Source: Rhodococcus triatomae BKS 15-14 (GTDB taxonomy: Bacteria > Actinomycetota > Actinomycetes > Mycobacteriales > Mycobacteriaceae). From it: a DNA stretch of 64,000 nt. The stretch is from positions 62,001 to 126,000 of the forward strand of contig AODO01000006.1 of assembly GCA_000341795.1 (NCBI GenBank). The letters are read 5' to 3'. Both the position numbers and the translations under genes were made by a program. Positions 1 through 64,000 of the stretch are shown here, piece by piece (position 1 is the stretch's first letter; the number at the start of each line of letters is the position of its first letter). The notes beneath the pieces are model-generated. The model was given only the letters and a program-made list of their open reading frames with translations. It made no database searches and was not told the origin of the DNA.

Positions 1-2
1 GG

Positions 3-1043
3 TTCGGCTTCACCATGCGTCAGCCGCTCGGTGTCGTCGCGGCGATCACGCCGTGGAACAACCCCGCCGTCATCGCGGCCTGGAAGCTCGCGCCCGCGCT
101 CGCAGCGGGCAACACCGCGGTCGTCAAGCCGGCCGAGGACGCCTCCCTGTCCACGCTGCATCTCGCGGACCTGCTGACCGAAGCCGGGCTCCCGGACGGT
201 GTGGTCAACGTCGTCACCGGCCTCGGCTCCGTCGCGGGTGCGGCCTTGGCCGGACACGGCGGCGTCGACAAGGTCTCGTTCACCGGCAGCCCGGCCGTCG
301 GCCGCGGCATCCAGAGCCACGCGGGCAGCACCTTCCGCAAGGTGACGCTCGAACTCGGTGGCAAGTCGCCGCAGCTGATCTTCCCGGACGCGAACCTGGA
401 GGAGGCGCTGCCGTGGATCGCGATGGGCAACTTCTACCACCAGGGCCAGGTGTGCGCCGCGGGCACGCGGGTCATCGTGCACGAGTCCATCGCCGACCAG
501 GTCGTCGACGGCCTCGTCGCCTTCGCCGAGCAGGCCGTCATCGGCGATCCCTTCGACGAGGCCAGCACGATGGGCACGATCGTCAACCAGAAGCAGTTGG
601 ACCGGGTGATGGGGTACATCGAGAAGGGTCGCGCCGAGGGCGCCGACCTCGTCACCGGCGGAAACCGCCTCGACGGACCCGGACTGTTCGTGCAGCCCAC
701 CGTCTTCCGTGGTCACAACGACCTCACCATCGCCCGCGAGGAGATCTTCGGCCCCGTCGCGACGGTGATGACCTTCAGAACCACCGAGGAGGCGGTGGCC
801 CTGGCGAACGCCACCGAGTTCGGCCTCAACGCGATGATCTACTCCTCCGACATCTCCCGCGTCCACTCCGTCATCGAGAAGCTGCGCGTCGGCATGGTGT
901 GGGTGAACGGCTGGGGCGTGCCGGATCCGGCGCTGCCCTGGGGCGGCCGTGGCGGCAGCGGCATCGGCCGCGAGCTCGGGCGGTCCGGCATCGAGGCCGA
1001 CACCGAGGAGAAGACCGTCCACATCGGGTACACGGGCCTGTGA
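3..1043 (+). CDS. NAD(P)-dependent aldehyde dehydrogenase, 5' end cut by window
   Basis: Oxidises an aldehyde to the acid with NAD(P)+; the substrate cannot be told from sequence. The open frame enters from the left edge, so the true start and the N-terminal part are missing. Visible family landmarks are the ITPWNNP segment near the left edge, the FTGS cofactor-binding turn, the LELGGKSP motif with the general-base Glu, the catalytic Cys in GQVCAAGTR (codon 453-455) and EEIFGPV near the C-terminus. Only about 346 residues are present, against 480-500 for the family, so roughly 30% lies outside. The next gene starts 31 bp downstream on the same strand, suggesting an operon with the CrtC-like protein. 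Confidence 0.95.
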   Translation, partial: FGFTMRQPLGVVAAITPWNNPAVIAAWKLAPALAAGNTAVVKPAEDASLSTLHLADLLTEAGLPDGVVNVVTGLGSVAGAALAGHGGVDKVSFTGSPAVGRGIQSHAGSTFRKVTLELGGKSPQLIFPDANLEEALPWIAMGNFYHQGQVCAAGTRVIVHESIADQVVDGLVAFAEQAVIGDPFDEASTMGTIVNQKQLDRVMGYIEKGRAEGADLVTGGNRLDGPGLFVQPTVFRGHNDLTIAREEIFGPVATVMTFRTTEEAVALANATEFGLNAMIYSSDISRVHSVIEKLRVGMVWVNGWGVPDPALPWGGRGGSGIGRELGRSGIEADTEEKTVHIGYTGL

Positions 1044-1074
1044 CCCGATGACCGTCACCGAGAGGAACACGCCC

Positions 1075-2157
1075 ATGTCCCCCAGCGCGGGAACGGATCT
1101 GGAGATCACCGAGGCCTGGAACGGTCTGGACGGCGAGGACGACGTCCTCACGACCGTGCTGCCCCGGCACAACGCCGCGCACCCGGTGCCGCGGAACCTG
1201 GCGTTCGAGCACTGGTACTTCGACGCCACGCTCGCGGACGGACGCACCGTCATCGCGTTCCTCAACATGCGCCGCCCCGAGGAGCCGGCGCTGGTGGCCC
1301 GGCCCAACGTCGAGATCCTGGTCTATCAGCCGGACGGCACCCGCAGGCAGGTGCGCAGGCGGTACCCGCGGTCGCAGGCGAGCGCGTCGATCCGCAAGTG
1401 CGACGTACGGATCGGGGGCAACCACGCACATGCCGAATTCCCCGACGGCGGGCTGCCGGTCCACCGCGTGTACGTCTCCGAGGACGGCATCACCCTCGAC
1501 CTGACGTTCGTCAACGAGCTTCCCAGCTGGATGCCCGGCGGCGGCGAGACCCGCTTCGGCAACACCGAGGTGTTCGGATGGTGTGTCGGCGCCCCGCGCG
1601 CCGCGGTGACGGGAAGCGTCACCGTCGACGGCGTCCGCACCGACGTCTCGGGCCGCGGCTACGCCGACCACAACTGGGGATTCGGCGACATGACGAAGGT
1701 GATCGACCACTGGCACTGGGGACGCCTGTACGACGACGACTACTCGCTGCTGTTCGCGTCCGTCCTGACGCAGGAGAAGCAGGGCAGGCACCGGAGCCAA
1801 CCGCTGATGCTCGCGCACCGGGGTGAGGTGGTGTCGAGCACCGGCAAGGTCGTGCTGACCGAGGGGCCACCGGTCTTCGACGACCGGGCCGGGCGCACCC
1901 GGCCCGAGTGGCTGACCCTCGAGGTTCCCGACCTCCTGTCGTTGCGACTGGACGTCGAGGAGGTGGTGCACGCGCACGACCTCCTCGACGACGTACCCGT
2001 CGCCCGGACCCGCCTGGTACGGCCCCTCGCGCACCGGTTCGTCGGGCATCCCGGCTACTTCCGCTTCCAATCGTCGTTCGAGCTGTCCGTGGTTCGCGAC
2101 GGTGTCACCGACGTGCGCCGCGGCCGGACCCTCCACGAGCTGGTCGCCCTCAACTGA
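1075..2157 (+). CDS. CrtC/AttH lipocalin-like protein (putative hydratase-type fold)
   Basis: 360-residue protein of uncertain function. The tryptophan- and histidine-rich centre (GYADHNWGFGDM, then HWHWGRLY) resembles hydroxyneurosporene synthase (CrtC) and AttH-type proteins, whose paired lipocalin barrels hydrate or bind hydrophobic substrates. I infer a similar fold, not carotenoid activity, because no carotenoid genes are nearby. Start 1075 is preferred because AGAGGA lies 8 nt upstream; an in-frame ATG at 1048 is the alternative. It probably forms an operon with the aldehyde dehydrogenase, which would fit modification of a lipid or terpenoid. No signal peptide or membrane segment is visible. 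Confidence 0.7.
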   Translation: MSPSAGTDLEITEAWNGLDGEDDVLTTVLPRHNAAHPVPRNLAFEHWYFDATLADGRTVIAFLNMRRPEEPALVARPNVEILVYQPDGTRRQVRRRYPRSQASASIRKCDVRIGGNHAHAEFPDGGLPVHRVYVSEDGITLDLTFVNELPSWMPGGGETRFGNTEVFGWCVGAPRAAVTGSVTVDGVRTDVSGRGYADHNWGFGDMTKVIDHWHWGRLYDDDYSLLFASVLTQEKQGRHRSQPLMLAHRGEVVSSTGKVVLTEGPPVFDDRAGRTRPEWLTLEVPDLLSLRLDVEEVVHAHDLLDDVPVARTRLVRPLAHRFVGHPGYFRFQSSFELSVVRDGVTDVRRGRTLHELVALN

Positions 2158-2221
2158 ACGCTCGATCGAATTCGTACTCGGCACTCCAGCGGTCGTGCAC
2201 GGCTGCGATTAGGGTCGAGGC

Positions 2222-3871
2222 ATGAGCTTCGACATCACCACGACCTCCGCCTGGCAGAAGCTGCGTGCCCACCACGACGTGGTGGGCACGCAGCACCTGC
2301 GGGAGCTGTTCTCCGAGGACCCCGCCCGTGGACGCGAGCTCACCGTCACCGCCGGTGACCTGTACATCGACTACAGCAAGCACCGGGTGGATCGGGAGAC
2401 GATGCGGCTCCTCGTCGAGGTGGCGCGGGTCGCAGGTGTCGAGGAGCGCCGGGACGCGATGCTGCGCGGCGAGCACGTCAACACGTCCGAGGACCGGGCG
2501 GTGCTGCACACCGCGTTGCGGCTGCCCCGGGACGCGAGCCTCACCGTCGACGGCCAGGACGTCGTCTCCGACGTGCACGCCGTGCTCGACCAGATGGGTG
2601 ACTTCACCGACCGGCTCCGGTCCGGCGAGTGGCGCGGCGCCACCGGCGAGCGCATCACCACGGTCCTCAACATCGGCATCGGCGGGTCCGATCTCGGCCC
2701 GGTCATGGCCTTCCGCGCGCTGCGCCACTACGTCGACAGCGGGATCACCGCGCGGTTCGTCTCGAACGTTGACCCCGCCGACCTGGTCGGCAAGCTCGCC
2801 GGCCTCGACCCGGCCACGACGCTGTTCATCGTCGCGTCGAAGACCTTCTCCACTCTGGAGACGCTCACCAACGCCACCGCCGCGCGCCGCTGGCTCGTCG
2901 GCGCGCTCGGCGAGGACGCCGTCGCGAAGCACTTCGTCGCGGTGTCCACCAACGAGGAACGAGTCGCCGCGTTCGGTATCGACACGGCGCACATGTTCGG
3001 TTTCTGGGACTGGGTCGGCGGCCGCTACTCGGTCGACTCCGCGATCGGTCTGTCGCTGATGTGCGTGATCGGCCGGGAGGCGTTCGGCGAGTTCCTCACC
3101 GGTTTCCACACCGTGGACCGGCACTTCGCCGAACAGCCGCTCGAGTCGAACGCCCCGGTCCTGCTCGGCATGATCGGGCTGTGGTACTCGAGCTTCTTCG
3201 AATCGGATTCCCGTGCGGTGCTGCCGTATTCGAACGACCTCGGCCGGTTCGCCGCCTATCTGCAGCAGCTGACCATGGAGTCCAACGGCAAGTCGGTCCG
3301 AGCGGACGGCAGCCCGGTCACCACCCCGACGGGTGAGATCTTCTGGGGTGAGCCGGGCACCAACGGCCAGCACGCCTTCTATCAGCTGCTCCACCAGGGC
3401 ACCCGGCTCGCGCCCGCCGATTTCATCGGGTTCGCCGAACCCACCGACGACCTCGCGACGATCGACGGCACCGGATCGATGCACGACGTGTTGATGAGCA
3501 ACCTGTTCGCGCAGACGAAGGTGCTCGCCTTCGGCAAGACCGCCGAGGAGATCGCCGCGGAGGGCACCGCCCCGGAACTGGTGCCGCACAAGGTGATGCC
3601 GGGCAACAGGCCGTCCACGACGATCCTCGCGCCCAAGATCACCCCGTCGGTCCTCGGTCAGCTGATCGCCCTGTACGAGCACCAGGTGTTCGTCGAGGGC
3701 GTGGTGTTCGGCATCGACTCGTTCGACCAGTGGGGCGTCGAGCTCGGCAAAGCACAGGCACTCGAACTCGAACCGGTGCTCACCGCTCCGGAAGCACCCG
3801 CGCAGCAGGGCGATTCGTCCACGGACACCCTCGTCCGGTGGTACCGCGGCCACCGGGGCCGCGCGGTCTGA
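2222..3871 (+). CDS. pgi: glucose-6-phosphate isomerase
   Basis: Interconverts glucose-6-phosphate and fructose-6-phosphate in the cytoplasm, linking glycolysis, gluconeogenesis and the pentose phosphate pathway. The 549-residue length is normal for the bacterial/eukaryotic-type PGI. Recognisable segments are [11 protein letters not shown] (sugar-phosphate site, near residue 150), [21 protein letters not shown] with the catalytic His, and PGNRPS. The ATG at 2222 follows a purine-rich GTCGAGG. It stands alone, with about 65 bp before it and a separate promoter region for the next gene after it. Confidence 0.98.
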
Positions 3872-3960
3872 GCGCAGACTCCGCCCGTTCTCGGGCAGGT
3901 CCGGCAAATCTCCGGTCACAGGGCCGTCGATGCCGTACCGTACCCCAGGTCAGCACTGAT

Positions 3961-3976
3961 CTGGACATTTGTCCAG
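3961..3976. promoter_or_regulatory. 16-bp palindrome upstream of the secreted Ig-like gene
   Basis: CTGGACA-TT-TGTCCAG is a perfect inverted repeat with a 2-nt centre, 35 bp before the GTG start of the Ig-like protein gene. Its position fits an operator or an element near the -35 region. No regulator is identified. Confidence 0.45.
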
Positions 3977-4010
3977 CTAACGACCCGGGTACCCGAGGAG
4001 GAGTTCGACA

Positions 4011-5420
4011 GTGTCGAGAAACAGCAACTTGCGACGGCTCGCAGCAGGCACCGGTACGGCGATCGTGGCCGTGGGGTTCGCCGCCGCATTCGGCGTCACC
4101 GAAGCGGCCGCCGCACCGGTGTCCCAGTCCGCGAACTCCGGCCAGTGGACCTTCAACCGAACGATCAGCAACGGCACACCGGCCCCGGGCGAGACGATCA
4201 CCGTCACGAACAACATCCGCTGGAACGGTGGACTCGCGCCGACCATCAGCGCGCTCAAGGACATCCACCCGGCCTGCCTGGCCTACGTCCCGGACTCCTC
4301 GCGAGTCAACGGCAACGGTGTCGGAACCACCAACCCCGACGCGACCACGGTGAGCATGAACGGCTCCTGGATCCGCAGTGCCGTCGACCGCAACATCAGC
4401 TACAGCGTCCAGTACGTCGTCGGCGCGGACTGCGCCCGTGACACCCCCCTGACCACAGGCGCGGGAGTGAACGCCAACCAGGGTCTCGGCTCGACCAACA
4501 CCAACACCGGACCCAACGTGTCGGTGACCAAGGACGCCACCCAGACCACCCTCGGCGTCAACCCCGCACCGCAGGCGAACCGCGCCACCACCCTGACGGC
4601 GACGGTCCCCGTCGCCGCGACCGGTGCGGTCGAGTTCGCGAACAACGGCACCGTCCTCGGCACGGGCAACGTGTCGAACGGCACCGCCGTCTACTCGTGG
4701 ACGCCCGCCGCCGGAGAGGGCGGATCGACGTTCGCCCTCACGGCCAAGTACCTCGGCGATTCCGTTCGCGCGGCATCGGTCTCGGCCGCCCAGACCGGGA
4801 TCGTCGCAGCCGCACCGGCTCCGCCCGCCGCACCGACGAGCGTCACCGTCACCCCGACCTCCGTCATCGCCGGCAACTGGATCTCGGTCACCGGCAACGC
4901 GGAACCGGACTCGAGCGTCAAGGTCACCGCGGGCGACAAGACCTGCACGGCGACGGCCGGCCCGGCCGGAGACTTCCATTGCAGCATCATCACGACCACG
5001 ACCGGCACGCTGACCGTCACGGCCGTCGCAACGAACGCCGTCGGGCCGTCCCCCGCCTCGGCGCCCGTCACCGTGACGGTCACCGCACCGCCGGCCGGCA
5101 ACGCGAACATCGTCATCGATCCGACGAACCCGAAGGCGGGCTTCCCGACGACCGTCGCGGTCGTCGGGGCGGACGCGAACTCGCACGTCGTCCTCAAGAA
5201 CGGCGCCGAGACGATCTGCACCGCGAACGCCGACGCCAGCGGCACCGCCACGTGCACCTGGACGCCGGCCGAGGGCACCCACACCCTGACCGCCGACGTG
5301 ACCTCGGGCGGAAACGCGACCACCCTCACCAAGGTCGTCACCGTGGGCGCAGCACCCGTCGAGCCGGGTGACCCGGGCGACGGAAACGGCTCTGCTTCCG
5401 GACTGTTCGGCTCCAGCTAG
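4011..5420 (+). CDS. secreted Ig-like repeat surface protein
   Basis: 469-residue exported protein. The N-terminus has basic residues, a hydrophobic stretch (GTAIVAVGFAAAFGVTEA) and an Ala-x-Ala-type cleavage region near residue 33. The mature part is Thr/Val/Asn-rich beta sequence: an N-terminal domain to about residue 165 with an even spread of Cys, then about three bacterial Ig-like domains separated by Pro/Ala linkers (APAPPAAPTS at roughly residue 265). There is no LPXTG motif and no C-terminal membrane anchor, so it is probably released or held non-covalently. The GTG start follows GAGGAGGAG. It is monocistronic: a palindrome lies upstream and a strong hairpin terminator downstream. It may act in adhesion or cell-envelope interaction; no enzymatic motif is seen. 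Confidence 0.85.
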   Translation: MSRNSNLRRLAAGTGTAIVAVGFAAAFGVTEAAAAPVSQSANSGQWTFNRTISNGTPAPGETITVTNNIRWNGGLAPTISALKDIHPACLAYVPDSSRVNGNGVGTTNPDATTVSMNGSWIRSAVDRNISYSVQYVVGADCARDTPLTTGAGVNANQGLGSTNTNTGPNVSVTKDATQTTLGVNPAPQANRATTLTATVPVAATGAVEFANNGTVLGTGNVSNGTAVYSWTPAAGEGGSTFALTAKYLGDSVRAASVSAAQTGIVAAAPAPPAAPTSVTVTPTSVIAGNWISVTGNAEPDSSVKVTAGDKTCTATAGPAGDFHCSIITTTTGTLTVTAVATNAVGPSPASAPVTVTVTAPPAGNANIVIDPTNPKAGFPTTVAVVGADANSHVVLKNGAETICTANADASGTATCTWTPAEGTHTLTADVTSGGNATTLTKVVTVGAAPVEPGDPGDGNGSASGLFGSS

Positions 5421-5437
5421 GCTCCACCGCTTCACCG

Positions 5438-5482
5438 CCGGCCCCCATCGACGCGTGGTGTCGTTGGGGGCCGGTCCTTTTC
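5438..5482 (+). terminator. Rho-independent-like terminator after the Ig-like gene
   Basis: A 10-bp G+C stem (CCGGCCCCCA with TGGGGGCCGG) has an inner CGAC/GTCG extension and is followed by TCCTTTTC. It begins 17 bp after the stop codon and sits between convergent genes. Confidence 0.85.
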
Positions 5483-5591
5483 GTGCGAGCGGCCCAGTCC
5501 TCCGGAATCGCCACGACCCTGTGCACGGGCGCCGCCGAGCGCGATGGCACCGGAAAACCTCTTGGATCTCGCCTTTTCCGAGCGCCGTGTC

Positions 5592-6428
5592 TCACGCCGC
5601 GTGGTCGTGCGGCGGCAGGTGCAGCCAGGCGTCGGTGGCCCGGATGCTGCCGCGACGATAGACGACGCGCGCGGCGAGATCACGCTCGGTCAGCCAGCGC
5701 AACGCCGCGACACCCTGCCCGAGCGCGGCGGCCGCGGACGCGTACGCCAGGAGGCCGTCGGCGGCGGCAACGGTCACGCTGTCCAGCCCCGATTCGACGA
5801 TCCCCGCCTCGGTCCGCACCGTGGCCATCGCGCCACCCGCCCGGACCTCGACCTGCTCGTCGGCCGCCACCGGCGGGCCCGCCAGATCCACCTGCCAGCC
5901 GCCGATCGGGCAGTGTCCCCATGTCGCGACGACGTCGACACCGCCGAGGACCGGCGCCGACGTCCCGATCCGCACACACACCCCACATTCGAGGGCGTCC
6001 GCGGCACGCCGGGCGGCCCGGTGCGCGGCGATGGACTTCGCGGGGTCGGTCAGGTCGAGGAAGGCGCCGAACGGGGCGAACACGGTGTCCCCGTCGACGC
6101 GGATGTCGGTGAAGGACGGCTCGGTCTCGGGCGGGAGCACGCCGTCGACGTTCTCGACCGCGAGCGGGGAGACCGCACCGCCGGTCATCCGTGCGGCCCA
6201 CAGTGCAGCTCTGATCAGACCGCCCAGTTCGGGACTCACCCGGATCGGCGTGCCCTGCGCCTGATTGACCTCGTGGATCTCGGCGTCGCCCCGGCCCAGG
6301 TCACAGACGTCACGCGCCCGCTCCAGCGCCGATTTCACGATCTCGGCGGCCTCGCCGAGCGCGGCCCACTCGGTGACCCGGACCTCGATCTCGCTTCCCC
6401 AGGTGGTCCACTGTGTACTCGGGGTCAT
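5592..6428 (-). CDS. ApbE-like FAD:protein FMN transferase, divergent
   Basis: 278 residues resembling the ApbE family, which attaches FMN from FAD to Thr/Ser of target flavoproteins. It shows the typical order: an N-terminal WGSEIEV strand, the CDLGRGDAEIHEVN region, VSPELGGLIRAAL, TGGAVSPL, and a C-terminal GLDSVTVAAADGLLAYASAA segment. It lacks a lipoprotein signal, and the usual DLGGIAKG-type Mg/FAD segment is replaced by DLTDPAKSIAAHRA, so activity may be altered. The ATG at 6428 is the first good methionine before the conserved region. No flavinylation target (Nqr/Rnf or FMN-binding domain) is visible in the window. Confidence 0.75.
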   Translation of the reverse strand: MTPSTQWTTWGSEIEVRVTEWAALGEAAEIVKSALERARDVCDLGRGDAEIHEVNQAQGTPIRVSPELGGLIRAALWAARMTGGAVSPLAVENVDGVLPPETEPSFTDIRVDGDTVFAPFGAFLDLTDPAKSIAAHRAARRAADALECGVCVRIGTSAPVLGGVDVVATWGHCPIGGWQVDLAGPPVAADEQVEVRAGGAMATVRTEAGIVESGLDSVTVAAADGLLAYASAAAALGQGVAALRWLTERDLAARVVYRRGSIRATDAWLHLPPHDHAA

Positions 6429-6646
6429 GACGACTCTCCACGACGAACTCGAACGCCGACTTCGCTGGTCAGCGGCTGTTGAATCTCCAGTATGCGCCCA
6501 CTTTCTGTGGACGGTCTGTGAGTTCTGTCCGCACTCGGGGCGAGGCTCGCCCCGCGATCGCGGGCGTCGGAGTCTTGTACAGTCGCTCCCGACACGCGTG
6601 GGCACGCGCCGACGACGGCCGAGACACCCGAGGAGAGCCGAAACCC

Positions 6647-7447
6647 ATGAGCGAGCACAGGATTCGCATCGACATCGACGACGCCGGCGTCGCCACCGTC
6701 ACACTCGACCGGGCCGAGAAGCACAACGCGCTGGACCGGGCGATGTTCGATGCCATCGTCGATGCCGCGGACCGGCTCGCACACGACCGTCGGGTACGTG
6801 CCGTCGTCGTGCACGGCGACGGGAAGAGCTTCTGCTCCGGCCTCGACATCTCCAGCCTCGGCGAGGGCGGCGGCCCCAGCGAGCTGCTCGCGCGGGAAGA
6901 CGGGCACCTCGCCAATCTCGCGCAGCGGGTGTCAGTCGACTGGAGCCGCGTCCCGGCGCCCGTGATCGCCGCGATCACGGGCAACTGCTTCGGTGGCGGC
7001 CTCCAGATCGCGCTCGGCGCCGACATCCGATACGCCTCCCCGGACGCGAAGCTGTCGGTCATGGAGGTCAAGTGGGGTCTCGTCCCCGACATGGGGATCA
7101 CCCAGAGCCTGCCGCGCCTGGTCGGCATCGACGTCGCGAAGGAGCTGACCTTCACCGGACGCATCCTGTCCGGCACCGAAGCGCACGCCCTCGGCCTCGT
7201 GACCCGCGCGGTCGAGGATCCGCTCTTGGCGGCGCTCGAACTGGCCCGCGAGATCGCCGGGAAGTCGCCGCACGCGGTCCAGGCCGCCAAGCGCCTCTAC
7301 GACGAGACGTGGGCGGGTGACGATCCGGCGTCCGCACTGCTGTTGGAGAGCGAACTCCAGGTGTCCCTGATGGGATCGCCGAACCAGCTCGAAGCCGTCG
7401 CCGCGGGAATGGCGAAGCGCTCCGCCAACTTCGTCGACCCGGCCTGA
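6647..7447 (+). CDS. enoyl-CoA hydratase/isomerase family (crotonase) protein
   Basis: 266-residue crotonase-fold protein, probably hydrating or isomerising an acyl-CoA in fatty-acid or related degradation. The oxyanion-hole segments are visible: SFCSGLDISSLG near residue 63, and ITGNCFGGGLQIALGADIR. The usual EDSKF-type Glu is in a region reading SVMEVKWGLVPDMG, typical of the echA group. The ATG start has GGAG about 11 nt upstream. The downstream condensation-fold gene starts 13 bp after its stop codon and is probably cotranscribed. Confidence 0.9.
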   Translation: MSEHRIRIDIDDAGVATVTLDRAEKHNALDRAMFDAIVDAADRLAHDRRVRAVVVHGDGKSFCSGLDISSLGEGGGPSELLAREDGHLANLAQRVSVDWSRVPAPVIAAITGNCFGGGLQIALGADIRYASPDAKLSVMEVKWGLVPDMGITQSLPRLVGIDVAKELTFTGRILSGTEAHALGLVTRAVEDPLLAALELAREIAGKSPHAVQAAKRLYDETWAGDDPASALLLESELQVSLMGSPNQLEAVAAGMAKRSANFVDPA

Positions 7448-7460
7448 GCGGACCGCTCGC

Positions 7461-8744
7461 GTGACCCGGCCCCGCGCATCGCGCCTGAGCGTGGTCGACG
7501 AGATGTTCCTGCGGACCCACCGCGGCTACGGAACCCCGGTCGTGATGCAGGGCGTGTGGCGTGGCGGCGACGTCGACCCTGCCGAGCTCGTCCAGGTGCA
7601 CGAGGCGCTGGCACGAGGACCCCTGTCCCACACCGTCGTTCGGCCCGGCGTCCCCGGCGCACGGCCGCGCCGGAGGCCCGGAGCCGAGCCCTGGCCAGTG
7701 GAGTGGGCGTCACAGCCGATCGACCGCGACGCGACGGTCGAGTGGGCGGACGACGTCGCCTCGCGCAACGTCGACCCCACCCAGGGCGCGGGCTGGCGGA
7801 TCGCGGCGGCCCGGCTGCGCGGCGGCGGGACGGTGGTGTCCCTCGTGTGCTCGCACGTGATCACCGACGCGCACGGGCTCGCGGCGATCCTGGCCGCCGC
7901 GATGTCGGGCACCGCACTGCCCCCGGCGCCCGACCCGGCCCACCCGTTCCTCGACGACGTGCACGACGCGGTCCGCATGATCACCGTTGTCGGTGCCCGC
8001 ACGCTTCGCGCAGTCGCCGGACTGGCCCTGCATCCGTCCCGCCGTGCCGAACTGCGCTCCGCACCTGTGCGCGCTTTTGGTAGCCAGAGCTACCAAAAGC
8101 GCGCACAGGTGCCGGAGACACTGATCGTCGACGTGGACGCCGAGCGCTGGGACACCGAAGCGGCCCGCACCGGCGGCACCCCCAATTCGCTGCTGGTGGC
8201 CGTGGTGGCGGCGATTGCCGGGCGGCACGACACGGCCGTGCAGGTCAGCGTGCCGGTGAGCCGGCGAACCGCCGCGAACGGCGGCTCGAACGAGATCGAC
8301 ATGACGGAGTTGACGGTTCGGCCCACCGACACTCCCGCCGTCACGCGAACCCTCCTGCGCGAGGCCTACCTGCGTCCACCGATGTCCAGTCCGGCCGGGT
8401 TCCCGCCGGAACTGCTCCAGCTCGTTCCCGACCGGATCGCACACCGCCTCGCCCCCGATCCCGGCGAGCGCGACGTACTCTGCTCGAACATCGGGACCAT
8501 CCCCGCCGGGCTCGCCGACCTCGGCGGCGCGAGCGCCGACGCGATCGCGGCCCGCGCCGTACACCCCGGGATCGATCCCCGGCAGCTCGCGGCATCGGCG
8601 AACCGGCTGTCCGCGTACCTGTGCCGGCTGGGCGATCGCTACACCCTGTCCCTGGTCTCGAAGGATCGCGGACTGCGCGCGCGTACGACGGCCGTGCTCG
8701 CCGCTCACGGCATCACCGCGCACGGCTGGGACGACCCGGCATAG
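7461..8744 (+). CDS. condensation/acyltransferase-fold protein interrupted by a coding palindrome
   Basis: 427-residue protein of the condensation-domain/CoA-dependent acyltransferase superfamily (similar to WS/DGAT, Pap and NRPS C domains). The variant HxxxD motif is SHVITDAHG with His132 and Asp136; the first His of the usual HHxxxDG is Ser. The PVSRRT and CSNIGTIPAGLADLGG segments are typical of the C-terminal half. It may acylate a lipid or alcohol; the substrate is unknown. Residues about 199-219 are encoded by a near-perfect 24-bp-stem inverted repeat that keeps the frame open, so this region looks like an inserted repeat element. The GTG start follows the crotonase gene by 13 bp. Confidence 0.75.
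   Translation: MTRPRASRLSVVDEMFLRTHRGYGTPVVMQGVWRGGDVDPAELVQVHEALARGPLSHTVVRPGVPGARPRRRPGAEPWPVEWASQPIDRDATVEWADDVASRNVDPTQGAGWRIAAARLRGGGTVVSLVCSHVITDAHGLAAILAAAMSGTALPPAPDPAHPFLDDVHDAVRMITVVGARTLRAVAGLALHPSRRAELRSAPVRAFGSQSYQKRAQVPETLIVDVDAERWDTEAARTGGTPNSLLVAVVAAIAGRHDTAVQVSVPVSRRTAANGGSNEIDMTELTVRPTDTPAVTRTLLREAYLRPPMSSPAGFPPELLQLVPDRIAHRLAPDPGERDVLCSNIGTIPAGLADLGGASADAIAARAVHPGIDPRQLAASANRLSAYLCRLGDRYTLSLVSKDRGLRARTTAVLAAHGITAHGWDDPA
8055..8117. repeat. long perfect inverted repeat inside a coding sequence (dispersed palindromic element, copy 1)
   Basis: The arms 8061-8084 and 8089-8112 are perfect 24-nt inverted copies around a CAGA loop. Allowing one bulged C, CTCC/GGAG extends the stem by 4 bp. 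It lies wholly within the condensation-fold gene and is translated. The outer GCGCTCCGC, the CCTGTGC segment and the inner GGTAGC match the intergenic element at 46007-46069, so both belong to one repeat family. Confidence 0.9.
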
Positions 8745-8794
8745 GGTGAAGCGGTCAGACCCGCCGTCCGATCCGACACGAGTGGAGTCCACCG

Positions 8795-9040
8795 ATGAGC
8801 GAACAGGACATTCTGGCCCGCATCCGCGAACTCGTCGACGCGGAGCACGCCTTGCGCGCGAGAACCGAATCCGGTGACCTCGACCCCGCCACCGAACAGG
8901 CGCAACTCACCGCACTCGAGCAGACCCTGGACCAGTGCTGGGACCTGCTCCGGCAGCGTCGCGCCCGTATCGACTCCGGGCTGCCCGCGGACGAGGTGCC
9001 GGTCAGCCCCGCCACGCAGGTGGAGGGGTACCTGCAATAG
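8795..9040 (+). CDS. DUF2630 family small protein
   Basis: 81-residue acidic helical protein matching the actinobacterial DUF2630 pattern: an N-terminal DILARIRELVDAEHALR helix, an ALEQTLDQCWDLLRQRRA helix and the ending QVEGYLQ. Function is unknown; the two amphipathic helices suggest a small coiled or helical bundle. The ATG at 8795 is followed directly by the conserved SEQDIL. It lies 35 bp upstream of the flavoprotein gene and may be cotranscribed. Confidence 0.85.
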   Translation: MSEQDILARIRELVDAEHALRARTESGDLDPATEQAQLTALEQTLDQCWDLLRQRRARIDSGLPADEVPVSPATQVEGYLQ

Positions 9041-9075
9041 CGGCGCGCGAGCGCCTTCCGCTCTACGGTGGTCGC

Positions 9076-10539
9076 ATGGCTCCCACCAACGCCCCTGCGG
9101 CGGCGGACAGCGAGTACGACGTCGTGGTGATCGGCGGCGGTCCCGCCGGTGAGAACGCGGCACAGTACGCGATCGCAGGATCCGACCGCACCGCGGTGAT
9201 CGTCGAACACGAACTGCTCGGCGGCGAGTGCTCCTACTGGGCGTGTATGCCCAGCAAGGCGCTGCTGCGACCGGGCACGGTCCTCGGGGCTGCGCGTGCG
9301 ATGCCCGGAGTGCAGGAGGCGGTCGGCGACCGCTCGCTCGACGTCCCGGCGGTCCTGCGGCGCCGCGACTCGTTCACGTCGCACCGCTCCGATGCGGGTC
9401 AGGTGACATGGGCGTCCGACATCGGGATCGACGTGATCCGGGGGTCGGCGCGGCTGGCGGGGGAACGCGTCGTCGAGGTGTCCGGCACGGACGGGACCCG
9501 CACGGTGCGGGCCCGGCACGCCGTGGTCCTCGCGACCGGATCGACGGCGACCGTCCCCCCGACGCCAGGACTGCGGGAGGCCCTGCCCTGGACGTCGCGG
9601 GACGCGACCAACCTGGAGGAGGTTCCCGGCCGGGTCGCGATCATCGGCGGCGGAGTCGTCGCCTGCGAGGCCGCGAACTGGTTGCTCGACTTCGGCACCG
9701 AGGTGACGCTGCTCGTCCGCGGTTCCCGACTCCTCGCCTCCGCCGAGCCGTTCGCGAGCGAGGCCGTCGCGGCGGGACTGCGCGACCGCGGCGCGACCGT
9801 GCTCACCCACACCACGGCGAGCACGGTCCAGCGGGACTCCCCGCGGGATTCCGGGATCGGGCGAATTCACGGCGGCGCCGTCACACTGACCCTCGAGGGG
9901 GGCGCCGAGTTGACGGTCGACGAGGTGATCGTCGCCGCTGGACGCCGACCTGCAACCGCGGCACTCGGCCTCGACACCGTCGGCCTGGACACCGTCGGCA
10001 CCGACGACCGGCTCACGGTGACGGGCGTGGACGGGAACTGGTTGTACGCCGTCGGGGACGTCAGCGGGCGGACTCCACTGACCCACATGGGCAAGTACCA
10101 CGCCCGGGTGTGCGGTGACGTCATCGCGGCGCGCGCCGAGTCCCGGCCACTCGACGACGCCCGGTACGCCGCGGTCTCGGACCGGACGGCCGTCCCCCAG
10201 GTGGTTTTCACGACCCCGGAGGTCGCCTCGGTCGGCCGAACCGAGACCGCGGCGCGCGCCGAGGGATTCGACGTCGAGACCGTCGAGGTCGACATCGCCG
10301 TCGCCGGGTCGTCGCTGGCGCGGGACGACTTCACGGGTCACGCGAAGCTCGTGATCGACCGAGCCCGCGACACCCTGCTCGGGGCCACCTTCGTGGGCAC
10401 GGAGGTGGCGGATCAGCTGCACGCCGCCACCGTCGCGGTGGCGGGCTCGGTGCCGCTCGGCACGCTGTGGCACGCGGTCCCCGCCTACCCGACGGTGTCC
10501 GAGTTCTGGTTGCGCCTGCTGGAGGCGCGGCGTGGATGA
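9076..10539 (+). CDS. pyridine nucleotide-disulfide oxidoreductase (class I, CxxxxC)
   Basis: 487-residue FAD enzyme of the dihydrolipoamide dehydrogenase/mercuric reductase/mycothione reductase superfamily. The N-terminal FAD-binding GGGPAG sits at about residue 19. The redox-active disulfide motif is C-SYWA-C followed by MPSK (usual form CxxxxCxPSK). A second Rossmann segment reads IIGGGVVACEAANWL, and VGDVSGRTPLTHMGKYHARV is the second FAD contact. The C-terminal dimerisation domain ends in HAVPAYPTVSEFW, where the family usually has HAHPTxSE, so the proton-relay His-Glu pair is partly altered. The substrate cannot be assigned. Its 3' end overlaps the carboxylesterase gene by 8 bp. Confidence 0.9.
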   Translation: MAPTNAPAAADSEYDVVVIGGGPAGENAAQYAIAGSDRTAVIVEHELLGGECSYWACMPSKALLRPGTVLGAARAMPGVQEAVGDRSLDVPAVLRRRDSFTSHRSDAGQVTWASDIGIDVIRGSARLAGERVVEVSGTDGTRTVRARHAVVLATGSTATVPPTPGLREALPWTSRDATNLEEVPGRVAIIGGGVVACEAANWLLDFGTEVTLLVRGSRLLASAEPFASEAVAAGLRDRGATVLTHTTASTVQRDSPRDSGIGRIHGGAVTLTLEGGAELTVDEVIVAAGRRPATAALGLDTVGLDTVGTDDRLTVTGVDGNWLYAVGDVSGRTPLTHMGKYHARVCGDVIAARAESRPLDDARYAAVSDRTAVPQVVFTTPEVASVGRTETAARAEGFDVETVEVDIAVAGSSLARDDFTGHAKLVIDRARDTLLGATFVGTEVADQLHAATVAVAGSVPLGTLWHAVPAYPTVSEFWLRLLEARRG

Positions 10540-12016
10540 TCCGCTCGTCGTCCACACCACCGACGGCGCCGTGGCCGGATGCGAGATGCACGGTCTGCGA
10601 ACGTGGCGCGGAATCCCCTACGCCGCTCCACCCGTCGGGGACCTCCGACTGCGGGCACCGTGCCCGGTGACCCCGTGGTCCGGGGTGCGTGACGCCACGC
10701 GGTTCGGCCTCTCGGCACCCCAGAGTGGCGGCGAGGCCCAGAAGAAGCGGATCGGCGAGAGCTGCCTGGTTCTGAACGTCGCCGCGCCTGCGACTCCCGG
10801 CGCGGAACCCCGGCCGGTGATGGTGTTCATCCACGGCGGGGCCTACAGCTCCGGATCCGCGACCACCCCGCTGTACCGTGGCAGTTCCCTCGTCCGGCGT
10901 GGCGGCGTCGTGTACGTGTCGCTCAACTACCGGGTCGGCGCTCTCGGGTACCTCGACTTCTCCGGACACTCCACCGCCGACCGCCGGTTCGACTCCAATC
11001 TGGGGCTGCGCGACCAGATCGCCGCCCTGCAATGGGTGCAGCGCAACATCGCGGCCTTCGGCGGCGACCCCGGCAACGTCACACTGTTCGGTGAGTCGGC
11101 GGGCGGGAATGCCGTCACCACCCTGATGTGCGTCCCGGTGGCCGCCGGACTGTTCCGGCAGGCGATCGCCCAGAGCCCACCTGCCGCATCGACATACGGC
11201 CCGAGCCGCGCCAAGGCGTGGGCCGAGGAGTTCCTCGAGATGCTCGGCGAGCGCGACCCGGTACGGGCGCTCTCCACGATGCCCCCCGACCGGTTCGTCC
11301 GCATCGGGGACGCGCTCGCCGCGCGCGGCGCCGACGAGGAACCCGGAACCAGGGCGTTCGCACCGACGGTCGACGGCGACCTGCTGCCCTCGCATCCGCT
11401 CGACGCCTTCGCATCCGGACGTTCCCATCCCGTCCCGTTGATCATCGGCACGAACTCGCACGAAGGAACGATTTTCCCGCGGTTCCTCGACATCATTCCC
11501 ACCGACCGGGTCCGGATCGAGAAGATGTTCGCCGAGACGGACCCCGTCGTGAAATCACGTGTTCTCACGGCGTATCCGCGTTACCCCGACCGGCGCGAGG
11601 CCGTCCAGCTCGGCGGCGACATCTCGTTCTGGGAACCGTCGGTGCTCGTCGCGCAGGGACATTCCGGCACCGCACCCACCTATTCGTACCGCTACGACTT
11701 CGCGCCGAACCTGCTGCGCTGGACGGGGTTCGGGGCAACCCACGCCTCCGAGCTGTTCGCGGTGTTCGGCTCGATCGATCATCGGCTCGGGGACTACGTC
11801 ACCGCGCTCGGCGGCCGAAGCGGGCTGCGCGCGGTGACGAACACCGTCCAGTCGCACTGGTTGCACTTCGCGCGCCACGGACGTCCCCGGGACGGCTGGC
11901 CCACGTACGACACGGAGCGTCGCGACACCCTCGTCATCGACACTCGGCCACGGGTGGTGAGCGATCCCGACGGCGACAAGCGGCGCGCCTGGATCGGCTA
12001 CCGGCACCGCCGGTGA
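10532..12016 (+). CDS. type B carboxylesterase (alpha/beta hydrolase)
   Basis: 494-residue ester hydrolase of the carboxylesterase/cholinesterase type. Visible are the N-terminal WRGIPYAAPPVGDLRL segment, the oxyanion HGGAYSSGS motif, the nucleophile Ser189 in GESAGGNAV, an acidic residue region around TNSHEGTIF, and the catalytic His in THASELFAVFG. There is no signal peptide, so it is probably intracellular and acts on esters or carbamates. The GTG at 10532 overlaps the flavoprotein stop by 8 bp, so translation is probably coupled. It converges with the glycosylase gene after an 8-bp gap. Confidence 0.93.
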   Translation: MDDPLVVHTTDGAVAGCEMHGLRTWRGIPYAAPPVGDLRLRAPCPVTPWSGVRDATRFGLSAPQSGGEAQKKRIGESCLVLNVAAPATPGAEPRPVMVFIHGGAYSSGSATTPLYRGSSLVRRGGVVYVSLNYRVGALGYLDFSGHSTADRRFDSNLGLRDQIAALQWVQRNIAAFGGDPGNVTLFGESAGGNAVTTLMCVPVAAGLFRQAIAQSPPAASTYGPSRAKAWAEEFLEMLGERDPVRALSTMPPDRFVRIGDALAARGADEEPGTRAFAPTVDGDLLPSHPLDAFASGRSHPVPLIIGTNSHEGTIFPRFLDIIPTDRVRIEKMFAETDPVVKSRVLTAYPRYPDRREAVQLGGDISFWEPSVLVAQGHSGTAPTYSYRYDFAPNLLRWTGFGATHASELFAVFGSIDHRLGDYVTALGGRSGLRAVTNTVQSHWLHFARHGRPRDGWPTYDTERRDTLVIDTRPRVVSDPDGDKRRAWIGYRHRR

Positions 12017-12024
12017 CGGGGTCG

Positions 12025-12900
12025 CTACTTCAGCAGCTTCGACATGCGCCGGTCGGCGAGGATCTTCCCGCCGGTCTGGCAGGTGGGGCAGTACTGGAAG
12101 GAACGGTCCGCGAAGGACACCTCACGCACCGTGTCCCCACACACCGGGCACGGCAGCCCCGTGCGGGCGTGCACTCGCATGCCCGACCGCTTCTCACCCT
12201 TGAGCCTGGCGGCGTCCTGGCCGACCGAGCGGGTGACCGCGTCGGAGAGCACCGACCGCATCACGGCGTGCAGCGTCGAAACCTGGTCGTCGGTCAGCTT
12301 GTTCGCGGTCGCGAAGGGCGACAGTTTCGCCTCGTGCAGGATCTCGTCGGAATAGGCGTTGCCGATGCCGGCGAGCGCAGCCTGGTCGGTGAGCACGGTC
12401 TTGATGCGCTGTGACGACTTCGCGAGCAGTTCCGCGAACACCGGCTCGGTGACGCCGAGCGCGTCGGGTCCGAGTTTGGCGATGCCCGGGACCTCCGCAG
12501 GCATCCGCACCAGCCACACCGCGAGCCGTTTCTGCGTGCCCGCCTCGGTCAGGTCGATCGCCGGGGTGGTGCCGTCGGGCGCGAACAGGTGCAGACGAAG
12601 CGCGAGCGGTCCCTTGCCCGGCTTGGGCGGGGTCTGGCTCGGATTGTCCTGCCAGCGCAGCCACCCGGCCCGGGACAGGTGGGTGATCAGCCACAGGCCG
12701 TCCTCCTGGCCGCAGCGCAGTCCGAGGTGTTTACCGAACCGGGCGGCGCCGGTGATGTCGCGACCGGCGAGCACGTCGATCGGCGGATCGAACGTCTTGA
12801 GGACGCTCAACGCCGCCACGTCCACCCGGCCGATCACCGCCCCCACGGCGTGGTCGCGCAGGAACTGGGCCAGGGCCTCCACCTCGGGCAGTTCGGGCAT
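12025..12900 (-). CDS. Fpg/Nei family DNA glycosylase
   Basis: 291-residue base-excision repair enzyme that removes oxidised bases and nicks by beta/delta elimination. After Met processing the N-terminus is PELPEVEAL, giving the catalytic Pro and Glu. The mid-region GIGNAYSDEIL is the helix-two-turn-helix, and a C-terminal zinc finger CPVC...CPTC is intact. The ATG at 12900 is fixed by the invariant N-terminal motif. I cannot separate Fpg (8-oxoguanine) from Nei (pyrimidine) specificity. It is monocistronic, divergent from the alkylsulfatase gene. Confidence 0.93.
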   Translation of the reverse strand: MPELPEVEALAQFLRDHAVGAVIGRVDVAALSVLKTFDPPIDVLAGRDITGAARFGKHLGLRCGQEDGLWLITHLSRAGWLRWQDNPSQTPPKPGKGPLALRLHLFAPDGTTPAIDLTEAGTQKRLAVWLVRMPAEVPGIAKLGPDALGVTEPVFAELLAKSSQRIKTVLTDQAALAGIGNAYSDEILHEAKLSPFATANKLTDDQVSTLHAVMRSVLSDAVTRSVGQDAARLKGEKRSGMRVHARTGLPCPVCGDTVREVSFADRSFQYCPTCQTGGKILADRRMSKLLK

Positions 12901-13118
12901 GCCCACAAGGGTAGGCGCCTTCGGCCCTCGCGCGCGGTGTCGGGACGCGAACCGCCGTCGAGCGCGCAGGCCCGCCGTGGCGACGGCATCAGGTGCAGGT
13001 GCAGTCGCCGTTGATTTCACCTGGGACGGGTGATGCCGAAGGAACTGCCGAATCAGCAGACTGGCGTCGTCGCTGGAATCAGCGGTGCCCGACAACCGTC
13101 TCTGCGAGGAGCGCTCCG

Positions 13119-14918
13119 ATGCCCGCCGATTTTGCCGATCGCACTGATTTCCACAACGCCAATCGCGGTCTCGTCGCTGTCCTCGAACCGGCACAGATCC
13201 ACGCTGACGACGGCAAGCTCGTCTACGACGCCGCGGGCTTCGCTGCCGCGACCGCCGGCGACTGTCCCGACACGGTCAACCCGAGTCTCTGGCGCCAAGC
13301 ACAACTGACTGCGATCCACGGACTGTTCGAGGTCACCGGCGGGATCTATCAGATCCGCGGTTACGACCTGTCCAACATGACGCTCGTCGAAGGCGACACC
13401 GGAGTGATCGTGATCGACCCGCTGGTCTCCGCGGAGTGCGCCGCCGCCGGCCTCTCCCTGTACCGCGAGCATCGCGGCGACCGCCCGGTGACCGCCGTCA
13501 TCTACACCCACTCCCACATCGACCACTTCGGTGGCGTCCTCGGCGTCGTCGACGCCGACACCACCGTGCCGATCATCGCTCCCGAGCACTTCCTCGAGCA
13601 CGCGGTCTCGGAGAACGTCTACGCCGGCGGCGCGATGCTGCGGCGCGGGATGTACCACACCGGCGTCGTCCTGCCCGTCGGCGCAACCGGCACCCTGGGC
13701 GCGGGCCTCGGACCCAGCACGTCGACCGGAACAGTGGGGCTGCTCGCACCCACACTCGACATCACCCACACCGGCCAGGAGGAGACCTTCGACGGCGTCC
13801 GCATGGTGTTCCAGGTGACGCCCGGTACAGAAGCTCCGTCGGAGATGAACTTCTACTTCCCCGACCACCGCGCGCTCTGCCTGGCCGAGAACGCGACCCA
13901 CAACCTGCACAATCTGCTCACACTGCGCGGCGCCGAGGTGCGCGACGCACGCAACTGGTCGAGGTACCTCGCCGAGGCGATCGAGATGTTCGCCTACGAC
14001 TCGGACGTGGCGTTCGCTTCGCACCACTGGCCGACCTGGGGCACCGACGAGCTGATCCAGTACCTCACCGAACAGCGCGACCTGTACGCCTACCTCCACG
14101 ACCAGACGCTGCGCCGCCTCAACCAAGGGCAGGTGGGCACCGAGATCGCCGAGGACTTCCCCATGCCGCCCGCACTGGACGCCGCATGGCACACCCACGG
14201 CTACTACGGCTCGGTCAGCCACAACGTCAAGGCGATCTACCAGCGCTACCTCGGCTGGTACGACGGCAACCCTGCGCACCTGTGGCAGCACCCCCCGGAG
14301 GCGGCAGGCGCCCGCTACGTCCGCGCGATCGGCGGGATCGACGCCGCCGTCGCACGAGCACGAGAGTTCGCCGAGGAAGGCGACCTGCGTTTCGCCGCCG
14401 AACTCGCGAGCCATGCGGTGTTCGCCGATCCGGATCACGACGGCGCGAAGGAGGTGCTCACCGACGTGCTGACCCGACTCGGCTACGGCTCCGAATGCGC
14501 GACATGGCGGAACAACTTCCTCGTCGGCGCCAGCGAGGTCAACGGTCCGACGCATCCGGCCGAGGTCAGCGCGGCCGGGATGGCCACCGCGCTCACCATC
14601 ACACAGATCTTCGACAGCATCGCGATCCGTGTCGACGGTCCGCGAGCCTGGGACGTGACGGCAACCATCCGCTGGCACTTCACCGACGTGGACGAGACCT
14701 ACCGCATGGAATTGTCGCACGGCGTGCTGATCCACCATCCGACAACGCGATCGGACCCGGCAGACCTTCTCGTGGAGCTCACGAAGACACAGTTGCTCGG
14801 ACTGCTGGCCGGATCCGGAACCGATGCGATCACCATGGACGGCGATGCGACGGCCATCACGAGGATCGTGGAACTCACCGACGACGCAGACCCGGCGTTC
14901 GCCATCGTCACCCCCTGA
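13119..14918 (+). CDS. alkyl sulfatase / metallo-beta-lactamase fold hydrolase (SdsA-type)
   Basis: 599-residue enzyme of the SDS-hydrolase family, cleaving primary alkyl sulfates to alcohol and sulfate for carbon and sulfur supply. The dinuclear zinc motif THSHIDHFGG lies at about residues 130-139. Further ligands lie in ENATHNLHNLLTLRG and FASHHWPTWG. The region after residue 360 has the dimerisation helices and about the last 120 residues form the SCP2-like domain. Start 13119 follows GAGGA at 13106. I see no Sec/Tat signal, so it looks intracellular, unlike periplasmic SdsA1. No sulfatase regulator or alkane/alcohol genes adjoin it. Confidence 0.93.
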   Translation: MPADFADRTDFHNANRGLVAVLEPAQIHADDGKLVYDAAGFAAATAGDCPDTVNPSLWRQAQLTAIHGLFEVTGGIYQIRGYDLSNMTLVEGDTGVIVIDPLVSAECAAAGLSLYREHRGDRPVTAVIYTHSHIDHFGGVLGVVDADTTVPIIAPEHFLEHAVSENVYAGGAMLRRGMYHTGVVLPVGATGTLGAGLGPSTSTGTVGLLAPTLDITHTGQEETFDGVRMVFQVTPGTEAPSEMNFYFPDHRALCLAENATHNLHNLLTLRGAEVRDARNWSRYLAEAIEMFAYDSDVAFASHHWPTWGTDELIQYLTEQRDLYAYLHDQTLRRLNQGQVGTEIAEDFPMPPALDAAWHTHGYYGSVSHNVKAIYQRYLGWYDGNPAHLWQHPPEAAGARYVRAIGGIDAAVARAREFAEEGDLRFAAELASHAVFADPDHDGAKEVLTDVLTRLGYGSECATWRNNFLVGASEVNGPTHPAEVSAAGMATALTITQIFDSIAIRVDGPRAWDVTATIRWHFTDVDETYRMELSHGVLIHHPTTRSDPADLLVELTKTQLLGLLAGSGTDAITMDGDATAITRIVELTDDADPAFAIVTP

Positions 14919-15047
14919 TCGCGGCGGACACCGCGTCCTCCCGTTCTGCAGTGGTCGGGCGCGCGTGTGACGGCAGGTTCGAGTGACCGTGGGACTGTTC
15001 CGTCGCGAGCACTTCCCGCAGCCACCGGTCCGATGTGCGACCGCGGG

Positions 15048-15791
15048 TCAGCGCCTGCGGATCAGGTAGGTGTCCATGATCCAGCCCTTGCGTTCGCGCA
15101 GGTCTGCGCGGGTCCGGACGATCTCGTCCTCCACCGTCCGCAGGTCACCGGAGATCAGGGTCTCGTCGGGCGTGCCGAGGTAGGCACCCCACCAGATGTC
15201 CCAGTCTCCGCTCAGGGTGGTGAAACCGTTCTCGGCGTCGAGCATGACCACCGCGTCTCGGACACCGTCCGGGAGGCCTTCCCCCCGCAGTCGGCGGCCG
15301 GTGGTGGTCAGCACGGGTTCACCGATCCGGTTCAGCACGATGCGGTGTTGCGCGGCCAGCGACGACACACTGGTCACGCCGGGGATCACCGTGTACTCGA
15401 AGTCGACGACACCGCGGCCGAGCACCCGCTCGACGATCCGCAGGGTGCTGTCGTACAGCGACGGGTCACCCCACACGAGGATCGCGCCGACGCCGTCGAC
15501 GGCCGAGAACGCCTCCTCGAACACCCGGGCTCGGCGGTCGTGCCAGTCGTCGACCACACCCTCGTAGTCGGACGGTGTGCGATCCCGCGGCGGATCGACG
15601 ATGTCGACGATGCGGTGGTCGCCGCGCACGTGCTCGTCGAGGATGCCGGTGCGCAGGTCGACGAGGTCCTGCTTCTGCTCCCCCTTGCCGATGACGAAGA
15701 ACACCTCGGCCCGGTTCATCGCCTTGATCGCCTGCACCGTCACCTGGTCGGGGTCGCCGGCACCGACGCCGATCACGAGGAGTTCACGCAT
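15048..15791 (-). CDS. cobF: precorrin-6A synthase (deacetylating)
   Basis: 247-residue SAM-dependent C-1 methyltransferase of aerobic cobalamin biosynthesis, methylating precorrin-5 with loss of acetate. The Cob/Cbi methyltransferase pattern is clear: an N-terminal [30 protein letters not shown], then [13 protein letters not shown] and [16 protein letters not shown]. CobF-type length is normal. No other cobalamin genes are in the window, so it is an isolated pathway gene. It starts at 15791, divergent from thyA with 44 bp between the start codons. Confidence 0.95.
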
Positions 15792-15835
15792 GCCGCGAGG
15801 CTATCGTCAGCCCGGCAGGTCCTAGACTGGCGGTC

Positions 15836-16654
15836 GTGACTTCCCCGACGCCCGCCCCCGTGCACACCCCGTACGAGGACCTGCTGCGGCTGGTCATGGA
15901 GACCGGGACCCCCAAGGCGGACCGCACCGGCACCGGCACCCGCAGCGTGTTCGGCCACCAGATGCGCTTCGACCTGCGCGAGGGATTTCCCCTGGTCACC
16001 ACCAAGAAGGTGCACCTCAAGTCGATCGTCTACGAGTTGCTGTGGTTCCTGCGCGGCGACTCCAACGTCGGCTGGCTGCGCGAGCACGGCGTCACCATCT
16101 GGGACGAGTGGGCCGACGCGGACGGCGAGCTCGGCCCGGTCTACGGCGTGCAGTGGCGGTCCTGGCCGACGCCGGACGGCGAGCACATCGACCAGATCAC
16201 CAAGGTCGTCGAGACCCTCAGGACCAACCCGGACTCGCGTCGGATGATCGTCTCGTCCTGGAACGTCGCCGAGCTCGACGCGATGGCGCTGCAGCCGTGC
16301 CACGCCTTCTTCCAGTTCTACGTCGCCGACGGCCGGCTCAGCTGCCAGCTGTACCAGCGCAGCGCCGACCTGTTCCTCGGCGTGCCGTTCAACATCGCCA
16401 GCTACGCGCTGCTCACCCACATGGTGGCGCAGCAGACGGGCCTCGAGGTGGGCGAGTTCATCTGGACGGGCGGCGACTGCCACGTCTACGACAACCACGT
16501 CGACCAGGTCACCGAGCAGTTGTCTCGCGAGCCGTTCCCGTACCCGACGCTGACGCTGCACAAGCGGGACTCGATCTTCGACTACACCTTCGAGGACGTC
16601 GAGATCATCGGCTACCGGCACCACCCCGGCATCAAGGCACCGGTCGCGGTGTAG
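15836..16654 (+). CDS. thyA: thymidylate synthase
   Basis: Converts dUMP to dTMP using methylenetetrahydrofolate, producing dihydrofolate. 272 residues, normal for ThyA. Visible are [17 protein letters not shown], the nucleophile Cys in [12 protein letters not shown], the dUMP-binding [24 protein letters not shown] and the C-terminal [10 protein letters not shown] that closes over the active site. The GTG at 15836 is the first in-frame start. It is followed 50 bp later by folA, which recycles its dihydrofolate product: the classic thyA-folA pair. Confidence 0.99.
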
Positions 16655-16704
16655 GGAATGCCTGTCGAATCCGCGGCGCCACAGAATTCAGGAGACAACC
16701 TCTC

Positions 16705-17190
16705 ATGCTCGGTCTGATCTGGGCCCAGGCGAACAACGGCGTCATCGGGCGCGACAATGCGATCCCGTGGCGGATCCCCGAGGACACCGCGCACTTCAAG
16801 AACGTCACCACCGGGCATCCGGTGATCATGGGCAGGCGCACCTGGGATTCGCTGCCGCCCCGGTTCCGGCCGCTGTCCGATCGCCGCAACATCGTCGTCA
16901 CCCGCGACACCGACTGGTCGGCGGAGGGCGCCGAGGTCGTGCACTCGCTGGACGACGCGCTGCGGACCGCCGGCGAGGGCGAGGTGTGGGTGATCGGTGG
17001 CGGCGAGGTCTACGCCGCGGCACTCGGGCGCGCCGACCGCGTCGCCGTGACGGAGATCGACCTCGACGTCGACGGGGATGCGTTCGCTCCCACCCTCGGC
17101 CCCGAGTGGGTCGTCGCCGACTCCGGCGAATGGCTGGTCTCGAGCCGCGACGGTGCTCGCTTCCGGTTCGTCATCTTCACCCGTTCCTGA
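16705..17190 (+). CDS. folA: dihydrofolate reductase
   Basis: Reduces dihydrofolate to tetrahydrofolate with NADPH. 161 residues, close to the usual actinobacterial length. Visible are IWAQANNGVIGRDNAIPWRIPED with the catalytic acidic residue, GRRTWDSLP, and WVIGGGEVYAAAL. The ATG at 16705 follows AGGAG at 16690-16694. It is cotranscribed with thyA. After the stop codon there are about 120 bp before the MpaB-family gene. Confidence 0.98.
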   Translation: MLGLIWAQANNGVIGRDNAIPWRIPEDTAHFKNVTTGHPVIMGRRTWDSLPPRFRPLSDRRNIVVTRDTDWSAEGAEVVHSLDDALRTAGEGEVWVIGGGEVYAAALGRADRVAVTEIDLDVDGDAFAPTLGPEWVVADSGEWLVSSRDGARFRFVIFTRS

Positions 17191-17226
17191 GCCTGTCGCA
17201 GCCGGGACGGCTCCGGGCCCCGAGAA

Positions 17227-17300
17227 CAATCTGAATACGCATGTGATCAGAATGACCTCGCTGCTAATCTGACTACAGGCGTTTTCAGAATTCGGTATCG
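17227..17300 (+). promoter_or_regulatory. A+T-richer regulatory region with repeated CTGA/TCAG motifs
   Basis: A locally A+T-rich stretch before the MpaB-family gene contains TCTGA at 17231, TCAGA at 17247, then CTGACTAC at 17268 and TTTTCAGAATTC further on. The TCTGA/TCAGA pair forms an inverted repeat. It probably holds the promoter and an operator of the downstream gene; the regulator is unknown. Confidence 0.4.
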
Positions 17301-17311
17301 AGGGGGACACC

Positions 17312-18289
17312 ATGAGCCGCTCCGTAGTCCAGCCAACCGCGAGCGCCGACGCCACACCGTCGACGACTCCCCCGTGGCAGCCCGGCCAACCCCACCACGA
17401 ACTCGCCGCCGACGTCCGGTGGTGGATGGGCATGCCGCTCGCCTTCGGCCTGTACGGCAGGCTCGCCCTCGACCAGGTCGCCTACCGAGAGGTCGCGGCC
17501 GCCGTCGACGCCAGCGGACGGTTCGCCGAGAACTTCACCAATCGCGGGATCCGCAGCTACCTGTGGGGTCCGCTCATGCTGTTCGGCGACGAGAACGACC
17601 GCAGGGCCACCGCGGCACGTCTCAAGGACATGCACGGCCAGGTCCGCGGCAAGGGCAGGGGCAACTTCGAGGGCGAGCGATACAGCGCACTCAAACCCGC
17701 ACTGTGGAAGTGGGTCGGGACCAGCAGCCTGCTCGTCTTCTACACCGGCTACGTCTCCACCTACGGCAAGCAACTCGACGCCGAACAGCGTGAGGTCGTC
17801 TACCGGACGATCCTGGCGATGAGCGACTACGACCTCAACAGCGACCAGGCCGCCGTCCCCGCGACCGTCGCCGAGATGGAGGAGTACTACGAATCGGTGG
17901 CCACCACCGAACTCGCCGACAACGACTTCCTCCAGTGGGCGAACGGGAGCTTCGACGCGATGCCCGTCCCGACGCTGTTCGGTCCACACTGGCTGCACGT
18001 GCTCGTCACCCCGCTCTGGCGTGTCGCCATCCCGTTGCTCTCGCGGCCGGCGCGAGTCTGCGCCGAGGCAGCCGCACATCCCCGCATGCGCGAACTGCTG
18101 GGCGTCGAGTGGAATTCGCGACGGGCGTTGGAGTTCCGGGTCTACACCGCGATGATCCGCGCGGGACGCAGGCATCTACCGAAGTGGGCACTCCTCGAAC
18201 CGCTTGCCTACAACCGCTACCGCTACGAGCGGCTTCGTGCGGCGTACACCGCGCCCCAACTCACCTCGTTCGCGCCGGCGAAGCCGTAG
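17312..18289 (+). CDS. oxygenase MpaB family protein (DUF2236), paralogue 1
   Basis: 325-residue DUF2236 protein, the family that includes MpaB and the haem-dependent latex-clearing oxygenases. The pattern is all-helical, with RSYLWGPLMLFGDENDRRATAARLKDMHG near residues 80-110 and a C-terminal region ending in YNRYRYERLRAAY. The family's His-rich haem region is represented by MHG and scattered His residues; haem binding is not proven. Substrate unknown. ATG 17312 lies behind a GGGGGA. Two more DUF2236 genes are at 38.2-39.9 kb, but they are only distantly similar. Confidence 0.8.
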   Translation: MSRSVVQPTASADATPSTTPPWQPGQPHHELAADVRWWMGMPLAFGLYGRLALDQVAYREVAAAVDASGRFAENFTNRGIRSYLWGPLMLFGDENDRRATAARLKDMHGQVRGKGRGNFEGERYSALKPALWKWVGTSSLLVFYTGYVSTYGKQLDAEQREVVYRTILAMSDYDLNSDQAAVPATVAEMEEYYESVATTELADNDFLQWANGSFDAMPVPTLFGPHWLHVLVTPLWRVAIPLLSRPARVCAEAAAHPRMRELLGVEWNSRRALEFRVYTAMIRAGRRHLPKWALLEPLAYNRYRYERLRAAYTAPQLTSFAPAKP

Positions 18290-18395
18290 TCGGCACGACC
18301 CGGTTCGGCAAGTGCGGCGCCGGGACGCGCCGAGTGGGCCATACTGCAGGGGCACGACGTTGACGATCCGGTCTGGCCCAGCGAGAGGCACGCCC

Positions 18396-18722
18396 ATGGA
18401 CAAGAAGTCGCTGACCGCACTTGCGCGACAACAGCTCAAGCTGGCGAGAACCGCCACCAGCGGCCGCAGTTCACAAACGATCTACGGCGGCCACCAGCGC
18501 AGCCTGCGGCAGACCGTGGTCGCACTCACCGCCGGCGAGCAACTCGCCGAGCACGACTCGCCGGGCGAGGCGACGCTGCAGGTGCTGACCGGCACGTTGA
18601 CGCTGATCGCCGGGGAGGACTCGTGGAAGGGTTCGACGGGCGACCTCCTCGTCATCCCGGCGTCGCGACACCGCGTCGAGGCCGTCGAGGACGTGGCGTT
18701 CCTGCTGACCGTCGCCAAATAG
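18396..18722 (+). CDS. cupin domain protein
   Basis: 108-residue single-domain cupin. It keeps the first cupin motif region (LAEHDSPGEATLQVLTGTLTL) and the second (GDLLVIPASRHRVEAVEDVAFLLTV), with His in HDSPGE and SRHRVEA as likely metal ligands. Such small cupins may bind metal ions or small ligands; no substrate is evident. The ATG at 18396 follows GAGAGG. A CATACT -10-like hexamer lies at about 18340. It is separated from the hydrolase gene by 60 bp and may be transcribed alone. Confidence 0.85.
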   Translation: MDKKSLTALARQQLKLARTATSGRSSQTIYGGHQRSLRQTVVALTAGEQLAEHDSPGEATLQVLTGTLTLIAGEDSWKGSTGDLLVIPASRHRVEAVEDVAFLLTVAK

Positions 18723-18782
18723 GCGGGGACCGGGTATCGCGCGGCACGGGATCCGCCGGCCGATCGCGTAGGTTCTTCAGGT

Positions 18783-19424
18783 ATGGGCGAGTTGTTCGAG
18801 CGCGACGGCGTCGTCGGCGACCTGCACCGGCCGGCGGGCGAGCCGATCGGGTCCATGGTGCTGACCCACGGCGCGGGAGGCAACCGTGACGCCGCGATTC
18901 TGCGCCGCGCCGCCGCCGAGTTCGCCGCCGCAGGAGTGCTGGTACTGCGATACGACCTGCCGTTCCGGCAGCGCCGCCCCAAGGGCCCACCGAGTCCGTC
19001 GACCGCGGGACAGGACCGCGACGGCATCGCCGCTGCCGCCGCTGCGGTGCGCGAACTGTCCGCTGCGCCACTGCTTCTCGCCGGTCACTCGTACGGGGGC
19101 CGGCAGTCGTCGATGCTCGCGGCCGAGCGCCCCGAGATGTGTGACGGGCTGGTGCTGTTCTCGTACCCGCTGCATCCCCCGGGCAAGCCGGACCGCGCCC
19201 GCACCGAACACCTGCCCGCCCTCCGGTGTCCGTGTGTGTTCGTCCACGGCACCCGGGACCCGTTCGGCAGCCCCGACGAGATGCGCGCGGCGACGGACCT
19301 GATCACCGCACCGCACACCCTCCTCCTCGTCGAAGGCAAGGGCCACGATCTGGCGCCCGACAAGAGCGACGCCGTCCCCTCCGCCGTCGCGGCCGTCACG
19401 AGCGCCTTCGGCTGGGTCCGATAG
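18783..19424 (+). CDS. alpha/beta hydrolase, dienelactone hydrolase/KANL3-Tex30-like
   Basis: 213-residue compact alpha/beta hydrolase. The oxyanion-loop THGAGGNRD lies near residue 28, the nucleophile is in GHSYGGRQ near residue 102, the acid is probably in HGTRDPFG, and the His is in GKGHDL. The short RxYDLPFRQRRPKGPP segment is typical of the small hydrolases annotated as alpha/beta family hydrolases. The substrate is unknown, possibly small esters or lactones. It lies upstream of the two-component genes with a 44-bp gap. Confidence 0.85.
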   Translation: MGELFERDGVVGDLHRPAGEPIGSMVLTHGAGGNRDAAILRRAAAEFAAAGVLVLRYDLPFRQRRPKGPPSPSTAGQDRDGIAAAAAAVRELSAAPLLLAGHSYGGRQSSMLAAERPEMCDGLVLFSYPLHPPGKPDRARTEHLPALRCPCVFVHGTRDPFGSPDEMRAATDLITAPHTLLLVEGKGHDLAPDKSDAVPSAVAAVTSAFGWVR

Positions 19425-19468
19425 TCCGGCGACGGACCGTCGGGTCGCGGTTTGCCAGTATGGGGCGC

Positions 19469-20179
19469 ATGGGTGCAACTCTGCTGATCGTCGAGGACGA
19501 CGACCGAGTGCGCGCAGCACTCCGAATGGCACTGGAGGACGAGGGCTACGAGGTCGACGAGGCCGAAGACGCGGAGATCGCCCTCGACCACCTCAAACGG
19601 TCTGGTCCGCCCGACGTGATGATCGTCGATCTCATGCTCGGGGACATGGACGGGTTCACCTGCATCCGCCAGGTCCGCCGCGACCACGACGTCCCGATCA
19701 TCGTGGTCAGCGCACGCGACGACACACACGACGTGGTGGCGGCGCTCGAGGCCGGCGCCGACGACTACGTGACCAAGCCGTTCGAGATCAAGGAGATCAC
19801 CGCCCGGATGCGGGCACTGCGGCGCCGGGCCGGGGGGCCGGGTGAGTCGAGCACACCGGCCGACATCGTCCTCGACGACGTCCCGGAGGACCCCCTGGTG
19901 CTCTCCCCCGCAGGCGGTGTGGTCCGGCGTGGCGACAAACAGGTACACCTGACCCTCACCGAGTTCCGACTGCTGTGCGAACTCGCCCAGTCGCCGGGAA
20001 TGGTCCTCAGTCGCGCAGTACTGCTCGAGCGGGTGTGGGATCGCGGATTCTTCGGCGACGAGCGGATCGTGGACGTCCACGTGCGGCGGCTGCGCACGAA
20101 GATCGAGCGGGACTCGTCGGATCCACGAATCGTGGTCACCGTGCGGGGACTCGGCTACCGATTCGATGCTCCGCGCTAG
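19469..20179 (+). CDS. OmpR/PhoB-family response regulator
   Basis: 236 residues. The receiver domain has an acidic pocket in VEDDD, the phosphorylated Asp54 (MIVDLML), the Thr/Ser in VVSAR and Lys in TKPFE. A winged-helix DNA-binding domain follows a short linker, with LTLTEFRLLCELAQSPG and the terminal VVTVRGLGYRF. It resembles MtrA/CseB-type actinobacterial regulators. ATG 19460 is an alternative start, 9 bp upstream. The kinase gene overlaps its 3' end by 14 bp, so the pair is coupled. It lies directly upstream of the ectoine genes and could sense osmotic or envelope stress, but that link is inference. Confidence 0.93.
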   Translation: MGATLLIVEDDDRVRAALRMALEDEGYEVDEAEDAEIALDHLKRSGPPDVMIVDLMLGDMDGFTCIRQVRRDHDVPIIVVSARDDTHDVVAALEAGADDYVTKPFEIKEITARMRALRRRAGGPGESSTPADIVLDDVPEDPLVLSPAGGVVRRGDKQVHLTLTEFRLLCELAQSPGMVLSRAVLLERVWDRGFFGDERIVDVHVRRLRTKIERDSSDPRIVVTVRGLGYRFDAPR

Positions 20180-21560
20180 GGTTCCCACGGTCCGGTCGTT
20201 GCGGGACCGCCTCGGGCTGCGCGGCCGGGTGATCCTGACGTTCGCGCTCGGCGCGGCGCTGCTCTCCCTGGTGCTGTCCACGGCGGTCTTCGCCATCAGC
20301 AACGAGTACCTGGTCGGACAGCGGGAGCGGTCCGCGGAACGGCAGACCGCGAGCCACGCCGACTTCATCCGCAGTGTGCTCTACGCGTCCGATTCCGCGC
20401 CCGACGAGGTGTTGCAGGCCGTCGACCTGCCGGTCGACACGACGATGTTCCTGGATCGGGACGGGACGTGGTCGGCGTCCGACCCGCACGCCGACGCGGC
20501 GGTGATCCCGCAGGAACTGCGGGCCTCGGACCCGGAGGCCGGCAACTCGACCATGTACGTCACCATCGCCGGGCATCCGTTCATCGGCACCCGGATGGTC
20601 CTCAACGACGCGGGTGACATCCTCTACGAGTTGTCACCGGTGGCCGAGTTGAAGTCGACGCTGCGCATCCTCCGCATCACCCTGATCTCGTCGGCGCTGG
20701 TGACCACGGCGGCGGGAGCGGCGATGGGGTTCTGGGCCAGCCGCCGGGTACTGCGGCCCCTGCACGAACTGGCGGGTGCCGCCGCCCGGATCTCCGGCGG
20801 CGACCTCGACACCCGGCTGGCCCGGTCGCAGGACCGGGATCTCGACACCATCACCACCTCGTTCAACGCGATGGTCGACTCCCTGCAGCGTCGAATCGAC
20901 CACGAACGCCGATTCTTCGGGGACGTCAGCCACGAACTGCGTACACCCCTGACCACCCTGGTCACCAGCGTGTCCGTCCTGGAGCGCCAACGCCCGGACC
21001 TGCCCGCGCGGTCGGTGCGGGCACTCGACCTGATCAGCGCCGAACTCGACCACACACGCAGACTGCTCGACGACCTGCTCGCCCTCGCGCGGTCGGAGGC
21101 GGGGCTGCACCCCGGCGACCTCGAACCGGTGTCGGTCGAGACGCTGTTGAGCCACACCCTCACCCGGTCGAAGCGGTCGGCGGACCTGCTGTCGGTGACC
21201 GCGGACGACCGGGTCGCGGCCCGCAAGCTGTCCCTCGAGCGGGCGCTGGTGAATCTGATGGACAACGCCGACCGGCACGGCGGCGGGCTCGTCGCCGTGA
21301 GCGTGCGCCGGGACGGCGGGTTCGTCGCGATCGACGTCGACGACGCCGGTCCGGGAGTGGCCCCGGAGGATCGGGAGCGGATCTTCGAGCGGTTCACCAC
21401 CGGTCGTCCCGCTCGCCGAACCGCGGGCGGGTCCGGCACCGGACTCGGGTTGGCGCTGGTCGCGGAGACGGTCGCCGCGCACGGCGGCACGGTGACGTGT
21501 GGCGAACGCCCGGGTGGCGGCGCGCGCTTCACCCTGCGACTGCCTCGGTTACAGACCTGA
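20166..21560 (+). CDS. membrane sensor histidine kinase
   Basis: 464 residues, partner of the preceding response regulator. One transmembrane helix lies at about residues 22-45 and a second near 170-195, enclosing an extracytoplasmic sensor of about 120 residues. Then come HAMP ([24 protein letters not shown]), HisKA with His256 in VSHELRTP, and an HATPase domain with the N box ([11 protein letters not shown]), G1 ([19 protein letters not shown]) and G2 (GTGLGLAL). The TTG- and GTG-rich 5' end leaves some doubt about the start; ATG 20166 overlaps the regulator by 14 bp. Confidence 0.93.
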
Positions 21561-21638
21561 CGGTCGCCGTAACAGGATCGCAAAACAGTCGGCAGGATCA
21601 GCTCAACATCGCTCGGGCAGGGTGGAGTTCACCAGCCG

Positions 21639-21663
21639 CCGGGGACGGATGCGCCGTCCCCGG
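21639..21663 (+). promoter_or_regulatory. hairpin in the ectA leader
   Basis: CCGGGGACGG and CCGTCCCCGG form a perfect 10-bp stem around ATGCG. It ends 7 nt before the GAAGGAG ribosome-binding site of ectA. No T-run follows, so it may shape translation or weakly terminate the kinase operon. Confidence 0.5.
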
Positions 21664-21682
21664 GACAGCCGAAGGAGCTTTC

Positions 21683-22261
21683 GTGCCCGAGCTCGTCGAC
21701 CACCCTGTTCGCGACCGCGTCACATCCGGATTCGACACCGCACCGCACGACACCGCACAACTTCCCGACGACCCGGTGTTCCTGCGCCGCCCCCGCCTCT
21801 CCGACGCGGGCCACATGTGGCGGATCGCGAAGGACACCGGCGTCCTCGACCTGAATTCCGGATACGCTTACCTGATGTGGTGCCGGGACTTCGCCGCCAC
21901 CTCGGTGGTGGCCGAGGTCGGCACCGGGGTCGCCGGGTTCGCGACCGGATTCGTCCGGCCCGAATCCCCGGACACGCTCTTCGTCTGGCAGGTGGCGGTC
22001 GACGCCACGGCCCGGGGGCGCGGCGTGGGGGTCGCGATGCTGGACCACATCGTCTGCCGGGCAACACCTTTCGCCGTGCGATTCCTGGAAACCACGATCA
22101 CCGCCGACAACCCGGCGTCACTTGCGATGTTCACGGCGTTGGCGAGCAGGCGAAACACCGACATCTATGCTCGACCCTTGTTCTCCGAGAACCACTTTCC
22201 GGACGGCCACGCCGCCGAGGACCTGTACACGGTCGGCCCGATTCACGAGAACGGACACTGA
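21683..22261 (+). CDS. ectA: L-2,4-diaminobutyrate N-gamma-acetyltransferase
   Basis: Acetylates L-2,4-diaminobutyrate from acetyl-CoA, the second step of ectoine synthesis. 192 residues. A GNAT fold is visible with the acetyl-CoA loop in [14 protein letters not shown], preceded by the FVWQVAVD strand; the N-terminal [21 protein letters not shown] and [15 protein letters not shown] are characteristic of EctA. The GTG at 21683 is supported by GAAGGAG 5 nt upstream. The stop overlaps the ectB start by one base, so translation is coupled. It is the first gene of ectABCD. Confidence 0.97.
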
Positions 22262-23535
22262 TGACCATCCTGACCTCCACCACTCCGGACACCGACATCT
22301 TCACCGAACGCGAATCCGAGGTCCGCAGCTACAGCAGATCCTGGCCCACCGTCTTCACCTCCGCCAAAGGATCCTGGCTCCGCACCGAAGACGGCCGCGA
22401 CTACCTCGACTTCTTCGCAGGCGCAGGCGCACTCAACTACGGACACAACAACCCCGTCCTCAAACGCGCCCTCATCGACTACCTCGACAGCGACGGCATC
22501 ACCCACGGCCTCGACATGCACACGGCCGCCAAACGACGCTTCCTCGAAACCTTCGACGCCCTCGTCCTCGCACCCCGCCGACTCGACTACAAAGTCCAGT
22601 TCCCCGGACCCACCGGCACCAACGCCGTCGAAGCCGCACTCAAACTCGCCCGCAAGGTCACCGGCCGCGAATCCGTCGTCAACTTCACCAACGCCTTCCA
22701 CGGCATGACCCTCGGCTCACTGTCCGTCACCGGCAACTCCATGAAACGCGCAGGCGCCGGCATCCCCCTCGTCCACTCCACCCCCATGCCGTTCGACAAC
22801 TACTTCGACGGCGAAACCCCCGACTTCCACTGGTTCGAACGCGTCCTCGACGACTCCGGCAGCGGCATCAACCGACCCGCCGCCGTCATCGTCGAAACCG
22901 TCCAGGGCGAAGGCGGCGTCAACGTCGCCCGCCCCGAATGGCTCCGCGCCCTCGCCGACCTCTGCTCCTCCCGCGGCATCCTCCTCATCGTCGACGACGT
23001 CCAGATGGGCTGCGGCCGCACCGGCCCCTTCTTCTCCTTCGAGATCGCCGGCATCACCCCCGACATCGTCACCCTCTCCAAATCCATCGGCGGCTACGGC
23101 CTCCCCATGGCCCTGACCCTGTTCAAACCCGAACTCGACGTCTGGTCCCCCGGCGAACACAACGGCACCTTCCGCGGCAACAACCCCGCCTTCGTCACCG
23201 CCACCGCCGCACTCGAGCAGTACTGGGCCGACGACCGACTGCAGGTCTCCACGGCCGCGAAGGGCCGGCGCATCGGCGAGATCTTCGCGAACCTCTCGGA
23301 CTCGTTCGACGGCGTCAGCACCCGCGGACGCGGCATGGTCCAGGGACTGGTCTTCGACGATCCGGGCAAGGCGGTGAAGGTGTGCGGCCTCGCCTTCGAC
23401 GAGGGACTGCTCGCCGAGACCTCCGGCCCCTCCGACGAGGTCGTGAAACTGCTTCCCCCGCTGACCATCACCCACGACGAGCTGAACCACGGTCTGAGCA
23501 TCCTGGCCGAGGCGACCGCCAAAGTGTGTGCGTGA
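22261..23535 (+). CDS. ectB: diaminobutyrate-2-oxoglutarate transaminase, with mosaic codon usage
   Basis: Forms L-2,4-diaminobutyrate from aspartate semialdehyde and glutamate, the entry step of ectoine synthesis. 424 residues, class III aminotransferase. The PLP Lys274 lies in [12 protein letters not shown], preceded by [13 protein letters not shown] with the cofactor Asp. Codon use is odd: from the start to about 23200 nearly all codons end in C, lysine is almost always AAA and valine GTC, whereas from about 23215 the gene returns to G-ending codons (GTG, AAG, CTG) like its neighbours. This suggests a recombinant gene. Coupled to ectA; ectC starts 13 bp after its stop. Confidence 0.97.
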
Positions 23536-23548
23536 GAGGAGAATACGC

Positions 23549-23986
23549 ATGATCGTACGTACCACCGAGGACATCACCGACACCGACCGCGACGTGACGA
23601 GCGCCGACGGCAACTGGCGTTCCAAGCGCATCGTCCTCGCCGACGACCGCGTCGGGTTCTCGTTCCACGAGACCACCATCGCGCCCGGCTCGGTCAACGA
23701 GTTCCACTACGCGAACCACGTCGAGGCGGTGTGGCTGATCGAGGGCGACGGGATCCTCACCGACCTGGAGACCGGCGAGGTGCACGAACTGCGGCCCGGC
23801 ACCATGTACCTGCTCGACGGGCACGAGCGGCACCGCGTCGAGCCCGTCACGCAGATGCGCATGCTCTGCGTCTTCAACCCCCCGGTCACCGGTCGCGAGG
23901 TGCACGACGAGAACGGCGTGTACCCGCTGTCGGTCCCGCCCACGGAGGGAGTCTCGGAGCTCGAAGGAGTCGGTGCCGATGCATGA
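23549..23986 (+). CDS. ectC: ectoine synthase
   Basis: Cyclises N-gamma-acetyl-diaminobutyrate to ectoine by water elimination. 145-residue cupin enzyme. Visible are [30 protein letters not shown] and [16 protein letters not shown], which carry the family's Glu, Tyr and His iron ligands. The ATG at 23549 follows GAGAGGAG. Its end overlaps the ectD start by 8 bp. The protein is slightly longer than many EctC (about 130 residues) owing to the C-terminal [16 protein letters not shown] tail. Confidence 0.97.
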
Positions 23987-24839
23987 TCCGATCGACCGGT
24001 ATCCGACCCGTGTCCTCCACACGCCGGGCCTGCTCGACCGTCCCGACCCCGTGATCTGGGGTTCCGACGCCGATCCGGAGATCCTCGGCTTCGGCTCGCG
24101 CGGGTATCTGCACCGCGCCGGAGCGATCTCCCCCGACACCGCCGCGAGGTGCCTGGCGGAGATCGACCGAATCGAGCACGACCCGGACCTTCGCGACGAC
24201 GAGCGGACGGTCCGGGAGGAGACGGGAGAGGCGGTCCGGTCCGTCTTCGACATCATGAACCTCAGCACGATCGTCGCCGACGCGGTCGAGGAGTCCGGCG
24301 CGGCCCACCTGGCCCGCAGGATTCTCGGGAGCGAGGTGTACGTCCATCAGAGCCGCCTGAACCACAAACCGGGATTCGTCGGCGGCGCCTTCTACTGGCA
24401 TTCGGATTTCGAGACCTGGCACGCGGAGGACGGGATGCCCGCCCCGCGGGCGGTGAGCGCCTCGATCTCGTTGACCGCCAACGAGACGTACAACGGTCCG
24501 TTGATGATCGTGCCGGGCAGCCAGCGGGTCTTCGTCCAGTGCCGCGGCGCGACTCCGCCCGACCACCATCACGAGTCCCTGGTGACGACGACGCCCCGGA
24601 TCGGCACCCCGTCCGAATCCGCGGTCGCCGAACTCGTCGCCGCGCACGGCATCGACGTGATCACCGGGCCTGCCGGGGCGATGACGGTGTTCGACAGCAA
24701 CGTGCTGCACGCCTCGAGCGGCAACATCAGTCCGCTCGAACGCGCCAACATCTTCGTCGTCTTCAACAGCGTCGAGAACCGCCTTCGAGAGCCGTTCGCC
24801 GCGGATGCACCGCGTCCACGCCACCTCGCTGCCCGCTGA
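23979..24839 (+). CDS. ectD: ectoine hydroxylase
   Basis: Fe(II)/2-oxoglutarate dioxygenase converting ectoine to 5S-hydroxyectoine. 286 residues. The iron ligands are the HxD of WHSDFETWH and the distal His in VLHASSGN, with the ectoine-binding region [17 protein letters not shown]. The N-terminal DRYPTRV is typical of EctD. ATG 23979 is preferred over GTG 23973 because GAAGGAG ends 9 nt before it. Its presence means hydroxyectoine, often linked with heat and desiccation tolerance, can be made. It ends the ect operon; no ectoine importer or ectR is adjacent. Confidence 0.97.
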
Positions 24840-24884
24840 CCACCCGATCCCGGGGTGCGGCCGTACCCGCAGTAGGCTGCGGGC

Positions 24885-26459
24885 ATGGTCGACGATCCCG
24901 CTTCCGGCCTGAACGAACTGCTCGAGACGGTGCACCGTCGGCTCGGCGAGGCGGTGACCTCGCCGGACACCCTGCGCGACCTCCTCGAGGCCGTCCTGGT
25001 CGTCGGTGCGGATCTGGATCTCGACACCATCCTGCAGCGGATCGTCGGTGCCGCGACCGACCTGCTCGGTGCCCGCTACGGCGCCCTCGGGGTGAGGGCA
25101 CCCGGTGGCGGGCTGTCCGAGTTCGTGTACGAGGGGATCGACTCGACGACCCGGGCGTCGATGGGCCACCTCCCCGAGGGACGAGGGTTGCTCGGCCTGC
25201 TGATCAACGATCCGCGGCCGGTGCGCATCCGCGAGCTCGCCACGCATGCCGCATCGGTCGGGTTCCCGCCGAACCATCCCCCGATGCACAGCTTCCTCGG
25301 CATGCCGATCATCGTCCGCGGGCAGGCGTTCGGCAGCATCTATCTCACCGAGAAGCGGGGCGGACCCGAGTTCACCGACGAGGACCAGACGATCCTCACG
25401 GTGCTCGCCGAGTCCGCGGCGCTCGCCATCGACAACGCCCGCCTGTTCGAGCAGTCCCTGGTGCGGGAACGCTGGCTGACGGCGATGTCGTCGATCACCT
25501 CACGACTCCTGGTGGGCGGATCGGTGCCGGAGACGTTGGACCTGCTGGTGCGGCGAACTCGGGAACTCAGTTCCGCCGACACCGTCACCATCGTCGACAC
25601 GCTGGGTGGCACGAGCGTCGTCTCCGCCACCACCGATCCCGACGTCGCCGTGGGGCAGGACGTCGACTTCGCCGAGCTCAGCGCCGGTGCGGCCCGGACC
25701 GCGACGCTGCCGGTGGCGGGCCCGCAACACGTCCAGGGCGCGCTGGTCGTCGCTTCCCACGCCGACGACCGGGAATGGGACCCGGACGAGTTGCAACGGC
25801 TGGCGTCGATGGCGGACCTGGCTGCGGTGGCCCTCGAGTTCGCCCACCAGCAGCATCAGCAGCGGCTGCTGGACGTCTTCGCCGATCGCGATCGCATCGC
25901 CCGCGACCTCCACGACAACGTCATCCAACGGCTGTTCGCCACCGGGATGAGTCTGCAGTCGGTGCTCGGCGCCGCGCACGGACGCACCTCCGAGGTGTTG
26001 ACCCACGCCGTCGAGCAGCTCGACCGGACGGTCCGCGAGATCCGGACCACGATCTTCGATCTGCAGTCCGCCGAGTCCACCGCCCCGGCCGGACTGCGCC
26101 GACGGCTGCTGGACGTGATCGGCGAGCTCACGGCGGATGTCACACCGTCGGTGCAGTTCTCCGGCCCGATCGACACCCTCGCCTCGGAGGCCATCGCAGC
26201 GCACGCGGAAGCCGTTCTGCGCGAGTGCCTTTCGAATGCGCGACGACACTCGGGCGCAAGCTCGATCACGGTGACCGTGTCCGCGGGCGAGGACTTCACG
26301 GTGACGGTCGCCGACGACGGCGTCGGAATGTCGGGCACCGAGTCCCGGAGCGGGCTCGCCAATCTCGGCAAACGGGCCGCGGCCTGCGGCGGCCGGTTCG
26401 ATGTCGAGTCTGCACCGGGCTCCGGCACCACGATCACCTGGCGGGTGCCGCTCGGCTGA
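24885..26459 (+). CDS. devS: DevS/DosS-like GAF sensor histidine kinase
   Basis: 524 residues, cytoplasmic: an N-terminal helix, GAF-A (about 30-185), GAF-B (about 215-335), HisKA_3 with RDLHDNVIQRLFATGMSLQ, and HATPase with RECLSNARRHSGA and SGLANLGKRA. The layout and sequence closely follow mycobacterial DevS/DosT. GAF-A contains NHPPMHSFLG (His131, His135), aligned with the place where DosS has its haem-ligating His, so it may bind haem and sense O2, NO or redox state. The matching regulator DevR is 1.8 kb away, beyond a KAS III and a TetR gene. Starts at ATG 24885, 45 bp after ectD. Confidence 0.85.
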   Translation: MVDDPASGLNELLETVHRRLGEAVTSPDTLRDLLEAVLVVGADLDLDTILQRIVGAATDLLGARYGALGVRAPGGGLSEFVYEGIDSTTRASMGHLPEGRGLLGLLINDPRPVRIRELATHAASVGFPPNHPPMHSFLGMPIIVRGQAFGSIYLTEKRGGPEFTDEDQTILTVLAESAALAIDNARLFEQSLVRERWLTAMSSITSRLLVGGSVPETLDLLVRRTRELSSADTVTIVDTLGGTSVVSATTDPDVAVGQDVDFAELSAGAARTATLPVAGPQHVQGALVVASHADDREWDPDELQRLASMADLAAVALEFAHQQHQQRLLDVFADRDRIARDLHDNVIQRLFATGMSLQSVLGAAHGRTSEVLTHAVEQLDRTVREIRTTIFDLQSAESTAPAGLRRRLLDVIGELTADVTPSVQFSGPIDTLASEAIAAHAEAVLRECLSNARRHSGASSITVTVSAGEDFTVTVADDGVGMSGTESRSGLANLGKRAAACGGRFDVESAPGSGTTITWRVPLG

Positions 26460-26477
26460 GGGCACCCGCCCGGCGCG

Positions 26478-27515
26478 TCAGCCGATCGGCGGCAGAGTGA
26501 CGACCTGACCGGCGTAGGCCAGGCCGGCGCCGAAGCCGAGCAGCAGCGCCGTGTCGCCCGGCTTGGACGCGCCCGATCGGATGATCTGCTCCATCGCCAT
26601 GGGGATCGACGCGGCGCTGGTGTTTCCCGATTCGACGATGTCGCGCGCGACGACGACCCGCTCGGGCAGGTCGAGGGTGCGAATCAGGGCGTCGGTGATC
26701 CGGCTGTTCGCCTGGTGCGGCACGAAGGCGTCGAGATCCTCGGCGGCCACGCCGGCCTTCTCGAGCGCGGCCCGGCACGCCTTCTCCAGGAACGTGACCG
26801 CCCAGCGGAAGACGGCGGGCCCGTTCATCCGGATGTACGGCCGCTCCGGGAGCGGAGCGCCGTCCGAGACCGCGGCGACCTCGTTGAAGAACGTCATGAA
26901 GTCCTTGTCCTGCTTGATCGCGGCCGTCTGGCTGCCGTCGGAGCCCCACGCGACCGGCCCGATGCCCTCGACGTCGGACGGTCCGACGACGACGGCGCCC
27001 GCGCCGTCGGCGAAGATGAACGCGCAGGTGCGATCGGACTGGTCGAGCAGGTCGGACAGCCGCTCCACGCCGATCACCAGGACGTGGCGGGCCTGGCCCG
27101 CGCGGACGAGGCTCGCGGCGTTGCCGAGCGCGTAACAGAATCCGGCGCAGCCCGCCGAGACGTCGTACGCGGCGGTGTCGTGCATGCCGAGTTCGGTCGC
27201 GACCACGGCGCCGGCCGAGGGCCCGAGCACCATCTGGGACGACGTGGCGAGCACGACGGCGTCGATCTGGTCCGCGGCGAGACCGGCCGCGCGGAGCGCG
27301 GCGTCGGCGGCCGCGACGCTCATCGAGACGATCGACTCGTCGGCGTCGGCCCAGTGCCTGGCCGTGATGCCGGATCGGGTCCTGATCCACTCGTCGGAGG
27401 AGTCGATCCGGTCGACGATCTCGGAGTTGGGAACGACGCGCCTCGGGCGGTACACCCCCAACCCGAGGAGGGCGGTGTTGGTGACTGGACTTGCGGTGGC
27501 GATCTGCGCTGCCAT
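26478..27515 (-). CDS. fabH: beta-ketoacyl-ACP synthase III (KAS III)
   Basis: Condenses an acyl-CoA starter with malonyl-ACP to begin fatty-acid or polyketide synthesis. 345 residues. The catalytic triad is visible: Cys123 in SAGCAGFCYALG, His in FVPHQANSRI and Asn in SGNTSAASIP. No other FAS II genes adjoin it, so it may start a special lipid rather than housekeeping fatty acids. It is divergent from a TetR gene, with two palindromic operators in the 105-bp gap, so it is probably repressed by that regulator. It converges with devS after 18 bp. Confidence 0.93.
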   Translation of the reverse strand: MAAQIATASPVTNTALLGLGVYRPRRVVPNSEIVDRIDSSDEWIRTRSGITARHWADADESIVSMSVAAADAALRAAGLAADQIDAVVLATSSQMVLGPSAGAVVATELGMHDTAAYDVSAGCAGFCYALGNAASLVRAGQARHVLVIGVERLSDLLDQSDRTCAFIFADGAGAVVVGPSDVEGIGPVAWGSDGSQTAAIKQDKDFMTFFNEVAAVSDGAPLPERPYIRMNGPAVFRWAVTFLEKACRAALEKAGVAAEDLDAFVPHQANSRITDALIRTLDLPERVVVARDIVESGNTSAASIPMAMEQIIRSGASKPGDTALLLGFGAGLAYAGQVVTLPPIG

Positions 27516-27529
27516 GACATCCTCTCCAT

Positions 27530-27547
27530 GTGAACCGATCGGTTCAC
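27530..27547. promoter_or_regulatory. TetR-type operator 1 (perfect palindrome)
   Basis: GTGAACCGATCGGTTCAC is a perfect 18-bp palindrome 14 bp from the fabH start codon. Together with operator 2 it lies in the fabH/tetR divergent gap. The size and symmetry suit a TetR dimer. Confidence 0.8.
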
Positions 27548-27567
27548 GTGTTGATGTGTGTCTAACA

Positions 27568-27583
27568 TGAACCGATCGGTCCA
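27568..27583. promoter_or_regulatory. TetR-type operator 2
   Basis: TGAACCGATCGGTCCA shares the ACCGATCGGT core with operator 1 and has one mismatched pair. The operator centres are 37 bp apart, and this one is 37 bp before the tetR ATG, suggesting autorepression. Confidence 0.75.
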
Positions 27584-27620
27584 CACAACATTTCCGGCGA
27601 CGAACACTGGGAGCTCTCGG

Positions 27621-28208
27621 ATGACCACGGCACGACCACGCGCCCGCCTGCTCTCCACCACCATCACGACGGTGCAGGAGCTGGGGGTCCACGCGGCGGG
27701 CCTGTCCGAGCTGCTCAAGCGCAGCAATGCCTCACGGAACTCGCTCTACCAGCACTTTCCCGGAGGGAAGGGTCAGCTCGTGGAGACGGCGACCAGAATC
27801 GTCTCCAGACTCGTGCACTCACACCTCGCCACCATGGCCGACGCGCTGCCGTCCACCGCGTCGATCGAGACGTGGCTCGACGACCTCTTCGCGTTCTGGC
27901 GCGAGCCACTCGAGACCAGCGAGTACCGCCTGGGCTCGTTCATGATGGCCGCGGCACTCGACGAACCGGACACCGCAGTGCAGGCCGCGGCAGGCCAGGC
28001 CTTCACCGAATGGACCGACCGGCTCGCCTCCGGCCTCGCCGCGGCCGGCGTCGAGGGCGGCGCCGCCCGATCGACGGCGGGTCTGCTGCTCTCCGCCGTC
28101 GAGGGCGCCATCCTGCAGTCCCGCGCACTCGAATCGAGCGAGCCGTTCGACGACGCCCGCACCCAGCTCGGCATCCTGCTGCGTCACCACCTGCCCGAGG
28201 CCGGGTGA
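27621..28208 (+). CDS. TetR family transcriptional regulator (fabH-divergent)
   Basis: 195 residues. The N-terminal helix-turn-helix contains LSELLKRSNASRNSLYQHFPGGKGQLV, typical of TetR (YxHFxxKxxL). The C-terminal domain, with ETWLDDLFAFWREPLE and SAVEGAILQSRAL, binds an unknown ligand. ATG 27621 is chosen because GGGAG lies 7 nt upstream; an ATG at 27558 would place the start in the operators. It probably controls the divergent KAS III gene and itself through the ACCGATCGGT palindromes. The ligand may be an acyl-CoA, given the neighbour. It converges with devR. Confidence 0.88.
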   Translation: MTTARPRARLLSTTITTVQELGVHAAGLSELLKRSNASRNSLYQHFPGGKGQLVETATRIVSRLVHSHLATMADALPSTASIETWLDDLFAFWREPLETSEYRLGSFMMAAALDEPDTAVQAAAGQAFTEWTDRLASGLAAAGVEGGAARSTAGLLLSAVEGAILQSRALESSEPFDDARTQLGILLRHHLPEAG

Positions 28209-28214
28209 CGGTCC

Positions 28215-28865
28215 TCACCGCTTCGCGTCGGGCTTGCCCTTCAGCTCGGTCGCCAGCACCGCCGCCTGCGTGCGGCGCTGCATCCCCAGCTTCGCCAGCA
28301 GGCGCGAGACGTAGTTCTTCACGGTCTTCTCCGCCAGGTGCATCCGGGCACCGATCTCCCGATTCGTCAGGCCCTCACCGATCAGCTCGAACACCGCCCG
28401 CTCCTGATCGGTGAGCTCCTCGACGAGTCCGGACTGGTTCCGCTGCGCTCGAATCCGCGCGAGCACGGCGGCGGTCTCGCGGTCGTCGAGCAGCGAGCCG
28501 CCGGCCGCGACCGTGCGGACCGCCTCGATCAGGTCGATGCCGAGGATCTGCTTGAGCAGGTAGCCCGACGCCCCGGCCATCACCGCGTCGAACAGGGCTT
28601 CGTCGTCCGAGTACGAGGTCAGCATCAGGCAGCGCAGCCCCGGCATCCGGGACCGCAGCTCACGGCACAGCTCGACCCCCGAGCCGTCCGGAAGCCGGAC
28701 GTCGAGCACCGCGACGTCCACTCCGTCCGCGGGTACGGACGCGAGGGCCTCGGCAACGCTCGACGCCTCCCCCACGACGATGAGGTCGGGCGCGGCACCG
28801 AGCAGGTCCACCAGGCCACGGCGGACGATCTCGTGGTCGTCGACGAGGTACAGGCGTGTCGGCAT
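28215..28865 (-). CDS. devR: DevR/DosR-like NarL-family response regulator
   Basis: 216 residues. The receiver domain starts [21 protein letters not shown] and has phosphoacceptor Asp55 ([11 protein letters not shown]) and Lys in YLLK. The LuxR-type HTH is [25 protein letters not shown], with the Thr of KTV conserved as in DosR. The closing [12 protein letters not shown] is nearly identical to the Mycobacterium tuberculosis protein as I remember it. It would activate hypoxia genes by binding DosR boxes; one lies 20 bp upstream of its own start. The likely cognate kinase is the DevS-like gene at 24885-26459. Confidence 0.9.
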
Positions 28866-28884
28866 GTACCGATCCCAGCACATC

Positions 28885-28898
28885 GGGACCTTCGGCCC
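28885..28898. promoter_or_regulatory. candidate DosR box in the devR-desaturase divergent gap
   Basis: GGGACCTTCGGCCC matches the DosR core pattern GGGAC-N4-GTCCC except for one base (GGCCC). It lies 20 bp upstream of devR and 87 bp upstream of the divergent desaturase gene, and could serve either. Confidence 0.6.
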
Positions 28899-28984
28899 TA
28901 TCGACCGGGTCCCCCCTTCGGTGAGGCTGTGGCGGTGCCATCCCTCGGTGGTACCCCACACCGCTCGGCGAACGGGGATCGACT

Positions 28985-29935
28985 GTGACGCGTGAACTGA
29001 CCCAGCTCGAACTCCTCCGCGAACTCGAACCGGTCGCCGAGGAGAACGTGCACCGGCACCTGTCGATGGCGAAGGACTGGCACCCGCACGATTACGTGCC
29101 GTGGGACGACGGCCGCAACTTCGCCGCCCTCGGCGGCGTCGACTGGGATCCTGCGCAGTCACGGCTCGGCGAGGTCGCGAAGGCCGCCATGATCACCAAC
29201 CTGCTGACCGAGGACAACCTGCCGTCCTATCACCGGGTGATCGCCGAGAACTTCTCCCGCGACGGCGCCTGGGGGACCTGGATCGGCCGGTGGACCGCCG
29301 AGGAGAACAAGCACTCCGTCGTGATGCGGGACTACCTCGTCGTCACGCGCGGAGTCGATCCGGTGGCACTGGAGAACGCCCGGATGACCCACATGACGGC
29401 CGGGTTCCACCCCGACCTGCAGGAGGGCCTGCTCGACGCGGTCACCTACGTGACCTTCCAGGAACTCGCCACCCGGGTCTCCCACCGGAACACCGGCAGG
29501 GCCTGCGGCGACCCGATCGCCGATCGTATGCTCGCCCGCGTCGCAGCGGACGAGAACCTGCACATGATGTTCTACCGCAACATCACCGGAGCCGCCCTCG
29601 ACCTCGCGCCGGCCCAGGCGATGCGGGCCATCGTGAAGATCCTCGACAACTTCCAGATGCCCGGTGCGACCATGCCGCAGTTCCGGCGCAACGCCGTGCT
29701 GATCGCCAAGGGTGGCATCTACGACCTCCGACAGCACCTCGACGACGTCGTGCTGCCGGTACTGAGAACCTGGAAGGTGTTCGAACGCAACGATTTCAGC
29801 GGCGAGGCGGAGACCCTGCGCGAGGACCTCGACGACCTGCTGAACGGGCTGCGTGCCGACGCGGAACGGTTCGAGGAGGCGCGGGACCGGGCGCTGGCCC
29901 GGGCCGCCGCACGCGGAAAGGTGGCGGTTCGATGA
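28985..29935 (+). CDS. acyl-ACP desaturase, DesA-type di-iron enzyme
   Basis: 316 residues. Soluble fatty-acid desaturase type 2, introducing a double bond into acyl-ACP with O2 and reduced ferredoxin. The two carboxylate-bridge motifs are EENKH and DENLH, with flanking Glu residues in [10 protein letters not shown] and FQELATR. Mycobacterial DesA1/DesA2 are the nearest family members I recognise. The GTG start at 28985 opens directly on [11 protein letters not shown]. It overlaps the downstream 91-residue gene by 4 bp (ATGA), so the two are coupled. A DosR-box-like site lies upstream. An O2-dependent enzyme under hypoxic control would be notable. Confidence 0.93.
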
Positions 29936-30207
29936 CGGCGATCGAGGACGACACCGACCGGGTGCCACCGAGCACCGACACCGGTGCACTGTTCGAGACG
30001 GCGCTGACGATGGCGGCGGCGGCCAAGCGCGGCAACGTGACCGCGTGGGCGGAGGCGAAGTCCGCGCGGCACGATCCCGACGCGCTCGCGTTCCTGAACT
30101 CGGTACTGCTCGGCGTACTGATCGAGAACGACGCCGTTCGCCGCGGCGTGCATCCCGCCGACGTGTGGGCGCAGCTGCGCAGGGGTGGACTCGACGAGTT
30201 CGGCTGA
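29932..30207 (+). CDS. small hypothetical protein coupled to the desaturase
   Basis: 91 residues, not recognised. It is acidic, with a disordered N-terminus (to about residue 20) followed by two or three predicted helices (ALFETALTMAAAAKRG, DALAFLNSVLLGVLIENDAVRRG) and the end DVWAQLRRGGLDEFG. There is no signal, membrane segment or metal motif. The ATGA overlap with the desaturase stop makes it a likely partner or stabilising subunit of that enzyme. A strong hairpin terminator follows 9 bp after its stop. Confidence 0.8.
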   Translation: MTAIEDDTDRVPPSTDTGALFETALTMAAAAKRGNVTAWAEAKSARHDPDALAFLNSVLLGVLIENDAVRRGVHPADVWAQLRRGGLDEFG

Positions 30208-30215
30208 CGGACGCG

Positions 30216-30251
30216 ACTCGGGGCCGGTGCCGCCGGGCACCGGCCCCGAGT
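30216..30251. terminator. bidirectional hairpin terminator
   Basis: A perfect 16-bp stem with a 4-nt GCCG loop has arms at 30216-30231 and 30236-30251. It is G+C-rich, without a T-run, and lies between the convergent 91-residue gene and the universal stress gene. It probably ends both transcripts. Confidence 0.85.
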
Positions 30252-30270
30252 ACGTCACGGGTTGTGGCGG

Positions 30271-31170
30271 CTAGGACGTCTCCGCCGGGCGGACGATCAG
30301 CACCGGGCAGTCCGCCGTGCTCATCAGCGCCGCGCTCGTGGAGCCGAGGAGCATGCCACGGAACCCGCCGCGACCGCGGCTGCCGACGACGAGAAGCTGT
30401 GCCTGCTCGGAGAATTCACTGAGCACCCGCACCGGCCGGTCGCGCCGCACGACGCGCTGCACCGGAACGTCCGGGTACTGCTCGATCAGACCGGCGAGCT
30501 GCTCGGAGAGCACCGCCTCCTCCGCCGCCTGGATCGCGCTCCAGTGCGGGTCGTCCTCGGTCGCGCCGAGCGACGGCTGCACCGACACGTCGCTCCACAC
30601 GTTCACCGCAACGAGCTGCGCGTTACGGGCGGATGCCTCCTGGAACGCGACTTTCGTTGCAGCCGCGCTGATCTCCGAGCCGTCGATGCCGACGACGACC
30701 GGCCCCTCGGTCGGGGCGTGGCCGTCGAGGGTGCGGCCGCGGACGACCGCGACCGGTGTCGTCGAGTGGGACGCGACGGCGCGGGCCACCGATCCGAGGA
30801 GGGCTCCACTGAACTCGCCGAGCCCACGGCTGCCGAGCGCGATCATCGACGCACCGGGCGCGTACTGCAGCAGCACCTCCGCGATCCGTCCCTCGTGCAG
30901 TTTGGTGTCGATCTCCAGGCCTGCGTCGTCGACCGCCTCCCGCGCGAGAACCGCCGCGCTGTCGAGGTGCGCGCGCCCGGCGTTCTTCAGGTCGTCGCCG
31001 TAGCCTCGGACCAGGTAGGGCTCGCTGTAGTAGTAGGCGGGCACGTGGACCACGGAGACCAGCAGCAGCGGGAGCTTACGGGCCACAGCCGTCCGGGCGG
31101 CCCACACCACTGCGGTCGACGCCGCATCTGATCCGTCCACTCCCACCACGACGGGCTTGCTTGAACTCAT
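30271..31170 (-). CDS. tandem-domain universal stress protein (UspA), copy 1
   Basis: 299 residues with two Usp domains: the first starts at VVVGVDGSDAAS and the second at VVVGIDGSEISA. Each ends with an ATP-binding G-x2-G-x9-G(S/T) pattern (GSRGLGEFSGALLGSV and GSRGRGGFRGMLLGST). It resembles mycobacterial Rv1996/Rv2005c/Rv2623-type proteins, several of which belong to the DosR regulon. ATG 31170 is chosen over an ATG at 31182 because GAGGAGC sits 4 nt before it. A DosR-box-like site lies 66 bp upstream of the start. It probably acts in dormancy or nucleotide sensing. Confidence 0.92.
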   Translation of the reverse strand: MSSSKPVVVGVDGSDAASTAVVWAARTAVARKLPLLLVSVVHVPAYYYSEPYLVRGYGDDLKNAGRAHLDSAAVLAREAVDDAGLEIDTKLHEGRIAEVLLQYAPGASMIALGSRGLGEFSGALLGSVARAVASHSTTPVAVVRGRTLDGHAPTEGPVVVGIDGSEISAAATKVAFQEASARNAQLVAVNVWSDVSVQPSLGATEDDPHWSAIQAAEEAVLSEQLAGLIEQYPDVPVQRVVRRDRPVRVLSEFSEQAQLLVVGSRGRGGFRGMLLGSTSAALMSTADCPVLIVRPAETS

Positions 31171-31236
31171 GCTGCTCCTCATATCGACCGACTACGCTGT
31201 CCCGCCCATTGTGTCCGCTTCCGGCCCGGTCCGCGT

Positions 31237-31250
31237 GGGTCGAAGGTCCC
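31237..31250 (-). promoter_or_regulatory. candidate DosR box upstream of universal stress protein copy 1
   Basis: GGGTCGAAGGTCCC fits GGGAC-N4-GTCCC with a single base change (GGGTC). It is 66-80 bp upstream of the minus-strand stress gene and 126 bp upstream of the divergent LapA-like gene. Confidence 0.6.
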
Positions 31251-31375
31251 CGTGTCGGCATCATGTCCGTCACGTCGGTGCCCGCCGCGAGTGTCACCTG
31301 GCGGATCGCGCCGGCGAATCCTACTGTTGACAGTGCAACCCGATCCGGTTGCGCGCGTCCAGCAAGGAGCGTGTG

Positions 31376-31609
31376 ATGGCCGATTCGACGACGCACAGGA
31401 ACCCGGTGCTCTCCCGGATGACGCCGGGACGCTGGCTGGCACTGGTGCTGGTGGTGCTGGCCGTGATCTTCATCTTCCAGAACACGGCGACGACCAGCAT
31501 CTCGCTGGCGTGGCTCACGATCGACGCCGCGCTCTGGCTGGTCCTGCTGGTCGTGTTCGCAATCGGATGGATCGCCGGCTGGCTGCTCGGCAGGCGCAAG
31601 CCCGACTGA
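31376..31609 (+). CDS. LapA-domain small membrane protein
   Basis: 77 residues: a short polar N-terminus, then two transmembrane helices (WLALVLVVLAVIFIFQNT and DAALWLVLLVVFAIGWIAGWLLG) with the FQNTATTSIS motif characteristic of lipopolysaccharide-assembly-protein-A (LapA/DUF1049) domains. Its role in actinobacteria is unknown; it may support envelope integrity. ATG 31376 follows AAGGAG with good spacing. A TTGACAGT segment at about 31327 could be the -35 region. Confidence 0.85.
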   Translation: MADSTTHRNPVLSRMTPGRWLALVLVVLAVIFIFQNTATTSISLAWLTIDAALWLVLLVVFAIGWIAGWLLGRRKPD

Positions 31610-31626
31610 CCCGACCGCGAGCGTCG

Positions 31627-31691
31627 GCCGGGTGCGCGCGGGCCGGCGCATCGCGATCGAGGCGACGTTCCGACATCCTCGCGCACCCGGC
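31627..31691. terminator. long-loop inverted repeat between convergent genes
   Basis: GCCGGGTGCGCG (31627-31638) and CGCGCACCCGGC (31680-31691) are perfect 12-nt inverted arms 41 nt apart, in the gap between the LapA-like and LLM genes. It may act in termination, but the loop is long. Confidence 0.35.
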
Positions 31692-31697
31692 GCGGAC

Positions 31698-32741
31698 TCA
31701 CGCGTCGATGATCGCCCGCAGCTTCTCGATCTGCGCGACGCGACCGGCCGAGTCGGGGGCGATCGCGTTGACGGTGAGCGTCGTCGCGCCCGCCTCCTTG
31801 AACGCGGCGACGCGCTCCCGGACGTATCCTTCCGGGCCGATCAGGGAGATCGCGCGCACCAGCTCGTCCGGGACCGCCGCGGCGGCTTCCTGCTTCTTGC
31901 CGTCCAGGTACAGGTCCTGGATGGTCTTCGCTTCGGCCTCGTAGCCGTAGCGGCAGGCGAGGTCGTTGTAGAAGTTCTTGCCGCGGGCGCCCATGCCGCC
32001 TATGTACAGCGCGAGGTGCGGCTTGATCCAGTCGAGCATGTGGTCGACGTCGTCGCCGATGGCGAGCGCGGGGCCCGCGTAGATCTCGAGGTCACCGAGG
32101 GACGCGTCGCGCTTGGCCTTGCCCGCGGCGATCGCCTCGCCCCACACGTCGCCGGCACGCTCGGGGTGGAAGAAGATCGGCTGCCAGCCTTCGGCGATCT
32201 CGGCGGTCAGCGCGACGTTCTTCGGACCGAGCGCCGCGATGACGATCGGGATCTTCTCGCGCACAGGGTGATTGATGATCTTCAGCGGCTTGCCGAGACC
32301 GGTTCCCTTGTCGGCGGGAAGCGGGATCTGGTAGTACTTGCCGTCGTACTGCACCTTCTCGCGACGCCACACCTGGCGGCAGATGTCGACGAGCTCGCGG
32401 GTGCGGCCGATCGGCGCGTCGTAGCGGACACCGTGGAAACCCTCGATGACCTGCGGCCCGGACGCCCCCAGACCGAGCACGAACCGGCCGTCCGAAACGA
32501 AGTCCAGACCGGCCGCGGTCATCGCCATCAGCGACGGCGTGCGGGTGTAGATCTGGAAGATTCCCGATGCGAGCTTGAGGGTGGTCGTCTTCGCCGCGAG
32601 GTAGCCGAGCTGGCTGACGGCGTCGAAGGAATAGGCCTCCGCCATGAACACGATGTCGAGCCCGGCGCGCTCGAGGTCGGCTACCTCGGCAACGGTCTCG
32701 GCGAACCCGCCGCTGTAGGTGATCTGCGTTCCGATGCGCAC
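31698..32741 (-). CDS. LLM class F420/flavin-dependent oxidoreductase
   Basis: 347 residues. Bacterial-luciferase-like TIM-barrel enzyme; the RIGTQITYSGGFAETV start, EAYSFDAVSQLGYLAAKTTTLKLASGI, the RTPSLMAMTAAGLDFVSDGRFVLGLGASGPQV segment and YDGKYY are typical of actinobacterial F420-dependent oxidoreductases. The substrate is unknown. GTG 32741 is chosen because GGAGTG lies upstream and the conserved domain starts immediately; ATG 32783 would add 14 non-conserved residues. It is divergent from a TetR gene in a 215-bp region with a CRP-like site, so may share control with it. Confidence 0.9.
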   Translation of the reverse strand: MRIGTQITYSGGFAETVAEVADLERAGLDIVFMAEAYSFDAVSQLGYLAAKTTTLKLASGIFQIYTRTPSLMAMTAAGLDFVSDGRFVLGLGASGPQVIEGFHGVRYDAPIGRTRELVDICRQVWRREKVQYDGKYYQIPLPADKGTGLGKPLKIINHPVREKIPIVIAALGPKNVALTAEIAEGWQPIFFHPERAGDVWGEAIAAGKAKRDASLGDLEIYAGPALAIGDDVDHMLDWIKPHLALYIGGMGARGKNFYNDLACRYGYEAEAKTIQDLYLDGKKQEAAAAVPDELVRAISLIGPEGYVRERVAAFKEAGATTLTVNAIAPDSAGRVAQIEKLRAIIDA

Positions 32742-32856
32742 TCGGACACTCCATTCGAAGAGGGGGACAGCTTCGTAGGACATTACGCATCACGGCACCG
32801 AATCCGTAGGACCGTGCCGAGCACGATCAGTGACCGGCAGCGCCTGTTTTCCGCGG

Positions 32857-32870
32857 GTGACTCACGTCAC
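32857..32870. promoter_or_regulatory. CRP/GlxR-like site
   Basis: GTGACTCACGTCAC has the GTGA-N6-TCAC form of CRP-family boxes. It lies 116 bp before the LLM gene and 87 bp before the tetR/mmpL unit. Its identical 13-base core occurs upstream of the hemerythrin gene. Confidence 0.5.
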
Positions 32871-32909
32871 GCTCGGGGTTCCGATGTGGCACACGGAACA
32901 ATAATTGCA

Positions 32910-32938
32910 TTGCACTGCAAGTTTGCAGGCGAGTGCAA
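32910..32938. promoter_or_regulatory. candidate TetR operator (TTGCACT...AGTGCAA)
   Basis: TTGCACT and AGTGCAA are 7-nt inverted arms separated by 15 nt, with further TGCAA copies inside. The site ends 18 bp before the GTG of the TetR gene, a position suited to autorepression. Confidence 0.6.
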
Positions 32939-32956
32939 ATTCCGTACCGTTGAGTC

Positions 32957-33601
32957 GTGACCGTGCAACCAAGCCTTCGAGATCAGAAGAAGGCCGCCAC
33001 CCGCCTCGCGCTCAGCGATGCCGCGATGCGGCTCGCCAAGCCGGCCGGTCTCGATGTCGTGACGGCCGAGGCGATTGCCTCCGAGGCCGGCGTGTCCACC
33101 CGGACCTTCCACAACTACTTCGCCTCGAAGGAGGACGCGGTCCTCTACCGCCTCGAGGCGGACGTCACCACCTGGGTCGCCCGGTTGGCCGAACGACCGG
33201 AGGGCGAGCCGATCTGGGACTCGCTGGAAGCGGTGGTCCAGTCGGTGCTCACCGACCCCGTCCGGGACCTCGACGAACTGGTGGCCGAGATGGCGCTGAT
33301 CGAGTCCAGCCCCGCCCTGCTCGCCCGCAAGCTCCAACTGGAGGGTCGAGTGGGCCGGATCCTCGGTGAGGCGATCGCCGACCGCACCGGCACCGACATC
33401 GACACCGACCTCTACCCGAACCTGCTGCAGATGACCGCCGGTGCGGCATGCAAGGCCGCCATCGAACTGTTCATCCACGGCGACACCGGGCACCCGACTC
33501 CGGCATCGATCGTTCACGAGGCGTTCCAGATGCTGCGCAACGGCATCCCGCAGCCTGCACCGTCACGGTCCACGGCAACCCCCGGATCGTCCGAACCGTA
33601 A
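32957..33601 (+). CDS. TetR family regulator of the MMPL transporter
   Basis: 214 residues. The HTH region is AIASEAGVSTRTFHNYFASKEDAVLYRLE, strongly TetR-like. The C-terminal half has a variable ligand domain and a disordered Pro/Ser tail. GTG 32957 has no clear ribosome-binding site and may be leaderless. It is followed 56 bp later by the MMPL transporter gene, so it probably represses that exporter and the divergent LLM oxidoreductase through the TTGCACT repeat. Confidence 0.9.
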   Translation: MTVQPSLRDQKKAATRLALSDAAMRLAKPAGLDVVTAEAIASEAGVSTRTFHNYFASKEDAVLYRLEADVTTWVARLAERPEGEPIWDSLEAVVQSVLTDPVRDLDELVAEMALIESSPALLARKLQLEGRVGRILGEAIADRTGTDIDTDLYPNLLQMTAGAACKAAIELFIHGDTGHPTPASIVHEAFQMLRNGIPQPAPSRSTATPGSSEP

Positions 33602-33657
33602 CCACCCCGACCAGCGCTCCCGAAAACCCTGCACACCCGCAACACGAAGGGTCCCCC

Positions 33658-36009
33658 ATGGCCACCTATCTGTACCGGATCGGCAAGTTCGCCTACCGGC
33701 GCAAGGGCACTGTTCTCTCGCTGTGGCTCGCGCTGCTCGTCCTCATGGGCGTCGGCGCGGCGACACTGTCCGGCCCGACCAACGACTCGTTCTCCATCCC
33801 GGGGACTCCCGCGCAGAAAGCGCAGGACCTGATGGCGGAGCGCTTCCCGTCCGACGGCAAGGACCCGTTCAACTCCATCTCGGCGCGGTACGTGTTCGCC
33901 GCACCCGAGGGCCAGACACTCGACACCCCCGAGAACCAGGCCGCGATGGACGCGACGCTGGCCGGGATTCGCGGCATCGAACTCGTCGAACCCGCCGCGA
34001 AGGCCGATCCGGCCACCGCCGCGGCGCCCGAGGAGGCCGCGGGCGCACTGGTGAACCCGGTCGTCGCCGACGGGCAGATGACGCAGATGGCGACGGCACA
34101 GGCCGAACAGACCGGCAAGCCCCTGGACCAGGCGACGGCCGACGCGGCAGCACTTTCACCGCTGAGCCCCGACAAGACCGTCGGCTACGTCGAGGTGCCG
34201 TTCTCCGGTGACTTCACCAACGTGAACGCCGAACTGGTGGACCAGATCGAGGCCGCGGCGCAACCCGCCCGAGACGCCGGCCTGACCGTCCAGATCAGCG
34301 GCAGCGCCGCCCAACTGCAGGAAGCCCCCGGCGGCACCGCCGAGCTGATGGGCATGGCCGTGGCCGCGGTCGTACTCGTACTGACCTTCGGCTCGCTCGT
34401 CGCCGCGGGCCTGCCGCTGCTGTCCGCGATCATCGGCGTCGGCATCGGCAGCCTCGGCATCACCGTCGCGACCGGCTTCACCGAGCTCGGCTCGATGACC
34501 CCGACCCTCGCCGTGATGATCGGCCTGGCCGTCGCCATCGACTACTCACTGTTCATCGTGTCGCGGTTCCGCCACGAGGTCAGTGTCACCGGAAACCGGG
34601 AGGAAGCCGCCGGCCGAGCGGTCGGCACGGCCGGATCGGCCGTCGTGTTCGCCGGTCTGACCGTCATCATCGCGCTCGTCGCGCTGCGGGTCGTCGGCAT
34701 CAAGTTCCTCAGTGACATGGGTATGGCCGCCGGCTTCGCGGTGCTGATCGCGGTGCTCGTCGCACTGACCTTCCTGCCCGCCTTCCTGGGGCTGCTCGGG
34801 AAGAAGGCGTTCGCCGGGCGCATCCCGTTCGTCAAGGCGCCGGATCCCGAGGCGGAGGACGCCAAGCCCGGCCCCGCGTCGCGCTACGCCGGCTGGGTGG
34901 CCCGCAAGCCGCTGATCCCGCTCGTCGCCGGCATCGTGATCCTCGGCCTGTTCGCCGCACCCGCGGCCGGACTGAAGCTGGCCCTGCCCAGTGAGGCGAG
35001 CGGCGACCCGGCAACCAGCTCCCGCCAGGCGTACGACCTCGTCTCCGGCGCATTCGGCCCCGGCCGCAATGCTCCGCTGATCGTCGTCGTCGACGCGCAG
35101 GACGCGACCGTCCCCGAGCAGGAGGCGTTCGGCACCGTCGTCCGGTCGATCAGCGAGCAGGACGACGTCGCCAACGCCCAGATCGTGGGCATGAACCCCG
35201 CCGGAGACACCGCCCAGATCCTCGTCACACCCGGCAGCGGCCCGACCGACGAGAAGACGGTCGACCTGATGCAGTCGATCCGGGACAGCGAGGTCGGTCT
35301 GAACGAGGAGATCGGTGTGAGCTTCGGCGTCACCGGTCAGACCGCGCTCGAGACCGACATCTCCGATCGCCTGCTGAGCGCACTGATCCCGTACCTGGTC
35401 ATCGTCGTCGGCCTCGCGTTCATCCTGCTGATGCTCGTGTTCCGCTCGATCCTGGTGCCGCTGACCGCGGCACTCGGCTTCCTGCTCAGTGTCGCCGCCA
35501 CCTTCGGCGCGACGGTCGCGATCTTCCAGGAGGGCTGGGGCGGCCTGATCGCCAACCCGCAGCCGCTGGTCAGCTTCATGCCCATCTTCCTGATCGGCGT
35601 GGTGTTCGGTCTCGCGATGGACTACCAGGTGTTCCTGGTGACCCGGATGCGGGAGGAGTACGTGCACGGGGCGACCGCCAAGAAGGCCATGACGATCGGC
35701 TTCAGCCACGGCGCCCGTGTCGTCGGCGCGGCCGCGCTGATCATGATCTCGGTGTTCGGTGCCTTCATGCTCGAGGACAACGCGTTCATCAAGTCGATCG
35801 GCTTCGCACTCGCGGCCGCCGTGTTCTTCGACGCCTTCATCGTCCGGATGGTGATCATCCCGGCGCTCATGTCGCTGCTCGGCGACAAGGCATGGTGGCT
35901 GCCGAAGTGGCTCGACAAGATCCTGCCGAACGTCGACGTCGAGGGCGAGAAGCTCCGCAAGGAGCTGACCCCCTCCGGCAAGGTGGACGAACCGGTCACC
36001 GCCGGATAG
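33658..36009 (+). CDS. MMPL/RND-family membrane transporter
   Basis: 783 residues with two repeats of the RND/MMPL design: an N-terminal TM helix (about 20-40), an extracytoplasmic domain rich in Ala/Pro (about 50-215), a TM bundle (220-375), then a second TM (about 415-435), a second outer domain and a TM bundle (575-745). The proton-relay region is GLAVAIDYSLFIVSRFRHE in the first half and GLAMDYQVFLVTRMREEYVHGA in the second, both with the conserved Asp-Tyr. MMPL proteins export lipids or drugs. Start ATG 33658 after GAAGGG. Regulated by the upstream TetR; a hairpin terminator follows. Confidence 0.95.
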   Translation: MATYLYRIGKFAYRRKGTVLSLWLALLVLMGVGAATLSGPTNDSFSIPGTPAQKAQDLMAERFPSDGKDPFNSISARYVFAAPEGQTLDTPENQAAMDATLAGIRGIELVEPAAKADPATAAAPEEAAGALVNPVVADGQMTQMATAQAEQTGKPLDQATADAAALSPLSPDKTVGYVEVPFSGDFTNVNAELVDQIEAAAQPARDAGLTVQISGSAAQLQEAPGGTAELMGMAVAAVVLVLTFGSLVAAGLPLLSAIIGVGIGSLGITVATGFTELGSMTPTLAVMIGLAVAIDYSLFIVSRFRHEVSVTGNREEAAGRAVGTAGSAVVFAGLTVIIALVALRVVGIKFLSDMGMAAGFAVLIAVLVALTFLPAFLGLLGKKAFAGRIPFVKAPDPEAEDAKPGPASRYAGWVARKPLIPLVAGIVILGLFAAPAAGLKLALPSEASGDPATSSRQAYDLVSGAFGPGRNAPLIVVVDAQDATVPEQEAFGTVVRSISEQDDVANAQIVGMNPAGDTAQILVTPGSGPTDEKTVDLMQSIRDSEVGLNEEIGVSFGVTGQTALETDISDRLLSALIPYLVIVVGLAFILLMLVFRSILVPLTAALGFLLSVAATFGATVAIFQEGWGGLIANPQPLVSFMPIFLIGVVFGLAMDYQVFLVTRMREEYVHGATAKKAMTIGFSHGARVVGAAALIMISVFGAFMLEDNAFIKSIGFALAAAVFFDAFIVRMVIIPALMSLLGDKAWWLPKWLDKILPNVDVEGEKLRKELTPSGKVDEPVTAG

Positions 36010-36022
36010 CACGTCACACCCC

Positions 36023-36070
36023 TCACCCCCGGTCTGTCGGATCACTCCGACGGGCCGGGGGTGACTTCGT
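36023..36070 (+). terminator. hairpin terminator after the MMPL gene
   Basis: TCACCCCCGG (36023-36032) pairs with CCGGGGGTGA (36055-36064), with an inner GTCGGA/TCCGAC stem. It begins 13 bp after the MMPL stop codon and is followed by CTTCGTTCC. Confidence 0.85.
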
Positions 36071-36126
36071 TCCGGGCCCGCCTCGTCGCCCGGGTTCCGC
36101 GTGCCGTAAGCGGTAGCGTCCCCGTG

Positions 36127-36825
36127 GTGGACACACCAGCACTCGACGCCCGGATGGTGGCGATGCTCCCGTGCGCCGACATCGACCGGACTGCGGAATT
36201 CTGGACCGCCCTCGGACTTTCCGTCACCTACCGGCAAGCGCGACCGAACCCGTATCTCGCGCTCGGCCGCGGTGGCGTGGCGCTCCACTACTACGGCCTC
36301 GAGAATCTCGACCCGGACGACAACCACGGCACGTGTGGCGTCGTCGTCGACGACACCGAACCGCTGCACCGCCTGTTCACCCGGGGGCTCACCGCGAGGT
36401 ACGGCCGGATTCCGCTCAGCGGGCTCCCTCGCATCACACGGCCGCGGCAGCGCGCCAACAACGCCGGCCTGAGCGGATTCAGCGTCGTCGACCCCGACGG
36501 CAACTGGATTCGCGTCAGTCGCCGACCCGCGACTCCGGACGAGACGCCCCGGGCCGTCGACGACCGCGTCGACTGGGTGTCCGCGGGCGGTGGACCACTC
36601 GCGCGGGCCCTGGAGAACGCCGTCGTCATGGCGGATTCGCACGGCGTCGAGTCGCAAGCGCATCGACTGTTGTCCGGGGCCCTCGCCCGTCACCCCGGCG
36701 CCCCGGTCGCCGAACGTTCGGCAGCGTGGGGGTACCTCGCCGAACTGAGCGCGCGACTGGGCGATGTGCCCGCCGCCGAACGCGCCCGGGACGAGAGGTG
36801 GCGCTGTCGGTGCGTGACGGTCTGA
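36127..36825 (+). CDS. VOC family protein (glyoxalase/bleomycin-resistance fold)
   Basis: 232 residues. The first about 130 form a vicinal-oxygen-chelate domain (LPCADIDRTAEFWTALGLSVTY, ALHYYGLENLD, GLSGFSVVDPDGNWIRVS); the C-terminal part is helical (ENAVVMADSHGVESQAHRLLSGALARHPG) and may be a TPR-like extension. Such proteins bind or detoxify small compounds; the substrate is unknown. The GTG at 36127 is preferred: GTAGCGT upstream looks like a -10 box for a leaderless mRNA. An in-frame GTG at 36124 is the alternative. Confidence 0.75.
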   Translation: MDTPALDARMVAMLPCADIDRTAEFWTALGLSVTYRQARPNPYLALGRGGVALHYYGLENLDPDDNHGTCGVVVDDTEPLHRLFTRGLTARYGRIPLSGLPRITRPRQRANNAGLSGFSVVDPDGNWIRVSRRPATPDETPRAVDDRVDWVSAGGGPLARALENAVVMADSHGVESQAHRLLSGALARHPGAPVAERSAAWGYLAELSARLGDVPAAERARDERWRCRCVTV

Positions 36826-36926
36826 CCGACGACGAGCTCGACGCCGTCGCCGACGTGCTGCACGACCTCGACGACATCGGCCTCAACGCTCCCCGATTCG
36901 ACACGAGTCCTGACCCGAAAGGCTGA
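36798..36926 (+). CDS. possible small protein overlapping the VOC gene
   Basis: 42-residue acidic ORF overlapping the VOC gene by 28 bp and ending 1 bp before the next gene. Its sequence, DGLTDDELDAVADVLHDLDD, is rich in Asp/Leu and looks helical, with codon positions typical of real coding. A GTG start at 36798 has a weak AGAG upstream; GTG 36810 is also possible. It may be a real coupled micro-gene or the end of a frameshifted VOC tail. Confidence 0.45.
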   Translation: MALSVRDGLTDDELDAVADVLHDLDDIGLNAPRFDTSPDPKG

Positions 36927-36927
36927 C

Positions 36928-38232
36928 GTGAACACGCCTCCCCGGACCCCGGACGCCCGGACCGCCAAGCTCCGCACCCCGATGTTCTGGCTGGCGCCGA
37001 TCACCGCGGTGTCACTGCTGATGTCGCTGCTCGCGGCGCTCTACCTCGGCGGAATCCTGGACCCGAAGGGCAACCTGCGGGACTTCCCCATCGCCGTGGT
37101 GAACCAGGACGAGGGCGACGTGCCGCCCGGGTCCGACACCCGGCAGAACATCGGCGACCAGATCGTCGCCGGCCTCGTCGAGGGCGTCCCGTCCGACAAG
37201 ATCGATCTGAAACAGGTCGGCATCGCCAGTGCCCAGCAGATGCTCGATTCGGCCGAGGTCTACGGGGCGATCGTCATCCCCTCGGACTTCACCAAGAGAC
37301 TGACGATCCTCGCCGAGTCGAGCGTGGTCCCCGGTGACGTCGAGAAGCCGGTGATCACTGTCTTCACCAACCCTCGCGCCGGCACCTTCGCGGCCGCCCT
37401 CACCTCGGCCATCACCGATCCTGCCCTCGCGGCGGTGAACGAGAAGGTCGGCACCCAATTGTCCGGGCAGGTCGCCGCCGCGGTAGGCGAGACACCCGTC
37501 CCGGGCGCGGCGAGGCTGACCCTGGCCACCCCGATCGACGTACTGACCGTGGCGCACAAGCCGCTGCCCGACGGCACCGGAAACGGGCTGTCCGCGTTCT
37601 ACTACGCGCTGCTGGTGATCCTCGCCGGCTTCACCGGCGCGATGGTGGTGAACACCCTCGTCGACGGAATGCTCGGCTTCGCACCCACCGAGTTCGGTCC
37701 GCGCTACGTACACAACCCGAAGGTGGAGATCTCGCGTCTGCACACCCTCGCGGTCAAGTGGGGGATCATGGTGATCCTCGCCCTGCTCGTGTCCGGGTTG
37801 TACGTGGGCATTTCACATCTGTTGGGCATGCCACTGCCGAACGCCCTCGGCCTGTGGATGTACGGCGTGTTCGCGATCGCCGCCGTCGGGATCACGGCAC
37901 TGTCGGTACTGGCCGTGTTCGGCAGCATCGGGATGATCGTCAACCTGATCGTGTTCGTCGTGCTCGGACTCCCGTCCGCAGGCGGCACGATCCCGATCGA
38001 GGCGACGCCGCCGTTCTTCGGCTGGCTCGCGACGTTCGAGCCGATGCACCAGGTGTACATCGGGATTCGCAGCCTGCTGTACTTCGGGCAGGGCGGCGCG
38101 GCGGGCCTCACCCACTCCGTCGCGATGACGGGGATCGGGCTCGCGATCGGCCTGCTGCTCGGCGGGGTCGTCACCTATCTCTACGACCACAAGGGATTTC
38201 ATCGCGGGACGGCGGAGGTCCGCGGTTCCTGA
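36928..38232 (+). CDS. YhgE/Pip- or DUF3533-like ABC-2-type membrane protein
   Basis: 434 residues. One TM helix near the N-terminus (ITAVSLLMSLLAALYLGGIL), an extracytoplasmic domain with FPIAVVNQDEG (the YhgE N-terminal signature) and VYGAIVIPSDFTKRL, then about five TM helices with an ABC-2-like TM domain. It may take part in export of membrane or cell-wall material, or phage-receptor function as in Pip. GTG 36928 begins directly after the small ORF. Its 3' end overlaps the convergent MpaB gene by 34 bp. Confidence 0.85.
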   Translation: MNTPPRTPDARTAKLRTPMFWLAPITAVSLLMSLLAALYLGGILDPKGNLRDFPIAVVNQDEGDVPPGSDTRQNIGDQIVAGLVEGVPSDKIDLKQVGIASAQQMLDSAEVYGAIVIPSDFTKRLTILAESSVVPGDVEKPVITVFTNPRAGTFAAALTSAITDPALAAVNEKVGTQLSGQVAAAVGETPVPGAARLTLATPIDVLTVAHKPLPDGTGNGLSAFYYALLVILAGFTGAMVVNTLVDGMLGFAPTEFGPRYVHNPKVEISRLHTLAVKWGIMVILALLVSGLYVGISHLLGMPLPNALGLWMYGVFAIAAVGITALSVLAVFGSIGMIVNLIVFVVLGLPSAGGTIPIEATPPFFGWLATFEPMHQVYIGIRSLLYFGQGGAAGLTHSVAMTGIGLAIGLLLGGVVTYLYDHKGFHRGTAEVRGS

Positions 38233-38987
38233 GTCCTCGGGAACAACGCGCGCCGAGCCACGTCGACGTAGCGGTGCTCGGGTCCGCGGGCGGCGATCAC
38301 CTTGCGCCACCCCACGTAGGCGGCGAGCGCAGCGCGATCGGACCCCTGCACCCCGAACAGTTCCCGCGCCGTCGGGTGCAGCAGTTCCCGGACCACACCG
38401 GCAGGCATCCAGCGGACCACCCAGGAGTCCGGCCGGAGGAGTTGTTCACGGAAGAACTCGCCGTCGCGGCCGAGGCGCAGCCCCGCGCACGCGTCGGCGA
38501 AGTAGTCCTGGAAGTCGGTCCACGTGGCGGGCATCGCTCGGGCGGAGATGCCGTATCTGCGGTACCAGATCGAGCACTCCTCGTACAGCCGTTCCCGCTC
38601 GGCGGGTGTCAACGGCCGGATGAACGTCTCGACCATCGTGAACAGCGTGTCCACATAGGTGGCGTGCTGAAAGTGGAACAGTTCCGGGTTCAGAGCGTGA
38701 TACCGCCGACCGTGATCGTCGGTGCCCTTCACCCGCTCGTGTCCGTACCGGATCAGCGAGGACAGGTCGCGGTCGGCATACGCGATGCCGGTGAGCATTG
38801 GAACGGTGTGCCGCTCGTGCTCCCAGACCCGTTTCGGGGTGGTGGAGTGCTCCCGGATCGCACCGGAGATGGACGGGTGCAGCATCTGCAGGGACACGGC
38901 CCGCGGCAACGTCAGCAGGAAGCGGCGGTCACCGAGGAACTCCCACAGCAGTGTTCCCGGCCCGAGTCCGTCGTCGAGCGCGGGCAT
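38199..38987 (-). CDS. oxygenase MpaB family protein (DUF2236), paralogue 2
   Basis: 262 residues. DUF2236 signatures: GTLLWEFLGDRRFLLTLPRAVSLQMLHPSISGAI near the N-terminus, FHFQHATYVDTLFTMVE and ARAMPATWTDFQDYFADA. The His of LHPSI and HFQHAT are candidate haem ligands. ATG 38987 overlaps the stop of the upstream paralogue by one base (TGATG), so translation is coupled. Its end overlaps the convergent YhgE-like gene by 34 bp. Substrate unknown. Confidence 0.85.
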   Translation of the reverse strand: MPALDDGLGPGTLLWEFLGDRRFLLTLPRAVSLQMLHPSISGAIREHSTTPKRVWEHERHTVPMLTGIAYADRDLSSLIRYGHERVKGTDDHGRRYHALNPELFHFQHATYVDTLFTMVETFIRPLTPAERERLYEECSIWYRRYGISARAMPATWTDFQDYFADACAGLRLGRDGEFFREQLLRPDSWVVRWMPAGVVRELLHPTARELFGVQGSDRAALAAYVGWRKVIAARGPEHRYVDVARRALFPRTQEPRTSAVPR

Positions 38988-39904
38988 CAGATCAGCTTGG
39001 TGCCCTTGTTGATCCGCCGGCGCAGGTCCCGCATGAGGACGTAGCTGCCCCCGTGCCGGACGAACCGCGGCAGGAACCGGTTGACGAACGCGACGAAGAT
39101 GAACAGGTGCTCGAACCGTCGCCTGTCGTCCTCGGTCCACTCGAGGTCGAGCTTCTCCCGGAACAGCGGAGGCAGGAAGCCGATCGTCAGGAATCTCAGC
39201 AGGTTTCGGAACTGGAAGCGCAGCGGCCAGGCGATCATCCGGAGGTCGACGAGATCGTTGACGAATTGTTTTGTGCGGTCGTCGAACTCGACGCGCTCAC
39301 AGGCCGTGTTCCAGTACACCTCGAAGTCGGCGCGGGTCGCCGGCCACATCTCCTCGGTGACCTGCAGCGTGGTGCCCAGCGTCGAGGCCTTCTGGTAGAA
39401 GTGCTCGAGTTCGTCGGGCGGGAGGATGCCGTGCAGCAGTTGGTGCGAGTCCTCGAACCCGATGTACAGGCACGCCGCGACCCACATCTGCAGTTCACGG
39501 TTGAACGCGTTGTAGGCGACGGGGCTGTTCTCGTCGGACCGGACGTGCCGGTGCGCCCCGTTGACCGCCTCCCGGTAGGCGTGACGCTCGGCGTCGGTGC
39601 CGAGGATCGCGACGGCGAGGTACTGGGTGGTGGTGCGGGCCCGCTTCCAGGGGTGGTGCATGAGAGCCCCGGATTCGACCTTGCTCTCCATCACCCCGTA
39701 CGCGACCTCGGGCCAGCCGATCTGCATCGCGACGTTCGCGGCGGCACCGGCGAACGACCAGAAGTCGAGCGCGTCGGTGAGGTCCGGGTTCTTGCGGATC
39801 CACCGCTTGCGGGTGGCGGTGATGGTGATGCGCGTGCGGTCCGTCGTCAGCCGCGGACGCCCGTCGAGCCGGCTCTCGTCGAGATCGACGTAATTGCGAG
39901 GCAT
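38987..39904 (-). CDS. oxygenase MpaB family protein (DUF2236), paralogue 3
   Basis: 305 residues. DUF2236 protein: LDFWSFAGAAANVAMQIGWPEVAYGVMESKVESGAL, MHHPWKRARTT, YREAVNGAHRHVRS and FNRELQMWVAACLYIGFEDS. His in MHHPW and GAHRHV could ligate haem. It is the first gene of a two-gene unit with paralogue 2; the two may form a hetero-oligomer. A good promoter (TTGACG, 16-nt spacer, TATGTT) lies about 120 bp upstream. Confidence 0.88.
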   Translation of the reverse strand: MPRNYVDLDESRLDGRPRLTTDRTRITITATRKRWIRKNPDLTDALDFWSFAGAAANVAMQIGWPEVAYGVMESKVESGALMHHPWKRARTTTQYLAVAILGTDAERHAYREAVNGAHRHVRSDENSPVAYNAFNRELQMWVAACLYIGFEDSHQLLHGILPPDELEHFYQKASTLGTTLQVTEEMWPATRADFEVYWNTACERVEFDDRTKQFVNDLVDLRMIAWPLRFQFRNLLRFLTIGFLPPLFREKLDLEWTEDDRRRFEHLFIFVAFVNRFLPRFVRHGGSYVLMRDLRRRINKGTKLI

Positions 39905-40026
39905 ACCGCCCCCTCCTCAGATGGATCCCCCGGTGAGCGAAACGATCGGCACACCAACAACTGTCGCAGGCCTCCGGTGCGGACACCCCCCGTGCTCACA
40001 CCTCTACCACCTGCGGAATTATCGTT

Positions 40027-40054
40027 AACATACCATCTGATACAACTTCGTCAA
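40027..40054 (-). promoter_or_regulatory. sigma70-type promoter for the MpaB pair
   Basis: On the minus strand, TTGACG (40054-40049) and TATGTT (40032-40027) are separated by 16 nt, in an A+T-rich stretch about 120 bp before the start of paralogue 3. Confidence 0.65.
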
Positions 40055-40161
40055 GACTGTTTCATTCGTGATCTCGGCGAGGCCGCGACAGCGCCCGCCC
40101 GACACCCCCCCGCTACACTGCCTAGTGCAGCGGGGACGGACACGCGTGTCCGGAACCCGAC

Positions 40162-40234
40162 GCCCTCGTAGCTCAGGGGATAGAGCACGGCTCTCCTAAA
40201 GCCGGTGTCGCAGGTTCGAATCCTGCCGAGGGCA
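40162..40234 (+). tRNA. tRNA-Arg(CCT)
   Basis: 73-nt cloverleaf. The 7-bp acceptor stem is GCCCTCG/CGAGGGC with discriminator A; the D arm is GCTC/GAGC; the anticodon stem CGGCT/AGCCG has loop CTCCTAA with anticodon CCT at 40195-40197; the T arm is GCAGG TTCGAAT CCTGC. No CCA is encoded. It reads AGG codons, which are rare in this DNA. No integrated element is seen beside it. Confidence 0.98.
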
Positions 40235-40265
40235 CACCCGGAATCGCATCCCGCCCGCCGTCGCC

Positions 40266-41144
40266 CTACAGCATGCGCGGCGCGTCACCACCCTCGTACA
40301 GGTCGGTCCGGTCGACGACGTTCCACAGCTCGACCGTCTGGACGATCCAGAACGCGGCGAACTCCACGATGAGCAGGGCCTCGGTGACGATCACGAGATG
40401 CCCCCAGTCGGGGAACGCGAGGTGCACGACGACGACAGCGACCAACGTGGCCATCATCGCGGTCGCGACAACCCGATAAAGCCGGGCATAGCGAGCCCCG
40501 TCCGGCGTGTACGCCGCCGAGACGGCACTGGCGATCGCCACGCCGATGACCCCCGCGAACACCAGCGTCGCCGCCACCGTGTGTGCGTGCCGCGCGAACA
40601 GGTCCGGCGCGAACACGAACACGAGCAGGCCCGCCACCACGATCACCCAACCGAGGATCCGCACCGCACGGGCCACCGGGCGCAGCGACCGGTCGGCCCC
40701 CGTCCGCCGGGCGATCACCAGCGCCGCGATCTCGGCGACGGCGCCCGCGATCAGGATCGCCCACACGCTGTCGCGGACACTGTCGGGCATGCCGTCGGCC
40801 GCTGCGGTAACCGTCCACCCGCACTCGCCCCGCGACGGCGGCGCCGCGGGAACGACCGCGACGACGAACGCCAGGAAGCCGGCCAGGTTCAACAGCACGT
40901 CCTCGGTGTCCGAACTGCCCTTGTAGACGATCAGGCCGACACCGAGCGCACACAGGACGGCGACGAAGACATCCCCCACCGACGAGTAGTAGAACGCGCT
41001 GATCGAGTTCCGCCAGCAACCCGATCTCGCGGTCGCCAGCAGGATCGCGGTCGCGAGGGACACCACCAGGACGACGGTGGCCAGCCTCAGGTACCGGTAC
41101 GTGGTGAGGACAGCGTCGCCTCTGCCCTCGGCGCCGTCGCTCAT
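40266..41144 (-). CDS. multispanning membrane protein of unknown function
   Basis: 292 residues with about eight TM helices, e.g. LATVVLVVSLATAILLATA, VFVAVLCALGVGLIVY, LLNLAGFLAFVVAVVPAAP and VIVVAGLLVFVFAPDLFA. The loop ISAFYYSSVGDVFV after an early Cys resembles DUF998-like or related membrane proteins, but I do not assign a family. No catalytic motif is visible. ATG 41144 is preferred over 41162 because GGGAGGTGA lies 8 nt before it. It converges toward the tRNA and is divergent from the lipoprotein gene. Function cannot be inferred. Confidence 0.8.
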   Translation of the reverse strand: MSDGAEGRGDAVLTTYRYLRLATVVLVVSLATAILLATARSGCWRNSISAFYYSSVGDVFVAVLCALGVGLIVYKGSSDTEDVLLNLAGFLAFVVAVVPAAPPSRGECGWTVTAAADGMPDSVRDSVWAILIAGAVAEIAALVIARRTGADRSLRPVARAVRILGWVIVVAGLLVFVFAPDLFARHAHTVAATLVFAGVIGVAIASAVSAAYTPDGARYARLYRVVATAMMATLVAVVVVHLAFPDWGHLVIVTEALLIVEFAAFWIVQTVELWNVVDRTDLYEGGDAPRML

Positions 41145-41302
41145 GGCTCTCACCTCCCGCACCCTCCCCCGAGTATCCCGCCGTGAACGTCGACTCCGCG
41201 CCCGACACGGCGGGTGACACGTCGCCCGATCGCCGCGTTCACCGTGGTCGCACGCGGCCGCCCCCTGTTGCCACTACGCCGGGTCACGGGCACTATGTCC
41301 GG

Positions 41303-42220
41303 GTGCCTCGTTCCGGACCGGCCCCCGTCATCCTTCTGCCGCTCACCTTGAGCGCGGTGATGGTGCTCGCCGGATGCTCCACTCCGGACGCCGCCTCGGA
41401 CCCCGCGGCCGCGCCGTCGACGACACCGAGCGCGTACACGAAACTCCCGTCGACGGCCTCGATCGGACACTGTGGCCCCGACAGTGGACTGACCCATTCA
41501 CCGGGAACTCTCACCATCGCAACCGACTCCCCCGCCTACGCGCCCTGGTTCGTCGACGACGACCCTTCCAACGGAAAGGGTTTCGAGGGTTCGGTTGCGC
41601 GGACCGTCGCCCAGCGCCTGGGCTACACCCCGGATCGGATCTCGTTCGTCCGGGTGCCGTGGTCCGAGGCGATCGCGCCGGGACCCAAGGACTTCGACTT
41701 CGACATCAACCAGGTGACGATCGTCGGCGACCGCCGCGAATCCGTCGACTTCTCGTCCCCGTACTATGCGGTCACGCAGGCGATCGTCGCAATGGAAGGC
41801 TCCCCCGCCGCGGCCTCGCGCAACCTCAACGACCTGACCGGATTCCGGCTCGGCGCCCAGATCGAATCGACCAGCCTGGCCGCGATCGAAGGAACCATCC
41901 GCCCACAGCAGGAGGCCGTCGCGTTCGAGACCAACGAGGACGCCAAGGTCGCGCTCGCCGACGGGCGGATCGACGCACTGGTCGTGGACATACCGACCGG
42001 ATTCCAGATCACCGAGTCGGATCTGCCGAAAAGCGTTCTCGTCGGGCAGTTCCCGCGGCCCAACACCGTCACCGAGTTCTTCGGGCTGGTACTGGAGAAG
42101 AACAGTCCACTGACCCCGTGCGCATCGGCGGCCGTGGACGCGCTCTACGAGGACGGCACCCTCGACGCCCTCGCGCAGACCTGGCTGGTCGACTCGATCG
42201 ACACCCCGATCCTCGAGTAG
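41303..42220 (+). CDS. solute-binding lipoprotein of an ABC transporter (family 3, amino-acid type)
   Basis: 305 residues. The lipobox is VLAGC with Cys near residue 24, so it is a membrane-anchored extracytoplasmic lipoprotein. The fold matches family 3 solute-binding proteins: LTIATDSPAYAPWFVDDDPSNGKGFEGSVARTVAQRLG, DFDINQVTIVGDRRESVDFSSPYYAV and GRIDALVVDIPTGF. The GTG at 41303 gives a tidy signal peptide, and a TATGT box just upstream suggests a leaderless mRNA. No permease or ATPase genes follow, so it is an orphan. It probably binds a polar amino acid. Confidence 0.88.
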   Translation: MPRSGPAPVILLPLTLSAVMVLAGCSTPDAASDPAAAPSTTPSAYTKLPSTASIGHCGPDSGLTHSPGTLTIATDSPAYAPWFVDDDPSNGKGFEGSVARTVAQRLGYTPDRISFVRVPWSEAIAPGPKDFDFDINQVTIVGDRRESVDFSSPYYAVTQAIVAMEGSPAAASRNLNDLTGFRLGAQIESTSLAAIEGTIRPQQEAVAFETNEDAKVALADGRIDALVVDIPTGFQITESDLPKSVLVGQFPRPNTVTEFFGLVLEKNSPLTPCASAAVDALYEDGTLDALAQTWLVDSIDTPILE

Positions 42221-42301
42221 TCACCGAGACACCCGGCCTTCCGCGTCTCGCAGGCGTCAATCGCATTAACCGAGAGCTGGTTTCCCGAATCACACCCGCC
42301 G

Positions 42302-42315
42302 GGGACCTTGGACCC
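42302..42315 (+). promoter_or_regulatory. candidate DosR box upstream of universal stress protein copy 2
   Basis: GGGACCTTGGACCC matches GGGAC-N4-GTCCC except for one base (GACCC). Its centre is about 93 bp before the start codon of the second universal stress gene, a distance typical for DosR activation. Confidence 0.65.
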
Positions 42316-42401
42316 TCCCGATCGCCGCCGAGTTGGTCCATGCTGGAGGTTGCGGAACCGCGGTGGACCGCCCACCCGAAGTGTTCCGCCGAGGAGGATC
42401 A

Positions 42402-43277
42402 GTGACCATCAATCCCCCCGTCGTGGTGGGCGTCGACGGATCGGACACCTCGAATGCGGCCACCGTCTGGGCCGCCCGAACCGCGGCCGGCCACGGCGCC
42501 CCGCTGCGACTGGTGTCCGCCCAGGCGCCCCCGGTCGTACCCGGCGGCATGCTGGTGACGTCGCAGACCTTCTTCGACGACCTCGATGCCGAGTCACGCC
42601 GGATCCTGACCGCTGCGAAGACCCTCGCCGAGGAGTCCGCCCCCGGGGTCGACGTCGAGATGGCACTGCACAAGAGCCCGCCGATTCCACTGTTGCTCGA
42701 CCTGTCCGAGCAGGCCCGCATGATCGTCCTCGGCACCAGGGGACGCGGCGCGATCCGCAGTGCCCTCCTCGGATCGGTGACCTCCGCAGTCGTCACCCAC
42801 GCACGCTGCCCGGTGGTGGTCGTGCCCTCCGCGGAACTCCCCGCTGTGGACGAGCCGGTCGTGGTCGGCGTCGACGGGTCGGCCAACAGTGTGCCCGCCA
42901 TCGAGGCGGCGTTCGTCGAGGCGTCGCAACGCCGAGTTCCTCTGGTCGCGGTGCACGCCTGGAGCGACATCGACTTCGACACCCTGCCGGTCGCGGTCGA
43001 GTCCCTGCCCTGGTCGGCGGTCGCCGAGAGCGAGGAGGCGTCGCTGGCCGAGGGCCTCGCCGGAATGCAGGAACGCTTCCCCGACGTCGCGGTGACCCGA
43101 GTCGTGGTGCAGGACAACGCCGTCGATCAGCTGGCGGCCCGGTCCGCGGAGGCCCAACTCGTCGTCGTGGGCAGCCACGGCCGCGGAGGGTTCCGCGGCA
43201 TGTTGCTCGGATCGACGAGCCGGGCGCTCCTGCACCGCACCGAGCGACCGCTGATGGTGGTGCGCGAACGACGCTGA
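42402..43277 (+). CDS. tandem-domain universal stress protein (UspA), copy 2
   Basis: 291 residues with two Usp domains: VVVGVDGSDTSNAATVWAART and VVVGVDGSANSVPAIEAAF. The ATP-binding patterns are GTRGRGAIRSALLGSV and GSHGRGGFRGMLLGST. It is a close paralogue of the copy at 30.3-31.2 kb. GTG 42402 follows GAGGAGG 5 nt upstream. A DosR-box-like site lies about 90 bp upstream, so it may belong to the same hypoxia/dormancy response. It converges on the SRPBCC gene after 15 bp. Confidence 0.93.
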   Translation: MTINPPVVVGVDGSDTSNAATVWAARTAAGHGAPLRLVSAQAPPVVPGGMLVTSQTFFDDLDAESRRILTAAKTLAEESAPGVDVEMALHKSPPIPLLLDLSEQARMIVLGTRGRGAIRSALLGSVTSAVVTHARCPVVVVPSAELPAVDEPVVVGVDGSANSVPAIEAAFVEASQRRVPLVAVHAWSDIDFDTLPVAVESLPWSAVAESEEASLAEGLAGMQERFPDVAVTRVVVQDNAVDQLAARSAEAQLVVVGSHGRGGFRGMLLGSTSRALLHRTERPLMVVRERR

Positions 43278-43292
43278 CGGATCAGCCGGCCG

Positions 43293-43724
43293 TCACCCGT
43301 AGACGGCCACGAAGGTCTTCAGTGAGGATTCGATGTCGCCCTTCAGTGCGCGGGCGACACCGGCGCCGATGGGTCCGAACAGGGGCGCGCCGCCGAGGTC
43401 GATGTTCAATCCGACCTCGGCGCCCGTGCCCTTCGGCGTCACCGACAGCACCAGCCCGATCTTCACCCCGCCCTTGCCGTCACCCTTGAGAGCCAGCTTC
43501 TGCGGCGGCGCGTAGTCGGTGATCGTCCAGCGGACCCGGTTGCGCAACCCCTTGACCGTCACCACCGATTCTGCGGTGGTGCCCGCCGACAGCTCCGCGG
43601 GCAGGTCGCCGCGCCAGGCTTCGTGAATCGAGAGCCACTTGTCGAATTCCGCCAGATCGCTTGCCTTTTCCCATGCGACCTCCGGGGCCAGGGGAACCAC
43701 GACCGAGACCTTCAGCTTTGCCAT
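43293..43724 (-). CDS. SRPBCC/polyketide-cyclase-like protein, Rv0910 toxin-like
   Basis: 143 residues with a START/SRPBCC fold. MAKLKVSVVVPLAPEVAWEKASDL, EFDKWLSIHEAWRGDLP, VKGLRNRVRWTI and LKGDGKGGVKIGL closely resemble the M. tuberculosis Rv0910 protein, described as the toxin of an Rv0909-Rv0910 pair. Here the antitoxin-like gene is 13.5 kb away, so the pair is split. A TACTAT -10 box ends about 7 nt before ATG 43724, so the mRNA is probably leaderless. Toxicity is not shown; it may instead be a ligand-binding protein. Confidence 0.75.
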   Translation of the reverse strand: MAKLKVSVVVPLAPEVAWEKASDLAEFDKWLSIHEAWRGDLPAELSAGTTAESVVTVKGLRNRVRWTITDYAPPQKLALKGDGKGGVKIGLVLSVTPKGTGAEVGLNIDLGGAPLFGPIGAGVARALKGDIESSLKTFVAVYG

Positions 43725-43748
43725 GCGCGCATAGTATCGACCGCACGG

Positions 43749-43794
43749 CGTAGCGTCCCGCACCCGGCGAGGGAACCGGGTGCGGGACGCTACG
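43749..43794 (-). terminator. 19-bp hairpin after the acetate-symporter operon
   Basis: Arms 43749-43767 and 43776-43794 are perfect inverted copies (19 bp) around an 8-nt loop. It lies 59 bp past the actP stop codon and just upstream of the SRPBCC promoter, so it probably insulates the two units. It lacks a T-run. Confidence 0.75.
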
Positions 43795-43852
43795 TGGGGC
43801 CGAGCCCCGGTGGGGGTTGTGCGTTGCGCGCCTGTGGATCGCGAGACACGCC

Positions 43853-45490
43853 CTAGTGGGCGACGGCCTTCTCCACACCGACACCGGTGAGGGAACGGAC
43901 CTCCATCTCGGCCTGCTTCGCCGGATCCTCCAGCTTGCGGCGTCCGACGTAGGTGCCTGCGATGCCGAGCAGGAACGCCAGCGGGATGGAGACGATGCCC
44001 GGGTTGGACAGCGGGAACCAGGAGAAGTCGCTGTCCGGGAACATCGACGACGTCGCACCGGAGACGGCCGGGGAGAACACGATCAGGACCAGGCAGCTGA
44101 TCAGACCGCCGTAGATGCTCCACAGGGCGCCGGTGGTGTTGAAGTTCTTCCAGAACAGCGAGTAGAGCAGGGTCGGCAGGTTCGCCGAGGCGGCGACAGC
44201 GAACGCCAGCGCCACCAGGAAGGCGATGTTCTGCCCCATCGCGAGGATGCCGAGCACGATCGCGGCGACACCGATCACCACAACGGTGATGCGCGAGACC
44301 TTGACCTGCTGCTCCTCGGTCGCGTTTCCGCGCTTGACGACGCTCGCGTAGATGTCGTGGGCGAAGGAGGCCGAGGCGGTGATCGCGAGGCCGGCGACGA
44401 CCGCGAGAATCGTGGCGAAGGCGACGGCGGAGATGATCGACAGGAACAGGGTGCCACCGAGTTCGAATGCGAGCAGCGGTGCGGCTGCGTTCTCCTTGCC
44501 GGGGGCGGCGAGGATCTTGTCGGGTCCGACCATGCGGGCGGCGCCGTAGCCGAGGACCAGGGTGAACAGGTAGAACGCGCCGATCAGGCCGATCGCCCAG
44601 GTCACCGAGCGGCGGGCCTCCTTCGCGGTGGGGACCGTGTAGAAGCGCATCAGCACGTGCGGCAGGCCCGCGGTGCCGAGCACCAACGCGATGCCGAGGG
44701 AGATGAAGTCGAGCTGCGACATCGACGTCAGGCCGTACTTGGCTCCGGGGGCGAGCACGTCACGACCGGCGACCGCCTCGTTCGTCGAGTTGGTGACCAT
44801 GTTCTGCGCATCGGAGAGCAGCTGGGAGAAGTTGCCGCGTACCGCGAACAGCACCAGGACGAACATGACGCCGGCACCGGCGATGAGCAGGACGGCCTTG
44901 ACCATCTGCACATAGGTGGTGCCCTTCATGCCGCCGACGAGGACGTACACGATCATCAGCACACCGACGACGGCGACGACGATCGCCTGCCCGGCCTTGT
45001 CGTGGATGTCGAGCAGCAGCGCGACGAGTCCACCGGCACCGGCCATCTGGGCGAGCAGGTAGAACAGCGAGACGACGAGCGTGGACAGCGCGGCGGCCAT
45101 GCGGACCGGCCGCTGCTTGAGCCGGAAGCTCAGCACGTCGGCCATCGTGAACCGACCGGTGTTGCGCAGCATCTCGGCGACCAGCAGCAGAGCCACCAGC
45201 CAGGCCACCAGGAAGCCGATCGAGTACAGGAAGCCGTCGTAGCCGTAGACGGCGATGGCGCCGGCGATGCCGAGGAACGACGCCGCGGACAGGTAGTCGC
45301 CGGCGATGGCGAAGCCGTTCTGAGGGCCGGTGAACTGGCCGCCGCCGGTGTAGAAGTCGGAGGCCTTCTTGGTGGTCCGGCTCGCTCGGATCACGATGCC
45401 CATCGTGATGACGACGAACGCCACGAAGATGGCGATGTTCAGTGCGGGGTTGCCGACACCCGAGCTGCCCTGGGCGAGGATCGTGGTCAC
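43853..45490 (-). CDS. actP: cation/monocarboxylate symporter (ActP/MctC-like)
   Basis: 545 residues, about 13 TM helices, sodium:solute symporter (SSS) family. Landmarks: SDFYTGGGQFTGPQNGFAIAGDYLSAASFLGIAGAIAVYGYDG, VYVLVGGMKGTTYVQMVKAVLL, GTAGLPHVLMRFYTVP. It imports acetate, and perhaps propionate or pyruvate, with a cation. The GTG start overlaps the DUF485 gene stop (GTGA), so the two are coupled, as in E. coli yjcH-actP and the corynebacterial Cg0952-mctC pair. A CRP/GlxR-like site upstream of the operon suggests carbon-source control. Confidence 0.95.
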   Translation of the reverse strand: MTTILAQGSSGVGNPALNIAIFVAFVVITMGIVIRASRTTKKASDFYTGGGQFTGPQNGFAIAGDYLSAASFLGIAGAIAVYGYDGFLYSIGFLVAWLVALLLVAEMLRNTGRFTMADVLSFRLKQRPVRMAAALSTLVVSLFYLLAQMAGAGGLVALLLDIHDKAGQAIVVAVVGVLMIVYVLVGGMKGTTYVQMVKAVLLIAGAGVMFVLVLFAVRGNFSQLLSDAQNMVTNSTNEAVAGRDVLAPGAKYGLTSMSQLDFISLGIALVLGTAGLPHVLMRFYTVPTAKEARRSVTWAIGLIGAFYLFTLVLGYGAARMVGPDKILAAPGKENAAAPLLAFELGGTLFLSIISAVAFATILAVVAGLAITASASFAHDIYASVVKRGNATEEQQVKVSRITVVVIGVAAIVLGILAMGQNIAFLVALAFAVAASANLPTLLYSLFWKNFNTTGALWSIYGGLISCLVLIVFSPAVSGATSSMFPDSDFSWFPLSNPGIVSIPLAFLLGIAGTYVGRRKLEDPAKQAEMEVRSLTGVGVEKAVAH

Positions 45491-45849
45491 TGCGCCGGTC
45501 CTTCCAGTTCCTCGCGGATGGCCGCGGCGCGGGGATCGAGTTCGCGATTCGCGAACTTCACGTACAGGCCCGTGATGACGAACGTCGTCACGAACTGACC
45601 GAGGCCGAGGATGATGCCGAGGTTGACGTTGCCGAACACCTTCGTCGCCATGAAGTCGGACGCGTATGTCGCCAGCAGCACGTAGAGGGCGTACCAGGTG
45701 AGGAAGATCGCCGTCATCGGGAAGACGAAGCGGCGCAGCCTGCGTCGCAGATCCTGAAATTCAGGGCTCGCCTGCATCTCGATGAAGGCCTGCGCGTCCG
45801 GGGTGCGCCGCGACGGCACCGCCCCCGGACTCAGGTCTGCTGTGGTCAC
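45487..45849 (-). CDS. DUF485 small membrane subunit (YjcH-like)
   Basis: 120 residues with two TM helices (FPMTAIFLTWYALYVLLATYASDFMA and NLGIILGLGQFVTTFVITGLYVKFANREL). It is characteristic of DUF485 proteins encoded with acetate symporters; the FANRELDP end is well conserved. GTG 45849 is preferred because GAGGAG lies 7 nt upstream. It is translationally coupled to actP and probably stabilises or modulates the symporter. Confidence 0.92.
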   Translation of the reverse strand: MTTADLSPGAVPSRRTPDAQAFIEMQASPEFQDLRRRLRRFVFPMTAIFLTWYALYVLLATYASDFMATKVFGNVNLGIILGLGQFVTTFVITGLYVKFANRELDPRAAAIREELEGPAQ

Positions 45850-45932
45850 TTCGGACTCCTCGGTCGGTGGGGCCGGCTGTGAGAACCGGCAGGTCACAGA
45901 CGTTAATGAGATGCACGTCACAGCAATAGTGG

Positions 45933-45946
45933 GTGACGGCAGTCAC
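45933..45946. promoter_or_regulatory. CRP/GlxR-like site before the actP operon
   Basis: GTGACGGCAGTCAC matches GTGA-N6-TCAC. It lies 84 bp before the DUF485 start codon. Two GTCACAG repeats, at about 45893 and 45916, follow on the promoter side. GlxR control of monocarboxylate uptake is known in Corynebacterium. Confidence 0.55.
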
Positions 45947-46006
45947 ACGCCGAGGTGTCGGATCGCGCGCCGGACGGTCGATCCGGCGCGACGAACGGTG
46001 TGCGGC

Positions 46007-46069
46007 GCTCCGCGCCTGTGCTCGAGTTCGGTAGCTCTGACCACCAAACTCGCGCACGGGCAGCGGAGC
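46007..46069. repeat. imperfect palindromic element (dispersed repeat, copy 2)
   Basis: The outer arms GCTCCGC/GCGGAGC are perfect. The inner CCTGTGC and GAGTT..GGTAGC pair imperfectly with one bulge. Order and sequence parallel the intragenic element at 8055-8117. It lies 3 bp beyond the stop codon of the second symporter gene, so it may also act as that gene's terminator. Confidence 0.8.
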
Positions 46070-46072
46070 TGC

Positions 46073-47815
46073 CTACAGGTCGCGCTCGCGGTCGCGACCG
46101 ACGCCGATGCGCTCGGGCGCGTGCATCTGGGTGAACGTGCGACCCACGTCCGCGGGGACGCGGGAGCGCGTCGCACGACTGACCACGACCATGACCAGGA
46201 ACGCCAGCGGCACGGTCACCGCCGCCGGATAGCCCACGACGACCGCCGCCCAGCCGCCCCACACCCGCTCCGGGGCACCACCGAGACCGGTGACGAGGGC
46301 CGCCGCTCCCGAACCGACACCGCCGACGATCAGACCCGCGGCCGCTCCGGGTGCGGTGAGTCCGCGCCACCAGATGCCCAGAACCAACAGGGGGCACAGG
46401 GTCGACGCGGCGACCGCGAACACCAACCCCACCGTGCGGGACAGGTCGATCGACGTCACCGTCAGCGCCAGCCCGAGGGGAACCAGGCCCGCTACGACCG
46501 CTGCGACCCGGAAGTCGCGGACCCGTCCTCGCAGGACGTCGGTGCTCAGCACGCCGGCGACGCTCACCAGCAGTCCGGACGACGTGGCCAGGAACGCGGC
46601 AATCGCGCCGGCCGCGACCAGGGCAGCCAGCAACTGTCCCCCCACACCCGAGACCACCGATCCCGGCAACAGCAGCACGGCCGCGTCGGAGGTGCCGGTG
46701 ATGAGCAGCTGCGGTACCCACAGGCGGGCGAACACGCCGAGCAGCGTGGGGAACAGGTAGAAGCCACCGACCAGTCCGATGACGACCAGCGCGGTCCGCC
46801 GCGCCGCCCGGCCGTCGGGGTTGGTGTAGAAGCGGACCAGCACGTGCGGCAGTCCCATGGTGCCGAGGAAGATCCCGATGATCAGCGAGTACACCTGATA
46901 GAGCGGGTGCGTGCCGCCGACACCCCAGCCCGGTTCGAGCCACTGCTCACCGGACGGCGGTGCACCCGCGACCACCGGCACCGGCGCGCCCGCGTCGAGG
47001 ACCAGCGCGGTGCCCGCGCCGAGCTCGTGCTCGCCGACCGCCATCGTGACGGGCCCGTCCACCGGACGTCCGTCGAGGGTGCCGGTGACCCTCACCGGCA
47101 GCGGCTCCGACACCTGGACGACGACGTCGGTGGTGACGTCGACGGTGGTCCGCTCCCCCACCGTCGGCGGGGCGGGTGTCCCGAGATCACTGGCGGTTCC
47201 GAAGAAGTGGACGGCGAGCACGAGCGCGGGCACCGCCACCGCGGTGAGCTTCAGCCAGTACTGGAACGCCTGCACGAACGTGATGGACCGCATGCCGCCC
47301 CCGACGACGGTGGCGATGACGATGGCTGCGACGACCACCGCACCCACCCACGCGGGCAGGCCGAGCAGAATGCCGAGCGCCAGACCCGCGCCCTGGAACT
47401 GCGGCACGATGTACAGCACGCAGATCACGGCCACGACGACCATCGCAAGCTGACGCAATCGCGTGCTGCCGAGCCGGAACTCGGCGAAATCGGGCACCGT
47501 GTACGCACCCGAGCGGCGCAGCGGCGCGGCCACGAACAGCAGCAGCCCGAGGTACCCGGCGGTGAATCCGACGGGGTACCACAGGGCGTCCGCGCCGTAC
47601 TTCGCGATCAGCCCCGCGACACCGAGGAAGGATGCTGCCGACAGGTACTCACCGGAGATGGCCGCCGCGTTCCACCGCGGCCCGACGCTCCGGGACGCGA
47701 CGAGGAAGTCGGAGGTGGTGCGCGCCAGACGCACCCCGTAGAAGCCGATCACGACCGTCGCGAGTGCGGCAGCGATCAGCGCGACGACCGTCACCGGTGG
47801 GATCGGTTGTCCCAC
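46073..47815 (-). CDS. second SSS-family monocarboxylate symporter, with large periplasmic insert
   Basis: 580 residues, about 13 TM helices. SSS signature: SGEYLSAASFLGVAGLIAKYGADALWYPVGF, GGGMRSITFVQAFQYWLKL, GTMGLPHVLVRFYTNPDGRAARR. An insert of about 100 mostly beta residues (about 205-310, TVGERTTVDVTTDVVVQVSE) between TM helices is absent from the ActP paralogue and presumably faces outside. It probably imports acetate, pyruvate or another monocarboxylate. It is followed (upstream) by its small subunit and a LytS/LytTR pair that probably regulates it. GTG start at 47815. Confidence 0.9.
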   Translation of the reverse strand: MGQPIPPVTVVALIAAALATVVIGFYGVRLARTTSDFLVASRSVGPRWNAAAISGEYLSAASFLGVAGLIAKYGADALWYPVGFTAGYLGLLLFVAAPLRRSGAYTVPDFAEFRLGSTRLRQLAMVVVAVICVLYIVPQFQGAGLALGILLGLPAWVGAVVVAAIVIATVVGGGMRSITFVQAFQYWLKLTAVAVPALVLAVHFFGTASDLGTPAPPTVGERTTVDVTTDVVVQVSEPLPVRVTGTLDGRPVDGPVTMAVGEHELGAGTALVLDAGAPVPVVAGAPPSGEQWLEPGWGVGGTHPLYQVYSLIIGIFLGTMGLPHVLVRFYTNPDGRAARRTALVVIGLVGGFYLFPTLLGVFARLWVPQLLITGTSDAAVLLLPGSVVSGVGGQLLAALVAAGAIAAFLATSSGLLVSVAGVLSTDVLRGRVRDFRVAAVVAGLVPLGLALTVTSIDLSRTVGLVFAVAASTLCPLLVLGIWWRGLTAPGAAAGLIVGGVGSGAAALVTGLGGAPERVWGGWAAVVVGYPAAVTVPLAFLVMVVVSRATRSRVPADVGRTFTQMHAPERIGVGRDRERDL

Positions 47816-47835
47816 TGTGCCTCACCCCGCCTTCG

Positions 47836-48213
47836 TCAGTCGTCGGTCAGGTCGACGAATTCCTGTTCGGTGCGCTCGGCGAGGCGAATGTAGATCCGGC
47901 CCGCCAGGTAGAGCGCCGGATAGGCCGCCACGCCGAGCACCAGCCACGACAGCCGCACCCCCGCCACCGTGGTGTCACCGAGCGCGGGGAAGGCGACGAA
48001 CAGCAGCGGGATCGCGAACGCCGTCGACACGACAACGGCGGCGACGCGCAGTGCCAGCCCGAGCTGAGCCCGCACGAGTCCACGGACCATCGCTTCACCG
48101 ACCTGCGTCTGCTCCTGGACCTCGACCCGCGTTCGAACGGTCCGGGCACCGCGGCGGTGCGCCAGCACGACACGTTCCCGCTGCCGGGACTGGCCGGAGC
48201 GGGGGTTGGTCAT
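47836..48213 (-). CDS. small two-helix membrane protein (DUF485-like partner)
   Basis: 125 residues: a basic, Arg-rich N-terminus of about 45 residues, then two TM helices (VAAVVVSTAFAIPLLFVAFPAL and LSWLVLGVAAYPALYLAGRIYIRLAE). It is placed between the symporter and its regulator like the DUF485 subunit of the other system but is only weakly similar. It overlaps the response-regulator stop by 4 bp (ATGA). It may stabilise the symporter. Confidence 0.85.
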   Translation of the reverse strand: MTNPRSGQSRQRERVVLAHRRGARTVRTRVEVQEQTQVGEAMVRGLVRAQLGLALRVAAVVVSTAFAIPLLFVAFPALGDTTVAGVRLSWLVLGVAAYPALYLAGRIYIRLAERTEQEFVDLTDD

Positions 48214-49043
48214 CGCGTCGTCCAGTTCTGCCGCGGTGCCCGCACGAGGCGGTCCTTCAGTTCACGGGTGTGCCTGCGGCTGACGGGCAGTTCCGTGACC
48301 GGCGCCCGATCACCGACGCGCAGGCACACGACGGTGCCCGTCCCCACGCTGCGGATACCGGTGACCAGCGGCAACGCCACCAGGTACGAGCGATGCACCC
48401 GAAGGAAGCCCGCCGACTGCCAGCGCGATTCGAGCGCGGAGATGGGGATGCGCACCAGGTGCGATCCGGTGGCAGTGTGCAGCCGGGCGTAGTCACCCTC
48501 GGCTTCGACCCAGGCGATGTCGGAACGGTGCACGAGTGTGGTGACGCCGCCGAGCTCCACCGGGATCACCTCGTCGGCGGGGCCCGCGTCGGGCTCGGGT
48601 GCCGCCGGTTCGGTGGCGACGTCGGCCCGGCGAGCCGCGCGGATGCGCCGGACGGATTCCGCGAGTCGCTTCTCCCGGAGCGGCTTGAGCAGGTAGTCGA
48701 CGGCGCCCAGGTCGAACGCGTCGACCGCTCGGTCGTCGTGGGCTGTCACGAACACGATCGCCGGGCGGACCGCGAAGGCCGCGAGGACCCCGGCGAGTTC
48801 GAGACCGTCGAGACCCGGCATGTTGATGTCGAGGAACACCGCGTCGATCGGAGCTCCCTCGGTGCCGCCGAGCCGGCTCTTGATCACCCGCAGGGCGGTG
48901 GTGGCGTCACCGGCGGTGAGGATCTCGCCGACGTCTGTCTGGGCACGCAACAGGTAGGCCAGTTCGTCGAGCGCCGGGCGCTCGTCGTCGACGGCCAGCA
49001 CGGTCAGCGGGGCGGCGGTGGCCCCATCGGGAATCTGTGTCAC
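48210..49043 (-). CDS. LytTR-type response regulator
   Basis: 277 residues. Receiver domain with an acidic pocket in AVDDERPALDELAYLLR, phosphoacceptor Asp in VFLDINMPGLDGLE, and Lys in YLLKPLREKRL. The C-terminal LytTR DNA-binding domain shows HRSDIAWVEAEGDYARLHT, GFLRVHRSYLV and ELPVSRRHTRELKDRL. GTG 49043 is the best start; an upstream in-frame extension is non-conserved. Together with the next gene it resembles the BtsSR/YpdAB-type systems that sense pyruvate and control carbon-acid transporters. It is coupled to the small membrane protein gene. Confidence 0.92.
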   Translation of the reverse strand: MTQIPDGATAAPLTVLAVDDERPALDELAYLLRAQTDVGEILTAGDATTALRVIKSRLGGTEGAPIDAVFLDINMPGLDGLELAGVLAAFAVRPAIVFVTAHDDRAVDAFDLGAVDYLLKPLREKRLAESVRRIRAARRADVATEPAAPEPDAGPADEVIPVELGGVTTLVHRSDIAWVEAEGDYARLHTATGSHLVRIPISALESRWQSAGFLRVHRSYLVALPLVTGIRSVGTGTVVCLRVGDRAPVTELPVSRRHTRELKDRLVRAPRQNWTTR

Positions 49044-49084
49044 AACGGCTACATCGTGCCACGGCGCCGTGCCGGCCTCCCGGG

Positions 49085-50278
49085 TCAGACGCGGATTCCG
49101 GGACGGAACTTCGGCACCCGCATGCTGACCCGGGTTCCGGCGCCGGGGGCGGTCTCGACGACGAGGCCGTAGTCGTCGCCGAACGCGGCCCGCAGTCTGT
49201 CGTCGACGTTGGCGAGGCCGACGTGCGCGGACTCCTTCGCGCTCGGTCCGCCGGAGCGTTCCTCGACGGCGTCGAGGGAACCGGAGCGCAGCAGTTCCGG
49301 GTCCATGCCGACGCCGTCGTCCTCGACGCTGATGACACAGTCGGCGCCCTCGTCGGCGGCGACGATGGTGACCGTTCCCTTCGCCTGTCCCGACAGCCCG
49401 TGCCGGACGGCGTTCTCCACCAGCGGCTGCAGTGCGAGGAACGGCAGCACCACGCCGAGCACCTCGGGAGCGACCTGCAGTCGCACCTCGAGCGCACTGC
49501 CGAAGCGTGCCCGTTCGAGTGTCAGGTAGCGGTCGATGTTGCGGAGTTCGTCCGACAGGACGGTGTATTCGCCGGCCGACCGGAAGGAGTACCGTGTGAA
49601 GTCCGCGAACTCGAGGATCAGTTCGCGGGCGCGCGCGGGATCGGTGCGGACGAACGAGGCGACCGTGTTGAGCGCGTTGTAGATGAAGTGCGGGCTGATC
49701 TGCGCGCGCAGGGCGCGGACCTCGGCGCGGTCGAGGCGGGCCCGGGAGGCGTCGAGTTCGGCGAGTTCGATCTGACCGGCCGCGTAACGCGCGACCTCGG
49801 TGATCGCGCCGAGGATGCCCGGTCCGGGGACGGCGGCGGTCAGCACACCCATGACGGCGACGACCCCGGTGTCGTCGAGGACGACCGGCTGCACGACCAG
49901 TGCGCGGACACCCGGTGCCGGGTCCACGATCAGTTCCCGTCTCCCGGTGTCGGCAACCACGAGCGCGGCGGCGGTGAATCGCGGGGTGAGGGCGTCGTGC
50001 GGGCCGTGCCACGCCAGCAGCGCGCCGGTCTCGTCGGCGAGGGCGAGCGCGTCGGCGGAGGTGAGCAGCGCGAGGTGGGGCGCGGCCTCCGCGGCGGATG
50101 CGGCGTCCAGTCCGCGCCGGAACGACCGGGCGGCGAGCGACGCGGTGTGCAGGGTGGCGTGGACGGCGCGTTCCTCGGGGGTGGTCAGGGTGCGACGGGT
50201 GCGGGAACTCAGTACGAGCGCGCCCAGCACGACGACGGCGACGAGCAGCCCGACGATGACGATCGAGGTGCCGGTCAT
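49085..50278 (-). CDS. LytS-type sensor histidine kinase
   Basis: 397 residues. One N-terminal TM helix (IVIVGLLVAVVVLGALVLSS), a GAF-like sensor region (about 60-165), then the His_kinase domain with LRAQISPHFIYNALNTVASF (phosphorylated His) and an HATPase with LQPLVENAVRHGL and DDGVGM. It differs from usual membrane LytS proteins in lacking the five-TM domain. The sensor may recognise a small metabolite. It partners the LytTR regulator, with a 41-bp gap. The start overlaps the YjbR gene stop (ATGA). Confidence 0.92.
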   Translation of the reverse strand: MTGTSIVIVGLLVAVVVLGALVLSSRTRRTLTTPEERAVHATLHTASLAARSFRRGLDAASAAEAAPHLALLTSADALALADETGALLAWHGPHDALTPRFTAAALVVADTGRRELIVDPAPGVRALVVQPVVLDDTGVVAVMGVLTAAVPGPGILGAITEVARYAAGQIELAELDASRARLDRAEVRALRAQISPHFIYNALNTVASFVRTDPARARELILEFADFTRYSFRSAGEYTVLSDELRNIDRYLTLERARFGSALEVRLQVAPEVLGVVLPFLALQPLVENAVRHGLSGQAKGTVTIVAADEGADCVISVEDDGVGMDPELLRSGSLDAVEERSGGPSAKESAHVGLANVDDRLRAAFGDDYGLVVETAPGAGTRVSMRVPKFRPGIRV

Positions 50279-50664
50279 CGCGCGGCGTCGAGCCGGGCGA
50301 CGAGGGTTGCGGGCGCCACCGCCCGGTACGCGTCCTCGACGATGTCCTCGATGTCGCGCCAGTCCTCCTCACTCGGCGCCCCACCGGGGCCGACGTCCAG
50401 GCGAACGCCGATCCATCCGCGTCCACCGACGTAGGGCGGTGAGAAGAACCGTTCGGGATCGCGGGAGATCCAGTCCTGCTGCGCTCCGGGAGGCGCCGCC
50501 GCCCAGAAGCAGAGGCTGTCGTCGTGGTGGTGGTCGGCGTAGCTGACGAACTGCGGCGCCTTGCGGACGAACCACGACGGCTCGCCGTGGCTGACCCTCT
50601 CGGTTGCCTCCGGGAGTGCGAGACACAGTTCGCGGAGCCGGTCGAGGGGGCGGGACGCGGTCAT
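50275..50664 (-). CDS. MmcQ/YjbR family DNA-binding-like protein
   Basis: 129 residues matching the MmcQ/YjbR (CyaY-like fold) pattern: LRELCLALPEATERVSHGEPSWFV, FVSYADHHHDDSLCFWAA and SPPYVGGRGWIGVRLD. Function is unresolved; these proteins are small, cytosolic and often associated with transcription or nucleoid functions. The 3' end overlaps the LytS start by 4 bp, so it heads the LytS-LytTR-symporter operon. A 13-bp inverted repeat lies upstream. Confidence 0.88.
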   Translation of the reverse strand: MTASRPLDRLRELCLALPEATERVSHGEPSWFVRKAPQFVSYADHHHDDSLCFWAAAPPGAQQDWISRDPERFFSPPYVGGRGWIGVRLDVGPGGAPSEEDWRDIEDIVEDAYRAVAPATLVARLDAAR

Positions 50665-50702
50665 GCGCCAACGCTACGGCAGCGCGCACCGTCACACCTC
50701 CC

Positions 50703-50751
50703 GGTGAGGGGAACCCTCGCTCGGTCCGACCGGCTGCGGGTTCCCCTCACC
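50703..50751. repeat. 13-bp inverted repeat in the clp-yjbR divergent gap
   Basis: GGTGAGGGGAACC (50703-50715) and GGTTCCCCTCACC (50739-50751) are perfect inverted arms with 23 nt between. It may form a hairpin on the leader of the YjbR gene or bind a dimeric regulator. Confidence 0.6.
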
Positions 50752-50827
50752 CGAGGGAGAGTGGGAGGTGGTGTAGATCACAGGACGGTGAACGTCTGCG
50801 GGAATTGATCGCGATTCAGACACGTTA

Positions 50828-50848
50828 GTTGAGTCAGAACCACTCAAC
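50828..50848. promoter_or_regulatory. HAIR element (HspR operator)
   Basis: GTTGAGT-N7-ACTCAAC is a perfect match to the HspR-associated inverted repeat form (CTTGAGT-N7-ACTCAAG, TTGAGT/ACTCAA core). It lies 18-38 bp before the Clp ATG, directly over the ribosome-binding region. HspR represses heat-shock genes until unfolded protein titrates DnaK. Confidence 0.92.
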
Positions 50849-50865
50849 TTTCAGGAGGCTCGTCA

Positions 50866-53310
50866 ATGCCTGCATACTTCGGACCGCAGGGTCCCGGCCG
50901 CATCGACATCAGCCGACTCATGAGCCGATCCACCCAGGAGCTCGTGAACGGGGCTGCCCGCTACGCAGCGGGGCGCGGCGACTCCGAACTCGACGCGTTG
51001 CACGTCGTTCGCGTAATGGCCGAGCAGGAGCCCGTCGCCGGTCTGATGCGCCGAGCCGGCGCGGATCCGGCCGCGGTCGCCGAGGCCGCCGAGGCGCGGT
51101 TGCCGCAGGGCAGCGCCCCGGCCAACGCGTTCGCGGTGCCCGCGCTGAGTGCGGCGCTCAAGACCGCGCTGCTCGAAGCGCATCAGCTCGCCCGCGCGTT
51201 CGGCTCCACCTACATCGATCCGGAGCACCTGTTCGTGGCTCTCGCCGCGGACCGCGACCACGCGGTCGGCCGGCTGCTCGCCGAGAAGGGCGTCACCCCG
51301 GAGTCACTGCAGCGTGCGCTGCAGGCCGGCCCCGACGCCGAACCCGAATCGGCCACCGCGACCCCGACCCTCGACCAGTACGGCGTCGACCTGACCGAGC
51401 GCGCCCGCACCGGTGAGATCGACCCGGTGATCGGCCGTGCCCTGGAGATCGAGCAGACCGTCGAGATCCTGTCCCGCCGCACCAAGAACAACCCGGTGCT
51501 GATCGGTGAGGCCGGCGTCGGCAAGACCGCGATCGTCGAGGGGCTCGCGCAACGGATCGTCGACGGCGACGTCCCGGACCGCCTGGTCGGCAAGCGCGTC
51601 GTCCAGCTGGAGATGTCCTCGCTGGTGTCCGGCACCCGGTACCGCGGCGACTTCGAGGAGCGACTGACGAAGCTGGTCGACGAGATCACCTCGCAGAAGG
51701 ACGAACTCGTCGTGTTCATCGACGAGATCCACACCATCGCCGGAGCAGGCGCGGGTGCGGACGGCGCGATGGACGCCGGCAACATCCTCAAGCCGAAGCT
51801 GGCGCGCGGTGACCTGCACGTCGTCGGCGCGACGACGCTCGACGAGTACCGCAAGCACATCGAGAAGGACCCGGCCCTGGAGCGTCGGTTCCAGCCGGTG
51901 ATCGTGGACGAGCCGAGCACGGACGACGCGATCACCATCCTGACCGGACTCAAGGACCGGTACGAGGAGCATCACGGGGTCCGCTACGACGACGACGCGA
52001 TCGTTGCCGCCGTGGAACTGTCGCACCGCTACATCGGTGACCGGTTCCTGCCGGACAAGGCGATCGACCTGATCGACCAGGCCGGGGCACGACTGTCGCT
52101 GCGGTCGCCGAAGGTCGACACCGAGTCCCTGCGTGCGGAACTCGCGCGCCTGGAGGCGGAGAAGGAGAAGGCCGTCACCGACGAGGACTACGAGAAGGCC
52201 TCGGCGCTGCGCGACCGGATCACGGCGCTGCAGAAGCGGATCGACGGCGCCGCGCACAGCGGGACGGACACGGACGTCACCTCCCCGGACACCCCGATCG
52301 TGACGTCGGAGATGATCGCCGAGGTCGTCTCCCGCGCCACCGGCATCCCGGCGAGCCAGATGACGCAGGAGGAGAAGGACCGCCTGCGGACCCTGGAGGA
52401 CGAGCTGCACAAGCGGGTCGTCGGCCAGGACGACGCCGTGCGTGCGGTCGCTCGGGCGGTGCGGCGCAGCCGGACCGGCATGGGCGACCCGAACCGGCCC
52501 GCGGGCAGCTTCCTGTTCCTCGGACCGACCGGTGTCGGCAAGACGGAACTCGCGAAGGCGTTGGCGGCGAATCTGTTCGGTGACGAGAACAAGATGATCC
52601 GATTCGACATGAGCGAGTTCGGCGAACGGCACACCGTGTCCCGGCTGCTCGGTGCGCCTCCCGGCTACGTCGGCTACGACGAGGCCGGTCAGCTGACCGA
52701 GCAGGTGCGGCGCAATCCGTACTCGGTGATCCTGCTCGACGAGGTGGAGAAGGCCCATCCGGACCTGTTCAACACCCTGTTGCAGGTGCTCGACGACGGA
52801 CGGCTGACCGACGGTCACGGCCGCACGGTGGACTTCACGAACACCGTGGTGATCATGACCAGCAACCTGGGCTCGGACCTGATCTCGAGCAAGGGTGGTG
52901 CGCTGGGCTTCGTCACCGACGACGCCGCCACGGAGAAGCCGTTGCGTGACAAGGTGATGGCCCGGCTGCGCGAGTCGATGCGTCCGGAGTTCCTGAACCG
53001 GATCGACGAGATCGTGGTCTTCCGCAAGCTCGACACCGGCCAGCTGCACCGGATCACCGACCTGATGCTGGACGACAGCCGGAAGCGGCTGGCGGACAAG
53101 GGTATCGGGATCACGTTCAGCGACGCCGCCGTCGACTGGATCGCCGAGCACGGGCACCAGCCCGAGTTCGGGGCCCGGCCGCTGCGCCGCTCGATCCAGC
53201 GGGTGGTCGACGACCGGATCGCCGACATGCTGATCGACGATCTGATCGCCGAGGGCGCGCGGGTGACGGTCGACGTCGCCGAAGGCGAGCTGGACCTGCA
53301 GGTCGCATAA
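50866..53310 (+). CDS. ClpC-type Hsp100 AAA+ ATPase under HspR control
   Basis: 814 residues. An N-terminal Clp_N repeat domain (about 1-140), AAA1 with GEAGVGKT (about 213-220), a short M domain with a UVR-like [23 protein letters not shown]2 with GPTGVGKT (about 552-559), and a C-terminal D2 small domain. A LGF tripeptide in the AAA2 loop ([10 protein letters not shown]) is the form by which ClpC contacts ClpP; the short M domain with UVR also points to ClpC, not ClpB. It unfolds proteins for ClpP or refolds aggregates. The HAIR operator directly upstream makes it a heat-shock gene. ATG 50866 follows AGGAGG; a hairpin terminator follows. Confidence 0.93.
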
Positions 53311-53324
53311 CGGAACACGAGTGA

Positions 53325-53361
53325 CAGCGGTGGTGACCCGGTCGGGGGGTCACCACCGCTG
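53325..53361 (+). terminator. hairpin terminator after the ClpC-type gene
   Basis: A perfect 15-bp stem (arms 53325-53339 and 53347-53361, 7-nt loop) starts 15 bp after the stop codon. There is no T-run; it is typical of the actinobacterial hairpins seen elsewhere in the window. Confidence 0.85.
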
Positions 53362-53835
53362 TACGTGCAACGGGAACGAGTCCACGACCATCGACACAAG
53401 GCTGATCACCCCTGACGCAGAATCGCCAGCGCAATCGGCCGGGCCATTCGGTGATAGCGACCGAACGACGCGCTGGAGTCTTGAACAAGACTGTCGAGCA
53501 TTTCGCGTACCTGTTCGGAACACGTTGTGGCCTCACCTCAATACCTATACACACGTCAAACTCGGCAATACGACAGACTTCCCGCGGGCGGCGGTCGACT
53601 ACCTGTGCGCGGCGCGGAGTTCCACGACGGTGTCAGGCGGACAACCGCCCTGGACTCCAGGGCTTGCAGGCGGCCAGTACCTGACGACACTGCCCGAGAA
53701 CTCACGTATTGCACACGATCAAGCGCCACACTGACCCGAGGTGCTGATACCTTTCGGATCGACCCCGACACCTGAGCGCCAAGCCAGGCATCATCAGCTC
53801 AACGGGCTCTTTCGGGCATATGGCAAACTGCGACC
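53362..53835. other. gene-poor stretch at the left end of the accessory island
   Basis: About 470 bp with no convincing gene. Open frames here have poor codon use and no recognisable motifs. Base composition drops and irregular A/T-containing tracts appear (CCTCAATACCTATACACACG near 53534). It may hold the decayed remains of an inserted element and the promoter of the orphan gene; I identified no integrase, repeat or attachment site. Confidence 0.5.
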
Positions 53836-55032
53836 ATGCCGTCCGCCGCCAGGGATCCCATCTTCTCGACAACGGCCCGTACAGATGGAACACCGAAACT
53901 CCACCACGAGTCTACTTATGAGTTCTATAACCGGGTAGCGGGAGATTTCTGGAAGCATCCCCGACAACTGATGCAGACCTGGGCCGACGCCATCAGCAAC
54001 GATGATGAATACCACGACCTGTGTCAGCGCTTTCGATCCTGCGACGATGATCAGTTCCGCAGCGCATTCCTTGAGCTGTACCTCCACGAGTGCCTTCGCC
54101 GTGCCGGCTTCACCATCATCATTCACCCCGAGATTCCCGGAACTTCACGACGCCCCGACTTCTACGCCGAACGCGACGGCACATCTCTGTACCTCGAAGC
54201 TATCGCTCCTGGCACCAACTCACAGGCGAAGTCCGCTGCAAAGCGGCGCGCCAGCCTCTTCGACTATGTGGACAAGCTCGGAGACCCCAACTTCATACTG
54301 GGCGTCGTGCGGCTTCGAGAAGGTCTGACCGCTCCTCCCACGAAACGGCTTACTGGCGAACTGAAGACGTGGCTTGCCAGCTTGAACCCAGACGACTATG
54401 TCGACTATGCGCATGCGCCTCAATGGACATGGGAACATGAACAATGGTCTGTGACGTTCAAGGCAATCCCCAAGAGTCCCGAGGTGCGTGGCAAACCCAG
54501 CGACCGAGCCATCGGTGTATTTGCAGCCTCCGAGGCCACCTTCGTCGACGACGCCCCCGCAATCCGCGCAGCACTCGCAAACAAGCATCACGCCTATGGC
54601 GACATGGAGGCACCCTTCATCATTGCAGTCGGCACATACAGCTTCGATCCCGACCGCTGGCACAGTACGAACGCGCTCTATGGCCGAGAAGTTTTTGAAC
54701 TCGTCGAGACTGAAGGGGGTGAGACGCTAACTCCCGCTTCACGGCAGGCCGACGGGTATTTCGGAGCTCCGCCGAATTGGCTTTGCCTGAACGTCTCCGG
54801 AGTCCTACTGGTCAATCAGCTCATGCCCGAGAACGCACATCGAGCCGAAGTCACATTGTGGCGGCATCCGAACCCGCGACATCCACTCCCGGCGGTAGTC
54901 GGCTTCCCCGCTGTAACAGTCGCCTTCAGTGGCAACTCATTGAGTGAATCAAGCCCGCCGATACCCGCGAACCACTTCTTCGACCTGCCCGATCCATGGC
55001 CACCTGGCGAACCCTGGCCGAGGAAGGGGTGA
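53836..55032 (+). CDS. orphan protein with degenerate PD-(D/E)XK-like nuclease motif
   Basis: 398 residues, not recognised as a named family. Residues 70-125 show an endonuclease-like order: Glu80 in AFLELYLHECLRR, then RPDFYAERDG (Asp108) and LYLEAIAP (Glu121), matching E...PD-X12-E-x-x, but the final Lys of the usual ExK is absent (EAI). The rest has no clear domain; several hydrophobic strands occur in the C-terminal half, and it ends in Pro-rich DPWPPGEPWPRKG. Codon use has frequent A/T third positions, and two sampled 60-base lines are 53-58% G+C, below the flanks. It looks horizontally acquired and could be a defence or restriction-like protein; that is inference. ATG 53836 lacks a strong Shine-Dalgarno. 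Confidence 0.7.
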   Translation: MPSAARDPIFSTTARTDGTPKLHHESTYEFYNRVAGDFWKHPRQLMQTWADAISNDDEYHDLCQRFRSCDDDQFRSAFLELYLHECLRRAGFTIIIHPEIPGTSRRPDFYAERDGTSLYLEAIAPGTNSQAKSAAKRRASLFDYVDKLGDPNFILGVVRLREGLTAPPTKRLTGELKTWLASLNPDDYVDYAHAPQWTWEHEQWSVTFKAIPKSPEVRGKPSDRAIGVFAASEATFVDDAPAIRAALANKHHAYGDMEAPFIIAVGTYSFDPDRWHSTNALYGREVFELVETEGGETLTPASRQADGYFGAPPNWLCLNVSGVLLVNQLMPENAHRAEVTLWRHPNPRHPLPAVVGFPAVTVAFSGNSLSESSPPIPANHFFDLPDPWPPGEPWPRKG

Positions 55033-55182
55033 GCCGCGCTCACAGCAGCCGCTCCCGCGCACCATCCGCCCATCCATCCTTCCGAAAGATGATGTTCTCG
55101 ATCAGCCATCGTCGGCGAGAATCGTCGAATCTCGGCTACCTCCCCAAAGGCTGATTCGCCGCGCAACGCTGGGAGTAGCCCA

Positions 55183-56811
55183 TCACCACCGCTGTCGTCG
55201 TATCCGGGCCTCCGCGGCAGCCTCCTCGAGGTCGAGTTCGGCGAGAATCCTGCGCAGCACCTCGTCGTCCAGTTCTCCTCCGTCCCTCGCCTCGATCAGC
55301 GCCCGGCGCTGCGCCTTGAGGACGTCACCGCGGAGTCGGTTGAACTGCGCGCCGAGCCGCAACGCCTCCGACTCGTGCTCGCCCACGTCGTCCGCGTGTT
55401 CCGCGGCCAGCCGCGCCTGCGTCGAGCGGCGGACCCGTTCCACGAGCTCCGCGACGTCCGAATCCCGCACGCCGTCGGGCTGGTTCCGCAGCATGTCGGC
55501 GAGCACACCCTCGGCGGCCTCCTTCGAGATCCGCCGGGCAACCGCGACCTGCTCCGCGTCACGCAGTTCCTCGTCCGGGTCGGCGACGTCGAGGAAGCGG
55601 ATGAGCGTCGACAGCGTCGACCCCTGGATCAGCAGGGTCCCGACGGCGACCGTGAACGCGACCGCCTGGATCACCCCACGTCCGGGGAACGGTTCTCCCG
55701 ACTGCACGGCCAGCGGCACGCCGGCTGCCGCCGCCAGCGTCACGACGCCGCGCATGCCCGCCCACGAGATCACCAGGTTCTGACGCCAGGTGAGCGCCTC
55801 CCGCGCGCGCCCGGTGAACCGCGAGACCACGCGGCGTCGGGCGGCGTTGAGGAAGATCCACGCCGGGCGGATGAGGATCACCAGCGCGAGAACGGCGAAA
55901 CCGTAGCCGAAGACGTGGTGGACGGGGAGACCGTCGGCTCTGACGGTGTCGATGACCGTCTTGAACTGCAAGCCGATGTAGGCGAACACGAACGTCTCGA
56001 GAACCAGGTCGATCGTCGGCCACACCGACCGCTCCTGGATGCGGGTGCTCACCGATTCGTCACCGGCGTTGCGTCCCAGCACGAACCCGGCGGCGACGAC
56101 GGCCAGGACACCGGAGGCGTGGATCTCCTCGGCCGCGAGGTACGCCACGAAAGGCAGGATCAGGCCGAGCACGGTCTCCAGCGCCGAGTCCGAGATCCTG
56201 GCCCGCACGGCACGAACGATCCGGGCGAGGACGAGACCGACGCCGACGCCGCCGACGATCTCGTAACCGAAGTACAGGATCGGCGAGTCGATGGAGATGC
56301 GGGTACCCGTGACCGCGGCGACGGAGAGCGTGAACAGTGTCAACGCGGCCGCGTCGTTGACGAGGCTCTCTCCCTTGAGGATCGCCATCATCCGCTCGGG
56401 CAGGCCGAGTCGGCGACCGACCGAGACCGCGGCGACCGCGTCCGGAGGCGCGACCACCGCGCCGAGCACCAGGGCTGCGCCGAGGGTCAGTTCCGGCACC
56501 AGCCAGTTCGCGAACACCCCGACGGCGACGGCGGTGACGATCACCATGCCGATCCCGAGCCGCAGGATCGACCGGATGTTGCGCTGAAAGGTGTTGAACG
56601 AGTAGTCGAGTGCTGCCGAGTACAACAGTGGCGGAAGTACGACTCCGAGGATGACGTCGGGCGGTATCACCAGGGTCGGCACGCCGGGCACGAACGATGC
56701 CGCGGCGCCGACGGTGACCAGTACGAGCGGCACCTGGAAGCCGAGCCGCTTGGCGAAGCCGGCGACCACCACGGCCGCGACCAACACGAGCAGCAGGCCG
56801 GCGACGCTCAT
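55183..56811 (-). CDS. Na+/H+ antiporter (CPA1/NhaP-like)
   Basis: 542 residues: about 12 TM helices to residue 410, then a charged cytosolic tail of about 130 residues with coiled-coil-like helices. The core GAVVAPPDAVAAVSVGRRLGLPERMMAILKGESLVNDAAALTLF carries the paired Asp motifs (PPDA and VND) of CPA1 exchangers. WAGMRGVVTLAAA is the family's loop near the end. It exchanges Na+ or K+ for H+ in pH and salt homeostasis. ATG 56811 lies 1 bp after the stop of the DCC gene; the two are probably cotranscribed. Confidence 0.93.
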   Translation of the reverse strand: MSVAGLLLVLVAAVVVAGFAKRLGFQVPLVLVTVGAAASFVPGVPTLVIPPDVILGVVLPPLLYSAALDYSFNTFQRNIRSILRLGIGMVIVTAVAVGVFANWLVPELTLGAALVLGAVVAPPDAVAAVSVGRRLGLPERMMAILKGESLVNDAAALTLFTLSVAAVTGTRISIDSPILYFGYEIVGGVGVGLVLARIVRAVRARISDSALETVLGLILPFVAYLAAEEIHASGVLAVVAAGFVLGRNAGDESVSTRIQERSVWPTIDLVLETFVFAYIGLQFKTVIDTVRADGLPVHHVFGYGFAVLALVILIRPAWIFLNAARRRVVSRFTGRAREALTWRQNLVISWAGMRGVVTLAAAAGVPLAVQSGEPFPGRGVIQAVAFTVAVGTLLIQGSTLSTLIRFLDVADPDEELRDAEQVAVARRISKEAAEGVLADMLRNQPDGVRDSDVAELVERVRRSTQARLAAEHADDVGEHESEALRLGAQFNRLRGDVLKAQRRALIEARDGGELDDEVLRRILAELDLEEAAAEARIRRQRW

Positions 56812-56812
56812 T

Positions 56813-57205
56813 TCACCCGATTGCGCAGCTGCCGCCCCGGCCGGGCAGGCGGTGCCGGTTACGGGCGACGAGCCGGTACAGCGCGTCCTGAGCCTGCCGG
56901 ATGCCGGGGACGCCGTACACCCACAGCGGAATCCGGGTACCGAGCACGCCGGACAGTGCGGCGTTGACGGCTCCGGCACCGGCATATCGGCGGCCGGACG
57001 CGTCGAGCGCCCACGCCTGTTCGAGGGCCTCGTCCATGCTCACGCCGAAATGCTCGACGGCCCCGGGCTTCTGCAGCGGGGTGGCGGTGACCCGCCCGCG
57101 GCGGTCGAGCCGCTCCAGCCACCCCGCGCACCAGACACAGAAGCCGCAGTCCCTGTCGAAGAGCAACTCAACGCGGCGAACCGGGGACGACGAACCATCC
57201 GGCAT
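56813..57205 (-). CDS. DCC-type thiol-disulfide oxidoreductase-like protein (DUF393)
   Basis: 130 residues with LLFDRDCGFCVWCAGWLERLDRRG, the DxDCxxC form that names the DCC family. It has a thioredoxin-like fold; the second Cys pair is unusual (CGFCVWC). The C-terminal half includes VYGVPGIRQAQDALYRLVARNRHRLPGRGG, as in family members. Possibly a disulfide-linked redox regulator. It starts at ATG 57205 and precedes the antiporter gene by 1 bp, suggesting coupling. Confidence 0.88.
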   Translation of the reverse strand: MPDGSSSPVRRVELLFDRDCGFCVWCAGWLERLDRRGRVTATPLQKPGAVEHFGVSMDEALEQAWALDASGRRYAGAGAVNAALSGVLGTRIPLWVYGVPGIRQAQDALYRLVARNRHRLPGRGGSCAIG

Positions 57206-57241
57206 AGCGGCTCCTGTGCGGTGACGAGGTCGGGTCTGTTC

Positions 57242-57451
57242 CTACTTGGTGCCGCCGGCGGGCCCGTCCTTCGGGATGGCCTTCCGCGCCGCGTCCTGCG
57301 CCTTGTCGATGTGCTGCGCGTACTTGCCGCCGGTCTTCTCGTCGACGAAGTCGCCCGCCTTCGTGATGGCGTCCTCGACCTTGTCTGCGTTCTCGGCGGC
57401 GTACTTCTGCCCCTTGCCGAACAGGTCCTTCAACGTGTTGACCAAGCTCAT
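57242..57451 (-). CDS. Rv0909-type antitoxin-like small protein
   Basis: 69 residues, lysine/alanine-rich and mostly helical, matching the MT0933/Rv0909-like antitoxin family: LVNTLKDLFGKGQKYAAENADKVEDAITKAGDFVDEKTGGKYAQHIDKAQDAA. In M. tuberculosis the equivalent gene sits between ctpE and the Rv0910 toxin gene. Here ctpE is upstream (91 bp) but the toxin-like gene is at 43.3 kb. Start ATG 57451 after GAGAGGAG. It may still act as an antitoxin, or have another role. Confidence 0.8.
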   Translation of the reverse strand: MSLVNTLKDLFGKGQKYAAENADKVEDAITKAGDFVDEKTGGKYAQHIDKAQDAARKAIPKDGPAGGTK

Positions 57452-57541
57452 GGCTCTCCTCTCAGCGGGGTCAGTCCCCACGCCCAGTCTCACAGCTTTC
57501 CCTGACGGTCGCCACAACGCCGGCCGTCGGCGGGCTGTGGA

Positions 57542-60028
57542 TCAGGACACGCCGGTACGGGACTCCTCGCCCGGTCCGTCGGGCAGGGAGAAGAGTTGCC
57601 GCTTCTCCCCGTGCAGACGGCCCGACACCCACCAGCCGAGCTCGACGAGCACGATGCCGACCCCGCCGCAGACGAAGGCGGTGGTGGTCGCGCCCACGTT
57701 CGAGGGGTCCAGTTTGAAGAACTCCCGGCAGAACGGGACGGAGAAGAGCACCACGTAGCCGGCGACAGACCCGGCGAGCAGGATGATCTTCCACCACACG
57801 TACGGCCGGGCGACGATGGCCAGCACCCACAGAGCGATCGTGATGAGCGTGATCAGCGCCGTGGTGCCCGCTTGGATCTGCTGGGTCTCGGTCTGTTCCG
57901 GGCCGGCGTAGACCAGTGCGTACGAGACGAAGGTCGCGACACCGATGACCAGTCCCGAGGGGATCGCGAACCGCATCACCCGCGCCACGAAGCCGGTACG
58001 GGCACGCTCGTTGTTCGGTGCCAGCGACAGGATGAACGCCGGGATGCCGATCGTGAACCACGCCGCGATGGTGACGTGGCGGGGCAGGAACGGATACGGC
58101 ATCGGCTCGAAGTCGAACAGCTCGGACGCGACACCGGACAGTCCGACGAGCAGGGCCAGCAGGACCGAGTACACGGTCTTGGTGAGAAACAGGTTGGAGA
58201 CCCGTTCGATGTTGCCGATCACCCGGCGTCCCTCGCCGACCACGTACGGGAGGGTCGCGAACTTGTTGTCCAGCAGCACGATCTGAGCGACGGCCCGCGT
58301 CGCGGGGCTGCCCGACCCCATCGACACCCCGATGTCGGCGTCCTTGAGCGCGAGGACGTCGTTGACGCCGTCGCCGGTCATCGCGACGGTGTGCCCGCGG
58401 GACTGCAGTGCACCGACCATCGCGCGTTTCTGGTCCGGCCGCACCCGGCCGAAGGTCGTCTTCTCGGCGAGGACGTCGGCGAGCTCGTCCCGATTCTCGG
58501 GCAGTTCACGGGCATCGACGGCGTGGTCGCCTCCGGGCAGGCCGAGCGATCCGGCGACGGCGCCCACCGACACCGCGTTGTCGCCGGAGATGACCTTGAC
58601 CTCGACCTTCTGCTCGGCGAAGTAGGCGAGGGTGTCGGCGGCATCGGGACGCACCCGTTGTTCGAGGACGACCAGTGCGCGAGGCGTCACCCGCCCCGGT
58701 GCGGCAGCGGCGTCCACCGCGACGTCGCACTCGCCGAGAAGCAGCACCCGCAGGCCCGTGGCGCCGATCTCCTCCGCGGTACGGGCCGCCTCCGACGCGG
58801 GGTCGAGGAGGACGTCGGGGGCGCCGAGCACCCAGTTCCCGTTGGCGCCGTACGAGATTCCGCTCCACTTCTTGGCCGAGGAGAACGGCGCGATGCCGGT
58901 CGCCGACCATCCCGGATCGTTCCCGTACGCCTCGGCGATGGCCAGAACGCTGGCGTTCGGTCGCGGATCGTCACCGGCGAGCGATGCCAGTGCGGCCTCC
59001 AGCCGGGTCTGCGCGCCCGCCGGATCATCGGGTGTGAGGAGCCGCAGCTCGGACAGCCGCATGCCGTTCTCGGTGAGTGTGCCCGTCTTGTCGGCGCAGA
59101 CGACGTCGACGCGGGCCAGCCCCTCGATTGCGGGAAGCTCCTGCACCAGGCACTGCCTGCGCCCCAGCCGGATGACGCCGACCGCGAACGCCAGCGAGGT
59201 CATCAGCACCAGGCCCTCCGGAACCATCGGCACCAGCGCCGCGACCATGCCGTTGAGCGCGCCCCCGAGATCCTGCTCGCTGACGAACAGCTGGTTGTAG
59301 ATGATCAACGCACCCGCCGGGATCATCATGTAGGTGATGACCTTGAGGATCTTGTCGACACCGCTGCGCAGTTCCGAGTGGACCAGGGTGAACTTGCTGG
59401 CCTCCGCGGCGAGTTTGGCGGCGTAGGCGTCGCGGCCGACCTTCGTGGCCCGGTACGCGCCGCTGCCGGAGGCGACGAAGCTGCCCGACAGCACCTGGTC
59501 ACCGGGCTGCTTGTGCACCGGATCGGCCTCACCGGTGAGCAGCGACTCGTCGATCTCGAGCAGCTCCCCCTCGACGACTTCCCCGTCGACGACGATCTGG
59601 TCGCCCGCACCGAGCTCGATGACGTCGTCGAGGACGACCTCGCTCGGGGCCACGGCGGTCGCCGTTCCGGCGCGACGCACCACGGGCTGCGACTGGCTGA
59701 CGATCGCCAGCTTGTCGAGTGTCCGCTTGGCCCGGGTCTCCTGGATGATGCCGATCGCGCTGTTCGCGATGATCAGCAGCCCGAACATGCCGTCGATGAC
59801 CGACCCGGTCGCGAGCACGATCACCAGCAGGACCCCGAGGATCGCGTTGATCCGGGTGAACACGTTCGCCCGGACGATCTCCTTGACGGACCGGCTCGCC
59901 CGCCCCGGAACGTCGTTCGTCTTGCCGTCCGCGCGGCGCCGGGCGACCTGCTCGTCGGTCAGTCCGGTTCGTACGTCCACGTCGTCGGCACGCAGCGTCC
60001 CGACCGGGTGGACCTCGTCGTTGGCCAT
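57542..60028 (-). CDS. ctpE: P-type cation ATPase, CtpE-like
   Basis: 828 residues. N-terminal [18 protein letters not shown], two TM helices, an actuator domain, [48 protein letters not shown] with the phosphorylated Asp, a nucleotide-binding domain with [16 protein letters not shown] (hinge), and six more TM helices. It has a P2/P9-like calcium or magnesium transport pattern; CtpE of mycobacteria is a Ca2+ importer. The gene order with an Rv0909-type antitoxin supports orthology. ATG 60028. No metal regulator adjoins. Confidence 0.92.
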
Positions 60029-60233
60029 GCCTTTCAGACTAGGGTGTGCCTCTCGGTTCCAGTCGGACGCACCTGGCCGGACAGGCGTCGTCCGGCAGGG
60101 CACCCGGGGTCGCTCCGCGGGCTCCGCTCCGCTGCGACGGAGGCGTCGAGACCGCGGTTGTGCCGGGACGGCGACAACGCAGCGGGGACGCGATCGGACG
60201 CGAGGTGACCCGACGGCGAATCGAGACGGGACC

Positions 60234-61349
60234 TCAGGCCAGGCGGAGCCACCAAGGACGTTGGGAGCTCGGCCGGAGGACGTCGATGCGCTGTCCCGGC
60301 ATCGGCACGCGCACACAGGTTCCGGCCGCGTCGGCCGCCGCGTTGAGCCGCACGATGGGCTCCGCCCAGGGATGGAACGCCAGGTTGAAGGTGGCCCAGT
60401 GCACCGGGACGAGCACACCGGCCGTCGGATCCCCGAGTTCGAGGTCGGCGTGCATGCGGACCGCTTCCTCCGGGTTCAGGTGTACGTCCGGCCAGTGTTC
60501 GTCGTAGGCGCCGACCGGCAGCAACGTCAGGTCGAACGGGCCGTGCCGCGAACCGATCTCGGCGAACCGTGGCGTGTAGCCCGTGTCACCGCCGAAGAAC
60601 ACCGCGTGGTGCGGCCCCCGCACCGCCCAGGACGACCACAGCGTCGTGTTGCGGCGCAGACCGCGACCCGAGAAGTGCCTGGCCTCGGTACACGTGAGAA
60701 CCAGGGATCCGACCGTGGCCTGCTCGTCCCAGTCCAGCTCGACGATCCGCTCCTCCGGGACACCCCAATGCCGCAGGTGCGCACCGATTCCCGTCGGCAC
60801 CACGAACGGCGCGGTCTGGGTGCGCAGCAGCGCGACGGCCGTGGCGCGGTCGAGGTGGTCGTAGTGGTCGTGGGAGATGAGAATCGCGTCCACCGGCGGC
60901 AGCGCGGTGACCTCCACCGGCGTCGGATGCAGTCGCGCCGGGCCGATCATCGGCGACGGCGAAACCCGATGGCTCCACACGGGATCGGTGAGCACCCGGT
61001 GCCCGTCCACCTCGATGATCGCGCTGGAGTGCCCGTACCAGGTGACGGCGAGTTCGGCGGCCTCCGCCGGTGCCAGCGGCGTCGCGAGCGGGATGGGATG
61101 AGTCGGCCGGCCGAGCTTGCGCCGGGTCAGCACCGACGACAGGAGACTCGAGTCCTCGGAGCGAACCACCTGAGTGCTCGGCTCGGTGTTGTGAAACCTG
61201 TTGTCCTGGTACCGGACCGACCTCGCCGCGCGCGGCGCGATCGCAGCCGCGGAGGCGCCGATCTGGCCGGGGATTCCCCAGGCCGCCCGCACCAGCGTCG
61301 CGGCGGCGGCGCCGGCGATGGCAGCGGCGAGCGCCGCCCGCACCCGCAC
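60234..61349 (-). CDS. metallo-beta-lactamase-fold hydrolase (UlaG/NAPE-PLD-like)
   Basis: 371 residues. A short hydrophobic N-terminus ([20 protein letters not shown]) suggests a membrane anchor or signal. The catalytic core begins at [24 protein letters not shown], then [10 protein letters not shown] (zinc motif) and [26 protein letters not shown]. The metal-binding HxHxDH motif is intact, matching the NAPE-PLD/UlaG subgroup of phosphodiester- or lactone-hydrolysing enzymes. GTG 61349 (or 61343) overlaps the end of the crotonase gene. Substrate unknown. Confidence 0.88.
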
Positions 61350-61350
61350 C

Positions 61351-62082
61351 TCAGCGCCCCCGGAACGTGGGGGTGCGCTTCTCCTGGCGCGCACGCGAGG
61401 CCTCCAGCATGTCCTCGCTCGACCACGCGGCGTGCAGCGCGTCGAGCTGGTCCTGCGGCGGTTCGTCCTGCGTTCCGTCGTCGTTGAAGACCATCTTGAG
61501 GTGTCGCAGCGACAGCGGTGCCAGCGCGGCGATGCGCTTGGCCCACTCCTGCGCGGCGGCGAGATCACCGATCTTGTTCGCCAGGCCGAAGGTGTAGGCC
61601 TCCGTCGCGGAGAGCTGCTCCGCGCCGAGCAGGATCGTGCGCGCGGGACCGCCGCCGACCAGCGACGCCAGCCGCTTGACCGTCCAGGAGTCCACGGAGA
61701 TTCCGAGCTTCACGGCCGGAATCGCGAAGAAGGCGTCGGGCGTGACGACGCGCAGGTCCGACGCGATCGCCAGCTGGGTGCCCGCGCCGACGGCGGGACC
61801 GTTGATCGCGGCGATCACCGGAATCGGCGCCGCGTCGATGGAGTGCAGCATCTCCAGCAGCGTGTCCGTGAATCCGTCCGCGTAGACGTCGCCCGACAGG
61901 TCGGCGCCGGCGCAGAACGCCCGGCCCTGCCCGGTGAGCACGATCACGCGCGCCCCGTCCGCGACCGCCTCGTCGACGGCGTCCCGCAACAGGACACACA
62001 GTTCCGTGTTCAGCGCGTTCCGTCGATCCTCGCGCTGCAACTCGATGGTCACCACATCGCCGTCACGGCTGGTCCCGATCAT
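61351..62082 (-). CDS. enoyl-CoA hydratase/isomerase family protein
   Basis: 243-residue crotonase. Oxyanion segments: RAFCAGADLSGDVY and INGPAVGAGTQLAIASDLRV; FFAIPAVKLGISVDSWTVKRLA follows, with Asp in place of a usual Glu. Probably a beta-oxidation or isomerase enzyme; the substrate is unknown. ATG 62082 is chosen as the methionine that directly precedes the conserved region. It starts 39 bp from the divergent flavoprotein gene and overlaps the next gene's start region. Confidence 0.9.
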   Translation of the reverse strand: MIGTSRDGDVVTIELQREDRRNALNTELCVLLRDAVDEAVADGARVIVLTGQGRAFCAGADLSGDVYADGFTDTLLEMLHSIDAAPIPVIAAINGPAVGAGTQLAIASDLRVVTPDAFFAIPAVKLGISVDSWTVKRLASLVGGGPARTILLGAEQLSATEAYTFGLANKIGDLAAAQEWAKRIAALAPLSLRHLKMVFNDDGTQDEPPQDQLDALHAAWSSEDMLEASRARQEKRTPTFRGR

Positions 62083-62121
62083 GATGGTGACCGTACCGTT
62101 TCGACCGGAGGGGTTGCCACT

Positions 62122-63204
62122 GTGCAGCAAATTGTCGATGTCGCCGTGATCGGCTCCGGCCAGGCCGGGTTGTCCGCCGGCTATCACCTGCGCCGGGCCG
62201 GCGCCGACTTCGCCGTGCTCGATCACGCGCCCGGCCCCGGCGGTGCCTGGCAGTTCCGGTGGCCGTCGCTGACCCTGACGACGGTCAACCGGGTTCACGA
62301 CCTGCCCGGCATGCCGATGACCGACGTCCTGGACGGGTCACCACCCGACGAAGTGCCCGCGTCCGAGGTGGTACCGCGCTACTACGCCGAGTACGAGAAG
62401 CGCTTCGACCTGCCGATTCGTCGTCCTGTTCACGTCCGGGTCGTGTGCGATCACGGTGCCGGGTCCGGTCCGCTGAGCATCGAGACCGACACGGGCGGCG
62501 TGACCGCCCGCGGCATCGTCAACGCGACCGGCACCTGGGAGCGGCCGTTCGTGCCCCGCTATCCCGGCGCCGAGTCGTTCGGCGGCACGATGCTGCACAC
62601 CCGCGACTATCGCACCGCGGACGAGTTCGAGGGCAAGCACGTCCTGGTGGTCGGCGGCGGCATCTCGGCGGTCCAGCTGCTCGACGAGATCTCCCGGGTC
62701 ACGACCACCACATGGGTCACCCGACGGCCGCCGGAGTTCCGGGAGACCCCGTTCACGCCGGAGGAGGGCCGCGCCGCCGTCGCCCTCGTCGAGGATCGGG
62801 TACGACGCGGGCTCCCGCCCGGATCGGTGGTGTCGGTGACGGGGCTGCCGCTGACTCCGGCGCTGCGGGCAGCCCGTGAGCGCGGCGTCCTGGACCGGTT
62901 GCCGATGTTCACCGAGATCGTCCCGGACGGAGTGCGGTGGGCGGACGGCCGTGGCCGACACGTCGACGTCATCCTGTGGTGCACGGGTTTTCGCAGTTCC
63001 CTCGATCATCTCGCCCCGCTGCGCCTGCGTGGGCCGGGCGGCGGCATCACCATGTCCGGTCGGCTTGCCACCCAGGTCGCCGCCGACCCCCGTGTGCACC
63101 TGCTCGGCTACGGTCCGTCCGCCAGCACCATCGGCGCCAATCGCGGCGGACGGGCGGCGGCGTCCGAGCTCCTCGCGTACCTCGCCGGGCTGCCCGTCGG
63201 CTGA
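62122..63204 (+). CDS. FAD/NAD(P)-binding monooxygenase-like oxidoreductase
   Basis: 360 residues of the flavin-containing/Baeyer-Villiger-like group. FAD-binding GSGQAGLSAGYHLRRAG near the N-terminus, PGPGGAWQFRWPSLTLTT, the second dinucleotide motif VVGGGISAVQLLDEI and CTGFRSSLDHL near the end. Hydroxylase-type activity on an unknown substrate. GTG 62122 has GGAGGGG 9 nt upstream; no in-frame ATG lies in the conserved N-terminus. It converges with the hemerythrin gene, stop codons 3 bp apart. Confidence 0.88.
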   Translation: MQQIVDVAVIGSGQAGLSAGYHLRRAGADFAVLDHAPGPGGAWQFRWPSLTLTTVNRVHDLPGMPMTDVLDGSPPDEVPASEVVPRYYAEYEKRFDLPIRRPVHVRVVCDHGAGSGPLSIETDTGGVTARGIVNATGTWERPFVPRYPGAESFGGTMLHTRDYRTADEFEGKHVLVVGGGISAVQLLDEISRVTTTTWVTRRPPEFRETPFTPEEGRAAVALVEDRVRRGLPPGSVVSVTGLPLTPALRAARERGVLDRLPMFTEIVPDGVRWADGRGRHVDVILWCTGFRSSLDHLAPLRLRGPGGGITMSGRLATQVAADPRVHLLGYGPSASTIGANRGGRAAASELLAYLAGLPVG

Positions 63205-63207
63205 TCG

Positions 63208-63879
63208 TCACGCCGGCGGGCGGCCGAAGATCTCGCGGTACTCCTTCGCGAAGGCCCGCCTGCCGACCAGTCGCCACGCGAGCCGCGCCCCCAGCGGCAC
63301 CTCGGAGAGCACGCGGGTGCGCTGTTCCGGTGTCGCACCGAGCAACAGGAAACCGAGCAGGATCAGCTGCCTGTCGGCCGGGACCGACCCCCGTCCCCGC
63401 TCGCCGAGCAGCTCCCATTCGGCCACCGTCATGTTCGCCTCGGCCAGCGGGAGGATGTGCGTCTCCTCCTCACGCAGGTGCCCGTCGAGCTCCGTGAACA
63501 GGGCGGACACGGTGCCGGCCCACGCCTCGCCGTCAGCGCGCGAGGCCGAGGTCTCGAACGCGGCGGCGCGGGCGGTGGCTCGATCCAGCAACTCACCGAT
63601 CCGCTCGTGCTGCTCCTCCATCCTGAGCACCAGCGCATGGTCGGTGGGGGCGCGTTCGAGCAGCAGCGGCCACATCAACTCGTCCTCACCGGTGTGGTGA
63701 TGGTGCAGTCCGGTGGCGATCTCGGTCTGGAACTCGACGAGTCGCCGGGCACGCGCGACGTCGCCGTCGGGGACGGCGCGGATCAGGTCCGGCAGGCTGC
63801 CGAACGCGTGCCGGAAGATGTTGTGGGCGAGGATCATGTCCCCGGTGTCCGGCCGGCCGGTCGAGGTGAGTGTGCTCAT
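63208..63879 (-). CDS. hemerythrin HHE-domain protein
   Basis: 223 residues. His residues in a four-helix bundle: LAHNIFRHAF, LHHHHTGEDELMWPLL, EEQHERIGELL and REEETHILPLAE, giving the typical HHE non-haem di-iron site. A C-terminal region of about 60 residues (about 165-223) has further helices. It may bind oxygen, NO or iron. ATG 63879 follows GGAGG 8 nt upstream. A CRP-like GTGA-N6-TCAC-type site lies 26 bp upstream. No partner gene is seen. Confidence 0.9.
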   Translation of the reverse strand: MSTLTSTGRPDTGDMILAHNIFRHAFGSLPDLIRAVPDGDVARARRLVEFQTEIATGLHHHHTGEDELMWPLLLERAPTDHALVLRMEEQHERIGELLDRATARAAAFETSASRADGEAWAGTVSALFTELDGHLREEETHILPLAEANMTVAEWELLGERGRGSVPADRQLILLGFLLLGATPEQRTRVLSEVPLGARLAWRLVGRRAFAKEYREIFGRPPA

Positions 63880-63904
63880 GTCGTGCCTCCTGCTCTCGGT
63901 TTCG

Positions 63905-63918
63905 CTGACGTGAGTCAC
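63905..63918. promoter_or_regulatory. CRP/GlxR-like site upstream of the hemerythrin gene
   Basis: CTGACGTGAGTCAC has the CRP form with one arm base changed (CTGA-N6-TCAC). It is 25-39 bp before the start codon of the minus-strand gene and shares a 13-base core with the site at 32857. Confidence 0.45.
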
Positions 63919-64000
63919 GATCACCCGGCGCACTTGTGACGCTCTTGGATCCGACTTGGACCGCACGACGACCCGCAGCCACCTACCCTTGTGCGGTGCG

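Follow-up and report, generated by a model that had tools for sequence, protein, structure and literature searches.

The strongest hairpin in a 64,000-nucleotide stretch of the Rhodococcus triatomae BKS 15-14 genome (contig AODO01000006.1, positions 62,001 to 126,000; hereafter the window) is a perfect palindrome read in frame inside a protein-coding gene, and it belongs to a dispersed palindromic element that occurs in this genus and, beyond it, in several others of the same family. We think it fairly probable that this is a palindrome dispersed at gene ends which occasionally enters genes in frame, and whose arms are kept matched by a process acting at the level of DNA. The repeat search of the window returned two 24-nt arms that are 100% complementary and 4 nt apart, and a hairpin scan ranked the resulting structure (8061-8112) first in the whole window, the runner-up having 19 pairs; a calculation by hand puts the chance expectation for random DNA with 69% G+C at about 6e-8 such hairpins per window. 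The host ORF is uninterrupted and reads the palindrome as residues 201-217, the 17-residue stretch APVRAFGSQSYQKRAQV, confirming the initial annotation in its description of a perfect 24+4+24 palindrome that leaves the frame of a coding gene unbroken [Table 1]. The 427-aa host protein matched no Pfam or NCBIfam family at E ≤ 0.001, an initial scan of genome contigs with this protein returned no relative, and a search of Rfam with positions 7900-8300 of the window gave five matches, every one of them far under its gathering score.

The same annotation had proposed kinship between this palindrome and an intergenic element at 46007-46069, a proposal borne out by the covariance model described below, which matches the second element (G000:C6:108010; window 46010-46065) with an E value of 7.9e-11. 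This second member is an imperfect palindrome, for which the repeat search at default settings gave no inverted repeat. Two other hairpins of the window may be mentioned here: a perfect one at 43749-43794, with 19-bp arms and an 8-nt loop, whose sequence is unlike that of the palindrome family, and a perfect 16-bp hairpin at 30216-30251 between convergent genes, the sole one that strong at the nine convergent junctions of the window.

Table 1. Features of the two family members in the window (positions are those of the window).
Feature	Position	Strand	Basis
Host gene, 427 aa	7461-8744	+	ORF list; element in a variable-length linker between conserved stretches (orthologue alignment)
Palindrome, left arm, 24 nt	8061-8084	+	Repeat search, hairpin scan
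Loop CAGA, 4 nt	8085-8088	+	Sequence, repeat search
Palindrome, right arm, 24 nt	8089-8112	+	Repeat search, hairpin scan
Short inverted repeat TGCGCTCCGCA	8053-8063	+	Position of the flanking short hairpin in many copies; 3-nt overlap with the left arm
Second family member, imperfect palindrome, intergenic	46014-46061		Covariance model (C6:108010) and gene context
Left short hairpin of second member, GGCGCTCCGCGCC	46004-46016		Flanking-hairpin scan
Right short hairpin of second member, GGCAGCGGAGCTGCC	46059-46073		Flanking-hairpin scan
TAG stop of the gene ending at the second member, 11 nt off the palindrome	46073-46075	-	Gene-end test

Allowing three or fewer mismatches, the half-site has 52 matches on one strand and 55 on the other in the 5.8-Mb genome (G000), against 0 and 3 for a reversed control, which sets the family apart from chance recurrence, and among the matches listed for this genome the half-sites are almost always paired, 4 nt apart. 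A covariance model built on 22 copies, in which 9 pairs had changed on both sides versus 5.2 after shuffling, yielded at least 136 rows at E ≤ 1 in the same genome; these correspond to 68 centres and a contig-edge fragment, with 63 centres at E ≤ 1e-3, the model having scored the best 150 of 4162 first-look candidates, such that weak copies may be missing. Searching genome-wide and in relatives, the check put forward with the initial annotation, thus found the element many times over at home and widely abroad: 15 of 61 genomes, its own included, were positive at E ≤ 0.01, as were all six of the genus, and at least 55 of 201 genomes of the family, in at least 10 of 31 genera, were positive at E ≤ 0.001 when up to 28 candidates per genome were scored. 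At the best 21 loci, mostly from the genus or family, the sequences agree at the foot of the stem (nearly all read CYGTGCGY) and the upper stem varies by genome. Three copies in G000 (L088; C49:12779, 19106 and 20239) are clustered in a stretch of about 7.5 kb, with about 1.1 kb separating two of them, and two loci of a genome from another family of the order (L061 and L069, G044) gave a weak match to a longer, differently shaped palindrome with the same GTGCGC base. A pattern scan of viral contigs gave 0 matches to the family, one family copy used as a query found no match among phage records, and the window copy found none among plasmid records; another copy gave 28-nt matches in three Neorhizobium plasmid records, which we judged to be due to chance, and carriage by phages or plasmids was dropped as a candidate. 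No description of this palindrome family was found in the open-licence literature. REP-like repeats have been counted in three other Actinomycetota according to the available portion of one report (PMC12306157), so that repeats of this kind are not new to the phylum.

The copies are concentrated at gene ends. With gene contexts predicted by our own codon-based gene caller, 34 of the 68 centres lie between convergent genes, 23 between genes of the same direction and 2 between divergent genes, while 7 were called intragenic and 2 have a single neighbour. The background was taken from 800 kb of the relative G004, where 105 of 652 closely spaced gene pairs are convergent and 100 divergent; the excess of convergent sites over it has a p of ~1e-10. 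Both sides of the element have a coding frame ending there in 36/68 cases, one side in 26/68 and neither in 6/68; two of the 62 copies thus accompanied are inside genes, and a gene end stands beside 60 of the 63 non-intragenic copies. Two of the seven intragenic calls (C16:50247 and C68:438001) were discarded on finding gene ends beside them. The same placement was met in other genomes, a gene end accompanying 21 of 25 sampled elements. Among the 57 best copies, 62 of 114 sides carry a short hairpin of 4-6 bp directly against the main stem (200 shuffles gave 7.2 on average and 17 at most), and these flanking hairpins vary in sequence while keeping their pairing.

Inside genes, five in-frame copies were found in the genome, in the host gene described above and in genes for an NRPS, an MmpA-like transporter, AftD and a protein named ResA-like from a match below its NCBIfam cut-off. 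Two frames are open, and all five copies are read in the same one (PVRxFGSxxYxxRAQ); the coding copies sit in loops or at the protein start. For the MmpA-like gene, to which 25 of 37 genomes gave a match, the eight orthologues among the matches listed over the site are 11-20 aa shorter; in G001 the match comes in two pieces with a break near the element site. The AftD site retains 15-20 of 22 Watson-Crick pairs in all six genomes of the genus, being weakest in G004, and four outgroups among the matches listed (24 of 37 genomes matched) are 5-11 aa shorter at this position. The solved chain 6wbx_A, which we take to be a mycobacterial AftD, lacks about 11 residues at the element site when aligned to the protein. 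The family model matches the AftD genes of G002 and G004 and has no match at E ≤ 5 in those of G001, G003 and G005. The element of the ResA-like gene is present in G000 and G004 and absent from the four other orthologues of the genus and from four listed outgroups. At the NRPS site (C16:21543), the G004 match consists of DNA 68-79% similar and was not taken as an orthologue. These alignments show the MmpA-like copy, found in one genome, and the ResA-like copy, found in two of six genomes of the genus, to be lineage-specific in-frame gains, presumably translated; the coding gains in the MmpA-like, AftD and ResA-like genes are of different depths in the tree.

The nearest orthologues of the host protein of the window's palindrome are found in G004 (76% identical) and G005 (63% identical), the three other genomes of the genus having no match to the host gene. 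It had been suggested that homologues might reveal the palindromic residues as an insertion; no gain in length appeared, the linker having an equal or nearly equal residue count in G004 and G005, and the orthologues carry diverged copies instead. In the outgroups of the orthologue alignment, the linkers are too variable in length to tell an insertion. Sought as a gain in length, an insertion was thus not seen at this site, given the near-equal orthologue lengths and the variable outgroup linkers. The best covariance-model matches in 120 kb of related loci are precisely the orthologous host-gene sites (L112 in G005 and L111 in G004), with E values, weak for 120 kb, of 0.03 and 0.09, respectively; 17 of 22 Watson-Crick pairs are left in G005, with a different upper stem, and 11 of 22 in G004. 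Both orthologues thus appear to hold diverged and partly decayed copies, and the host-gene copy is old, probably older than the split of G000, G004 and G005.

For 12 of the 68 centres, synteny identified the corresponding site within 800 kb of G004. A family member is found at six of these sites and an unrelated strong hairpin at two (C1:303816 and C18:6162); the others comprise a site with one short hairpin only, the host-gene site, the NRPS site, and a site with one weak member. At L075 (G000:C18:191301), where G000 has the full element and both short hairpins, the G004 counterpart has only the short GGCGAAGCC hairpin, a difference that could reflect an empty site or a precise deletion, and hence loss as well as gain. 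Compared in register, the arms of the six orthologous pairs have identities of 0.41-0.75, against an average of 0.70 for 55 G000 copies; the corresponding identity is 0.64 among the five best G004 copies and 0.66 across genomes, and two of the six pairs lie above the own-genome mean. These comparisons suggest that the hairpin often stays at a site while its sequence changes, and homogenisation within genomes is not clear from them. An ungapped comparison had pointed to concerted evolution, with 0.79 within G000 versus 0.35-0.75 for the six pairs, yet 0.63 within G004 versus 0.68 across genomes; the claim was dropped when, in register, the contrast shrank to 0.70 versus 0.41-0.75, two of the six pairs running in the opposite direction.

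Paired change was counted in 13 coding alleles drawn from five sites. Both sides have changed in 16 of the 21 pairs, and double-change cells number 41 versus 14.3 after shuffling (41 being reached in 0/500 shuffles) and 4-15 in the slid controls. When the AftD alleles, six in number, are taken by themselves, 17 double-change cells stand against 9.1 shuffled (0/500), although the count of pairs changed on both sides, 9 versus 7.3, was reached in 107/500 shuffles and that of pair types in 126/500. The arms of the coding copies thus tend to change together, and a hairpin can outlive its sequence, with decayed exceptions. We considered reinvasion from each species' own consensus as the sole cause of this pattern and rejected it, as the AftD hairpins of G001, G003 and G005 are no close match to the few copies compared from their own genomes, a likeness judged by eye against two copies in G001, two in G003 and one in G005. 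For other coding palindromes, template switching with quasipalindrome correction has been named as a source of matched arms in the accessible passages of one study (PMC6649704).

Paired changes that preserve strong stems in coding sequence are also what a selected RNA structure in the host-gene mRNA, acting on pausing, stability or processing, would leave behind. Selection on an mRNA hairpin should favour G-U over A-C mismatches on the coding strand, and no such preference is seen: the coding strand of the coding alleles has 9 G-U versus 20 A-C, and the counts are 19 versus 25 where a single gene end sets the direction and 1 versus 6 in intragenic copies. We read this as favouring a DNA-level process, with the reservation that the missing G-U bias (p 0.06 and 0.16) comes from few and related alleles and could be caused by codon constraints. 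The host-gene site of G004 has, in addition, lost half its hairpin, and the host genes that match a protein family are of different kinds, so that selection on RNA structure appears to us very improbable. Outside coding sequence, the copies might instead be terminator hairpins of the ordinary kind, bidirectional and arisen where they now stand, their shared sequence reflecting the preference of a factor with no dispersal involved and the coding copies being accidental. Strong hairpins are common at convergent junctions of G004 (26/105, versus 18/447 at same-direction and 0/100 at divergent junctions), which fits ordinary terminators, as does the unrelated strong hairpin at two of the syntenic sites, set against a family member at six. 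Textbook intrinsic terminators consist of a hairpin followed by a T-run, and TTTT was found within 12 nt behind the stem on just 1 of 136 sides. Given, moreover, the sequence common to 63 centres and the lineage-specific in-frame gains within genes, we regard terminators evolved in place as unlikely.

There is finally some small chance that the family is a true GTAG-class REP system, formerly moved by a RAYT transposase since lost from the genus. In the available passages of Di Nocera et al. 2013 (PMC3733652), GTAG REPs are described as lying near gene 3' ends, mostly between same-direction or convergent genes, often with TAG serving as the stop and with some copies in ORFs, and convergent placement near stops, TAG stops and intra-ORF copies are all seen here. 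Stops located 8-13 nt from the palindrome are TAG in 39/55 cases versus 126/562 background stops (the background taken from the element loci of the own genome is higher, 59/161, element stops included), and on 33 of 114 sides GTAG occurs no more than 25 nt beyond the core, versus a shuffled mean of 7.0. On sides without a gene end, however, TAG is present on only 1/38, suggesting that it may be kept merely as a stop, and G precedes TAG in 26/39 cases versus 62/126 in the background (p 0.07). The Y1 transposase (Y1_Tnp), the sole transposase family searched, was matched in neither the own genome nor any of the six genus genomes and in 6 of 61 genomes overall; one of the 15 model-positive genomes has a match, of 40 positions and an E of 1e-4. 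Of the small mobile or repetitive element of REP or MITE type first proposed for the window, the repetitive nature is upheld by the many copies, five of them read in frame inside genes, and membership of the GTAG/RAYT class is not, given the lack of a Y1 transposase match in the genus and the ambiguous tag.

Set beside known systems, a palindrome dispersed at gene ends shares with GTAG REPs its short palindromic form, its many dispersed copies (68 centres) and its mostly extragenic position at gene 3' ends (60/63). It differs from them in having no Y1 transposase match in the genus, in that TAG is nearly missing where no gene ends, and in the symmetry of its unit, whose main stem of 22-24 bp is flanked by short hairpins. 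GTAG repeats are listed for Proteobacteria, Cyanobacteria, Chloroflexi and the PVC group in the portion of the text at hand, where the word 'Actinobacteria' does not occur (PMC3733652). REPs of the CGTC superfamily, said in the same portion to be without a dedicated transposase, are similar in that respect (PMC3733652), but no clear CGTC tag stands out here (within 25 nt outside the core, CGTC on 27/114 sides versus a shuffled mean of 19.7; GACG on 16 versus 15.9). Rickettsia palindromic elements, which the accessible passages describe as lying in frame in unrelated protein genes and as encoding a conserved peptide (PMC10969869, PMC6649704), offer a parallel to the in-frame insertions absent from orthologues seen at the MmpA-like and ResA-like sites. 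As described there, these elements are about 150 bp long, about twice the present unit, whose copies are mostly intergenic at gene ends, and their repeats are reported to become less identical with time (PMC6649704), whereas the present coding arms show paired changes. The palindromes of nematomorph mitochondrial coding sequences likewise consist of inverted repeats that stay matched in genes, with template switching proposed as the cause (PMC6649704); they are perfect, mitochondrial and up to 142 bp per arm, and the passages at hand describe no single dispersed family among them. Compared by description, the palindrome family works like REPs and Rickettsia palindromic elements, yet is filed in neither.

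Under the reading we favour, that of a dispersed gene-end palindrome, the usual home of the element lies directly behind stop codons, foremost between convergent genes, where, judging from position, the intergenic copies would probably form the 3'-end hairpin of transcripts running in both directions. New copies would now and then arise inside genes and be read in one frame, and a DNA-level process such as quasipalindrome correction, rather than selection on RNA, would maintain the pairing of the arms. We tentatively entertain as possible the further idea that a palindrome of the Rhodococcus lineage, operating without a Y1 transposase, seeds gene ends and enters conserved genes in frame, as in AftD throughout the genus, and that DNA-level correction keeps its arms complementary there, with hairpin formation, and not the function of protein or RNA, dictating the codons carried.

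With this element, bacteria other than Rickettsia offer a setting for the in-frame entry of palindromes into protein genes and their persistence there. As the same coding hairpin can be compared across several species, selection on RNA, template switching of DNA and reinvasion become testable against one another. The element also constitutes a dispersed repeat that shapes gene ends and their stop codons in one actinobacterial family, at least 55 of whose 201 sampled genomes carry it.
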